Source: Paracidovorax citrulli
GTDB taxonomy: Bacteria; Pseudomonadota; Gammaproteobacteria; Burkholderiales; Burkholderiaceae_C
Reading direction: 5' to 3'
NCBI RefSeq assembly: GCF_900100305.1
Contig: NZ_FNEY01000037.1
Location: 1-43,822 of the forward strand
DNA length: 43,822 bases
Positions 1-43,822 of the stretch are shown in pieces. The translations under genes and the position numbers were made by a program. How positions within the stretch are numbered: position 1 is the stretch's first letter; every line of letters starts with the position of its first letter. Under the pieces are notes generated by a model. The model was not told the origin of the DNA. It worked only from the letters and a program-made list of their open reading frames with translations, and did no database searches.

Positions 1-325
1 AACATCGGCGTACGCATCGAGCGCGTCATGACCGACAACGGCTCTGGCTACAAAAACGCCTTCCGCGCGGCCTGCGAGGAATTGGGCATCCGCCACATCC
101 GCACGCGGCCCTATACGCCCAAGACCAACGGCAAGGCCGAGCGATTCGTACAGACCAGCCTGCGGGAGTGGGCCTATGCCAGACCCTACGAAAGCTCAGC
201 CCAACGCACGGCTGCCCTGCAGCCCTTCATTGACGGCTACAACTGGTGCCGGCCACACTCCGCGCTCGGCCATCAGCCTCCCATCACACGCATTCCGGGT
301 GTGAACAACCTCGTGAGACTCAACA
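1..325 (+). mobile_element. IS481-family insertion sequence, 3' part only
   Basis: The right-hand part of an insertion sequence; its left part lies outside the window. The end is placed at 325 because the same terminal sequence, with outer bases TGTTGAGTCTCACGAGG when read inward from the end, stops at the same base in the second copy at 43653. The flanking bases 326-331 are TCTAGG, which fits the NCTAGN target known for IS481 of Bordetella pertussis. Family assignment comes from the encoded integrase-core protein and from this target preference. Confidence 0.85.
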
Positions 326-330
326 TCTAG
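1..330 (+). CDS. IS481-family transposase, C-terminal part (5' end outside window)
   Basis: DDE transposase catalysing IS movement. The frame is open from base 1 to the TAG at 328-330, giving 109 residues of the C-terminal integrase core. Visible motifs are MTDNGSGY, carrying the second catalytic Asp, and the TPKTNGKAERF block with the third catalytic acid (Glu), followed by the HSALGHQPP tail typical of IS481/IS3-type transposases. The last codon and the stop are partly outside the IS: codon 325-327 uses only one IS base and TAG comes from the CTAG target, so the protein ends LNI here and LNS in the other copy. Partial because of the window edge, not demonstrably broken. Confidence 0.9.
   Translation, partial: NIGVRIERVMTDNGSGYKNAFRAACEELGIRHIRTRPYTPKTNGKAERFVQTSLREWAYARPYESSAQRTAALQPFIDGYNWCRPHSALGHQPPITRIPGVNNLVRLNI
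156..325 (+). repeat. 170-bp inverted repeat shared by both window ends
   Basis: Bases 156-325 are identical, by eye, to the reverse complement of 43653-43822. Both are ends of the same insertion sequence. Identity stops exactly at the predicted IS border, where the flanks differ (TCTAGG here, ACTAGC on the plus strand at the other end). Confidence 0.95.
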
Positions 331-364
331 GCCTGCCTGGTCGAACGCGATGGACGCGCCGGCA

Positions 365-541
365 TCACGCGACCATGCCGCCATCGACATGCACGTCGGC
401 GCCGACGCCATCGAACATCGGCGTGTCGGTCGGTCCCGGGCTGAGCGTGTTCCGCAGCCCGGGCAGGCTGAGATGCACGGTACTCAGCGTGCCATTGCGG
501 ACAGCCGAGTGGGCGCAGTGTGGCTCAGGGTCTGCAGGCCT
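365..541 (-). pseudogene. possible 3' remnant of an unidentified gene
   Basis: A 58-codon open stretch with the third-position GC bias of real coding sequence, ending with residues DGGMVA and a TGA at 365-367. It has no plausible start codon and is cut off by an in-frame stop at 542-544. It lies between the IS and the island end at 563, so it could be the tail of a gene that once lay downstream of guaA, or of another inserted element. I do not recognise the protein. The remaining bases 331-560 show no other gene, RNA or strong repeat. Confidence 0.25.
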
Positions 542-562
542 TCAGGCTACATGTAGCGCCCA

Positions 563-584
563 TCACTCCCACTCCATCATCAAC
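563..584. repeat. island attachment site, distal end (attR-like)
   Basis: Bases 563-574 (TCACTCCCACTC) repeat exactly the last 12 bp of guaA at 15027-15038 in the same orientation, and similarity continues weakly to 584 (18 of 22 match). Read on the minus strand the site would encode MEWE and a stop, as the true guaA end encodes IEWE and a stop. This is the duplicated target expected when a tyrosine recombinase inserts at guaA. Confidence 0.7.
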
Positions 585-638
585 AGGCCTCCTAAGCCCG
601 CATGGTTAAAGGGATTGGCTGTGATCGACATAGGGCAT

Positions 639-659
639 TACCGTCGCTTTTTACCGTCA
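639..659 (+). repeat. two TACCGTC(A) repeats, candidate integrase arm sites
   Basis: TACCGTC at 639-645 and TACCGTCA at 652-659, same orientation, about 70-95 bp inside the distal attachment repeat. The same octamer occurs three times near the guaA-side end (14758-14911). Arm-type sites on both sides of the core are usual for lambda/P4-type integrases; assignment here is inferred from position and repetition. Nothing else gene-like is visible between 585 and 796. Confidence 0.5.
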
Positions 660-796
660 GAAGCGCACATTTTTTGCTGGCGCGGGAGATGGAGCGATTT
701 GCGAGGCGTCGACTCTTTCGACTCTATTGTCAATCACCCCTCATCCTAATTTAGGAACCGGTAGCCCACCAAGCACATGCTCACTCAACGGCACAT

Positions 797-3700
797 TTAG
801 CTCTGCGGTGCCCTATCCGAAAGACGAGCGTAAACTTGGCTACCCAACCACTTGGACACCAGCTCCCGCATCTCTGGCTTGCCCATGTAATCAGTGAACA
901 GCTCCTCATTCAACTCCATGCGCTCGATAAATAGTGACTCAAGGACCTGCCGAAATACGAGCTGGAACTTGTCCAGAGAGTTGACCTCTGCTGCCTTCTG
1001 TAGGGACTCGTTCTGGCTTGCAGCTTCGGTGATCTGATCGAAAAACAATTGATCTGCCTCATTTAACTCGCCGCCGAAGCGCTGATTGATGATGTCGATC
1101 AGGCGTGACAGCGAAACGGGCTCCTCACGCACCATGCCTGAGCCCACCTCTCGCGGGCCGTCAAGCGGTTTGGCATAGCCCTCATTGAGGCTAATCGAGC
1201 CTTCGCTGATTTTCTGCAAGCGGTAGTAATCGAGTTCGACTTCCTCGTCGAACTGATAGCCCGGCCCGCTCTTGCGCTTGGGCAACTTCAGCGCGAGATG
1301 GCGCAGGTAGGTGAAGAGTTTTTCCAGATCGCTGTCCTGATAGGGAATCACCTGGCTCAGGAAACCGTACAGATTGCGAAAGGCCTGCAACTTGCTGCGC
1401 CACAACTCCGCTTCGTCTTCTTCGGTGTTCTGCAACCGCACAAAGCGCGCGACCGCCAGATCAAGAGTCGCATTCATCAGCTTATGGTCACCAGGGCTCT
1501 GGCGGCGCTTAGGCGCAAAGAACACATGCGCAAACTCGACAATCTCCGTTTGCAGGTAAATGCCCGAGGCATCCAGTTCGGCCTTCACCTCGTAGAGCTT
1601 GTCTGGATCTACCTGCTCGCCCATCACCGAGCCGTCGTAGTATTGACGGAAGGCCTCCTGGATTTCGTCGGGATCGTTGACGAAATCGAGCACGAAGGTA
1701 TCGTCCTTGAGTGGGTGGGTTCGGTTCAAGCGCGACAAGGTCTGAACGGCTTGAATGCCCGCCAACCGTTTGTCCACGTACATGGTGTGCAACAACGGCT
1801 GGTCGAAGCCGGTCTGGTATTTCTCGGCCACCAGCAGCACGCGGAATTCCGGTTTGGCGAAGGTGTCTGGCAGTTCCTTCTCCTTCAGGCCGCCATTCAT
1901 CTCGACTTCCGTGTATGACTTCTCCGGAATCTTGTCGTCTTCCACCGTGCCCGAGAACGCCACCAGGCTCTTGATGGGGTAGCCCTTCTCCTGAATGTAG
2001 CGGTCGAACTCCTGCTTGTAGCGCACCGCTTCCAGTCGCGAGCCGGTCACCACCATCGCCTTGGCATGGCCGCCGATCTTGTGCCGCGTGAAGTGTTGGA
2101 AATGCTCGACCATCACCTCGGTCTTCTGGCCAATGTTGTGCGGATGCAGCCGCATGAAACGGGCCAACGCCTTGGCCGCCTTCTTGCGCTCGACGTTGGG
2201 GTCGTCCTCGGCCTTCTTGATCAGCTTGTAGTAGGTCTTGTAGGTGACGTAGCTCTTGAGCACATCCTCGATAAAGCCCTCCTCGATGGCCTGGCGCATG
2301 GTGTAGCGGTGGAAGGGCTCGCCGCCCCGGCCAAAGATCGCCAATGTCTTGTGTTTGGGCGTGGCGGTGAAAGCGAAAAAGCTCATGTTCGGTTGATGGC
2401 CCCTCTTGGCCATGGAACGGAACAGTCGCTCCAGTTCGACTTCGCCTTCCTCCTCGGCCATCTCTTGTGCCTTGCGGCGCAGCTCGGCACCGCCCAGCAC
2501 ACCTTTCAACTCCGAGGCCGTCTCGCCCGATTGCGAACTGTGCGCCTCGTCGATGATTACAGCGTACTTGCGCGTGGGCAGATGGCTCTTGCTGCCTTCG
2601 CCACGCTCCTCACTAAGCTTGGCTAGTTGCCCGGACACGAACGGAAATTTTTGCAGCGTGGTGATGATGATTGGCACGCCGGCTTCCAGCGCTTCGGCGA
2701 GCTGGCGCGAGTCCTCATCGATCTTCTGCACAACGCCCTGGCGGTGGTCAAACTGGTAGATGGTGTTCTGCAACTGGCGGTCGAGCACCACCCGGTCGGT
2801 GATGACCACCACGCTGTCAAACAGTCGCTCGTCGCGCTCGTTGTGCAGGCTGGACAGACGGTGCGCCAGCCAGGCAATCGTGTTGCTCTTGCCGCTGCCG
2901 GCCGAATGCTCGACCAAGTAGTTATGCCCCGCGCCCTCGCTGGCGGCGGCCGCCACCATCCGGCGCACAGCCTGCAACTGGTGATAACGCGGAAAGATCA
3001 GGCTTTCCTTGCGCACCTTCTTACCGACGTTAGTGGTCTTTTCTTCCACATCGAGATGCAGGAAACGGGCGAGCAGGTCGAGCAGGCTGTCGCGCTGTAG
3101 CACCTCTTCCCACAGGTAGGCTGTCTTGTAGTTGCGCCCTTCACGATCGGGCGGGTTACCGGCGCCACCGTCCATGCCCCGGTTGAACGGCAGGAAGTAA
3201 GTGGACGAACCGGCCAGGCGAGTGGCCATGTGTGCTTCTTCAGTATCTACAGCGAAGTGCACCAGCGCGCGCTTGGTGAACTCGAAGATTGGTTCACGCG
3301 GATCGCGGTCGTGGCGATACTGGTGGATGGCATTCGCTGCCGTCTGGCCGCTCAAGGGGTTCTTGAGTTCCAGCGTCACCACCGGAATGCCGTTGACCGA
3401 CAACACTACATCCAGAGACTTCTCAGACTTCGGGCTGAAATGCAATTGGCGGGTCAGACCCAGCCGGTTGGCCTGGTAGCGCGCCTCCAGTTCCGGGTTC
3501 AGGCCGTGGGCGGGGCGAAAGAAGGCTATCCGCAGCGTGCGCCCGAAGCATTTGAAACCGTGGCGCAGCGTGGCCAGGGCGCCATGGGTATCCAGCCACT
3601 TGCATAGCGACTCCAGCACGCGCGCACCGGTCTGCTCGCCGTGCAGGGCTTCTAGCTTCTCCCACACCTTGCCCTGGGTGGCACGGATGAAGGCCAGTGC

Positions 3701-3820
3701 CTCATCGAGGAAAATCGCGCGCTCGCGGTCGAAGCCTTTGACGTCGACCCGCGTATATCCTTCACTCAGCAAGACCGCCTCGATGGCGGTTTCGAATGCG
3801 ACTTCACTGGTGCGCTTCAT
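797..3820 (-). CDS. hsdR: type I restriction endonuclease subunit R (HsdR)
   Basis: The 1007-residue motor and nuclease subunit of a type I restriction-modification complex; it translocates unmodified DNA with ATP and cuts it. Visible elements are a PD-(D/E)xK nuclease with D137 and E151-L-K153, a Walker A motif around 305-312 (HSAGSGKS), a DEAH box at 424-427, and TAT at 485-487 as in superfamily 2 helicases. An open frame runs 29 codons further upstream, but ATG at 3820 is chosen because it overlaps the ptuB stop (ATGA) and begins the conserved MKRTSEVAFE start. Last gene of the defence operon. Only a weak hairpin and no clear terminator follow it before the island end. Confidence 0.95.
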   Translation of the reverse strand: MKRTSEVAFETAIEAVLLSEGYTRVDVKGFDRERAIFLDEALAFIRATQGKVWEKLEALHGEQTGARVLESLCKWLDTHGALATLRHGFKCFGRTLRIAFFRPAHGLNPELEARYQANRLGLTRQLHFSPKSEKSLDVVLSVNGIPVVTLELKNPLSGQTAANAIHQYRHDRDPREPIFEFTKRALVHFAVDTEEAHMATRLAGSSTYFLPFNRGMDGGAGNPPDREGRNYKTAYLWEEVLQRDSLLDLLARFLHLDVEEKTTNVGKKVRKESLIFPRYHQLQAVRRMVAAAASEGAGHNYLVEHSAGSGKSNTIAWLAHRLSSLHNERDERLFDSVVVITDRVVLDRQLQNTIYQFDHRQGVVQKIDEDSRQLAEALEAGVPIIITTLQKFPFVSGQLAKLSEERGEGSKSHLPTRKYAVIIDEAHSSQSGETASELKGVLGGAELRRKAQEMAEEEGEVELERLFRSMAKRGHQPNMSFFAFTATPKHKTLAIFGRGGEPFHRYTMRQAIEEGFIEDVLKSYVTYKTYYKLIKKAEDDPNVERKKAAKALARFMRLHPHNIGQKTEVMVEHFQHFTRHKIGGHAKAMVVTGSRLEAVRYKQEFDRYIQEKGYPIKSLVAFSGTVEDDKIPEKSYTEVEMNGGLKEKELPDTFAKPEFRVLLVAEKYQTGFDQPLLHTMYVDKRLAGIQAVQTLSRLNRTHPLKDDTFVLDFVNDPDEIQEAFRQYYDGSVMGEQVDPDKLYEVKAELDASGIYLQTEIVEFAHVFFAPKRRQSPGDHKLMNATLDLAVARFVRLQNTEEDEAELWRSKLQAFRNLYGFLSQVIPYQDSDLEKLFTYLRHLALKLPKRKSGPGYQFDEEVELDYYRLQKISEGSISLNEGYAKPLDGPREVGSGMVREEPVSLSRLIDIINQRFGGELNEADQLFFDQITEAASQNESLQKAAEVNSLDKFQLVFRQVLESLFIERMELNEELFTDYMGKPEMRELVSKWLGSQVYARLSDRAPQS

Positions 3821-4446
3821 ACGGCGGTCCTCGCTTGTTTCTTTCGTAGCCAATAGACGACCACCTGTGCGAACTCGGGCAGGTCGCCGGATTCGCTGCC
3901 ATCCCACTTGGGTAGCTCACGCGCCGGATCAACGCGACGGCCGTCTTGCAGGCGCTGCTGAAACGCAGCGAGCACCGCCTTGCGATTGCTCACCAGGCGC
4001 GGCAGGTTCGGGTTGAGCACCGCGGTGAGGGCTTCTTCGATGGCGGCATCGTCTGCCTTGATGGTGCCATCGCCTAAAAAGCGAATCTTGTACTCGATGG
4101 GGTGCGCCGGGTCGCATACGCTGAAGCAAAGGCCGTCATTGCCCTTGCGCGTATCGCAATGCTGCTCGCGCTCGGGACGGCCGTGCCCGCCCAGACAGGC
4201 GCCGTGCAGATTGCCAAAATCGAGCTGCCGCCCGGGGTGGCTGGCCTGACATTGCCAGTGCTCGATCTTCATGCCCTCGGGCGTGGCCCGGATGCGCGAC
4301 TGGCAGTAGCAGCACAGGCCGCGCTGCTCGGCCACCAGCGCCTGCTGCAAAGTCGCCTTGTCGGCGTAATTGTCGTAGTCGGCATGCGGCTGCTGGCGAT
4401 GCTGTGTCAAGGTCGCGGGCTCCGGCCCCTTCTGGATGGTCCGCAT
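3817..4446 (-). CDS. ptuB: PtuB-like HNH nuclease (Septu-type, TIGR02646-like)
   Basis: A 209-residue HNH endonuclease of the kind paired with an ABC-type ATPase in Septu antiphage systems. Visible are a Cys pair C45-x-x-C48 (GLCCYC), I61-E62-H63, then D76-F-G-N79-L-H81-x-x-C84 and a later C97-D98, the zinc-stabilised HNH pattern. Its ATG abuts the ptuA stop (TAG then ATG, no spacer) and its TGA overlaps the hsdR start, so it is embedded between hsdS-ptuA and hsdR. In known Septu systems PtuB is the DNA-cutting or toxic effector held by PtuA. An alternative is an uncharacterised HNH accessory of the restriction system; no reverse transcriptase is nearby, so it is not the retron-linked form. 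Confidence 0.82.
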   Translation of the reverse strand: MRTIQKGPEPATLTQHRQQPHADYDNYADKATLQQALVAEQRGLCCYCQSRIRATPEGMKIEHWQCQASHPGRQLDFGNLHGACLGGHGRPEREQHCDTRKGNDGLCFSVCDPAHPIEYKIRFLGDGTIKADDAAIEEALTAVLNPNLPRLVSNRKAVLAAFQQRLQDGRRVDPARELPKWDGSESGDLPEFAQVVVYWLRKKQARTAV

Positions 4447-5760
4447 CTACTCGGCGCCCTCCAGAAAGCGGATCAGCGAACTGGCCCGGGTCAGCTCGGG
4501 CTCGTCCTCGCCCAGCTTGCGTTCGAGGGCCGCAATGGCGGCACGCGCCGCGTCGAAACGCTCCTGGTCGATCAGTTCGAAAAGCGCCTTCAGCTCACCG
4601 TCCACCTGCCGGTTTCGCACCGGGGCGCCCATGAACTCCTGCAGGATGCGGTTGGCGTCCATGCCATAGGCCTCGGCGGGCACGGTTACACCCACTTTGC
4701 CGTTCACGAATTCGAGGAAGCGCACACAGCGCGCCGGCACCTCGCCCAGCACCAGGGGCGAATGGGTCGTCACCACGAGCTGGCAGGCCTTGAAGATGTC
4801 TCGCAGGCGCTGCAGGACATCGCGCTGCCACTTGGGATGCAGGTGCAGCTCGATCTCGTCGATCAACACCAGCCCCACGCCCTCGGCGATGGGGTTGTCA
4901 CTCTCTGGGTTGGCGATGGCCAAGCGTCGGGTGAGATCGAACACCAGGGCCAGCAGGCCGCGTTCGCCATCGGAAAGCTGGTGCAGATAGAAGGGCTGGC
5001 CGCGTTTGTCCACCACGAAGCCAAGTCGCGGTTGTTCCTGGATGCGCAGGTTGCCGAACTCGGGCAGGAGTTCAACCACCACGGCGCGCAATGCGTCCAG
5101 CACCTTGAACCGGCGCGGTTCATTGGCCGCGCCCAGCTTCTCCTGGGTGCGAAACCAGTGCATGAACTCGCGCAGCTCTACTTCGCGGTCGTGCAGGGCG
5201 CGGCCATAGGCGATGGACGGGTAGAAGGGCGTGGCCTCCGGCAGGCTGCGCGGCTGGCCGGGCAACTGGCGCTTGGGCGAGAAATACACCGCCAATGGCG
5301 GATGGGAAGCATTCTTCAGGATCGCTAGCGCGGCGCGGGTTTCCTTGATGCCAACCTCCAGCTCACCGGTCAGCGTGCGGGTGCTCAGCGCGTGGGCGAA
5401 ATCGGTGTCGTCGGTGGCAGCTTTGGCCTGCCGCAGCAGCATGAAGCGGTCGCCCTTATCGTCCGTCGCGCGCAAGCGCTGCACGCCGGCATTGATGATC
5501 TGCCCGTCGATCTGGATGCGTGCGGACACCTCCAGCGAGCCCTTGTCACCGTGGATGTCGTCATCGGTGAAGTACAGCGGCGCCGAACGCGAGGGCGTGA
5601 ACTCCGGCATTGCCCGTGACAGCAGCACCGTCAGCGCATGCAGCACGGTGGACTTTCCTACGCCGTTGACACCCGCGATCAGCGTCACATCCGGCTCGAA
5701 AGCGATGTCGAGCTGCTCGAAGCCGCCGCAGTGCGCGAGGGATAGGGATTCCAGCTTCAT
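4447..5760 (-). CDS. ptuA: PtuA-like ABC/RecF-type ATPase (Septu-type)
   Basis: A 437-residue ATPase. Walker A GVNGVGKST is at 30-38, the ABC signature LSDGE at 262-266, Walker B LVLIDE around 297-302 and the switch histidine H333 (TTHSP). This is the SMC/RecF/OLD-like layout without a long coiled coil or a C-terminal TOPRIM nuclease, as in PtuA. The start ATG at 5760 overlaps the hsdS stop by ATGA, and the stop abuts the ptuB start. Known PtuA-PtuB form a complex in which ATP binding restrains the nuclease; that role is inferred here from family and pairing. Calling it an OLD-family protein is less likely because the nuclease is supplied by the separate downstream gene. Confidence 0.82.
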   Translation of the reverse strand: MKLESLSLAHCGGFEQLDIAFEPDVTLIAGVNGVGKSTVLHALTVLLSRAMPEFTPSRSAPLYFTDDDIHGDKGSLEVSARIQIDGQIINAGVQRLRATDDKGDRFMLLRQAKAATDDTDFAHALSTRTLTGELEVGIKETRAALAILKNASHPPLAVYFSPKRQLPGQPRSLPEATPFYPSIAYGRALHDREVELREFMHWFRTQEKLGAANEPRRFKVLDALRAVVVELLPEFGNLRIQEQPRLGFVVDKRGQPFYLHQLSDGERGLLALVFDLTRRLAIANPESDNPIAEGVGLVLIDEIELHLHPKWQRDVLQRLRDIFKACQLVVTTHSPLVLGEVPARCVRFLEFVNGKVGVTVPAEAYGMDANRILQEFMGAPVRNRQVDGELKALFELIDQERFDAARAAIAALERKLGEDEPELTRASSLIRFLEGAE

Positions 5761-7046
5761 CCGGCTAGCTCCTCCAGCGGAATCTGGCCGGTAACTCCGG
5801 CCGTGATCAGCGCCGCGCGGCGTTCGATAAGCAGGCGCAGCGAGTCTCGCAGTTCGCCGCGGAGCGTCTCAAGCCGCGAATGCCTGACTGCCAGGAAATT
5901 TTGGATTGCGAGCTGCTCGCTTACCGGTGGCAAGGGAACGGGAAGCTCCTTGATGTTCGATCCAGATATGGATGCAAGATTGGTCGACCGCTTAGCGCGG
6001 CTCTCGAAATAGCGCTTTGCCTGGATCGTCGATGTCCAAAGCGCGAGCCAATCGGAATCAACAGAATGTGGCCGGACAGCAAAGACGTGGTTCTGATGGA
6101 GGCAAGGCGAAATCTCGTCTCGCCAAACACAGCCCCTGCCGAGCTTGTCGATGTCACCCCCCTCGTTCATCAACACATCGCCATATACCAGAAGGTTCGA
6201 TGCGGCCTCTGAGGCGGGCACCTCAACTGTCAGTACGTCGTCCAGCTTAAGGTACCCATCCTGTACGTTTGCGACACGTAGGTAGGGGTACTCCAACAAT
6301 TCGCCGGAGTACTGCTTGCCCAGTGTCAATCCACCTCGAACCTCGGCAAGCTGCTTTAGGCGTTGCAAACCCCAATGCACCGGAATCTCGCCCAACCATT
6401 CCTGGCCGGAGGGTTTGAGCGGGGCGTTGGGGTCAAGGCCGCGGGTGACGACACGGCTGATGAGAGCGGCGCGCTTTTCTTCCAGTAGCGCCAGCATACG
6501 CTCCTTCTCGGCGATCAGTCCGTCGATGCCGGCGGTTTCGCGGTCGAGGTAGTTGGCGATGAGGCGCTGTTCTTCGAGTGGTGGAACTTTGACTTCCAGC
6601 GATCCGATGAAATCCCAGTTGGCACGCGGCATTTTGGCGCCGAAGGTTGACGCATCAACGGCACCAACGAAATCTGGCGTCAAGATGGAGTAGAGCAGGA
6701 AGCGTGGTTCGAGAAGCTCCGAAGGCCGCATGACGAGCAACTCGGTCGAGCCGACACCATCACGCGGTGCGTGACACGCCTTGGCCAAATAAGGGCGAAG
6801 TTTGCAAAACAGCACATCGCCTTCCCTGAATATATTGGCAAGCCCCGCGCTTTGGTCGGCGGGCTCGTCATCCCGCTTCGATTCGACCTCGATGATCCTG
6901 CCCGTCCACGATTCGATGTTTTCAAGGCCAAGGTAGCCGGGATGGTCGGAACCGGCGGACATGCGTTCGTTTCGTAAAGGTGCAACGAATTTCAAGCGTG
7001 CCAATCGCCACACTTCAGGATCGACTCGCACAGTCGATGTGTTCAC
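5757..7046 (-). CDS. hsdS: type I restriction specificity subunit (HsdS)
   Basis: The 429-residue DNA-recognition subunit. Two target-recognition domains are seen, about residues 10-150 and 215-370. Each is followed by the conserved helical spacer starting PPLEEQ / PPVSEQ and ending EKRAALI.. / ERRAALI.., the internal repeat typical of HsdS. It starts with GTG at 7046, which shares GTGA with the hsdM stop. The sequence predicts a bipartite recognition site but not its bases. The gene reads unbroken, and no second hsdS or inverted-repeat switching cassette is present, so phase variation by recombination is not indicated. Confidence 0.94.
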   Translation of the reverse strand: MNTSTVRVDPEVWRLARLKFVAPLRNERMSAGSDHPGYLGLENIESWTGRIIEVESKRDDEPADQSAGLANIFREGDVLFCKLRPYLAKACHAPRDGVGSTELLVMRPSELLEPRFLLYSILTPDFVGAVDASTFGAKMPRANWDFIGSLEVKVPPLEEQRLIANYLDRETAGIDGLIAEKERMLALLEEKRAALISRVVTRGLDPNAPLKPSGQEWLGEIPVHWGLQRLKQLAEVRGGLTLGKQYSGELLEYPYLRVANVQDGYLKLDDVLTVEVPASEAASNLLVYGDVLMNEGGDIDKLGRGCVWRDEISPCLHQNHVFAVRPHSVDSDWLALWTSTIQAKRYFESRAKRSTNLASISGSNIKELPVPLPPVSEQLAIQNFLAVRHSRLETLRGELRDSLRLLIERRAALITAGVTGQIPLEELAG

Positions 7047-9172
7047 TCCGTCACCTCCCGCAGCAAATCGAGAATCCGCTTCTCAACTTCCGCAAGCTCC
7101 GCATCGATCTCATGCAGCGGGCGTGGCGGCTGGTACTGGAAGAACACGCGGTTGAAGTTAATCTCGTAGCCCACCTTGCCGATGCCGCCGTCCTGCTCGT
7201 CCAGCGTGGCGCGGTCGATCCAGGCATCCGGCACGTAGGTCCGCACCTCGCGCAGCACGTAGCTGACGATGTCCTCTTTCAGCGGGATGTTCTCGGCATC
7301 CTTGAGCGCCGGGTCAGGCACGTACTCGATGTGTTTTCCCTTGCCGTCGGCGTGCAGGCCCAGCAACTCGTACAGATCATCCTTGCAGAGGTCGGCGGGG
7401 AGCGTCTGCCCGGGGAACAGAGCGGCACAGTCGAGCGGCTCGATCTTGTGGTGCTTGTCGACGACGGGCGCGGCCTCGGGATCGACCACGGTGAAGCAGT
7501 CGCGGAAGATCTTCTTTTGCGCGGTGCCCTTGGCGCCCTTGGCCCAGCCATCGATGTTGTCGGGCAGGGCCTTAAATACCTGCTGCACGGCGCCCCAGGC
7601 CTGGTTCCAGTCCAGCAGCGGCTCGGTGCCGAGGTCTTCCTGCACAGCCTGCAGCGCGTCGAACAGCTCGGGGCAGACATTGAGGAAGCGCTCGCGCGTC
7701 TCATCGGTGATCTGGAAGCGCAGGCGCAGCGGGCGCAGCACTGTGATGCGGCGGTACCCGAAGTCGGCGTTGTCGAAGACGCGGCTGGTCTTGCTGTCTT
7801 CCAGCGCGCCGTGTTCGCGGGTGACGTCATCAAGCGCAGCCTGGTCGAGGTAGCGGCGCTTGTCGCCCAGGCTGCGCTTCATTGGTGTGTAGCGTTCGCG
7901 GGCGTCGATGAGCTGGATCTTGCTCTTGCGGTGCGAGGCCTTGCGATTGGTGACCACCCAGATGAAGGTGCCGATACCCGTGTTGTAGAACATCTGCTCG
8001 GGCAAGGCGACGATGGCCTCCAACTGGTCACGCTCGATGATCCAGCGGCGGATGTCGCTCTCGCCGCTGCCCGCACCGCCGGTGAACAGCGGCGAGCCAT
8101 TGAAGACGACGGCCGTTCGCGAGCCAGGCTTGTCGCGGCTTCCAGGCTTGTACTCCTGGAACTTGCTCATCATGTAGAGCAGGAACAACAGGGCGCCGTC
8201 GTTGATGCGTGGCAGCTTGCCGCTGTAGCCACGGAAGTTAGGCCAGCGGTCGATGACCTTCTTCTCAGCCTTCCAGTCCACGCCGAAGGGCGGGTTGGCC
8301 AGCAGGTAGTCGAAGCGCTGCTCCGGAAAGGGGTCGTCGGTGAGGGTGTTGCCCAGCACCACTTGGCCGTCCTTGTGGCCTTTGATCAAGAGATCGGAGG
8401 CGGCCACGGCATAGGAGCGTGGGTTGTAGTCCTGCCCGAAGACCTTGACCGTGGCCTGCTCGTTGTGGGCGCGAATCCAGTTCTGCGCCTCGGCCAGCAT
8501 GCCGCCGGTACCGCAGGCCGGGTCGCAGATGGTGACGATGACGCCGGCCTGGGTGAGCACGCTAGTGTCGGGCTCCAGCAGCAGGTTGACCATGAGCTGG
8601 ATCACTTCGCGCGGAGTGAAGTGATCGCCCGCCGTTTCGTTGGCGGCTTCGTTGAAGCGCCGGATCAGGTCTTCGAACACCAGCCCCATGGTGATGTTGT
8701 CCACCCGCTTGGGGTGCAGGTCGATCTCGGCGAACTGGGACACCACCTGGTAGAGACGGTTGGACTCTTCGAGCTTCTCGATCTCCTTGTCGAACTCGAA
8801 GCGTTCGAAGATCTTGCGGACGTTCTCTGAGAAGCCGGCGATGTAGTCGGCCAAGTGGCGACCGATGTTATCGGGGTCGCCCTTGAGCTTTTGGAAGTCA
8901 AGCTGGCTGTGGTTATGAAAACCCAGCGGGGTGCCGCCCTCATCCTTGGCCAGGTTGTTGAGGATGGCGTCGATGTTCGGGATGTTCTTCGCCCTGAGCG
9001 GCTCGTAGCGCTTGAGCACGGCCTCCTTGCTCGGTGCCAGTACGGCATCGAAGCGACGCAGCACCGTGAGCGGCAGCATGACGCGCTCGTACTGCGGCGG
9101 ACGATAGGGGCCACGCAGCAGGTCGGCTACCGACCAGATGAAATTGGCGAGTTGCTGAAAGTTAACGCTCAT
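7043..9172 (-). CDS. hsdM: type I DNA methyltransferase subunit (HsdM)
   Basis: A 709-residue N6-adenine methyltransferase subunit. The N-terminal helical HsdM domain (about 1-130) is followed by the SAM-binding motif DPACGTGG at 217-224 and the catalytic NPPF at 293-296. It is longer than the classical 520-residue HsdM because of an extra C-terminal region of unknown role, as in the large-HsdM subgroup. The ATG at 9172 follows the mrr-like stop by 26 bp with a weak AG-rich ribosome site. It protects host DNA and, with HsdS and HsdR, forms the restriction complex. Confidence 0.94.
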   Translation of the reverse strand: MSVNFQQLANFIWSVADLLRGPYRPPQYERVMLPLTVLRRFDAVLAPSKEAVLKRYEPLRAKNIPNIDAILNNLAKDEGGTPLGFHNHSQLDFQKLKGDPDNIGRHLADYIAGFSENVRKIFERFEFDKEIEKLEESNRLYQVVSQFAEIDLHPKRVDNITMGLVFEDLIRRFNEAANETAGDHFTPREVIQLMVNLLLEPDTSVLTQAGVIVTICDPACGTGGMLAEAQNWIRAHNEQATVKVFGQDYNPRSYAVAASDLLIKGHKDGQVVLGNTLTDDPFPEQRFDYLLANPPFGVDWKAEKKVIDRWPNFRGYSGKLPRINDGALLFLLYMMSKFQEYKPGSRDKPGSRTAVVFNGSPLFTGGAGSGESDIRRWIIERDQLEAIVALPEQMFYNTGIGTFIWVVTNRKASHRKSKIQLIDARERYTPMKRSLGDKRRYLDQAALDDVTREHGALEDSKTSRVFDNADFGYRRITVLRPLRLRFQITDETRERFLNVCPELFDALQAVQEDLGTEPLLDWNQAWGAVQQVFKALPDNIDGWAKGAKGTAQKKIFRDCFTVVDPEAAPVVDKHHKIEPLDCAALFPGQTLPADLCKDDLYELLGLHADGKGKHIEYVPDPALKDAENIPLKEDIVSYVLREVRTYVPDAWIDRATLDEQDGGIGKVGYEINFNRVFFQYQPPRPLHEIDAELAEVEKRILDLLREVTE

Positions 9173-9198
9173 TGTTATTGAACCATCTTCTTTTTTGG

Positions 9199-10191
9199 TT
9201 AGGCCGGCCAGTACAGCCGCTTCAACGGCACGATCCGTTTGGTTTCAGCGTCGGTCCCGTCGTAGTGCTCAATCAGCGCCCGCACTACGTGGTCCAGCGT
9301 CCACATCGCCAACGGAATGGAGGCGCGGTCAGCTTCGTACAGAGCGTCCTTACTGAAACCGCCCGTGCTGACATACAGCCCGCGATCATCCTTGTGGCGG
9401 CCGCCGAGGAAGCTACGAATCTCCTGGCTACCCATCTGTCCCTTGCGATGCTTGACCTCTACGACGATGCGCGGGTGCTCGAAGCCGAAGCCATCCGGGG
9501 AGGCCACGATGTCCTTCCCACGGTCGGAGCCGGGCGGCGAGACCTGGGTCTTGTAGCCCATGGCGCGCAGGATGCCGGCGACCAATTGCTGCATGTCGTC
9601 CCAGTCCAGTTCGTTGACCCGGTCCTTGATGCGTTCCAGCGCCTGAGACTCGATGTCGGCCAGCGGATCGGCGATGACTTCCTCGGCCTCCTCTTCCACT
9701 GTTGGTGCCGGTTTACCCTTCAGTGCGGCCAGCACTTCGGCTGCCGCGCTGGGCGGTACCTCAAAGAGGGTCAGGGTCGAACCCAGGCTGTTTTTGCTGC
9801 TCGTGCCCAAGTTATCGCGCGGCAGTTCCTGCGCTTGCCACTGCACCTTGCGCACCAGGGGCATGCCTTGCTCGGCCCACTCAGGGTGGTACTCGGCTGG
9901 TCCAGTGACATTGCCGATTGAGTACAGGCGATTGGCGGGCGAATAGGTGATGACCCAGTCACCCTCCTCAATGTCGTTGACGAAGCGCCAGACCTGGGAT
10001 GCGCCCGAAACCACCGTGCCTTGTTTTGCCAGGGGCTCGGCGGACTGGTACAGGGCGATCAACTGCTTGCGCCCGACACCGGGCTTGGCATGTGCCGCCA
10101 ACTGGTTCCAGCCCACGGCAGCTACGCCGCGTTCCCGAAAAGCGTCGTACAGGCTGCCGCCTTCACCGCGCACCATCCACATTCTGGTCAT
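9199..10191 (-). CDS. Mrr-like restriction endonuclease with N-terminal EVE/PUA-like domain
   Basis: A 330-residue protein. The C-terminal Mrr_cat domain (PD-(D/E)xK) shows G225-K-D227 and E245-V-K247, then S255-Q256-E-I. The N-terminal ~150 residues (GDWVITY, YSIGNVTG) resemble an EVE/PUA-like base-reading domain. Mrr-type enzymes cleave DNA carrying modified bases. The start is ATG at 10191 with AGAGGG about 7 bp upstream; an ORF ten codons longer exists but lacks a ribosome site. It lies 26 bp upstream of hsdM in the same direction, so it is probably part of the same operon. Activity must be compatible with the neighbouring methyltransferase. Confidence 0.85.
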   Translation of the reverse strand: MTRMWMVRGEGGSLYDAFRERGVAAVGWNQLAAHAKPGVGRKQLIALYQSAEPLAKQGTVVSGASQVWRFVNDIEEGDWVITYSPANRLYSIGNVTGPAEYHPEWAEQGMPLVRKVQWQAQELPRDNLGTSSKNSLGSTLTLFEVPPSAAAEVLAALKGKPAPTVEEEAEEVIADPLADIESQALERIKDRVNELDWDDMQQLVAGILRAMGYKTQVSPPGSDRGKDIVASPDGFGFEHPRIVVEVKHRKGQMGSQEIRSFLGGRHKDDRGLYVSTGGFSKDALYEADRASIPLAMWTLDHVVRALIEHYDGTDAETKRIVPLKRLYWPA

Positions 10192-10217
10192 CGTGTTCCC
10201 TCTAATATTCACCCCCA

Positions 10218-10541
10218 TCAATCCAACACGACCATGAATTCAGTCGCCAGTGCAGTCGGTTGGACATCTCTGACATTGCGCTGCAACGAGACCAGACCGT
10301 AATCCGCCATCAGACGCAAGGTACGGGACAAATTTGGAACCTTTCGACCGCTGAGCTCCGCCAATTCTGTTAGTGACTTCGGCTGCTTCTCGTGAATTAG
10401 GCGCAGCAAGCGTCGGTTGTCATCTGAGAGCACGGCAGCAAGAGACGCCAACGAACTGAACCAAATCTGCGGCGTTTCGTCCCTTGGTCGATGAGGATGC
10501 GCGCCATCTGGTCGTTGAATGCCGACGATGCACCGTTTCAT
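10218..10541 (-). CDS. winged-helix DNA-binding regulator (HVO_A0114/MarR-like)
   Basis: A 107-residue protein with a winged-helix fold: the helices SLTELAELSGRKVPNLSRTL and LRLMADYGL and the wing VSLQRNVRDVQPTALA are visible. First gene of the leftward defence operon, 26 bp before the Mrr-like gene, so most likely its regulator. Related proteins can also be antitoxins of the TumA type, but no partner toxin lies beside it. The start at 10541 (MKRC) is preferred because TACAAT, a likely -10 box, overlaps the earlier ATG at 10571; that longer start would add ten residues. Confidence 0.75.
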   Translation of the reverse strand: MKRCIVGIQRPDGAHPHRPRDETPQIWFSSLASLAAVLSDDNRRLLRLIHEKQPKSLTELAELSGRKVPNLSRTLRLMADYGLVSLQRNVRDVQPTALATEFMVVLD

Positions 10542-10570
10542 GATGAGTCCCGAGATATGCGTCCAGTTCA

Positions 10571-10588
10571 TTGTATCAGTATGTGATA
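10571..10588 (-). promoter_or_regulatory. candidate promoter and operator of the defence operon
   Basis: On the minus strand a TACAAT -10-like box precedes the regulator start by about 30 bp, and an inverted repeat TATCA-N5-TGATA (10574-10588) overlaps it. No good -35 box is seen at the usual distance, which would fit an activator or a weak promoter. The dyad could be the regulator's own binding site. Position and symmetry only. Confidence 0.35.
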
Positions 10589-10634
10589 ATCATCGTCGAC
10601 TTCAAGAATCCCCCTGCCCTGCCCTCGCCAGGCT

Positions 10635-10847
10635 TCACTTGCCCGGCAGTCTTTTGAATCCCCGATCCCCCGCGATGAACGCCTCCAGCATGTGCGGAAT
10701 CAACGCCATTGCATCGACAGCCTCGCCATACGCCTGCGCGTGCAGCGAGGCGTAGCGGTCGAGGTCGGCTTTCAGGCTGGCCGGGCAGGCAAAGGTCAGC
10801 TTGACGTTTTCGGTGTTGGGCAGCGGCCCGAGCCGTAGCGCAAGCAG
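10635..10847 (-). pseudogene. DUF2274-type gene remnant, start codon lost
   Basis: About 70 codons matching the small DUF2274 protein that normally follows trbI in conjugation clusters; readable features are RLGPLPNTENVKLTF, LKADLDRYASLHAQAYGE, and LIPHMLEAF with an end GDRGFKR. The frame is intact to TGA at 10635-10637, but upstream it runs into an in-frame stop at 10848-10850 with only CTG as a possible start. The trb genes that should precede it are absent, so this is a scar of a lost transfer region. Confidence 0.7.
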
Positions 10848-10850
10848 TCA

Positions 10851-11248
10851 AGGGTCAACGACGGCCGCCAGGACGCAAGCGCCATCGGCGCGCTGCCCTT
10901 GACGGCGAGCCGTGGCACCATGAAGGGAACAGCAAGGCCGCCTCCCCTCGCCCCTCCAAATACGTCGGCTTTTGGGCAAGTGCGCAGCACGCGCAGGCCC
11001 GCGAGGGCCGGAGAGGTCAGGGTTCAAAGTCGGATGGCCGCGATTCGGCACGAAGCACGGGACGCAGCCTGCGGGCCCGGCGGCGGAACGCCGCGACGAG
11101 AGAAGGCCGCGGAGATTCACTGCACAGCGAATAAGGCCAGCAGAGCGAATGTGCGTACCAGAACACGACCGGCTTCGCCCCAACAGGTTGTACCGATCAC
11201 CCGCGATAGCCACCATGGGCACCAACGCATCCGATCAAGGTCACTGCC
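10851..11248. other. non-coding stretch upstream of alpA
   Basis: About 400 bp without a credible gene. Open frames on both strands here have compositions unlike proteins (Arg, Pro, Ala and Ser rich) and no ribosome sites. It joins the truncated DUF2274 remnant to the alpA leader, so one deletion junction probably lies near 10850. AAGG about eight bases before 11249 is the only clear signal, the alpA ribosome site. Confidence 0.5.
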
Positions 11249-11602
11249 ATGCCGCCCTCTTCGCTTCCCGCCTCGGACAGACTTTCATCCTTGCCCCATC
11301 CGTGCGTGCCCGGCTACGACAACGTCCCCCAGTTCCCGGTGAAGGCGCCCTTGCCTTTCCGCCGTACCATTCGCCGTCACGAGCTGCACCAAATCGTGCC
11401 CCTGGCCGAGACGACGATCTACGAAATGGAACAGCGCGGCGAATTCCCACGCCGCTTCCGCCTCACCGCCCGTTGCGTCGTCTGGGACCTGGAAGAAGTC
11501 GAAGCCTGGATCGAAGACCGCAAGCAAGCCTCTCGATCAGCGAAGACCAACTCGTCCAGCGGACCGGACGTGAGGCTGCGCCGGCACCGCCCTGTTCGAT
11601 GA
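11249..11602 (+). CDS. AlpA-family regulatory protein
   Basis: A 117-residue small helix-turn-helix (MerR/excisionase-like) regulator. The core FRRTIRRHELHQIVPLAETTIYEMEQRGEFPRRF.. ending WDLEEVEAWIEDRKQA is characteristic of AlpA proteins. These control integrase or replication modules in prophages and integrative conjugative elements. The ATG at 11249 is preceded by AAGG at good spacing. It is the only rightward island gene. Its usual neighbours in conjugative elements (replication and partition genes) are missing, so it is a stranded element regulator; the integrase it might have controlled is broken. Confidence 0.8.
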   Translation: MPPSSLPASDRLSSLPHPCVPGYDNVPQFPVKAPLPFRRTIRRHELHQIVPLAETTIYEMEQRGEFPRRFRLTARCVVWDLEEVEAWIEDRKQASRSAKTNSSSGPDVRLRRHRPVR

Positions 11603-11630
11603 TGAAGTCACCATCAAATGCCTACAGCGG

Positions 11631-11873
11631 CTACGCGGTATCCACTCGGATCAGCACAGCCCCGGGCAGCGCTTGTGCCAGCTGCGCCGTTGCAAGCGTG
11701 ACCGCAGCATCGCGGTCGCTCGCCTCCCTGCTGAAAGCCAGACCGACATGACCTGGCCGTCCCCAGCCGCCCGTGGCATCGGCGCAGTCGCTGCCCGCCA
11801 CTTGGCGAAGGACATCCTCCTGCGACCCCATGCCCGAGCCCAGTGCATAGACCAGTGTGAAATCGTGAACCAT
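11631..11873 (-). CDS. small conserved protein of unknown function
   Basis: 80 residues, start ATG at 11873 with AGGAAG upstream, 17 bp after abiEii and in the same direction. The pattern hDFTLVYALG..., then GWGRPGHVGLAFSREA and a terminal ALPGAVLIRVDTA, resembles the N-terminal domain of proteins that normally continue into a helix-turn-helix domain; that second domain is absent here because of a TAG at 11631-11633. It may be an independent short form or a truncated gene. Function unknown; being third after abiEi-abiEii, it may be co-transcribed with them. Confidence 0.65.
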   Translation of the reverse strand: MVHDFTLVYALGSGMGSQEDVLRQVAGSDCADATGGWGRPGHVGLAFSREASDRDAAVTLATAQLAQALPGAVLIRVDTA

Positions 11874-11890
11874 CGCGTCAGCTTCCTTCG

Positions 11891-12838
11891 TTATCTGGCA
11901 CCGGCGATCCGCGCCAGCGTCTCGTCAAGCTGCTGGCGATCTGCCGCGCTCTTGGCCTCCGTGCGCTGAGCCAAGTTGTGAAGCTTGCGTCGCACACCTG
12001 GCAACTCGGCCGCATGAGCCAGTCCGATCAAACTGAAATCCGGCTTCTCATCCTCGACGGATTGCAGGAAGGCTCGCGACGGTCCATCCAGCCACTGCGC
12101 TACGCGCGCCAACAGGCGTTCGCGGCTCTCCAGCAGGGCCGCCACGCTGACAGGCTCGGACGTCATGCCCTTGAAATGGGCCTCGAAGGTGGCCTCGAAA
12201 TCCCCCGTGACGCGCGGCGCCAGCATCTCCCAGGCTGGCTTGGGGCTGCACGTCAGGTACACGAGGAAGGTGCGCCAGAGCACTTCGTCCGCTCGTTCGT
12301 CTTGCAGCAGCAGGCCCACATCGAAAAGATCGCGCGGATGCTGGCGCGACAGCGCAGCCGCCAGCTTGCCCGCATAGAGGTCGGCGAACGCCAGCACCTG
12401 CACCTCGGCAAAGCCGAAGGCCTCTTCGACCCGTGGCCGCACGACCATGGTTCGCACCGGATGCACCGTGCCACGCATGACCGGCGTCGTTTCGATCTGC
12501 ACGCGCGCGCGGCCGCGACTGGCCACCAAGCGATTCACCGCCCCACCCTCGCCCGCCGAGGTCTGCACCTGCAATTGCAGAGGCCGGGCGCGCAACGCGT
12601 CGGCCAGACGTCCGAGTGCTTCGGCGATCAGCTTCGCATCCTCGGCGTAGTCGTGCACCGGCAACCAGGCCAGATCAATGTCTACCGACAGGCGCGGCAG
12701 ATCGTGCTCGAACAGGTTGATGGCCGTACCTCCCTTGAGCGCGAAGCGCGGCTCCTGCGCCAGCACCGGCAGGATCTCGACCAGCAGCCGCACCCTGTCC
12801 GTGTAGCGCCCGTCCCAATGGTCAAGCCAAGTGCTCAT
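11891..12838 (-). CDS. abiEii: AbiEii-type nucleotidyltransferase toxin
   Basis: A 315-residue toxin of a type IV toxin-antitoxin and abortive-infection system. Nucleotidyltransferase motifs are seen: FALKGGTAINLF (about 31-42) and the D-x-D metal site in SVDIDLAWL (about 52-60). Downstream is a conserved KLAAALSRQHPRDLFDVGLLL block. AbiEii proteins bind nucleotides and arrest growth, in characterised homologues by modifying tRNA. The start ATG at 12838 (MSTWLDHW) lies 17 bp inside the abiEi end; a longer frame exists but has no support. Translationally coupled to abiEi. Confidence 0.92.
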   Translation of the reverse strand: MSTWLDHWDGRYTDRVRLLVEILPVLAQEPRFALKGGTAINLFEHDLPRLSVDIDLAWLPVHDYAEDAKLIAEALGRLADALRARPLQLQVQTSAGEGGAVNRLVASRGRARVQIETTPVMRGTVHPVRTMVVRPRVEEAFGFAEVQVLAFADLYAGKLAAALSRQHPRDLFDVGLLLQDERADEVLWRTFLVYLTCSPKPAWEMLAPRVTGDFEATFEAHFKGMTSEPVSVAALLESRERLLARVAQWLDGPSRAFLQSVEDEKPDFSLIGLAHAAELPGVRRKLHNLAQRTEAKSAADRQQLDETLARIAGAR

Positions 12839-13643
12839 CGAGGTCTCCCGGCAAGGTGATCTGATAGGTCGGATGCAGGCGCCCGCCGGGCACCAGCGCG
12901 CGTTTGCCACGGCCGAGATCAACGCCCTCCAGGGGCACGTGCGACAGCCACGCATGCCGATGGCGCTCGGCCAGGGCCAGGAACAGCCGCTTCGCCTTGA
13001 TGCTGCGACAGTGGCGCAACAGCAGGCCGACCCGCTGCGGCCGCAGCGTGGTCATGGCCTGCATCAGCGCATCGGCCTCGTAGACCCCTGCCGCATCCGA
13101 CACGCTGTCGCACAGTTCCAGCATGGCCCGCTCGGGCGTCGAGCAGACCAGCGCATTGGTCCCAGGTGCTGCTGAATGCCAAGCTAGGCCCGCTTCCGAC
13201 AACGCCTTCTCGGAGACTTCCGCAGTGACAGGCACGGCCGGGAGATCGAGCGGACCCTTGCCCTGGTACTCGAAGCGTTGCTCCAGCGAAAGCTTGTCCA
13301 CCCAGCCCGGCAGTTGCTGTGGCCCATACAGCGTGATCGTCCCGGCATCGCCCAGGCGCAGGTAGTGCTCGTGGCCCTGCAGGCCGAGCGCGAAGCGTCC
13401 CCCGACGTGCAGCGGCATGCCCTCGCCGACCTGCAGGCTGCGGACCACACCATCCCATTGCAGCCGCCCGCCTCTGCGCATGTAGACACCACGCGCCGGC
13501 GACACCAGCCAGCCGCTGCCCACATAGCGCGCCACAAGGCTATTGGAGTAGCCGTGCGCCCGGAGCCAGCGGCTGGACACTAGGTGAGTATCGCCCAGCT
13601 CGGCCAGCAAACGGTTCAGCTTTCCTGAATTTTGAGCATCCAT
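12822..13643 (-). CDS. abiEi: AbiEi-type antitoxin and autorepressor
   Basis: A 273-residue antitoxin. The N-terminal winged helix (about 1-60, LLAELGDTHLVSSRWLRAHG then a GWLVSPARGVYMR wing) is followed by the C-terminal AbiEi antitoxin domain. In characterised systems AbiEi neutralises AbiEii without forming a stable complex and represses its own promoter by binding inverted repeats. The start ATG at 13643 (MDAQNSGK) is chosen by homology; no clear Shine-Dalgarno is seen, and a perfect palindrome spans this start, so the mRNA may have a very short leader. Overlaps abiEii by 17 bp. Confidence 0.9.
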   Translation of the reverse strand: MDAQNSGKLNRLLAELGDTHLVSSRWLRAHGYSNSLVARYVGSGWLVSPARGVYMRRGGRLQWDGVVRSLQVGEGMPLHVGGRFALGLQGHEHYLRLGDAGTITLYGPQQLPGWVDKLSLEQRFEYQGKGPLDLPAVPVTAEVSEKALSEAGLAWHSAAPGTNALVCSTPERAMLELCDSVSDAAGVYEADALMQAMTTLRPQRVGLLLRHCRSIKAKRLFLALAERHRHAWLSHVPLEGVDLGRGKRALVPGGRLHPTYQITLPGDLDEHLA

Positions 13644-13655
13644 AGTGCTCAAAAT
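13629..13655. promoter_or_regulatory. inverted repeat over the abiEi start, candidate AbiEi operator
   Basis: A perfect 10-bp inverted repeat ATTTTGAGCA / TGCTCAAAAT with a 7-bp spacer, 27 bp in all, centred on the abiEi ATG. A TATTTT -10-like box lies in the upstream arm, with TTGGTG 17 bp before it on the minus strand. Characterised AbiEi repressors bind inverted repeats of about this size in their promoter, so autoregulation is likely. Confidence 0.6.
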
Positions 13656-13709
13656 AACAGATTTATAAACCTTCACCAAGATAGGCCAGTTTGACAAGGG
13701 CCACAAAGA

Positions 13710-13724
13710 ATCACTCAGAGTGAT
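13710..13724. other. short palindrome between integrase relic and abiEi
   Basis: ATCACTC-A-GAGTGAT, arms of 7 bp around one base. As RNA it gives a small hairpin with a 3-nt loop followed by an impure T run on either strand. It could be a weak terminator for the integrase transcript or a second regulatory site for abiE; the sequence does not decide. Confidence 0.3.
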
Positions 13725-13798
13725 CTTTTCGCCATGCCAGCAAACCTTGCACTCGTCGCCGACAGGAGTCTCGATACGGTCATCATGCGGCCCTCCCT

Positions 13799-14730
13799 TC
13801 ACAAAGCCGCGCTGAGAACCGGGACCGATGTGTTCTCCGGCAGCAGCTTCGGCACATGGGTGCGCCCGTCGATCCAGGCATCGACCATGTCCGCCCACTC
13901 CTGCAGCATGTGCCGCCGCTGCTCAGCGTACTCGGCCTTGTTGTAGATCGAGCGCGAGGAGCGCCCTTCCTCGTGTGCCAGGCACTTCTCGATCCAGTCG
14001 CCGTTGAAGCCCACTTCGTTGAGCAGCGTCGAGCCCGTGCGGCGAAGGTCATGCACCGTGAAAGGCCCCAACGGCAGGCCTGCAGCCTGGGCTCGCGACA
14101 CGATGAGCTGGGTCACGCGGTTCAAGGTCGCATGCGACATGCAACGGGTCGGCTCGTAGCGCGAGGGCAACACGAACTTCGAGCCCGCCGCGCAGGTGTG
14201 CAACGCCACCAGGATGTCCATGGCCTGCCGTGACAGATAGACCACATGTGGATTGCGCCCCTTCATCCGCTGCTTCGGAATCGTCCAGGTCGCGTTCTCG
14301 AAGTCGATCTCGCTCCAGGTGGCCTCGATCAGTTCGCTCTTGCGCACCAAGGTCAGCAGGACCATGCGCAGTGCCAAGCGGATCGTCGGGTATGTCGCAA
14401 TGGACTCCAACTGTTGGAACGCCAAGCGGATCTCGGTCGGCGACAGCGCCCGGTCTTTCGGCACGAAGGTGGCGATCAAGGCGGCCGCCACGTCGTTGGC
14501 CGGGTTGTCCACCCTCTCCCCATGCAGGATGGCAAAGGCATAGACCTGCTTCACGATGTCGCGGACATGCCATAGCGACCAATGGTCAGGGTCTCACGGC
14601 GCCCGTTGAGACGGTAATCGTAGCGGAAGGTGACGGTACCGGCGGGCGATACCGTCACGTACATCCCATCCCGATCAGAAGCCTTATAAGTCAAGGACTT
14701 AGGCTTCAGGTTGCGCAGTGCTGTGTCGAG
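13799..14730 (-). pseudogene. P4-type tyrosine integrase, disrupted
   Basis: Site-specific recombinase that would have integrated the island at guaA. The N-terminal arm-binding part (54 codons from 14730, with ALRNLKPKSLTYKASDRDGMY and ending TIGRYG) and the C-terminal part (from 14569, beginning HVRDIVKQVYAF) are in different frames. They are separated by a junction at about 14569-14571, so roughly 80-90 residues of the core-binding domain are deleted. The catalytic region is intact to the eye: R in LVRKSEL, HDLRRT, LAH and the tyrosine in SIYNKAEY. In addition, where AGGAGG (14736-14741) predicts the start there is CTC, not a start codon. A catalytic-domain protein from GTG at 14554 is possible but should be inactive. 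Confidence 0.85.
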
Positions 14731-14757
14731 GTTTTCCTCCTGTTTCGTGACGGCTTT

Positions 14758-14911
14758 TACCGTCAGGGGTCAGGAGACCCGTCGATGCCCGGAAAGCCGC
14801 ATGAACCAAGCTTTCCAGGGGAGTGTTTTACGTCAAAGACCGGTTTGGTCTCAATAGTAAACGGGAGGGTCTTAATCAGACCCCCGGTTCTTACCGTCAG
14901 CTCTACCGTCA
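14758..14911 (+). repeat. three TACCGTCA repeats, candidate integrase arm sites
   Basis: TACCGTCA at 14758-14765, 14892-14899 and 14904-14911, all in plus orientation like the copies at 639-659 on the other edge of the island. They lie between the integrase start and the attachment repeat at 15027. A further copy at 14650 is inside the integrase coding sequence. Number, orientation and position fit arm-type integrase sites. The rest of 14731-15026 shows no gene. Confidence 0.5.
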
Positions 14912-15026
14912 ACCCGTTTTGCTGGCCGTCGATAGCCACCGATAGCTGTCGTGACGTATTTTCTTTTAAATCAACACGTTACGTCGGCTTTTCGATAACT
15001 GGCGATAGTCCCCGAAGGACCCGATT

Positions 15027-16652
<1,626 letters not shown>

Positions 16653-16707
16653 GGTGGTCGGGAGAGAACGGTGAGCGGAAAGAGAAAGGGTGGGAAATCG
16701 CGAGGGA

Positions 16708-17145
16708 TCAGAACGTGGACAGGTCGAGCAGCGCCACGCCGGTCCGCGCGGCGGCCCCGGCCTGCGCGGCATCGAACGTGGCAAGCGGCAGACGCAGCGA
16801 GCGCGCGAGCCAGACATAGGCGGCGTCATAGACCGGCAGGCCGGTATCGAGCGCGACATCCAGCACGGCCTTGTGCTGCGCCGGAGCCAGCTCGTGCAGT
16901 TCCACGCGGTGGCGGATGGCTTCGAGCACGGACCAGAGACCTTCGACGGAGCCTGCGGGAATGCGGCCGGCATGCACGCCGCTCGCGATCAGGTTGCCGC
17001 ATTCCCACTGCCAGAGATTGGGCGCCTGGGGCTCGACCTCGTCGCGGCGGATGCGGGCATAGAGGCGCCGCGTGTGATCGCTGGCTGCATCGGGCAGGAG
17101 CCAGGCGGCGGTCACGGAAGCATCGAGCACGAAGGCGGTGGTCAT
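16708..17145 (-). CDS. VapC-type PIN-domain toxin
   Basis: A 145-residue PIN ribonuclease. Acidic site residues are visible: D8 (VLDAS), E48 (WQWECGN), D107 (VYDAAY) and D125 (TFD). VapC toxins cut specific RNAs, often tRNA or rRNA. The ATG at 17145 overlaps the antitoxin stop by ATGA, typical of toxin-antitoxin pairs. It sits between guaB and guaA on the same strand, so readthrough from guaB may express it. 55 bp with no clear promoter separate it from guaA. Confidence 0.9.
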
Positions 17146-17402
17146 GCGGTGCTCCGTCCGCTGCGGCGCAGGGCCGGCGCCGCCGTGTCCTGGGTCGCGG
17201 CACGGATGCTGGCATGCAGCGCATCGATCTGCCCCAGCTCGCGTGCGATCTGCTCGTCCGTGATCACGGGCCGGCGCCGCACCGGCAGCATGCGCACCAC
17301 CTCCTTGCCATGGCGGGTGATGCGCACCTCCTCGCCCTGCTCCACCGCCTCGATGAGCGCGGAAAAGCGGGTCTTGGCTTCGTAGATGCCGACGGTCTGC
17401 AT
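17142..17402 (-). CDS. Phd/YefM-family antitoxin
   Basis: An 86-residue antitoxin. The N-terminal Phd fold is clear: VGIYEAKTRFSALIEAVEQGEEVRITRHGKEVVRMLP. The rest, with ITDEQIARELGQIDALH, is the toxin-binding tail. It should bind DNA as a dimer, repress the pair and block the PIN toxin. ATG at 17402 is preferred; a TTG two codons upstream (17408) is possible. GGAA about ten bases upstream is a weak ribosome site. Repeated operator sequences lie directly upstream (17429-17495). Confidence 0.88.
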   Translation of the reverse strand: MQTVGIYEAKTRFSALIEAVEQGEEVRITRHGKEVVRMLPVRRRPVITDEQIARELGQIDALHASIRAATQDTAAPALRRSGRSTA

Positions 17403-17428
17403 GCGCAAAGGGTTCCGGAAAAAGAAAA

Positions 17429-17495
17429 GTCTGGCCTGAACAAGAATTCAGACCAGACTTTATCAAACAGACCAGACCCTGGCAATCAGACCAGA
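17429..17495. promoter_or_regulatory. repeated operator upstream of the toxin-antitoxin pair
   Basis: CAGACCAGA occurs three times in the same orientation at 17449, 17468 and 17487, exactly 19 bp apart. A fourth near-copy in reverse at 17430-17438 makes a near-perfect 12-bp inverted repeat (17429-17440 with 17447-17458, one mismatch). Regular half-sites before a Phd-type gene suggest cooperative binding of antitoxin or toxin-antitoxin complex. The remaining bases to guaB (17496-17611) show no gene. Confidence 0.65.
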
Positions 17496-17611
17496 ATAGC
17501 GACGACCTCAGAATTCGTCATGGCGCCCAAAGCCCCCGCGGCCCCATGCGCAGGCAGCCGTGCAAGGGCCGCCCCGCCGCACCGGCTGCGTCAGCGCCTC
17601 AGGGGTTGTAC

Positions 17612-19701
<2,090 letters not shown>

Positions 19702-19735
19702 AGCCGGCCTTCGTGCCTGCGGCAACTCCGGGTTC

Positions 19736-20089
19736 TCAATACCCGGCCTTGGCACCCGGGCGGCGCGCGGCGAACAGCCCCGTGGCCCGTGTCCCCTGGC
19801 GCGCGAAGCGCTCGCGCCGCGCCTTCTTGGGATCGACCCGCAGCGGGCGGTACCACTCCACGCGGTCGCCGTCCTGCAGCACGCGGTCCAACGCGACGGG
19901 GCGGCCCCAGATGCCGCAGGTGACCGATCCATCCTCCGGGCCGCCGCAGGCCGCGAGCGCATCGCGCACCGTGGCGCCGGCAGGCAATTCCATGGCCGCC
20001 TCCTGCACCTCGCGCGGCCCGGGCGACCACGCGACGGTCACCGCCACGCGGCCTGCGCCGGTGCCGGCAGCGCCGCCGGTCTCAGCCAT
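19736..20089 (-). CDS. rnfH: RnfH/RatB family protein
   Basis: A 117-residue small protein with a ubiquitin-like beta-grasp fold; the region [33 protein letters not shown] and the block [35 protein letters not shown] define the RnfH family. Exact role unknown; the gene usually sits beside ratA and smpB. Its start overlaps the ratA end by 8 bp, so the two are translated together. Pfam-type assignment is firm, function is not. Confidence 0.9.
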   Translation of the reverse strand: [117 protein letters not shown]

Positions 20090-20522
20090 AGACCTGCTCC
20101 GCGCGCTGGATGAAGGCGTCCACCATGCTGCCCGCGATGCGGTCGAACACCGGGCCCACCAGGGCGGCCAGCGCGATGTTGTCGAAACCGTAGTTGAGCT
20201 GCAGCTCCACCTTGCAGGCCCGCTGGCTGCCGTCGCCCACGGGGTGGAAGCGCCAGTCGCCGTCGAGCTGCGAGAAAGGCCCTTTCACCAGCCGCATCTG
20301 CACGCGCCGGCCGGGCTCGTGCAGGTTTCGCGTGACGAAGGACTTGCGCAGGCCGCTGAAGGCGATGCCCACTTCGGCGGTCATGCCGTGCTCGTCCTGC
20401 TCCAGCACCCGAGCATGGTCGCACCAGGGCAGGAATTGGGGGTACTGGGCCACGTCGGTGACGAGGGCGAACATCTCTTCGGGGCTGTACCAGATCAGGA
20501 CGGACTTGTTGACGTTTTTCAT
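20082..20522 (-). CDS. ratA: RatA family protein (START-like, ribosome-associated / Coq10-like)
   Basis: A 146-residue SRPBCC/START-like protein. MKNVNKSVLIWYSPEEMFALVTDVAQYPQFLPWC begins the fold and IAGSMVDAFIQRAEQVYG is the amphipathic C-terminal helix. In E. coli RatA was reported to bind the 50S subunit and block association; mitochondrial Coq10 homologues bind ubiquinone, so either role is possible. ATG at 20522 is chosen by homology. Divergent from smpB, an arrangement kept widely in proteobacteria. Confidence 0.92.
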   Translation of the reverse strand: MKNVNKSVLIWYSPEEMFALVTDVAQYPQFLPWCDHARVLEQDEHGMTAEVGIAFSGLRKSFVTRNLHEPGRRVQMRLVKGPFSQLDGDWRFHPVGDGSQRACKVELQLNYGFDNIALAALVGPVFDRIAGSMVDAFIQRAEQVYG

Positions 20523-20644
20523 GGGCGGACGGGCATGGCGGGCCGTGGCGGGACGGAGCACTAGAATCCCCGGATAGCGCACGGCCGATCGTCCGATTGT
20601 AGGGAGGGCTTTCAAACGCCTCCATGTGCCGCATCTGATTCCCC

Positions 20645-21118
20645 ATGGCCAAGAAACCCGAGACCCTGTCCCGCATCGCCGACAACAAGAAGGCGGCCTT
20701 CAACTATTTCTTCGAGGAACGCCACGAGGCGGGCATGGTGCTGCACGGCTGGGAGGTCAAGGCCCTGCGCGAGGGCAAGGTGCAGCTCACCGACGGCTAC
20801 GTGGTGATCCGCGAAGGCGAGCTCTACCTGATCGGCTGCCAGATCAATCCCCTGAAGACGGCCTCCACCCACGTGAGTCCGGATGCGGTCCGCACCAAGA
20901 AGCTGCTGCTGCACAAGGACGAGATCAAGCGCCTTACGGCCAAGGTGGAGCAGAAGGGCTACACGCTGGTGCCGTTGAACCTGCACTGGACCAATGGCCG
21001 CGCCAAGTGCGAGATCGCGCTCGCCAAGGGCAAGGCCGAGCACGACAAGCGCGACACCATCAAGGAGCGCGAGGGCAAGCGCGAGGTGGAGCGCGCCATG
21101 AAGAGCCGCCACCGCTGA
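20645..21118 (+). CDS. smpB: SsrA-binding protein SmpB
   Basis: A 157-residue partner of tmRNA in rescue of stalled ribosomes. The conserved start ([32 protein letters not shown]), the beta-barrel with LYLIGCQI and the lysine/arginine-rich C-terminal tail that enters the mRNA channel are all present. Length is typical. ATG at 20645. TAGAAT at about 20562 may be its -10 box. The tmRNA gene is not in the window. Confidence 0.97.
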
Positions 21119-21146
21119 CGCGGCAGGAAATTTTTTCGGGCGGCGC

Positions 21147-21175
21147 GGAATAAATCCGCCGCGCCCGGTGTTCAT
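21147..21175 (+). promoter_or_regulatory. candidate ECF sigma promoter of the lipoprotein-sigma cluster
   Basis: GGAATAAA (21147-21154) and GTTCAT (21170-21175) are separated by 15 bp, about 55 bp before the lipoprotein start. GGAA-type -35 elements are common in ECF promoters, and such operons are often autoregulated. A GC-rich imperfect dyad (21138-21167) overlaps it; without a following T run it is a poor terminator for smpB. Confidence 0.35.
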
Positions 21176-21229
21176 TCCATCACGGGCCCGGCATGTCGCC
21201 GCCGCCCGTGCCTACAGGAGCAATCACCG

Positions 21230-21613
21230 ATGACCCGAATCTCCACTCTCTTGGCCGCCTCCGCCCTGGCCCTGGCGCTCGCCGGCTGCGCCTCCATGTC
21301 GCCCATGCCCGGCGGCGTCGCCGAGAAGAACGGCGCCCTCGTGGGCCCGAACGGCATGACTCTCTACACGTTCGACCGCGATCCGGCCGGCGGCGGCAAG
21401 TCGGTCTGCAACGGCCCCTGCGCGAAGAACTGGCCTCCGCTGCTGGCCGGCAGCGAGACGCCCACGGGCGAATTCAGCGTGGTGCAGCGCGACGACGGCG
21501 CCCGCCAGCTGGCCTACAAGGGCAAGCCGCTCTACTACTGGGTCAAGGACGTCCAGCCCGGCGACCGTACCGGCGACGGCGTGAACCAGGTCTGGCGCAC
21601 CGCCAAGCCCTGA
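21230..21613 (+). CDS. COG4315-type lipoprotein
   Basis: 127 residues. Lipoprotein signal MTRISTLLAASALALALAGC with cleavage before C20, then two copies of the short repeat seen in secreted COG4315 proteins: GMTLYTFDRDPAGGGKSVCNGPCAKNWPP and the related KPLYYWVKDVQPGDRTGDG. The C..C pair in CNGPC may be structural. Function unknown; frequently encoded before an ECF sigma factor in this group, as here (21 bp before 21635). Confidence 0.85.
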   Translation: MTRISTLLAASALALALAGCASMSPMPGGVAEKNGALVGPNGMTLYTFDRDPAGGGKSVCNGPCAKNWPPLLAGSETPTGEFSVVQRDDGARQLAYKGKPLYYWVKDVQPGDRTGDGVNQVWRTAKP

Positions 21614-21634
21614 CCCGCCCCCGAAGCCGCCCGC

Positions 21635-22174
21635 ATGGACGACATCGCGCCGCACCTGCCGGGCCTGCGGCGCTACGCGCGGGCGCTGACGGGCAATGCC
21701 TGGGCGGCGGACGATCTGGTACAGGACACGCTCGAACGCGCCTGCCGGAAATGGCTGCTGTGGCGCCCGGGCAGCGACCTGCGCGCATGGCTGTTCACGC
21801 TCATGCATCGGGTGTACCTGAACCAGTTGCGCGCGATGCCGGCGCAGCCCCCGCTGGATCTGGAAACGGTACAGGACCACCTGCAGGCGCCGCCCGCGCG
21901 CACGGACGAGGCGCTGGACCTGGACCGCTGCCTGCAGCGCCTGCCTGCCGACCAGCGCGCGGTGCTGCTGCTGGTGACGCTCGAAGACATGGATTACGCC
22001 GCCGCCGCGAAGGTGCTGGACGTGCCGGTGGGCACGGTGATGTCACGGCTTTCGCGCGCCCGGCAGCGGCTGCGCGAACTGATGGAACCGCAGGCCCGCG
22101 CACCCGGCGCGGCGCCGGAGACACGGCAGCCGCCTTCCCCGCCTGGAGCGCCGCGGCTGCGGCGGCTGAAATGA
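21635..22174 (+). CDS. ECF-type RNA polymerase sigma factor
   Basis: 179 residues. The region 2 signature LPGLRRYARALTGNAWAADDLVQDTLERA with WRPGSDLRAWLFTLMHRVYLN is followed by region 4 (LPADQRAVLLLVTLEDMDYAAAAKVLDVPVGTVMSRLSRARQRL). A Pro-rich tail follows. It directs transcription of a stress or envelope regulon, probably including its own operon. The anti-sigma gene starts 16 bp downstream. The inducing signal is not evident. Confidence 0.93.
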   Translation: MDDIAPHLPGLRRYARALTGNAWAADDLVQDTLERACRKWLLWRPGSDLRAWLFTLMHRVYLNQLRAMPAQPPLDLETVQDHLQAPPARTDEALDLDRCLQRLPADQRAVLLLVTLEDMDYAAAAKVLDVPVGTVMSRLSRARQRLRELMEPQARAPGAAPETRQPPSPPGAPRLRRLK

Positions 22175-22190
22175 CGATGGACCGCAGGCC

Positions 22191-23075
22191 ATGACCGACC
22201 CGCGCACCCCCTGCCCCGACGGCGCTCTGCATCGCGCCCCATCCGGTGCCCCGGATACCGGTCTGGATGACGACCGCCTGCACGCGCTGGTGGATGGCCG
22301 TCTCCCGGACGACGAAGCACAGGCGCTGCGCCGCCGGCTGGCGGACGACCCTTGCACCCGGGAGCGCGTGCGAGCCTGGGAAGCCCAGCGTGCGCAGCTG
22401 CGCGCGCTGCATGCGGACTGGACGCAGGCGCCGGTTCCACCGCCGCTCCTGCAGGCGGCGCGGGCCTTGCGCAACCGCCGCCTGCAGGTGGCGCGGGCCT
22501 GGCGCATGGCCGGTCTTGCGGCCTCGCTGGCGCTCGCCTTCGGGCTGGGGTGGACGCTGCACGGCACGGTTTCGCCCGGCGATCCGGCCTCCGCCACGCT
22601 GGCACGCTCGGCACCCTCGCCATTGCCGCCGACCCAGCGTTTCGCGCTGCAGGCCGCCGCGGCCCACGCGGTGTACCAGCCCGAGCAGCGCCATCCGGTG
22701 GAGGTCGGCGCAGCACAGCAGGAACATCTGGTGCAGTGGCTCTCCAAACGCCTGGGCAAGCCGCTGCGCATTCCCGACCTGCAGCCCCAGGGCTATGAAC
22801 TGGTGGGCGGGCGCCTGCTGCCGGGCGATGCGGGACCGGGCGGCGCCACCGGCGCGCGGGCGCAGTTCATGTACCAGAACGCCGCGGGGCAGCGCGTCAC
22901 GCTGTACCTCGGCGCGCTGCCCGCGGCCCCCGCGGAAACCGCCTTCCGTTACGAAGGCGACGGCCCCGTGCCCAGCTTCTACTGGGTGGAGGACGGCTTC
23001 GGCTACGCGTTGAGCGGCCCGCTGCCCCGCGAGGCGCTGCTGGCCATCGCCACGGCCGTCCATCCGCAGTTGTGA
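22191..23075 (+). CDS. membrane-anchored anti-sigma factor
   Basis: 294 residues. The N-terminal cytosolic part has the anti-sigma type helix DDRLHALVDGRLPDDEAQALRRRLADD. A single transmembrane segment at about 107-120 (MAGLAASLALAFGLGW) is followed by a periplasmic domain with HPVEVGAAQQEHLVQWLSKRLGKPLRIPDL. No HxxxCxxC zinc motif is seen, so not a ZAS-type redox sensor. It likely sequesters the preceding sigma factor. It ends one base before the convergent hydrolase gene. Confidence 0.88.
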   Translation: MTDPRTPCPDGALHRAPSGAPDTGLDDDRLHALVDGRLPDDEAQALRRRLADDPCTRERVRAWEAQRAQLRALHADWTQAPVPPPLLQAARALRNRRLQVARAWRMAGLAASLALAFGLGWTLHGTVSPGDPASATLARSAPSPLPPTQRFALQAAAAHAVYQPEQRHPVEVGAAQQEHLVQWLSKRLGKPLRIPDLQPQGYELVGGRLLPGDAGPGGATGARAQFMYQNAAGQRVTLYLGALPAAPAETAFRYEGDGPVPSFYWVEDGFGYALSGPLPREALLAIATAVHPQL

Positions 23076-23076
23076 T

Positions 23077-24168
23077 TCACCGCAGGCCGGCCAGCGGATG
23101 GGAATGCGCGGGCCAGGGACTGTCGAAGAAAGGCTGCCACATCGCGGGCGTGACGTCCTCGATGCGCGCCGGGTTCCAGCGGGGCGCATGGTCTTTGTCC
23201 ACCGCGAGCGCGCGGATGCCCTCCACCGTCTCGCTCTGGCCGGGCCGCAGGTAAAAGCAGTGGCGCACCATGTCGCGCTCCATGCGCAGGTCGGCGGCCA
23301 GGTCCATGTCCCGCGCGCGCCGGATCTGCTCCAGCACCACGTGCAGCATCAGCGGTGACCGCTTGCGCAGCGTGGTCACCGTGGCGCGTGCCCAGTCGCT
23401 GCCGTCGGCCTCCAGCGCCGCGACAATGGCCGGCACGCTCTCCCGGCCGAAGGCCGCGTCGATGCGCGCGCGGTCGGCCGTGGCGGCGGGCGTGGGCGGG
23501 GTGAAATGCGTGGCCACCCAGCGTTCGATGGCGGCGCCATCGTCGAAACGCTGCGTGGCCAGCCCGTCCCAGACGCCGTGCTGGGCCTCGGCGGGCATGC
23601 AGCCGTCGGCCAGGCCCAGCGCCACCGCATCGCCCGCGCCAATGGTGTCGCCCGTCAGCGCCAGCCACTCGCCCGTGCGGCCGGGGCAGCGCGACAGGAA
23701 GTAGCCGCCGCCCACGTCCGGGAACAGGCCGATGGCCGTCTCGGGCATCGCCATCTTCGTGCGCTCCGTGACGATGCGCAGGCTGCCGCCCTGGCTGATG
23801 CCCATGCCGCCGCCCATGACGATGCCGTCCATGAAGGCGATGTAGGGCTTGCCGAAGGTGTGGATCAGGTGGTTGAGGGCGTATTCCTCGGTGAAGAAGT
23901 CTTCCAGCTGCGGGTTGCCGGTGCTGCCGGCCTGGTGCAGGAAACGGATGTCCCCGCCCGCGCAGAACGCGCCGAAGGCGCCTTCCTTGTTCGTGCCGCG
24001 GATCGCCACGGCGTGCACGGCCGGGTCCGACCGCCAGCGCAGCAGCGCCTCCATCAGGTCGCGCACCATGCCCAGCGACAGGGCGTTGAGCGCGCGCGGG
24101 CGGTTCAGCGTGATGAAGCCCACCTGTCCGCGCACCTCGGCCAGCACGTCGCGTTGCGTTGCATCCAT
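23077..24168 (-). CDS. 3-hydroxyisobutyryl-CoA hydrolase-like enoyl-CoA hydratase family enzyme
   Basis: A 363-residue crotonase-fold enzyme. The oxyanion region GAFCAGGDIRFLHQAG, GIVMGGGMGISQGG and PETAIGLFPDVGGGYFLSR are visible. The P-E-T and P-D-V-G-G residues and the ~360-residue length are characteristic of 3-hydroxyisobutyryl-CoA hydrolase in valine breakdown rather than ordinary hydratases (~260). ATG at 24168 with AAGGAG upstream. Genes of valine catabolism are not adjacent, so the substrate is inferred only from family. Confidence 0.88.
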   Translation of the reverse strand: MDATQRDVLAEVRGQVGFITLNRPRALNALSLGMVRDLMEALLRWRSDPAVHAVAIRGTNKEGAFGAFCAGGDIRFLHQAGSTGNPQLEDFFTEEYALNHLIHTFGKPYIAFMDGIVMGGGMGISQGGSLRIVTERTKMAMPETAIGLFPDVGGGYFLSRCPGRTGEWLALTGDTIGAGDAVALGLADGCMPAEAQHGVWDGLATQRFDDGAAIERWVATHFTPPTPAATADRARIDAAFGRESVPAIVAALEADGSDWARATVTTLRKRSPLMLHVVLEQIRRARDMDLAADLRMERDMVRHCFYLRPGQSETVEGIRALAVDKDHAPRWNPARIEDVTPAMWQPFFDSPWPAHSHPLAGLR

Positions 24169-24411
24169 TCGATAGTCTCCTTGGAATCCTGTGTTGGAAC
24201 GTGCCGGAAATTGTGCCGCAGGCCGCGCGGTGTGCCCGGTCTCCTACAGGACCTGCCCGGAGCGCTGCCTAGAATTTCCCGGCATGCCCCATCCCGCCGC
24301 GGCACCGCGGCCCTCCCCTTCCATCACGCTGCCCTGCACGCCCTCGGCCGCTGAGGGCTGCTTCGCGGCGATGCAGGCGCCGCCGCGCACCGGCCCGCAG
24401 GGAGCCCCGCC

Positions 24412-26004
24412 ATGGAATGGCTGAGCGATCCTTCAGCCTGGGCGGGCCTGGCGACGCTGGTGGTGCTGGAGATCGTCCTCGGCATCGACAACCTCGTCTT
24501 CATCGCCATCCTGGCCGACAAGCTGCCGCCGGAGCAGCGCGACCGCGCCCGGCTGATCGGCCTGTCCCTCGCGCTCGTGCTGCGGCTGTGCCTGCTGGCC
24601 GCCGTCGCGCACCTGGTGCGCCTCACCACGCCGGTCCTGGAATGGGGCTGGCTGTCGCTGTCGTGGCGGGACATCGTCCTGCTGGCCGGCGGCGTCTTCC
24701 TGCTGTGGAAGGCCACGACCGAGTTGCACGAGCGCCTGGAAGGCGTGGACGCGACCGGGCCGGAGCGCCGCGAACATGCGGCTTTCGGGGTCGTGCTGGT
24801 GCAGATCGTGGCGCTGGATGCGGTCTTCTCGCTCGACTCGATCATCACCGCCGTGGGCATGGTGCAGCACCTGCCGGTGATGATGGCCGCCGTCGTGATC
24901 GCGATGGGCGTCATGATGGTGGCGTCGCGCGCGCTCACCGCCTTCGTCAACCGCCATCCCACGGTGGTGGTGCTGTGCCTGAGCTTCCTGCTCATGATCG
25001 GGCTCAGCCTGGTGTCCGAGGGCATGGGCTTTCACCTGCCCAAGGGCTACCTGTACGCGGCGATCGGTTTCTCCATCCTCATCGAGTTCTTCAACCAGTG
25101 GCGGCTGCGCAATATCGCGCGCCATGCCGCGCGGCTGCCGCTGCGCGAGCGCACGGCGCGCACGGTGCTGCGCCTGCTGGGGGGGCAGGATGCGGGTGCA
25201 TCCGGCGGCAATTCCGCCGCCGCCAGCGCGGACGCGGCGCTCAAGGGCGCCTTCCGCCAGGAAGAGCGCAGCATGGTGCGGGGCGTGCTCTCGCTGGCCG
25301 AACGCTCCGTGCTCTCCATCATGACGCCTCGCGCCGATGTGGACTGGATCGACATCAGCCAGGACAAGCCGTCGCTCTACCGCCAGCTGCAGGCGCAGCC
25401 GCACGGGCTGTTCCCGGTCTGCGACCGGGGCGGGCTGGACGCGGTGCTCGGCGTCGGCCGCGCCAAGGACCTCATGGCCGACCTCGTCGAACGCGGCACC
25501 ATCGACCGCCAGCGGAGCCTGCAGCCGCCGCTGATCGTGCCGGAAACAGTGAGCATCTTGCGCCTCATGGAGAACCTGCGCCGCTCGCGCAACCACCTGG
25601 CGCTGGTGAGCGATGAATACGGCACGATCCTGGGTCTCGTCACGCCGATGGACGTGCTGGAGGCCATCGCGGGCGAGTTCCCCGCCGCAGGGGAAGACCT
25701 GCTGGTGCAGCCAGCAGGGCCGGACCACTGGCTGGCGGACGGACTGGTGGATCTGCACACGCTCGCGCGCACGGTGCGGGTGGAGCGGCTCGCGCACAGC
25801 GCGCACGATGCCAGCACGCTGGCCGGGCTGCTGCTGGAGACTTTCGGGGAGCTGCCCGCGCCCGGCCGCGCCACGGTGCTGCACGGCCTGCGCTTCGAGG
25901 TGGTGGCCGTGCAGGGCCGGCGCATCGCTCGCGTGGACGTGCGCCGCGCAGGCAGCGCCGATCCGGCCGCTGCGGGCGCGGCATCGCCGCCCGCAGGCAC
26001 CTGA
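24412..26004 (+). CDS. TerC-family membrane protein with CBS and CorC/HlyC domains
   Basis: 530 residues. Seven or so membrane helices in the first 240 residues carry the TerC signatures [16 protein letters not shown] and [18 protein letters not shown] with buried acidic residues. Then a CBS-domain pair (about 300-420, [16 protein letters not shown] and [21 protein letters not shown]) and a CorC/HlyC-associated domain at the end. Same layout as YoaE/YegH of E. coli. Probably inner-membrane metal handling (manganese or similar); substrate unknown. GGGAG precedes the ATG. The 243 bp upstream hold no other gene. Confidence 0.9.
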
Positions 26005-26086
26005 GGCCCGCTCGCCGCAGGTTTTATTTCACCGCCCTGCCACTTCGCTGCAGCGGCAACACTGCGCTCCCAACGGCTCCGGAAAT

Positions 26087-26111
26087 GAAAAACGCGCCCT
26101 GCAGGGCGCGT
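26087..26111 (-). terminator. intrinsic terminator after typA
   Basis: Minus-strand reading gives an 8-bp perfect stem ACGCGCCC/GGGCGCGT with TGCA loop (26092-26111), followed by TTTTT. It lies 40 bp past the typA stop and closes the rimP-to-typA operon. Confidence 0.8.
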
Positions 26112-26150
26112 CGTTCCATGCGTGAAGCAAGGCCCCGGCCGGGGCCCCGA

Positions 26151-27977
26151 TCACATGCCGCGGGCAGCGCGCTTGCGCTCGTTTTCCGTCAGGTGGCGCT
26201 TGCGCAGGCGGATGCTCTTGGGCGTGATCTCGACCAGTTCGTCGTCCTCGATGAACTCCACGCCGTATTCCAGCGTGAGGTCGATCGGGGGCGTGATCTT
26301 GATCGCATCTTCCTTGCCGGAGACGCGGAAGTTGGTCAGCTGCTTCGTGCGCGTGGCGTTCACGACGAGGTCGTTGTCGCGGCTGTGGATGCCGACGATC
26401 ATGCCTTCGTACACCGGATCGTTCGCCTTCACGAACATGCGGCCGCGGTCGTCGAGCTTGCCCAGGGCGTAGGTGAAGATTTCACCGTCGTCCATGGAGA
26501 TCAGCACGCCGTTCTTGCGGCCGCCGATGTCGCCCTTGTGCGGCTCGTAGCTGTCGAAGATGTTGGAGATCAGGCCCGAGCCGCGGGTCAGGTTCAGGAA
26601 CTCGTTGGTGAAGCCGATCAGGCCCCGCGCCGGAATGCGGTATTCCAGGCGCACGCGGCCGCGGCCGTCCGATTCCATGTTGACCAGCTCGCCCTTGCGC
26701 TCGCCCAGCGCCTGCATCACGCCGCCCTGGTGGCCTTCCTCGATGTCGGCCGTCACCAGCTCGATCGGCTCGTGCTTCACGCCGTCGATGTCCTTGAACA
26801 CCACGCGCGGCTTGGAGACGGCCAGCTCGTAGCCTTCGCGGCGCATGTTCTCCAGCAGGATGGTCAGGTGCAGTTCGCCCCGGCCCATCACTTCGAAGAT
26901 GCCTTCCTCGTCGGTTTCCTTCACGCGCAGGGCCACGTTGTGCTGCAGTTCCTTCTGCAAGCGGTCCCAGAGCTGGCGGCTCGTCACGAACTTGCCTTCT
27001 CGGCCTGCCAGCGGCGAGGTGTTCACGCAGAAGTTCATGGTCAGCGTGGGCTCGTCCACCTTCAGCATGGGCAGCGGCGCGGGATTGGCCGGGTCGGTCA
27101 CGGTCACGCCGATGCCGATGTCCTCGATGCCGTTGATCAGCACGATGTCGCCGGGGCCGGCGAGCGGGGTCTGCATGCGGTCCAGGCCCTGGAAGGTCAG
27201 CACCTGGTTCACACGGCCCTTCACGCTCTTGCCGTTGGGGCCTTCCATGACCAGCACGTCCTGGCCGGGCTTGAGCGTGCCCTGGCTGATGCGGCCCACG
27301 CCGATGCGGCCCACGAAGGTGGAGAAGTCCAGCGCCGAGATCTGCAGCTGCAGCGGGGCAGCCGGGTCACCCGAGTTCGGGGGCACGTGCTTCAGGATGG
27401 TGTTGAACAGGGCCGACATGTCGGGGCCCCACTGCTCGCCCGGCGCGCCCTCTTCCAGCGACGACCAGCCGTTGATGCCCGAGGCGTACACCACGGGGAA
27501 GTCGAGCTGCTCGTCGGTGGCGCCCAGCTTGTCGAACAGGTCGAACGCGGCGTTCACGACCTTGTCGGGGTTGGCGCCCGGCTTGTCCACCTTGTTCACC
27601 ACCAGGATGGGCCGCAGGCCGAGGGCCAGGGCCTTCTTGGTCACGAAGCGCGTCTGGGGCATGGGGCCTTCCTGCGCGTCGATCAGCAGCACCACGCTGT
27701 CCACCATCGAGAGTGCACGCTCCACTTCGCCGCCGAAGTCCGCGTGGCCCGGGGTGTCCACGATGTTGATGTGCGTGCCTTCCCAGCTCACGGCGCAGTT
27801 CTTGGCCAGGATGGTGATGCCGCGCTCTTTTTCGATCGCGTTGTTGTCCATCACGGTATCGACGACCTTCTCGTGGTCGGCGAAGGTGCCGGACTGGCGC
27901 AGCAGCTGGTCCACCATGGTGGTCTTGCCATGGTCAACGTGCGCGATGATGGCGATGTTGCGGATTTGTTTGCTCAT
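26151..27977 (-). CDS. typA: translational GTPase TypA/BipA
   Basis: The 608-residue ribosome-associated GTPase needed for ribosome assembly and stress growth. G1 AHVDHGKTT, G3 DTPGHADFGGEV and G4 NKVDKP are all present, followed by EF-G-like domains II, III and V and the BipA-specific C-terminus with GDEDAIK-like and LRKRHLTENERKR. Full length. ATG at 27977 overlaps the truB stop by ATGA, which makes it the last gene of the rimP operon here. Confidence 0.97.
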   Translation of the reverse strand: MSKQIRNIAIIAHVDHGKTTMVDQLLRQSGTFADHEKVVDTVMDNNAIEKERGITILAKNCAVSWEGTHINIVDTPGHADFGGEVERALSMVDSVVLLIDAQEGPMPQTRFVTKKALALGLRPILVVNKVDKPGANPDKVVNAAFDLFDKLGATDEQLDFPVVYASGINGWSSLEEGAPGEQWGPDMSALFNTILKHVPPNSGDPAAPLQLQISALDFSTFVGRIGVGRISQGTLKPGQDVLVMEGPNGKSVKGRVNQVLTFQGLDRMQTPLAGPGDIVLINGIEDIGIGVTVTDPANPAPLPMLKVDEPTLTMNFCVNTSPLAGREGKFVTSRQLWDRLQKELQHNVALRVKETDEEGIFEVMGRGELHLTILLENMRREGYELAVSKPRVVFKDIDGVKHEPIELVTADIEEGHQGGVMQALGERKGELVNMESDGRGRVRLEYRIPARGLIGFTNEFLNLTRGSGLISNIFDSYEPHKGDIGGRKNGVLISMDDGEIFTYALGKLDDRGRMFVKANDPVYEGMIVGIHSRDNDLVVNATRTKQLTNFRVSGKEDAIKITPPIDLTLEYGVEFIEDDELVEITPKSIRLRKRHLTENERKRAARGM

Positions 27978-28972
27978 AGAGTGGGTTCCAATGTGCCGCG
28001 CTCTGCCCGCGGCGTGCTTTCCAGAATCTGTGCGATCTCCTGGGGGCTCAGGAGGCGCTCGGGGATGAGTTCGCCGGCCGCCACCCGGCCGACGCCCAGC
28101 AGGGCGCGGGGATGCTGGCCGAACACCGCCACGGCGGGCGCGTCGGGCCAGGGGCCGCGGCGGCGCATGCCGGAGAGGAATCGCGCCGTATTGTCATGGT
28201 CCAGCGTGACAGATGCATGCCCCGCGAGTAGCGTTTCCACCGGCTGCACGCAGGCCATGCGCCCGGCCTCGTCCAGCGCTTCGAGCGCGGCGAGCGTGAT
28301 GCAGCGCTCCACGCCCAGCCCGCCGGTGTCGATACGGCGCAGGAAGACGAGGTGCGCGCCGCAACCCAGTGCGGCGCCCACGTCCTCGCCCAGCGTGCGG
28401 ATGTAGGTGCCCTTGCTGCAGGTCACGACCATGCGCACGGCAGGCTCGCCGCCCTGGTCCGCTGCCAGCGACAGTTCCAGCGCATGGATCACCACGTCGC
28501 GCGCCTCGCGCTCGACGGCGATGCCCGCGCGGGCGTATTCGTACAGCGCCTTGCCATCCTTCTTGAGGGCGCTGTGCATCGGCGGCAACTGCCGGATGGG
28601 GCCGGTGAACTGCCGCTGCACCTCGGCCAGGCGCGCGGCGGCGAGCTGCGAGGCATCCACCTCCCGGCGCTCCACCACGTCGCCTTCCGCGTCGCCCGTG
28701 GTCGTGGTCACGCCGAGCCGGGCGACGGCCTCGTAGGTCTTGGGCGCATCGAGCTGCAGCTGGCTGAACTTGGTGGCCGCGCCGAAGCACAGCGGCAGCA
28801 CGCCAGAGGCCAGAGGATCGAGCGTGCCGGTGTGGCCGGCCTTTTCGGCGCGCAGCAGCCACTTGGCCTTCTGCAACGCATCGTTGCTGGAAAGGCCAAG
28901 GGGCTTGTCGAGCAGAAGCACTCCGTGCACCGGGCGCCGCTGCACCCGGATGCGGGGAGCGCGTGCGGTCAT
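27974..28972 (-). CDS. truB: tRNA pseudouridine-55 synthase TruB
   Basis: A 332-residue enzyme making pseudouridine 55 in the T loop of tRNAs. Catalytic D52 lies in [14 protein letters not shown], the conserved [15 protein letters not shown] is at 17-31 and [15 protein letters not shown] lies further on. The C-terminal PUA-like region ends in the overlap with typA. Start ATG overlaps the rbfA stop (ATGA). Confidence 0.97.
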
Positions 28973-29346
28973 GCTTCGTCGTCGTCTTTGGAACGGGAAG
29001 CCACGGCGCGCGCGATCAGTGCATTCATGTCCGAAGCACGTTCGGTGGTGCGGTCGAACATGAAGTGCAGCGTCGGCACGGTGTGGATGTGCAGGCGCTT
29101 GAACAGGCCGTTGCGCAGGAAGCCCGCGGCCTGGTTCAGCGCATCCTGCGTCGCGTCGGCGTCGCCCACGAGCACGCTGAAGAACACCTTCGCATGCGCG
29201 TAGTCGGGCGTCACTTCCACGGCCTGCAGCGTGACCATGCCGATGCGCGGGTCCTTCAACTCGCGGATCAGCTCGGTCAGATCGCGCTGGATCTGGTCCG
29301 CGACCTTGAAGCCGCGGTTGGGCGTGGAGGATTTTTTAGCAGCCAT
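28969..29346 (-). CDS. rbfA: 30S ribosome-binding factor RbfA
   Basis: A 125-residue KH-type protein that matures the 5' end of 16S rRNA in 30S subunits. [45 protein letters not shown] is diagnostic. ATG at 29346 (MAAKKSST) is chosen by homology; a longer frame reaches into infB. Overlaps truB by 4 bp; 64 bp separate it from infB, containing a palindromic repeat. Confidence 0.96.
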
Positions 29347-29360
29347 ATCGTTGCCCCTAT

Positions 29361-29409
29361 CGCGTCGCGCACCCTCGAGGGGAAAGGCGCGAAGCGACTC
29401 AGGGGGTGC
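29361..29409. repeat. REP-like palindromic element between infB and rbfA
   Basis: GCACCCT at 29369-29375 and AGGGGGTGC at 29401-29409 form outer arms around GGCGCGAAGCG. The wording resembles short palindromic intergenic repeats I associate with Comamonadaceae genomes. I see no second copy in this window, so the repeat status is by resemblance only. It may fold in the mRNA and modulate rbfA expression. Confidence 0.4.
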
Positions 29410-29410
29410 A

Positions 29411-32242
29411 TCACAAGGTCCTTGCGATTTCCTTGATCTCGAAGAACTCCAGCTGATCACCTTCCTTGATGTCGCTGTAGTTCTTGAGCTTGATACCGCA
29501 CTCGAAGCCTTCCTTGACTTCCTTGACGTCGTCCTTGAGGCGGCGCACCGACTCGACTTCGCCAGTGTAGATGACCACGTTGTCGCGCAGCAGGCGGAAG
29601 CGGCAGTTGCGCGTGACCTGGCCCGACGTGACGTAGGAACCGGCCACCGTGCCGATCTTCGAGGCCACGAACACCGTTCGGATCTCGGCGGTACCGATCT
29701 CCTCTTCGCGCTGCTCGGGCGCCAGCATGCCGGACATGGCCGCCTTCAGCTCGTCCACCGCGTCGTAGATGATGTTGTAGTAGTGCAGGTCCACGTCGTT
29801 GGCCTCGGCCGTCTTGCGCGCGCCGGCATCGGCGCGCACGTTGAAGCCGATCACGATCGCCTTGGAGGCGATGGCCAGGTTGACGTCGCTTTCGCTGATG
29901 CCGCCCACGCCCGCATACACGAGCTGCACTCGGATCTCGTCGGTCGAGAGCTTGAGCAGCGAGGCGGCCAGCGCTTCCTGCGAACCCTGCACGTCGGCCT
30001 TGATGATGATGGGCAGGTTCTTCACCTCGCCCGCCGTCATGTCGGCGAACACGTTCTCCAGCTTCGCAGCCTGCTGCTTGGCCAGCTTGGTGTTGCGGAA
30101 CTTGCCGGCGCGGTAGGTCGCGATCTCGCGGGCACGGCGCTCGTCGGAGAGCACCATGAACTCGTCGCCGGCCTGCGGCACGTCGGACAGGCCCTGGATC
30201 TCCACCGGGATGGAAGGACCTGCGGACTTGGTCGCCTTGCCGTTCTCGTCCAGCATGGCGCGCACGCGGCCGGAGGTCTGGCCCGCCAGCACCACGTCGC
30301 CCACCTTCAGCGTGCCGGACTGGACCAGCACCGTGGCCACGGGGCCGCGGCCCTTGTCCAGCTGCGCTTCGATGACCAGGCCCTTGGCCATGGCTTCGAC
30401 GGGCGCCTTGAGTTCCAGCACTTCGGCCTGCAGCAGCACCTGTTCGAGCAGGTCGTCGATGCCCATGCCGGTCTTGGACGACACGGGCACGAAGGGCGAC
30501 TCGCCGCCGTACTCTTCGGGCACGACTTCCTGGGCCACCAGTTCCTGCTTGACGCGGTCGGGGTTGGCATCGGGCTTGTCGGCCTTCGTGATGGCCACGA
30601 CGATGGGAACGCCGGCCGCCTTCGCGTGCTTGATGGCTTCCTTGGTCTGCGGCATCACGCCGTCGTCGGCCGCCACCACCAGGATGACGATGTCGGTCGC
30701 CTGCGCACCGCGGGCACGCATGGCCGTGAAGGCCTCGTGGCCGGGGGTGTCCAGGAAGGTGACGATGCCGCGCGGCGTCTCGACGTGGTAGGCGCCGATG
30801 TGCTGCGTGATGCCGCCGGCCTCGCCCGCCGCCACCTTGGCGCGGCGGATGTAGTCCAGCAGCGAGGTCTTGCCGTGGTCCACGTGGCCCATGACGGTGA
30901 CCACGGGAGCGCGCGGCAGTGCCTCGGCCTGCTGGCCGGACACATCCTCGTCGGTGAATGCTTCCGGATCGTCCAGCGCGGCCACGACGGCCTTGTGGCC
31001 CATTTCCTCGACCACGATCATGGCCGTGTCCTGGTCCAGCGGCTGGTTGATGGTGACCATCTGGCCCATCTTCATCAGCGACTTGATGACCTCGGACGCC
31101 TTGATCGACATCTTGTGCGCCAGTTCGGCCACCGTGATGGTCTCGGGCACGTGCACTTCGATGACGCGGGCCTCTACCGGTGCCGCCTGCTGGTGCGACT
31201 GCTCGTCGCGGTCGTTGCGGCGGCCGCGCGGTCCGCTGCGCCAGTTGTTGCGGCCCACGCCGCCGCTGGCGTCACCGCGGGTCTTGATTTCCTTCTTTTT
31301 GGCAGGATCGCCCGCCCAGCTCGACGAGAGCTTGGCCGACTTCACTTCCTTGCCGCCGCCGGCCGGCGCACCGGCCGCGGGACGCGCGCCCGGCGTGGCC
31401 GCGGGCTTGTGCAGCGTGCCCTTCTTGGCATCGGCCGCGGTCGCGGGCTTCGCCGCAGGCTTGGGCTCCTCGGGCTTCTTGGCGACCAGCACCTTCTTGG
31501 GCGCGGCCATCATGGCGCGGATGGCTTCCGCCTCGGCGAGGGCCTTGCGGCGGCGCTCGTCCAGGTCCGCGGCGCGCGCGGACTCCTCGGCCGCACGGGC
31601 CTTGGACTCGGCTTCCGCCTTGGCGCGGGCCTCGGCCTGCGCAGCGGCGCGCGCGGCGGCCTCGGCGGCGGCCTCGCGGGATGCCTCCTCGCGCACGGCG
31701 GATTCCTGGGCCTTCTTCTCGGCCTGCTGGGCGGCATAGGCGGCTGCGCGCTCTTCGGCTTCGCGCTCGCGGCGCTCACGCTCCTCGCGCTCGCGGCGGG
31801 CTGCGCTCAGCTCTTCCTCCTGGTGCCGGATCAGCTCGGCCTGGTGGCGTGCCTCCTCCTCGCGGCGGGCCAGATCCTGGTCCTCCGCGGAAGGCGCGGA
31901 CACTTCGGGCGCCGCGCCCTGGCCCTCGCCCTCGACCACGTCATCACGCTTGATGAAGGTGCGCTTCTTGCGCACTTCCACCTGGATGGTGCGCGCCTTG
32001 CCCGTGGCATCGGCCTGCTTGATCTCGCTGGTGGACTTCTTGGTCAGCGTGATCTTCCTGCGGTCGCCCGTGGCGGTGCCGTGGCTGGCCTGCAGGAAAG
32101 CGAGCAGCTTCTGCTTGTCCGATTCGGTCAGGGCATCGGACGGGGCGGCCTTGGACACGCCAGCGGACTTGAGCTGGTCGAGCAGGGTTTCCGGCGATTT
32201 CTTGAGTTCGCTGGCGAACTCGGCGACAGTGTTACTGGACAT
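29411..32242 (-). CDS. infB: translation initiation factor IF-2
   Basis: The 943-residue GTPase that places initiator tRNA on the 30S subunit. The N-terminal IF2_N domain begins [17 protein letters not shown] long Ala/Glu/Arg-rich, probably coiled-coil linker covers about 120-250. A second IF2_N-like segment ([27 protein letters not shown]) is followed by G1 [13 protein letters not shown]3 DTPGHEAF and G4 TKADKP, then domains II-IV. Starts 25 bp after nusA. The 1025-codon frame on the opposite strand is a composition shadow of this gene. Confidence 0.98.
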
Positions 32243-32267
32243 ATTCGGTTCGTACCTCCCCTGACCC

Positions 32268-33752
32268 TTACTCTTGCCCCGCGAACCAGTGTTCGCGCGC
32301 CTTCATGATCAAGGCCTTGGCTTCTTCCTCAGACTGGCCGGTCAGGGCGGTCAGTTCGTCGATGGCCAGGTCGGCCAGATCATCACGGGTATGGACACCG
32401 CCCTCGGCCAGCTTGCCGATGAGCTCGGACGTCATCCCGTCCAGGTCCCGCAGGTTCTGCGAGACGCCTTCCACGCTTTCCTCGCGGGCGATCTCCATGG
32501 TCAGGAGGGCATCCTTGGCGCGGGCGCGCAGTTCGTTCACCGTGTCCTCGTCGAAGCTCTCGATCTCGAGCATCTCCTGCAGCGGCACGTAGGCCACTTC
32601 CTCGAGGCTGGAGAAGCCTTCCTCGATGAGGATGTTGGCGATTTCCTCGTCCACGTCGAGCTTCTCCATGAACAGGCGGCGGGACGCATCGGTCTCGTTG
32701 GCCTGCTTCTGGGCGGACTCGGCCGCATCCATGATGTTGATCTTCCAGCCCGTCAGGTCGGAAGCGAGGCGCACGTTCTGGCCGCCGCGGCCGATGGCGA
32801 TCGCGAGGTTCTCCTCGTCCACCACCACGTCCATGGCGTGCTTTTCCTCATCGACCACGATGGAGGACACGTTGGCCGGCGCCAGCGCGCCGATCACGAA
32901 CTGCGCCGGGTCCTCGGACCACAGCACGATGTCCACGCGCTCGCCGGCCAGCTCGTTGGTCACGGCGTTGACGCGCGTGCCGCGCACGCCGACGCAGGTG
33001 CCGATGGGGTCCACGCGCTTGTCGTGCGACAGCACGGCGATCTTGGCGCGGCTGCCGGGGTCGCGGGCGCAGCTCTTGATCTCCAGCAGGCCCTGTTCGA
33101 TCTCGGGCACCTCGTTGCGGAAGAGCTCGATCATGAACTCGGGCGCGGAGCGCGAGAGGATGATGGGCGCGCCGCGCAGCGTGAGGTCCACCTCCATGAT
33201 CATCGCCCGCACGCGGTCGCCGTTGCGCAGGTTTTCCTTGGGGATCATCTCGCTGCGGCGCAGGCGGCCTTCGACGCGGCCGGACTCGACGATGATGTCG
33301 CCCTTGTCCATGCGCTTGACCGTGCCGGTGAAGATCTTCTCGCCGCGCGACATGAAGTCGTTGAGCAGCATCTCGCGCTCGGCGTCGCGGATCTTCTGCA
33401 GGATGACCTGCTTGGCGGCCATGGCGCCGATGCGGCCGATGGGCAGGGACTCGATGCCTTCCTCGATGTACTCGCCGACCTCGATGTCGGCGATGCGCTC
33501 CTGCGCGTCCATCAGCAGTTCCTCGGCGTCCGGGTTCTGCAGGCCGGCGTCGTCGGGCACGACGAGCCAGCGGCGGAAAGTCTCGTAGTTGCCGCTGTCG
33601 CGGTCGATCGCCACGCGGATGTCCACCTCGCCCGGGTAGAGCTTCTTGGTGGCCTGGGCCAGTGCCAGCTCCACGGCGCCGAACACCACGTCGCGCTCCA
33701 CGTTCTTCTCGCGCGAAATGGCTTCAACCAACATCAACAGTTCGCGATTCAT
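32268..33752 (-). CDS. nusA: transcription termination/antitermination factor NusA
   Basis: A 494-residue RNA polymerase-binding factor. The N-terminal polymerase-binding domain, an S1 domain (around [22 protein letters not shown]), two KH domains ([37 protein letters not shown]) and two C-terminal acidic repeats ending KAREHWF are present. The C-terminal repeats (AR domains) are typical of proteobacterial NusA. Second gene of its operon, 81 bp after rimP. NusA autoregulates this operon in E. coli, relevant to the leader hairpin at 34531. Confidence 0.98.
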
Positions 33753-33833
33753 CGACGACTCTCCTATTTTTCAATCCCTTGAAGGCCCGCGCCCTGCGCG
33801 GCCGCCCTTGCTTCGAATCCGCTGCGGCCCGAT

Positions 33834-34442
33834 TCAGTCCGGGGCCGGCCCGCCTTTCGGCCCGCGTCCCTTGAAATCCACGATCGGCGCCAGCCGGGCG
33901 TCGCGCAGCTCGTCGAGCGTGAAGCCCAGGGCCTGCAGCGGCGCGGGCACCCGCTTCTTGCTGACCTTCTGGCCAGGCTTCGGGGGAGGCTCGTCGCTCC
34001 AGACGATCTGCCAGCCTCCGGTCTCGGCGCGCTCGAGCGTGCCGCGGAATTTCTTGCGGTTGGCGTTGACCTGGCCTGCGGCGGCATCGCCGATGGGCGC
34101 CTTGAGCGTGATGTCGATCACCTCGCCGGCGAAGCGCTGGAAATCCTGTTCATGGCGCAGCGGGCGGTCGATGCCCGGCGAGGAGACCTCGAGGCGCTTG
34201 TAGTCCACGCCATCGACCTCCAGCGCGAACTGCAGCTGGCGCGTGACCTTCTCGCAGTCCTCGACCGTCACGAATGCCTCGGGGCCGGCCGGAGCGGCGG
34301 CATCGGAGGCGGCGCCTTCCACGGGCGGCTGCCAGGGCAGATCGATGGTGATGCGCAGCAGCCCGCCGGCGGAGCGCTCGATCTCCACCAGGTCGTAACC
34401 CAGGCCCGCGACGGTTTGTTCGACGATCTGCTGCAATGCCAC
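33834..34442 (-). CDS. rimP: ribosome maturation factor RimP
   Basis: A 202-residue protein acting early in 30S assembly. QQIVEQTVAGLGYDLVEIERS and LEVSSPGIDRPLRHEQDFQRFAG are the family signatures. The middle carries a lineage-typical insertion (PVEGAASDAAAPAGPEAF). The start is taken as GTG at 34442 (MALQQIVEQ) because family alignments begin there; the frame stays open upstream across the leader. The ribosome site is weak. First gene of the operon. Confidence 0.92.
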   Translation of the reverse strand: MALQQIVEQTVAGLGYDLVEIERSAGGLLRITIDLPWQPPVEGAASDAAAPAGPEAFVTVEDCEKVTRQLQFALEVDGVDYKRLEVSSPGIDRPLRHEQDFQRFAGEVIDITLKAPIGDAAAGQVNANRKKFRGTLERAETGGWQIVWSDEPPPKPGQKVSKKRVPAPLQALGFTLDELRDARLAPIVDFKGRGPKGGPAPD

Positions 34443-34530
34443 GTGTCGTTCAGCTCTGTTCCAGAAGTGCAAAAAACCCGATAACCGCCGAGGAATCTCC
34501 CCCGACAGCTTCGAGCTCGAAGAAAAGCGA

Positions 34531-34574
34531 ACGGCCAAAAAAAACGGGCGGTGGGGACCCGCCCGTTTGGCCGT
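34531..34574 (-). terminator. strong terminator hairpin in the rimP-nusA-infB leader (possible attenuator)
   Basis: Minus-strand RNA: a 10-bp perfect stem AAACGGGCGG/CCGCCCGTTT (34542-34551 with 34559-34568) with a 7-nt loop, followed by eight U. An outer 6-bp pairing ACGGCC/GGCCGT can enclose it. It lies downstream of the promoter at 34584-34613 and about 90 bp before rimP, so it would stop most rimP transcripts unless bypassed. It may also terminate leftward transcription from the thioredoxin/cytochrome genes. Confidence 0.75.
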
Positions 34575-34583
34575 GAAGCCCTT

Positions 34584-34613
34584 ATTGTAGCCTGTTACGC
34601 GTTGCTTTGCCAA
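34584..34613 (-). promoter_or_regulatory. sigma-70 promoter of the rimP operon
   Basis: Minus strand: TTGGCA (34608-34613), 18-bp spacer, TACAAT (34584-34589). Transcription would start near 34577, a few bases before the terminator hairpin. The best -35/-10 pair I found in the window. Confidence 0.65.
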
Positions 34614-34667
34614 GCCGGCGGCATGCAATTTGCATTGCAGGCGTGCCAGAAACGTGGCGGCGCAGCG

Positions 34668-35072
34668 TCAGCTTCCGGCCGCAGCGCGCGCCTGGCGGAT
34701 GCGCTCGAATACCGCCTGTGCCTGGGCGTCCACCGGAGGTGCATCCCCCTCCTCCCGCAGGGCGGCGAGCATGCGCGCGAGCACGCCCGCCTGGGGCAGC
34801 ACGGGGCCGAGGAAGCGCGCATGGGTGCCGTCGGCCACGAGCACGGTGGGGAAAGTCTCCACATCGAGGTCACCGGCCAGGTCTTCCTCGTCCTCCACGT
34901 CCACCCACTCGAAGCGGACCTCCGGATGGGCGGCACGCAGCGCCTCGAAGACGGCGCCGTACTCACGGCAGACGCCACACCAGGCGGCGCACAGGCAGAC
35001 CACCCACCAGCCCGGGGCCGTGGGGGGGCCGCCGGCGGAAGGCGGTGCTGGTGGAGAAATGGTGTCCGGCAT
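34668..35072 (-). CDS. thioredoxin-family protein
   Basis: 134 residues. Active-site W31-C32-G-V-C35 (AAWCGVC), DVEDEEDLAGDLDVETFPTVLV with the cis-Pro and its beta strand. No signal peptide is seen, so probably cytoplasmic: a thiol-disulphide exchange protein. ATG at 35072 (MPDTISPP) follows a cytochrome gene by 65 bp on the same strand, so it may belong to that operon. Substrate unknown. Confidence 0.85.
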   Translation of the reverse strand: MPDTISPPAPPSAGGPPTAPGWWVVCLCAAWCGVCREYGAVFEALRAAHPEVRFEWVDVEDEEDLAGDLDVETFPTVLVADGTHARFLGPVLPQAGVLARMLAALREEGDAPPVDAQAQAVFERIRQARAAAGS

Positions 35073-35137
35073 GGATTTTTTCAACAGGCTTGGAAAAAGA
35101 GGCGCAAGGGACGGAGGACGGGAAGGAAGGGGCCGAC

Positions 35138-36460
35138 TCAGCGCCCCCGGCGCTCCCGTGCTCGGTACACGTCGATGGTACCCACCCCGGGCGCGCGGTT
35201 GCCCCAGGCGTTGCGCACGAAAGTGGCCACGGCGGCCACGTCGTCGTCGCCCAGCACCTGGGTGAAGGGCGGCATGCCGTGGGGCCGCGGATTCCCGGGC
35301 GTCACCGGAGGATAGCCGCCCTGGAGGATGGTGCGCACCACGTTCACCGGCGATTCGAGCAGCACCGCGCGGTTGGCGGCCAGTGGAGGGAATGCCCCCG
35401 GTCGGCCCTGCCCGCCGTCGCCGTGGCACTGCGCGCAGTGGCGGGCATAGACCGCCCCGCCCCGCTCCATCACGGGCCGGGACGGCGGCGGCGATGCCGC
35501 GGGCGCGGGACCTTCCGGCGCGGGCAGCGCGCGCAGGTAGGTGGCAATGGCGCGCAGGTCCGCGTCGTCCAGGTACTGTGTGCTGCGGAAGACCACCTCG
35601 GCCATGGGCCCGGTCACCGTACCGCGCGGCGCGGTGCCGTCGCGCAGCAGGGCGACCACCTCGTCCACGGGCCAGTCGGCCACGCCGGCCTCGCGCACCG
35701 TGTCCAGGGCCGGCGCATACCAGTTCTGCACGGGGATGAGCCCGCCGCGCAGGGCACCGGCATCGCGCGTGGCGCCCAGGGCATTGCGCGGGCTGTGGCA
35801 GGCCGCGCAATGCCCCAGGCCCTGCACGAGGTAGCGGCCGCGGTTCCAGTCGGCCGGCCGGTCCGGCTCGGGCGCGAGGCCACCGGGCCGGAAGAACAGC
35901 GCCCGCCACACGGCGAGCGCGGCCTGGGTGCCGTAGGGAAAGCCGAGCGCGTGCGGGCGAGCGGCCTGGCGCACCGGCGGCAGGCTGTGCAGATAGGCGT
36001 GGATCGCGTCGGCATCCTCCCGCGTCACATGCGTGTAGCTGGGATACGGAAATGCGGGATAGAGCAGCCGCCCGTCCCGCGAGCGTCCATGGTGCAGGGC
36101 GCGCCAGAAGGCGGCATCCGACCAGCGTCCCAGCCCGGTGTCGGGGTCGGGCGTGAGGTTGGTGCTGTACACCGTGCCGAACGGCGTCTCGATGCCGCGG
36201 CCGCCCGCGAACGGGGCGCCGCCCGGCTCGGTATGGCAGGCCATGCAATTGCCGGCCCGGGCCAGGTATTCGCCCCGTGCGATGGCCTGCGGCGTGGCGG
36301 GCCCGGGCGGGCCGTCGTCCTGCGGCAGCGGGGCTTCGCCCCAGCGGTTGAGCATGGCCACGAGCACCGCGCAGGCCGCCAGGCCGGCCAGCAAGGCCAT
36401 ACCTGCGAGCGCAGGCCAGCGCCGCCAGAAGCTCCGTGCACGCAATGGCGGCCCGCTCAT
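35138..36460 (-). CDS. membrane-anchored c-type cytochrome with three haems
   Basis: 440 residues. N-terminal membrane anchor (about 15-35, WPALAGMALLAGLAACAVLVAML), then three CxxCH haem sites: CMACH, CAACH and CAQCH. This is the layout of the cytochrome subunit of gluconate, alcohol or fructose dehydrogenases, which passes electrons to quinone or a terminal oxidase. No dehydrogenase subunit is adjacent. ATG at 36460 overlaps the upstream cytochrome stop by ATGA. Confidence 0.9.
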   Translation of the reverse strand: MSGPPLRARSFWRRWPALAGMALLAGLAACAVLVAMLNRWGEAPLPQDDGPPGPATPQAIARGEYLARAGNCMACHTEPGGAPFAGGRGIETPFGTVYSTNLTPDPDTGLGRWSDAAFWRALHHGRSRDGRLLYPAFPYPSYTHVTREDADAIHAYLHSLPPVRQAARPHALGFPYGTQAALAVWRALFFRPGGLAPEPDRPADWNRGRYLVQGLGHCAACHSPRNALGATRDAGALRGGLIPVQNWYAPALDTVREAGVADWPVDEVVALLRDGTAPRGTVTGPMAEVVFRSTQYLDDADLRAIATYLRALPAPEGPAPAASPPPSRPVMERGGAVYARHCAQCHGDGGQGRPGAFPPLAANRAVLLESPVNVVRTILQGGYPPVTPGNPRPHGMPPFTQVLGDDDVAAVATFVRNAWGNRAPGVGTIDVYRARERRGR

Positions 36461-37308
36461 GGCGTGCTCCCCCTGGCGGACACGTCCACGCCGCCGCAGG
36501 GCATGGGCAACGGGCCGGCGGGTGCGTCCGCGGGCTTGCCGCTGCCGGCCACCGGCTGGGCGGCGAGCCAGGCCGAGATGGCGCTCACATCCTCGGCCGT
36601 GAGCTGCCGCGCCACGCGGGCCATGCAATCGGGCGCCTGCGAGCGGCGCTGGCCGGTCTGCCAGGCGCCGATCTGGCTGTTGAGGTAGTCGCGCGGCAGG
36701 CCGACGAGCGCAGGGATGGCCGGCTGCACGCCGGTCATGGCGCCGCCGTGGCATTGGACGCAGGCGGGTATGCCGCGGCGGGCATCGCCCTCGCGCACCA
36801 GCCGGCGGCCCCGCTCCAGCGTCGCCGGGGGGGCCTGGGGCGGAGGCGGCGCGGCGTAGGGAAGGTCCAGCGCGGAGAAATGCCGGGCGATCTCGCGCAG
36901 ATAGTCGTCCGTCATGTGCTCGAGCAGGTAGGACATCTGCGGATAGCTCCGGCGCCCGTCGCGGAAGTTCAGGAGCTGGTGGTACAGGTAGCCCGCGGGT
37001 TTGCCGGCGATGCGCGGAAAGTAGCCCTGCTGGGTCGCCCGCCCTTCCCGGCCGTGGCAGGCCGTGCAGGCGATGACCCGGTCGGCCATGCCGGCGGCCG
37101 GCGCCTGCGCCTGCGTGGCGGGCACCGGGGCACTGGCGGGTGCCTGCGCTGCGGCAGGGCCGGCGCCGCCCGACAGAGCCGCCAGCGCCACGGCCGCCGC
37201 CCGGCACCCTGCCCTCCCCACCCGCCCGGCCCGGAGCCGGGCCGTGCAACGGTGCAGCAGGAAAGAAAGGAATGCAGGCCAGGGCGGGCCTGGGGGTAAG
37301 GGTGGCAT
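36457..37308 (-). CDS. di-haem cytochrome c (c4-like), periplasmic
   Basis: 283 residues. A long basic N-terminus ending in a signal-like segment (CRAAAVALAALSGGAGPAAAQ) is followed by two haem sites, CTACH and CVQCH, about 110 residues apart, as in class I cytochrome c4-type proteins; methionine ligands may include those in YPQMSYLLEHMT. ATG at 37308 is the best start, although the leader is unusually long and a later start is possible. Translationally coupled to the three-haem cytochrome; likely one electron-transfer chain. Confidence 0.87.
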   Translation of the reverse strand: MPPLPPGPPWPAFLSFLLHRCTARLRAGRVGRAGCRAAAVALAALSGGAGPAAAQAPASAPVPATQAQAPAAGMADRVIACTACHGREGRATQQGYFPRIAGKPAGYLYHQLLNFRDGRRSYPQMSYLLEHMTDDYLREIARHFSALDLPYAAPPPPQAPPATLERGRRLVREGDARRGIPACVQCHGGAMTGVQPAIPALVGLPRDYLNSQIGAWQTGQRRSQAPDCMARVARQLTAEDVSAISAWLAAQPVAGSGKPADAPAGPLPMPCGGVDVSARGSTP

Positions 37309-37337
37309 GGGGGTTTTGTCTCTTCGTTCGTCGCAAG

Positions 37338-37358
37338 GGCGGGGCGCCCTGCCCCGCC
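37338..37358. other. GC-rich hairpin upstream of the cytochrome genes
   Basis: A perfect 8-bp stem GGCGGGGC/GCCCCGCC with 5-nt loop between the cytochrome start and the hydrolase stop. No T run follows on either strand, so it is a poor intrinsic terminator; it may stabilise mRNA ends. Another GC-rich dyad lies at about 37430-37455. No gene is seen in 37309-37464. Confidence 0.35.
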
Positions 37359-37464
37359 ACTCTACGCACCCCCGGCCGGCACGTACAGCCCGCCGCGTCA
37401 CACCGCCGCACTCCCCGACAGCATCCGCCCCGGCGCAAAGGCGTCCCGGGGCGCCCGGTGGCGT

Positions 37465-39624
37465 TCAGGGCAGGATGTTGGCCGCCCGCGCCCTGGCCAC
37501 GATCGCGTCGGCGTCGCGGCGCAGCAGCAGGCGCTGCGCCACCAGCCCGTCGGCGGCACGGGACACGGCGGCCACGTATCCCGCCTGCGAGCCGTACAGT
37601 TCCTCCAGCGACGGCCGCCCGTCGCCGGCGGCCAGGCGCGCCGCGCGTGTCTTGTGGAACGGGATGAAGCTGCCCGTGAGGTTCGCGAGATCAACGATGC
37701 CGGGCGTGGCCACCTCGTTGAACTCGATGCTCGTGCCCAGCGGCGCCTGGGCCTCCACGCTCTGGATGCCGGCCTGCGCCAGCCCCGTCGCCGGATCCAC
37801 CTGCGGCACCAGGATGGCGTAGTCACGCCCCACCACCCGCGGAGGCAGCACCGTGGCGATGCCCGACTCGTCCTGTGGAACGTACTGCGGCCCGAAGTCC
37901 AGCAGGGTAAAGCCGTTGTAGCGCGCCTGGTAACGGAATTCCGGAATCGGTGCCCGCACGCCGCCCGCGCTCCAGGTCAGCCCCTTCATGGCCGGATAGG
38001 CGACCTGGGCCGGACGCACCAGCGTGCCGTCCGCGATGCGGGGCACCTGGCTGGCCGGCGGCTCGGCGCCGCGCACCACCCAGTCCTCCAGCGCGGGGAA
38101 CAGGGCCCGGAAGGTGTCGTTGAAATGCACCACGGTGCCGGCGGGATAGACGGTGCGCGAAGGCGCGTAGCTGATGCTTTCCACCCCGCCCGCCCCGCCG
38201 TGCTGCGTGCTCGCGTAGTAGTAGATGCGCGCATTGGCGGGCTGGGCGATGTCGCGCTGGCCCCGCGCATCGGTGAGCACGGGCGAGCCCTGCAGTTGCC
38301 AGAACTCGGTGCCCGACAGGCCCAGGAAGAAGCGCGGGCAGGTGCCGGTCGCGCTGCAGCGGCGCATCACCCCGCCCTCGCGGCCGCTCACCGCATCCAC
38401 GTAATCCGCCGCCAGGCCGCGCGGCGCCGTCTGCCCGAAGGCCGTATGGTCGGTGCGCAGGCCACCACCGCCGCCGGGCACGGCGAAGCGGGTGTTCACG
38501 TTGGTCTGCCGCGCCGCCACATGGGCGTAGATGCCGTCGAACACCATGCCCCCATCCAGCCGCTGGTTGAAACCCAGGTGCAGGAAGGTCTTCATCGCAT
38601 TGCCCGACTGGGACGTGCCCTGTCCGATCACGTGCGTGATGCGGCCCGCCAGCGGATTGGCCCGGCCGTCCGCGTCGGCGGCCCTGCCGCGGAAAAAGCC
38701 CACGGTATCGCGCAGCGCAGCGAGCCCCACGCCCATGACCTTCGGATCCTTGGCCACATAGACCAGTTCGTACAGATACTGCGGATCGAACCCGCCGCGC
38801 AGGCAGACACTGGCGGGGCTGGGCGTGCCGGGGAACGGGTTGGCCCCGGTATCGCAGGCGGCGAACTTCCAGTCCGCAGCCGGTATGGCTTCGCGCGGAT
38901 CGGTCTCGTTGCGGCGGCGCGTGAGCGAATAGCCCGGCTGCGTGTTGTCCAGTGCCGCGGGCTCGTAGGGAATCATGGTGCCATTGAAGACGCCTCCGGG
39001 CAGCGCCATGGCCGCGACCGCGGCGGTGGGCACCAGCTCCGTGCGGTACGGGCCGGTGATGCTGCTGCCGTCGGCATTGCGGGCCACGGGCACGGTGGCC
39101 GTGAGCCGCGCGGGCGAACTCTTGGGCACGTCGCCCTGCCATGCGGAATAGAGAAAGGTATAGCCCCGCTCGAAATACACCGCGTCGCCCGGCACGGCCG
39201 CCGGATTGGGCAGCGTGAGGATGTTGCCGCGGTTGGGTGCGTCGTAGCGCAGCACGCCCCCGGCCTTGGACATGTCCTTGGGCTTGAGCAGCACGAAGTC
39301 GGCGCTGTATTCCACCATGCCGCGGCTGTTGCGCGGCGCGAGCTGCAGATCCTGGATCACGGCATTGCGCGGATCCGCCGGATCGATTTCGCCCTGTACC
39401 GTGCCCGACACCTTTTCATACGCGCCCACGCTGCCGTAGCTGCCCGGAAAGTCTTCCGTGGCAGCGATGGTGAAGCGCAGCTTCGGCGCACCGTCCGCCA
39501 GCGTCGATGAACCGCCGCCGCCACATGCGGTCAGCAGCGCGGTGGCCGCGAGCGCCGCGGCGGCGGCCGCGGGGAATGGGCGCCGCGGACGGGCGCGCCG
39601 GGAAATGGCTCCGGGAAAATGCAT
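37465..39624 (-). CDS. large alpha/beta-hydrolase-type lipoprotein
   Basis: 719 residues. The lipoprotein signal ends LLTAC (C34) followed by GGGGSS, so it is predicted to be anchored to a membrane. The nucleophile elbow G-T-S-Q-S-G appears in VIGQGTSQSGNAMKTFLHLGF, as in the alpha/beta-hydrolase-domain proteins annotated in Burkholderiales. Repeated short Pro/Gly loops and several cysteines suggest an extracytoplasmic enzyme. GGAGAC precedes the ATG. Possible esterase or polymer degrader; substrate unknown. Upstream Bug gene suggests a link with carboxylic-acid uptake, which is inference. Confidence 0.82.
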   Translation of the reverse strand: MHFPGAISRRARPRRPFPAAAAAALAATALLTACGGGGSSTLADGAPKLRFTIAATEDFPGSYGSVGAYEKVSGTVQGEIDPADPRNAVIQDLQLAPRNSRGMVEYSADFVLLKPKDMSKAGGVLRYDAPNRGNILTLPNPAAVPGDAVYFERGYTFLYSAWQGDVPKSSPARLTATVPVARNADGSSITGPYRTELVPTAAVAAMALPGGVFNGTMIPYEPAALDNTQPGYSLTRRRNETDPREAIPAADWKFAACDTGANPFPGTPSPASVCLRGGFDPQYLYELVYVAKDPKVMGVGLAALRDTVGFFRGRAADADGRANPLAGRITHVIGQGTSQSGNAMKTFLHLGFNQRLDGGMVFDGIYAHVAARQTNVNTRFAVPGGGGGLRTDHTAFGQTAPRGLAADYVDAVSGREGGVMRRCSATGTCPRFFLGLSGTEFWQLQGSPVLTDARGQRDIAQPANARIYYYASTQHGGAGGVESISYAPSRTVYPAGTVVHFNDTFRALFPALEDWVVRGAEPPASQVPRIADGTLVRPAQVAYPAMKGLTWSAGGVRAPIPEFRYQARYNGFTLLDFGPQYVPQDESGIATVLPPRVVGRDYAILVPQVDPATGLAQAGIQSVEAQAPLGTSIEFNEVATPGIVDLANLTGSFIPFHKTRAARLAAGDGRPSLEELYGSQAGYVAAVSRAADGLVAQRLLLRRDADAIVARARAANILP

Positions 39625-39753
39625 GGCGATGTCTCCAGTGTGGTCGTTGTGGAATGCGCAAGCCGCCGCCAGGAACGCCGGACTCCGGGGCGCGACCGCC
39701 CCTGGCGATGCGCGACGCCATGCGTTCCGGGCACGAAGCGACCTGTGGGGACT

Positions 39754-39772
39754 GCCGGGCGGCCAGCCCGGC
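39754..39772. other. hairpin between the hydrolase and the Bug-type gene
   Basis: A 7-bp perfect stem GCCGGGC/GCCCGGC with GGCCA loop in the 168-bp gap. No T run on either strand. Possibly the end signal of the Bug/AtuA transcript. No gene is visible in 39625-39792. Confidence 0.3.
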
Positions 39773-39792
39773 GCATCAGGGGGGCGCGGGGC

Positions 39793-40785
39793 CTATTCCG
39801 GATCGATGCCGGCGGCCTTGATCACCTTGCCCCACTTCTGCGTCTCGGCCGCCTGGAAGCGGGCCAGCTCGGCCGACGTGGTGGTCCAGGGCTCGGAGCC
39901 GGCGGTTTCGTAGAACGACTTCGCCGCGGCGCTCTGCGTGGCGGCGGTCAGCAGCTCGTTCAGCCGCGACACCACGGGCGCCGGTGTTCCGGCAGGCACG
40001 TACGCCGCGAACCAGTAGCCCATGTCGTAGCCCTTGACGCCCGCCTCTTCCAGGGTCGGCACGTCCGGCAGCTGCGCGCTGCGCTTCTGCGTGGAATAGC
40101 CCAGCGCGCGCAGCTTGCCCGACTTGACCTGCGGCACGCCTGTGGAGGTGTCGGTGATCATCATGTCGATCTGCCCGCCCAGCAGGTCGGTGATGGCGAG
40201 CGGATTGCTCTTGTAGGGCACGTGCAGGATGTCCACGCCGGCCAGCTGCTTGAGCATTTCACCGGCCATGCGGCTGGAGGAGCTGCCGCTGCCGAAGCTC
40301 AACTTGCCCGGGTTCTTCTTCGCGGCGGCCAGCAGGTCGGCCACGCTGCGGTAGGGCGCGCCGGCGTTCACGACGAGCACCTGCCCGCCCTTGCCGAGGC
40401 CCGTGACGGGCACGAAATCCTTCACCGGGTCGTAAGGCAGCTTGCGGTACAGGTGCTCGTTGGCCGCATGGGTGGTGTTCGTCGTGATGAGCACCGTGTA
40501 GCCGTCCGCCGGCGCCTTGGCGACCGCCTGGGCGGCGATCATGCCGCTCGCGCCGGCCTTGTTGTCCACGACCACGGCCTGCTTCGTATCGGTGGTGATC
40601 GCCTGCCCCAGGGCGCGCGCGAGCTGGTCGGTGGCGCTGCCGGCGGCGAAAGGCACCACGAAGGTGAGCGGCTTGGACGGATAGGCGGCCGGCTGGGCAG
40701 ATACGGATGCGGCCGGGCCGAGCAGGGCAAAGGCGGCGGCCAGGGCCAGGCGGCGGCGCGACGGGCGGAAGGCGGAATAGTTCAT
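39793..40785 (-). CDS. Bug-family (tripartite tricarboxylate) substrate-binding protein
   Basis: 330 residues. Twin-Arg-like basic start (RPSRRRLALAAAFALLG) with signal cleavage near VSAQ, then AYPSKPLTFVVPFAAGSATDQLARALGQ, the Bug signature. Periplasmic receptor for carboxylate-like solutes; the tctA/tctB membrane genes are not adjacent, as is usual for this expanded family. ATG at 40785 (MNYSAF). 52 bp after the small AtuA-associated gene, so co-transcribed with the AtuA pair. Confidence 0.9.
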   Translation of the reverse strand: MNYSAFRPSRRRLALAAAFALLGPAASVSAQPAAYPSKPLTFVVPFAAGSATDQLARALGQAITTDTKQAVVVDNKAGASGMIAAQAVAKAPADGYTVLITTNTTHAANEHLYRKLPYDPVKDFVPVTGLGKGGQVLVVNAGAPYRSVADLLAAAKKNPGKLSFGSGSSSSRMAGEMLKQLAGVDILHVPYKSNPLAITDLLGGQIDMMITDTSTGVPQVKSGKLRALGYSTQKRSAQLPDVPTLEEAGVKGYDMGYWFAAYVPAGTPAPVVSRLNELLTAATQSAAAKSFYETAGSEPWTTTSAELARFQAAETQKWGKVIKAAGIDPE

Positions 40786-40837
40786 GGTGGCGTTGTCTCC
40801 TTGTGGATTTATGTGGGAAGGTGCGGGCGCTCCGCCG

Positions 40838-41230
40838 TCAGGGCGGGCCGGCCAGGTGCTGCGCGAGCACGGCGGGCACCTGCACGGGCAGGTCCAGCAG
40901 CAGGTACGCAAGCGCCTTGCCGTGGCTGTCGAGATTGAGCGAATCGTTCACGCCGCCGTCGAGCACGTCGTCGATCACGAAGTTCATCGCGTGCAGTTGC
41001 GGCAGCAGGTAGCGGCGCACGCGGCTCGGCCGGCGCCGGTCGAACCGGCGCGCCACGGCGTCTTCGGTCACCTGCTCCACCAGCACGTCCCAGAGCGCCG
41101 GATGCCAGGCGATCACGCTGATGTTCGAGCGGTTGCCCTTGTCGCCCGTGCGCCCGTGCGCGAGCCGGTAGAGCGGCACGGCGATGCGCTCGCCGGAAAC
41201 CGCCTTGGCGGCCGAATGCGGAAAATCCAT
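40838..41230 (-). CDS. AtuA-associated small protein (AtuA C-terminal-domain type)
   Basis: 130 residues. LAHGRTGDKGNRSNISVIAWHP is the conserved block of the small domain found fused to, or beside, AtuA; VTEDAVARRFDRRRPSRVRRYLLPQLHAMNFVIDDVLDGGVNDSLNLDSHGK follows. It likely forms one functional unit with the upstream AtuA protein. Start ATG at 41230, 13 bp after atuA. Biochemical role unknown; atuA-type genes are named from acyclic terpene catabolism in Pseudomonas. Confidence 0.85.
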   Translation of the reverse strand: MDFPHSAAKAVSGERIAVPLYRLAHGRTGDKGNRSNISVIAWHPALWDVLVEQVTEDAVARRFDRRRPSRVRRYLLPQLHAMNFVIDDVLDGGVNDSLNLDSHGKALAYLLLDLPVQVPAVLAQHLAGPP

Positions 41231-41243
41231 CGCGTCCGTCCTT

Positions 41244-42596
41244 TCAGTCCAGGAAGCGGTGCCCGGTCGGTACCGCTTCGCGCGGCACCAGGCACGACAC
41301 CATGCCCAGGCGTGGCCGCATGGCAGTGCGCACGCCGCCGCCGCCCGCCGGGCCGCAGCAATACAAGGCCGTGACCTCCCGCACCAGCCGCCGGGCCGCC
41401 GCAGGGTCGCGGTGCTGCAGCGCTGCGCGCAGGCGCACGTCGCGGGCGTTGCCCGGGGGCTCCTGGTCCAGCCAGCGGCTGGCGTCGTCCCCGAACACGC
41501 TGGTCACGCCGATCAGGTCCAGGCGCAGCGGCGCCACGCCGGCCAGGCGCTCGCGCAGTGTCTCGCCCGCCAGCCGCGCCCGGGCCTCGGCCCGTGGGCC
41601 GGCGTAGGAGATCTCGCCCTCGGCGAACCAGCCGGCCTCGAAGCACACGTTCACCTTCAGGGCCGCCGGCCGCTGGTGCCCGCGCACGCCCTCGAGCCGC
41701 ACGCGGCCCGGGGCGATCTCGCGCACCGTCGCGGCGGTGATGTCCGCCACCACGTCGGGGGTGAGGTAGGCCGCCGGATCGTGCAGCTCGTACAGCAGTT
41801 GCTCCTTCACCGTGCGCTCGTCGATGCGCCCGCCCGTGCCCTCCGGCTTGGACAGGGTGCAGTGGCCGTCGGCATCGATCTCGGCGATGGGATAGCCCAG
41901 TTGCGCCATGCCGGGCACGTCCTTGTAGCCTGGATCGGCGAAATATCCGCCGGTGACCTGCGCGCCGCATTCCAGCAGATGCCCGGCCATGGTGGCGCGG
42001 GCCAGGCGGTCCCAGTCGTCCAGCCTCCAGCCGAAATGCGCCAAAGCGGGCCCGACGACGAGGGAGGGATCGGCCACCCGCCCGCACACGACGACGTCCG
42101 CACCCGCCCGCAGCGCCCCGGCGATCGGCTCCGCGCCGATGTAGGCATTGGCGCTCACCACCGGCTCGGCGGGCAGCGCGCTGCCCAGGGCACCGGACAG
42201 CAGTGGTTGGTGGCCCGGACCGCTCAGGTCGTCGCCATGCACCACGGCCACGCGCGGACACCGCAGGCCAAGCTCCGTGGCCAGCTGGTGGATGCGGCGC
42301 GCGGCACCTTCCGGGTTCGCGGCGCCGAAATTGCTCACGATGCGGATCCCGTGCTCCAGGCAGAGCGCGAGCACCGGACGCAGCAGCTCGTCGAGCAGCG
42401 GTTCGAAGCCGGCCTGCGGGTCCGTCCTGCGGGCCAGTTGCGCAAGCGCCAGCGTGCGCTCCGCGAGCGTCTCGAAGATGAGCACGGCCGGGCCGCCACC
42501 GCCGATCAGCGCCTGCACCACGGGCAGCGCGGCATCGGTGCGGTCGCCCGAAAAACCGGCTGCGCAGCCGATGCGCAAGATGTCTCCATTCGCCAT
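41244..42596 (-). CDS. AtuA-family protein (DUF1446)
   Basis: 450 residues. IGCAAGFSGDRTDAALPVVQALIGGGG, the N-terminal AtuA/DUF1446 signature, is followed by VSNFGAANPEGAARRI and FADPGYKDVPGMAQLGYPIAEIDADG. CGAQVTGGYFADPG is also conserved. The domain is encoded separately from its small companion. CCAGGAG precedes the ATG at 42596. Substrate is not evident; terpenes or other branched acids are guesses from the family name. Divergent LysR regulator at 42724 suggests inducible catabolism. Confidence 0.87.
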   Translation of the reverse strand: MANGDILRIGCAAGFSGDRTDAALPVVQALIGGGGPAVLIFETLAERTLALAQLARRTDPQAGFEPLLDELLRPVLALCLEHGIRIVSNFGAANPEGAARRIHQLATELGLRCPRVAVVHGDDLSGPGHQPLLSGALGSALPAEPVVSANAYIGAEPIAGALRAGADVVVCGRVADPSLVVGPALAHFGWRLDDWDRLARATMAGHLLECGAQVTGGYFADPGYKDVPGMAQLGYPIAEIDADGHCTLSKPEGTGGRIDERTVKEQLLYELHDPAAYLTPDVVADITAATVREIAPGRVRLEGVRGHQRPAALKVNVCFEAGWFAEGEISYAGPRAEARARLAGETLRERLAGVAPLRLDLIGVTSVFGDDASRWLDQEPPGNARDVRLRAALQHRDPAAARRLVREVTALYCCGPAGGGGVRTAMRPRLGMVSCLVPREAVPTGHRFLD

Positions 42597-42657
42597 GCGT
42601 TGTGGTCTCCTGGGTCCAATGTAGGCGCCATGGCTTGTTTCGTGAAATAGATTGTTA

Positions 42658-42671
42658 AGATGGATTCATCT
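42658..42671. promoter_or_regulatory. dyad in the atuA-lysR intergenic region
   Basis: AGATG-GATT-CATCT, a 5-bp inverted repeat in the 127-bp divergent gap, about 60 bp upstream of both starts. LysR regulators usually bind such sites between themselves and the target gene, though this one is not a textbook T-N11-A. Support is positional. Confidence 0.35.
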
Positions 42672-42723
42672 GTTTTTCCGATCAATCCACCGGCCGCATC
42701 CACCACGCCGCCCGCCCCCAGCC

Positions 42724-43620
42724 ATGCATCTTTCCAGTCGCCACATCGACGCGTTCCTGGCCCTGGCGCAGGAGCGCAGCTTCACGCGCGCGGCGGGCCT
42801 GTGCCACCTCTCGCAGCCGGCGTTCAGCGCCCTGGTGCGCTCGCTGGAAGATGGCCTGGGACTGCGCCTGTTCGACCGCAGCACGCGCCATGTGGAGCTG
42901 ACGCCGGAAGGCCTGCAGTTCCTGGATTCCGCGCGGCGCCTGCGCGTGGAGATCGACAGCGCGATCGGCAGGGCGCGAGACGCTGCGCAACTGCGGCGCG
43001 GCCGGGTGTCCCTGGCGCTGCTACCGTCGCTGGCCGCCGGCTGGCTGCCCGGGCTCCTGGCCGGCTTCCGGGCCGACCATCCGCAGATCGAACTCGACAT
43101 CGCCGACGTGCTGTCCGAGCCCTGCATCGAGCGCGTGGCGTCGGGCCGCGCGGACTTCGCGCTGGCGGCCATCCGGGCCGACACGCCCTCCCTGCAGGCC
43201 GAACCGTTCTGCAGCGACAGCTTCCATCTCGTATGCCGCGCCGACCATCCGCTCGCGAAACGCCGCCCCCGCGGCGGCCTGCAGGTGCAGGATCTCGCGC
43301 CCTGGCCGTTCGTGCACCTCGCGCGCACCAGCAGCGTGCGGCAATACCTCGAGGCCGCCATCCATCCCCACGCCATGAACACACTGATGGAGGTCGAGCA
43401 GCTCGCCACCGTCATGGGCATGGTGCGCGCGGGCATCGGCATCAGCGTGGTGCCCACGCTCACGCTCTTCCATTTCTCGCAGCCCGGCCTCGTGACTCGG
43501 CCGCTGTCGCTGCCGTCCCTTACCCGGCAGATCTTCCTCGTGCGCCGGCGCGACCGCGACCTGTCCATCGCCGCGCGGGAGCTCTACCGCAGGGTGATGG
43601 AAAACCGCCCAAGGGCGTAA
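42724..43620 (+). CDS. LysR-family transcriptional regulator
   Basis: 298 residues. The N-terminal HTH (HIDAFLALAQERSFTRAAGLCHLSQPAFSALVRSLEDGLGLRLFDRSTRHVELTPEG) is followed by a periplasmic-binding-type effector domain. Divergent from the AtuA/Bug cluster and so probably its activator in response to a carboxylate or terpenoid. ATG at 42724 is chosen by homology; the frame opens earlier without support. The right-hand IS copy begins 32 bp past the stop. Confidence 0.93.
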   Translation: MHLSSRHIDAFLALAQERSFTRAAGLCHLSQPAFSALVRSLEDGLGLRLFDRSTRHVELTPEGLQFLDSARRLRVEIDSAIGRARDAAQLRRGRVSLALLPSLAAGWLPGLLAGFRADHPQIELDIADVLSEPCIERVASGRADFALAAIRADTPSLQAEPFCSDSFHLVCRADHPLAKRRPRGGLQVQDLAPWPFVHLARTSSVRQYLEAAIHPHAMNTLMEVEQLATVMGMVRAGIGISVVPTLTLFHFSQPGLVTRPLSLPSLTRQIFLVRRRDRDLSIAARELYRRVMENRPRA

Positions 43621-43647
43621 GGAGGGAAATAGACCGTCCCGCGGGCA

Positions 43648-43822
43648 CTAGCTGTTGAGTCTCACGAGGTTGTTCACACCCGGAATGCGTGTGATGGGAG
43701 GCTGATGGCCGAGCGCGGAGTGTGGCCGGCACCAGTTGTAGCCGTCAATGAAGGGCTGCAGGGCAGCCGTGCGTTGGGCTGAGCTTTCGTAGGGTCTGGC
43801 ATAGGCCCACTCCCGCAGGCTG
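43648..43822 (-). CDS. IS481-family transposase, C-terminal part (5' end outside window)
   Basis: The second copy, reading leftward. It covers the last 57 codons plus stop of the same transposase as at 1-330 and is identical to it over 170 bp. Codon 43651-43653 has two bases from the target, giving a final Ser, and the stop TAG (43648-43650) is the target's CTAG. Partial because of the window edge. Confidence 0.9.
   Translation of the reverse strand, partial: SLREWAYARPYESSAQRTAALQPFIDGYNWCRPHSALGHQPPITRIPGVNNLVRLNS
43653..43822 (-). mobile_element. IS481-family insertion sequence, 3' part only, inverted second copy
   Basis: The IS terminus TGTTGAG starts at 43653. The plus-strand flank 43647-43652 is ACTAGC, again an NCTAGN target. 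Orientation is opposite to the copy at 1-325, so the transposase genes of the two copies point toward each other. Confidence 0.85.

Follow-up and report, generated by a model that had tools for sequence, protein, structure and literature searches.

By sequence comparison, the Septu pair nested in a type I restriction-modification operon of Paracidovorax citrulli belongs to a widespread PtuA-PtuB lineage of its own. Its ptuA and ptuB genes lie between hsdS and hsdR in the window, the whole 43,822-nucleotide stretch that we analysed (contig NZ_FNEY01000037.1). We found this PtuA lineage only together with the operon, and the operon often without PtuAB. A strain-specific accident is ruled out by the recurrence of the gene order in other genomes and by the PtuA tree.

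Anatomy of the operon and identity of the nested pair

Open reading frame calls (minus strand, 9172-797) and the sequence itself agree with the order hsdM-hsdS-ptuA-ptuB-hsdR on one strand and with the junctions claimed in an earlier note on this DNA. The hsdM/hsdS junction reads GTGA, hsdS/ptuA and ptuB/hsdR both read ATGA, and the TAG of ptuA is immediately followed by the ATG of ptuB. An alternative hsdR start, GTG at 3907, would extend that reading frame into ptuB. The same note had argued for translational coupling from these overlaps. The overlaps are there, and since 29 of the 32 further loci of the same clade share the hsdS-ptuA overlap of 4 bases, that junction is not due to chance; they are not special to PtuAB, however, and because other cargo in the hsdS-hsdR slot is often packed equally tightly, the argument is weakened and we rejected overlap as proof of coupling.

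Table 1 Features of the locus, with window coordinates
Feature	Position	Strand	Remarks
hsdR, type I restriction/translocase subunit	797..3820	minus	1007 aa from ATG at 3820
ptuB, HNH nuclease of Septu	3817..4446	minus	209 aa, ATG start
PtuB HNH core, E62-H63 to N79	4210..4263	minus	alignment of PtuB
ptuA, ABC-type ATPase of Septu	4447..5760	minus	437 aa, ATG start
PtuA Walker A GVNGVGKS, residues 30-37	5650..5673	minus	V31 and V34 typical of restriction-linked clade
hsdS, specificity subunit	5757..7046	minus	429 aa, GTG start
hsdM, type I methyltransferase subunit	7043..9172	minus	709 aa, ATG start
Mrr-type restriction endonuclease candidate (PADLOC PDC-S02)	9199..10191	minus	Mrr_cat 80.9 bits; PDLC04819 278.7 bits
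Winged helix-turn-helix regulator	10218..10571	minus	HVO_A0114 69.4 bits, MarR 30.2

HsdM, HsdS and HsdR form one predicted operon (same strand, overlapping or adjacent genes), and all three were recognized by profile: HsdM by Pfam N6_Mtase (175 bits) and HsdM_N (86.6) and by PADLOC PDLC03029 (842.5 bits), HsdS by Pfam Methylase_S (51.8 bits) and HsdR by Pfam HSDR_N, SWI2_SNF2 and T1R_D3-like domains, the latter two proteins also with PADLOC matches. The Mrr-type candidate gene lies 26 bases upstream of hsdM and probably shares its transcript, and the winged helix-turn-helix gene is the presumed first gene of the operon. A promoter-like match just upstream of that regulator (10599-10570) was no better than expected from shuffled sequence, and promoter and terminator hits overall were no more numerous than in shuffles. 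The nine neighbour proteins scanned, from 797 to 13811, comprised hsd, Ptu, Mrr-like, HTH and AbiE proteins, with no reverse transcriptase among them; no tRNA gene was found in the window.

The best PADLOC and NCBIfam matches of the nested pair are PtuA and PtuB. PtuA matched PADLOC PDLC00271 (408.8 bits) and Pfam AAA_21/AAA_15, and of the 16 PDB sequences that it matched, 12 (E 5.5e-38 to 9.3e-32) are PtuA-type ATPases from Septu or retrons; its relatives there are 8ee4 and 22et, named PtuA, and 22bu and 9n69, named AAA family ATPase. PtuB matched PADLOC PDLC00322 (242.1 bits), had no Pfam match at E 0.001 and, as a profile of 23 PtuB rows, matched the PDB PtuB 8ee7 at 72.4 bits. The two genes are adjacent, with ptuB directly downstream of ptuA as in Septu. 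The Septu membership claimed in the earlier note thus holds for both proteins, and the other families that it had considered, OLD-type or unrelated HNH, gave no better match. For PtuA, the best 21 PADLOC matches were PtuA or retron ATPase_I-A, with AriA next at 92.3 bits, and the sole OLD chain matched in the PDB (6p74) reached only 35 bits, which speaks against an OLD/GajA identity; for PtuB, an unrelated HNH identity was ruled out by its PADLOC and PDB matches. A retron I-A (Ec78) effector was likewise rejected, at NCBIfam scores of 233.6 bits against a cut-off of 500 for PtuA and 96.1 against 150 for PtuB. The PrrC family of single-chain anticodon nucleases was absent from the best 25 of 154 PADLOC matches of PtuA and the best 25 of 26 of PtuB.

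Residues K36, D301, E302 and H333 are kept in all 33 aligned PtuA proteins (one row, not a PtuA, was dropped), and E62, H63 and N79 in all 32 aligned PtuB. Ratios of dN/dS were 0.08-0.16 for ptuA (9 computable of ten chosen pairs) and 0.08-0.26 for ptuB (5 of ten), from hand-chosen pairs in some of which synonymous change is near saturation. By these measures, both genes are under purifying selection with ATPase and HNH motifs intact. Beside the ATP motifs, V31, V34, R267, G268 and G339 each occur in at least 90% of 34 rows of the restriction-linked clade and in no more than 9% of 22 closer rows outside it.

A PtuA lineage tied to type I operons

The recurrence of the five-gene order across lineages, proposed earlier, was borne out: hsdS lies directly upstream in 25 of 28 PtuA contigs, one of the others beginning inside ptuA and two lying outside hsd loci, in a contig scan whose peptide patterns came from the window's PtuA and are biased toward near relatives. 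Lineages of these relatives are phylum names as deposited, and many are metagenome bins. Thiocapsa imhoffii (L003) is one named relative that carries the operon.

Restriction-nested PtuA proteins group by descent. A first tree of 88 PtuA rows has 4 changes of the restriction label, compared with a shuffle mean of 28.8 (0 of 500 shuffles as low). A more careful tree, which left out 25 far rows including one restriction-nested (L177), gathered 35 PtuA of the restriction clade into one group with support of 96/79, no stand-alone member and all 28 other rows outside it; this branch appeared in 95% of 200 bootstrap trees and was not starred by the tree tool. All 35 have hsdS directly upstream on their contig, with hsdR beyond contig reach in L008, L016 and L219. 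L222, the closest row beyond the clade, is stand-alone, and three further PtuA outside it sit in other type I loci. A long, unsure PtuA branch belongs to L123, whose PtuB groups elsewhere.

The phylum sample of 398 genomes has 65 PtuA places, of which 7 fall in the restriction clade, all 7 after hsdS, and 56 lie outside recognizable hsd loci. The remaining count, 9 of 65 in hsd loci, is a lower bound because at least four of the 56 outside places start at a contig end (L173, L174, L202 and L211) and because the hsd profiles could miss distant hsd families. On plasmids, 6 of 25 records with a PtuA match were examined; two are restriction-nested (L165, from Ketogulonicigenium vulgare, and L166) and the other four (L167-L170) had no hsd genes by profile.

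The hsdS-hsdR slot and a possible coupling

Of the 16 loci sampled through HsdR in the window's HsdR clade, 11 have PtuAB in the slot versus 0 of 54 elsewhere (Fisher p 2e-9, a value that ignores relatedness), leaving 5 of the 16 without PtuAB; six loci without a visible hsdS were left out of this count. Because searches reached E 1e-50 in the phylum and only 1e-290 in class, order and family, the phylum sample supplies most of the 54 outside loci; some genomes are shared between samples. One search returned 65 matches, from which 54 loci were taken besides the window and 10 weaker matches (454 bits or less) were dropped. The HsdR tree is a FastTree tree with long branches flagged, and it includes PtuA-selected rows. 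The window and L129 have 92% identical HsdR, and PtuAB presence differs between such closely similar backbones.

This slot takes cargo in general. Within the window's HsdR clade it also holds IetAS, SoFic, a PD-Lambda-5-like module and an AriA/Old-like ATPase; modules of this kind do not need a restriction complex in order to act. Among the 54 loci of other HsdR clades, 35 carry a cargo ORF of 140 aa or more in a gap of 300 bp or more, and in 10 the gap is shorter than 100 bp. The eight cargo proteins scanned, drawn from seven such loci, were Fic, Schlafen/AlbA (two), FRG, GmrSD, KAP, HNH_2 and macro-domain proteins.

Over 27 loci, PtuA distances correlate with those of HsdM (0.73), HsdR (0.67) and PtuB (0.60), and PtuB distances correlate with those of HsdR at 0.26; these are raw coefficients, uncorrected for shared history, with PtuB distances near saturation. 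On these coefficients, the tie of PtuA to HsdM/HsdR is no weaker than that to its partner PtuB, and PtuB is the part exchanged, one PtuA lineage carrying at least two PtuB types. L027 and L128 have nearly identical HsdR (94-95%) and PtuA only 40% identical; therefore, PtuA alleles have been swapped between backbones. Both a single PtuA branch and PtuA that tracks HsdM/HsdR could result if operons of this type recombined locally by homology.

The likeliest reading, which we give an even chance, is that the locus is arranged like that of PrrC and uses Septu as its effector. The locus would be a horizontally mobile type I operon with a dedicated Septu lineage in its hsdS-hsdR slot. As a first layer, HsdMSR would methylate self DNA and cut unmodified DNA; as a second, the PtuB nuclease would be kept inactive by the PtuA ATPase until phage infection interferes with the restriction complex or with its supply of nucleotides, whereupon released PtuAB would cut an essential target (tRNA or DNA) and stop the infected cell. 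This scheme is modelled on PrrC in the EcoprrI locus, with Septu taking the place of PrrC. Its observed basis is anatomy, family membership, recurrence, tree grouping, purifying selection and intact motifs, from which we infer control by the restriction complex, trigger and target; nesting suggests, and does not prove, such wiring. A promoterless passenger of the operon would stay linked to the hsd genes as well, which counts against the mechanism. The target of the window's PtuAB cannot be assumed, because nicked DNA is the reported target of the E. coli ATCC25922 Septu (cited in PMC11555353) and tRNA is likely not the target of retron-Eco4 PtuAB (PMC11555353).

A close rival, quite possible at somewhat under an even chance, is that the pair is a self-sufficient, ordinary Septu that senses infection itself, the hsd operon serving expression and mobility only and the two systems adding up without contact. 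The generality of the slot suits it, transfer of a whole operon would keep genes together without interaction, and stand-alone Septu works without restriction genes (PMC13096335). Random filling, however, would draw PtuA from many Septu branches; the placed PtuA of this HsdR clade share one branch not seen alone (L123 being unsure), and PtuA tracks HsdM/HsdR. Type I enzymes make DNA ends through HsdR, and in an improbable alternative PtuAB would be a DNA nuclease acting on breaks, nicks or stalled translocation from HsdR, two nucleases in series on phage DNA instead of guard and toxin; this would fit co-expression, fixed gene order and the nicked-DNA report, and is opposed by the tRNA-Tyr activity of another stand-alone Septu and retron-Eco7 (PMC13096335, PMC11555353) and by the 5 loci, among 16 in the window's HsdR clade, that lack PtuAB.

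A sharper form of the effector reading, held tentatively and at rather less than even confidence, makes this Septu lineage another family of restriction guards, independent of PrrC. It would serve one type I clade as its abortive arm, with PtuA docked to and held off by HsdM/HsdR, fired by phage anti-restriction, and PtuB as an exchangeable warhead. If the coupling is true, PrrC would no longer be the only textbook example in which a restriction enzyme guards itself with a built-in suicide nuclease, and Septu would gain a natural, testable regulator and trigger. A widespread dedicated lineage, in which closely similar HsdR occur with or without PtuAB, is a ready experiment on the dependence of embedded genes on their host operon.

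Comparison with known systems

The earlier suggestion that the arrangement is undescribed or sparsely noted stood in part. Embedding between hsdS and hsdR is already described for DarTG2 (PMC12255303), and for PtuAB in that position the titles, abstract openings and some passages of the open literature that we searched held no description. Embedding in type I operons is thus known in principle, and the PtuAB lineage cannot be claimed outright as undescribed. DarTG2, in the RptR defence island of EPEC, occupies the same slot with a regulator gene upstream (PMC12255303); its cargo is a toxin-antitoxin pair. The presumed first gene of the window's operon encodes an HVO_A0114/MarR-like winged helix.

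The window's proteins resemble stand-alone Septu in matching PtuA/PtuB profiles and solved Septu or retron chains and in keeping the ATPase motifs and the HNH E-H/N; they differ in their place inside a type I operon, their own PtuA branch and the altered residues beside the ATP motifs. When T6 infects, the stand-alone Septu EcB88 cleaves tRNA-Tyr, with both of its active sites required (PMC13096335). In retron-Eco7 (Ec78) and retron-Eco4, PtuAB is the toxic arm of a larger system; retron-Eco7 PtuAB depletes tRNA-Tyr and is neutralized by the RT plus msr-msd, according to the passages of PMC11555353 consulted. Unlike retron-Eco7, the window has no reverse transcriptase among the scanned neighbours and scores under the NCBIfam Ec78 cut-offs, and retron PtuA chains have about 550 aa compared with 437 aa here. 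Septu embedded in Hma (mentioned in PMC12255303, citing other work) is also nested in another defence system, its host being Hma and not type I restriction.

The prrC gene is located between hsdS and hsdR, and PrrC (EcoprrI, type IC) likewise places an ABC-ATPase effector gene within an hsd locus. The resemblance claimed in the earlier note is supported, and is closer still through the action of Septu and retron-Eco7 on tRNA-Tyr (PMC13096335, PMC11555353). The PrrC family is reported to be 'invariably linked' to type Ic systems (PMC2610378, PMC12707154), and the asymmetry is shared: the effector lineage always comes with the operon (35 of 35 PtuA rows after hsdS), the operon often without the effector (PMC2610378). 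PrrC is a single protein with its own nuclease part, whereas the window has two genes, for an ATPase and an HNH nuclease; silencing by the restriction enzyme has been demonstrated for PrrC and is a proposal for the window's PtuAB.

Identity and setting of the PtuAB pair

Profile and structure searches agree with the earlier note in reading the two genes between hsdS and hsdR as a Septu-like ATPase/HNH pair. PtuA and PtuB matched the PADLOC profiles PDLC00271 (408.8 bits) and PDLC00322 (242.1 bits), respectively. A PDB search with PtuA returned 16 matched sequences, 12 of them Septu/retron PtuA-type ATPases (E 5.5e-38 to 9.3e-32), and a profile of 23 PtuB sequences found the Septu PtuB chain 8ee7 at 72.4 bits, plus retron PtuB chains. 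PtuA residues K36, D301, E302 and H333 are conserved in 33 of 33 sequences, and PtuB residues E62, H63 and N79 in 32 of 32. The retron (Ec78) form was rejected because NCBIfam Ec78 models score below their own cut-offs.

The order hsdM-hsdS-ptuA-ptuB-hsdR described earlier is present on one strand, with successive junctions GTGA, ATGA, TAG directly followed by ATG, and ATGA. Because winged-helix and Mrr-type genes precede hsdM on the same strand, the transcript may comprise seven genes. ORFs comparable in length (330 and 340 aa), without profile identity, also precede hsdM in two loci from other genomes, L027 and L128. With AbiEii/AbiEi and an integrase close to guaA, the operon seems to lie in a defence or genomic island at guaA. 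At 1-330 lies the C-terminal portion of a transposase with an rve_3 (integrase core) match, which runs off the window start. HsdR had no match in same-genus genomes (E 1e-50 for two; 1e-290 for all five), which fits horizontal acquisition of the operon.

Features of the operon and its surroundings
Feature	Position	Strand	Basis or remark
hsdR	3820-797	minus	sequence
ptuB	4446-3817	minus	sequence
ptuA	5760-4447	minus	sequence
hsdS	7046-5757	minus	sequence
hsdM	9172-7043	minus	sequence
Mrr-type candidate restriction gene (PDC-S02)	10191-9199	minus	before hsdM; profile match
Winged-helix regulator gene	10571-10218	minus	before hsdM, upstream of Mrr-type gene
AbiEii/AbiEi	12847-11891, 13811-12822	same as operon	upstream of operon; profile match
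Phage-type integrase, 251 aa	14554-13799		~470 bases from guaA
guaA (GMP synthase)	16973-15027

Recurrence and a restriction-linked PtuA lineage

The five-gene order, whose recurrence across lineages the earlier note had proposed to check, was found in many species and several phyla. In a scan limited to one genome per species, hsdS lay directly upstream of ptuA in 25 of 28 PtuA contigs; one contig begins inside ptuA (L020), and two, Bacteroidetes and Cytophagales by title (L028, L029), carry PtuA outside hsd loci. The full order, counting contigs with extra genes in between, occurred in 22 of 26 hsd contigs, including those whose hsdR is truncated where the contig ends (L006, L007, L025) or fragmented (L004, L021, L024) and one with an interrupted ptuA (L023). 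Record titles name Pseudomonadota, Verrucomicrobiota, Acidobacteriota, Cyanobacteriota, Thermodesulfobacteriota, Campylobacterota, Myxococcota and Chlorobiota. Many records are metagenome bins; among the carriers without that label are Thiocapsa imhoffii, Pseudomonas marginalis, Achromobacter insolitus, Vandammella animalimorsus and Thauera phenolivorans. The same order stands on a conjugative plasmid of Ketogulonicigenium vulgare and on the sole viral-collection contig found, and hsdS and ptuA overlap by 4 bases in 29 of 32 loci, all except L004, L026 and L128. The Bacteroidetes bin L028 has two PtuAB pairs in tandem (L028:3850-8481). A second insertion site, between hsdM and hsdS, is occupied in L006 by a PDC-S02 gene; in L003, L004 and L019 the proteins encoded there give weak pAgo or SIR2-PNTD-type matches.

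A PtuA-anchored sample of 398 genomes, in which the search control matched in 1 of 14 named genomes, gave 66 rows at 65 places (one gene in two rows). Seven places belong to the restriction clade, the 35 PtuA of the window's group, and all seven stand behind hsdS; two more (L138, L177) are embedded in type I loci of other kinds, and 56 lack a recognisable hsd locus. An 88-PtuA tree shows 4 changes of the restriction label, where shuffles average 28.8. A more careful tree of 63 rows places the clade's 35 rows on one side of a branch with support 96/79, recovered in 95% of 200 bootstrap trees and not starred by the tree tool. L138, L177 and an Enterobacter plasmid locus (L166) represent separate embeddings. 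In L166 (Enterobacter sp. MGH 14), PtuAB occupies a different type I locus adjoining Tn7-like genes and is followed by an SprT-type metalloprotease. Four of six plasmid PtuA records examined, Ketogulonicigenium not among the four, showed no hsd genes by profile.

Eight PtuA residues mark the clade, each present in 90% or more of 34 clade rows and in no more than 15% of 22 nearer outsiders. Besides L196 and L224, these are six residues beside ATP motifs: V31 and V34 within Walker A, R267 and G268 following the signature, and G339 and E340 following the H-loop. Their placement hints at a changed ATP response, though conserved positions cluster at ATP motifs anyway.

Cargo of the hsdS-hsdR slot

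HsdR-anchored sampling covered 398 phylum genomes at E 1e-50 and, at 1e-290, 369 class, 399 order and 399 family genomes, in partly overlapping samples. Among 70 loci with visible hsdS, PtuAB fills the hsdS-hsdR slot in 11 of 16 within the window's HsdR clade (>1500 bits) versus none of 54 in other clades. Within the window's clade, the slot instead holds IetAS (L064), SoFic (L129), a PD-Lambda-5-like module (L116) or a lone 639-aa AriA/Old/GajA-like ATPase (L117:3789-5708); in L122 it contains no plus-strand ORF of 140 aa. Elsewhere, cargo ORFs of other kinds occupy 35 of 54 slots, and in 10 the gap measures <100 bases; eight scanned cargo proteins were Fic, Schlafen/AlbA (two), FRG, GmrSD, KAP, HNH_2 and macro-domain proteins. 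Given this mixed cargo and the uneven counts, the slot is general, yet its PtuAB cases gather in a single HsdR clade. All 30 PtuAB rows of the HsdR tree, a set including loci chosen for PtuA, fall within one clade of 35. In L061, PtuAB precedes two ORFs (332 and 874 aa) sized like the L064 IetAS pair. A two-gene cargo recurs in another HsdR clade (L087-L089, L091, L092); with one macro-domain member, that of L087 is perhaps DarTG-like.

Linkage, possible mechanism and known systems

Across ten chosen locus pairs, dN/dS was 0.08-0.16 for ptuA (9 computable pairs), 0.08-0.26 for ptuB (5), 0.06-0.20 for hsdM (10), 0.04-0.10 for hsdR (8) and 0.23-0.55 for hsdS (10). Protein-distance rank correlations over 27 loci were 0.86 for HsdM-HsdR, 0.73 for HsdM-PtuA, 0.67 for PtuA-HsdR, 0.60 for PtuA-PtuB, 0.32 for HsdM-PtuB, 0.26 for PtuB-HsdR and 0.29-0.52 for pairs with HsdS. 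At least two PtuB types exist, and their grouping departs from that of PtuA: in L015, L017, L021 and L027 the other type stands beside PtuA of differing branches. PtuB appears to have been exchanged independently of PtuA. Those four loci, L115 and L128 pair a PtuB of another type (224-238 aa) with restriction-clade PtuA; in L015, L017 and L027, CGYTG replaces the CCYCQ of the window PtuB.

PrrC is reported to be kept silent by EcoprrI and freed by the phage peptide Stp, and its orthologues are termed invariably linked to type Ic systems (PMC2610378, PMC12707154). Septu EcB88 reportedly cleaves tRNA-Tyr in infected cells, both active sites being required (PMC13096335), and retron-Eco7 PtuAB is described as depleting tRNA-Tyr and as neutralised by RT plus msr-msd (PMC11555353). 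By analogy with these systems, the likeliest reading, with about an even chance of being right, is that the restriction complex would hold PtuAB and anti-restriction would fire it. For another Septu, nicked DNA is the reported target (as cited in PMC11555353), so tRNA should not be assumed as the PtuAB target. Close behind, and somewhat less probable, PtuAB would be a self-sufficient cargo of the operon. L027 and L128 share 94-95% HsdR identity with the window and 40% PtuA identity, which counts against tight coevolution.

The suggestion that the arrangement is undescribed or sparsely noted may hold in part. PtuAB in the hsdS-hsdR slot was absent from the titles and abstract openings listed by full-text literature searches; that one defence system can lie nested within another is itself already in print (PMC12255303). 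There, DarTG2 is reported in exactly this slot of a type I operon, the one that PtuAB fills in the window. As general PADLOC Septu models also already detect the window pair, the operon is a variant of a known arrangement.
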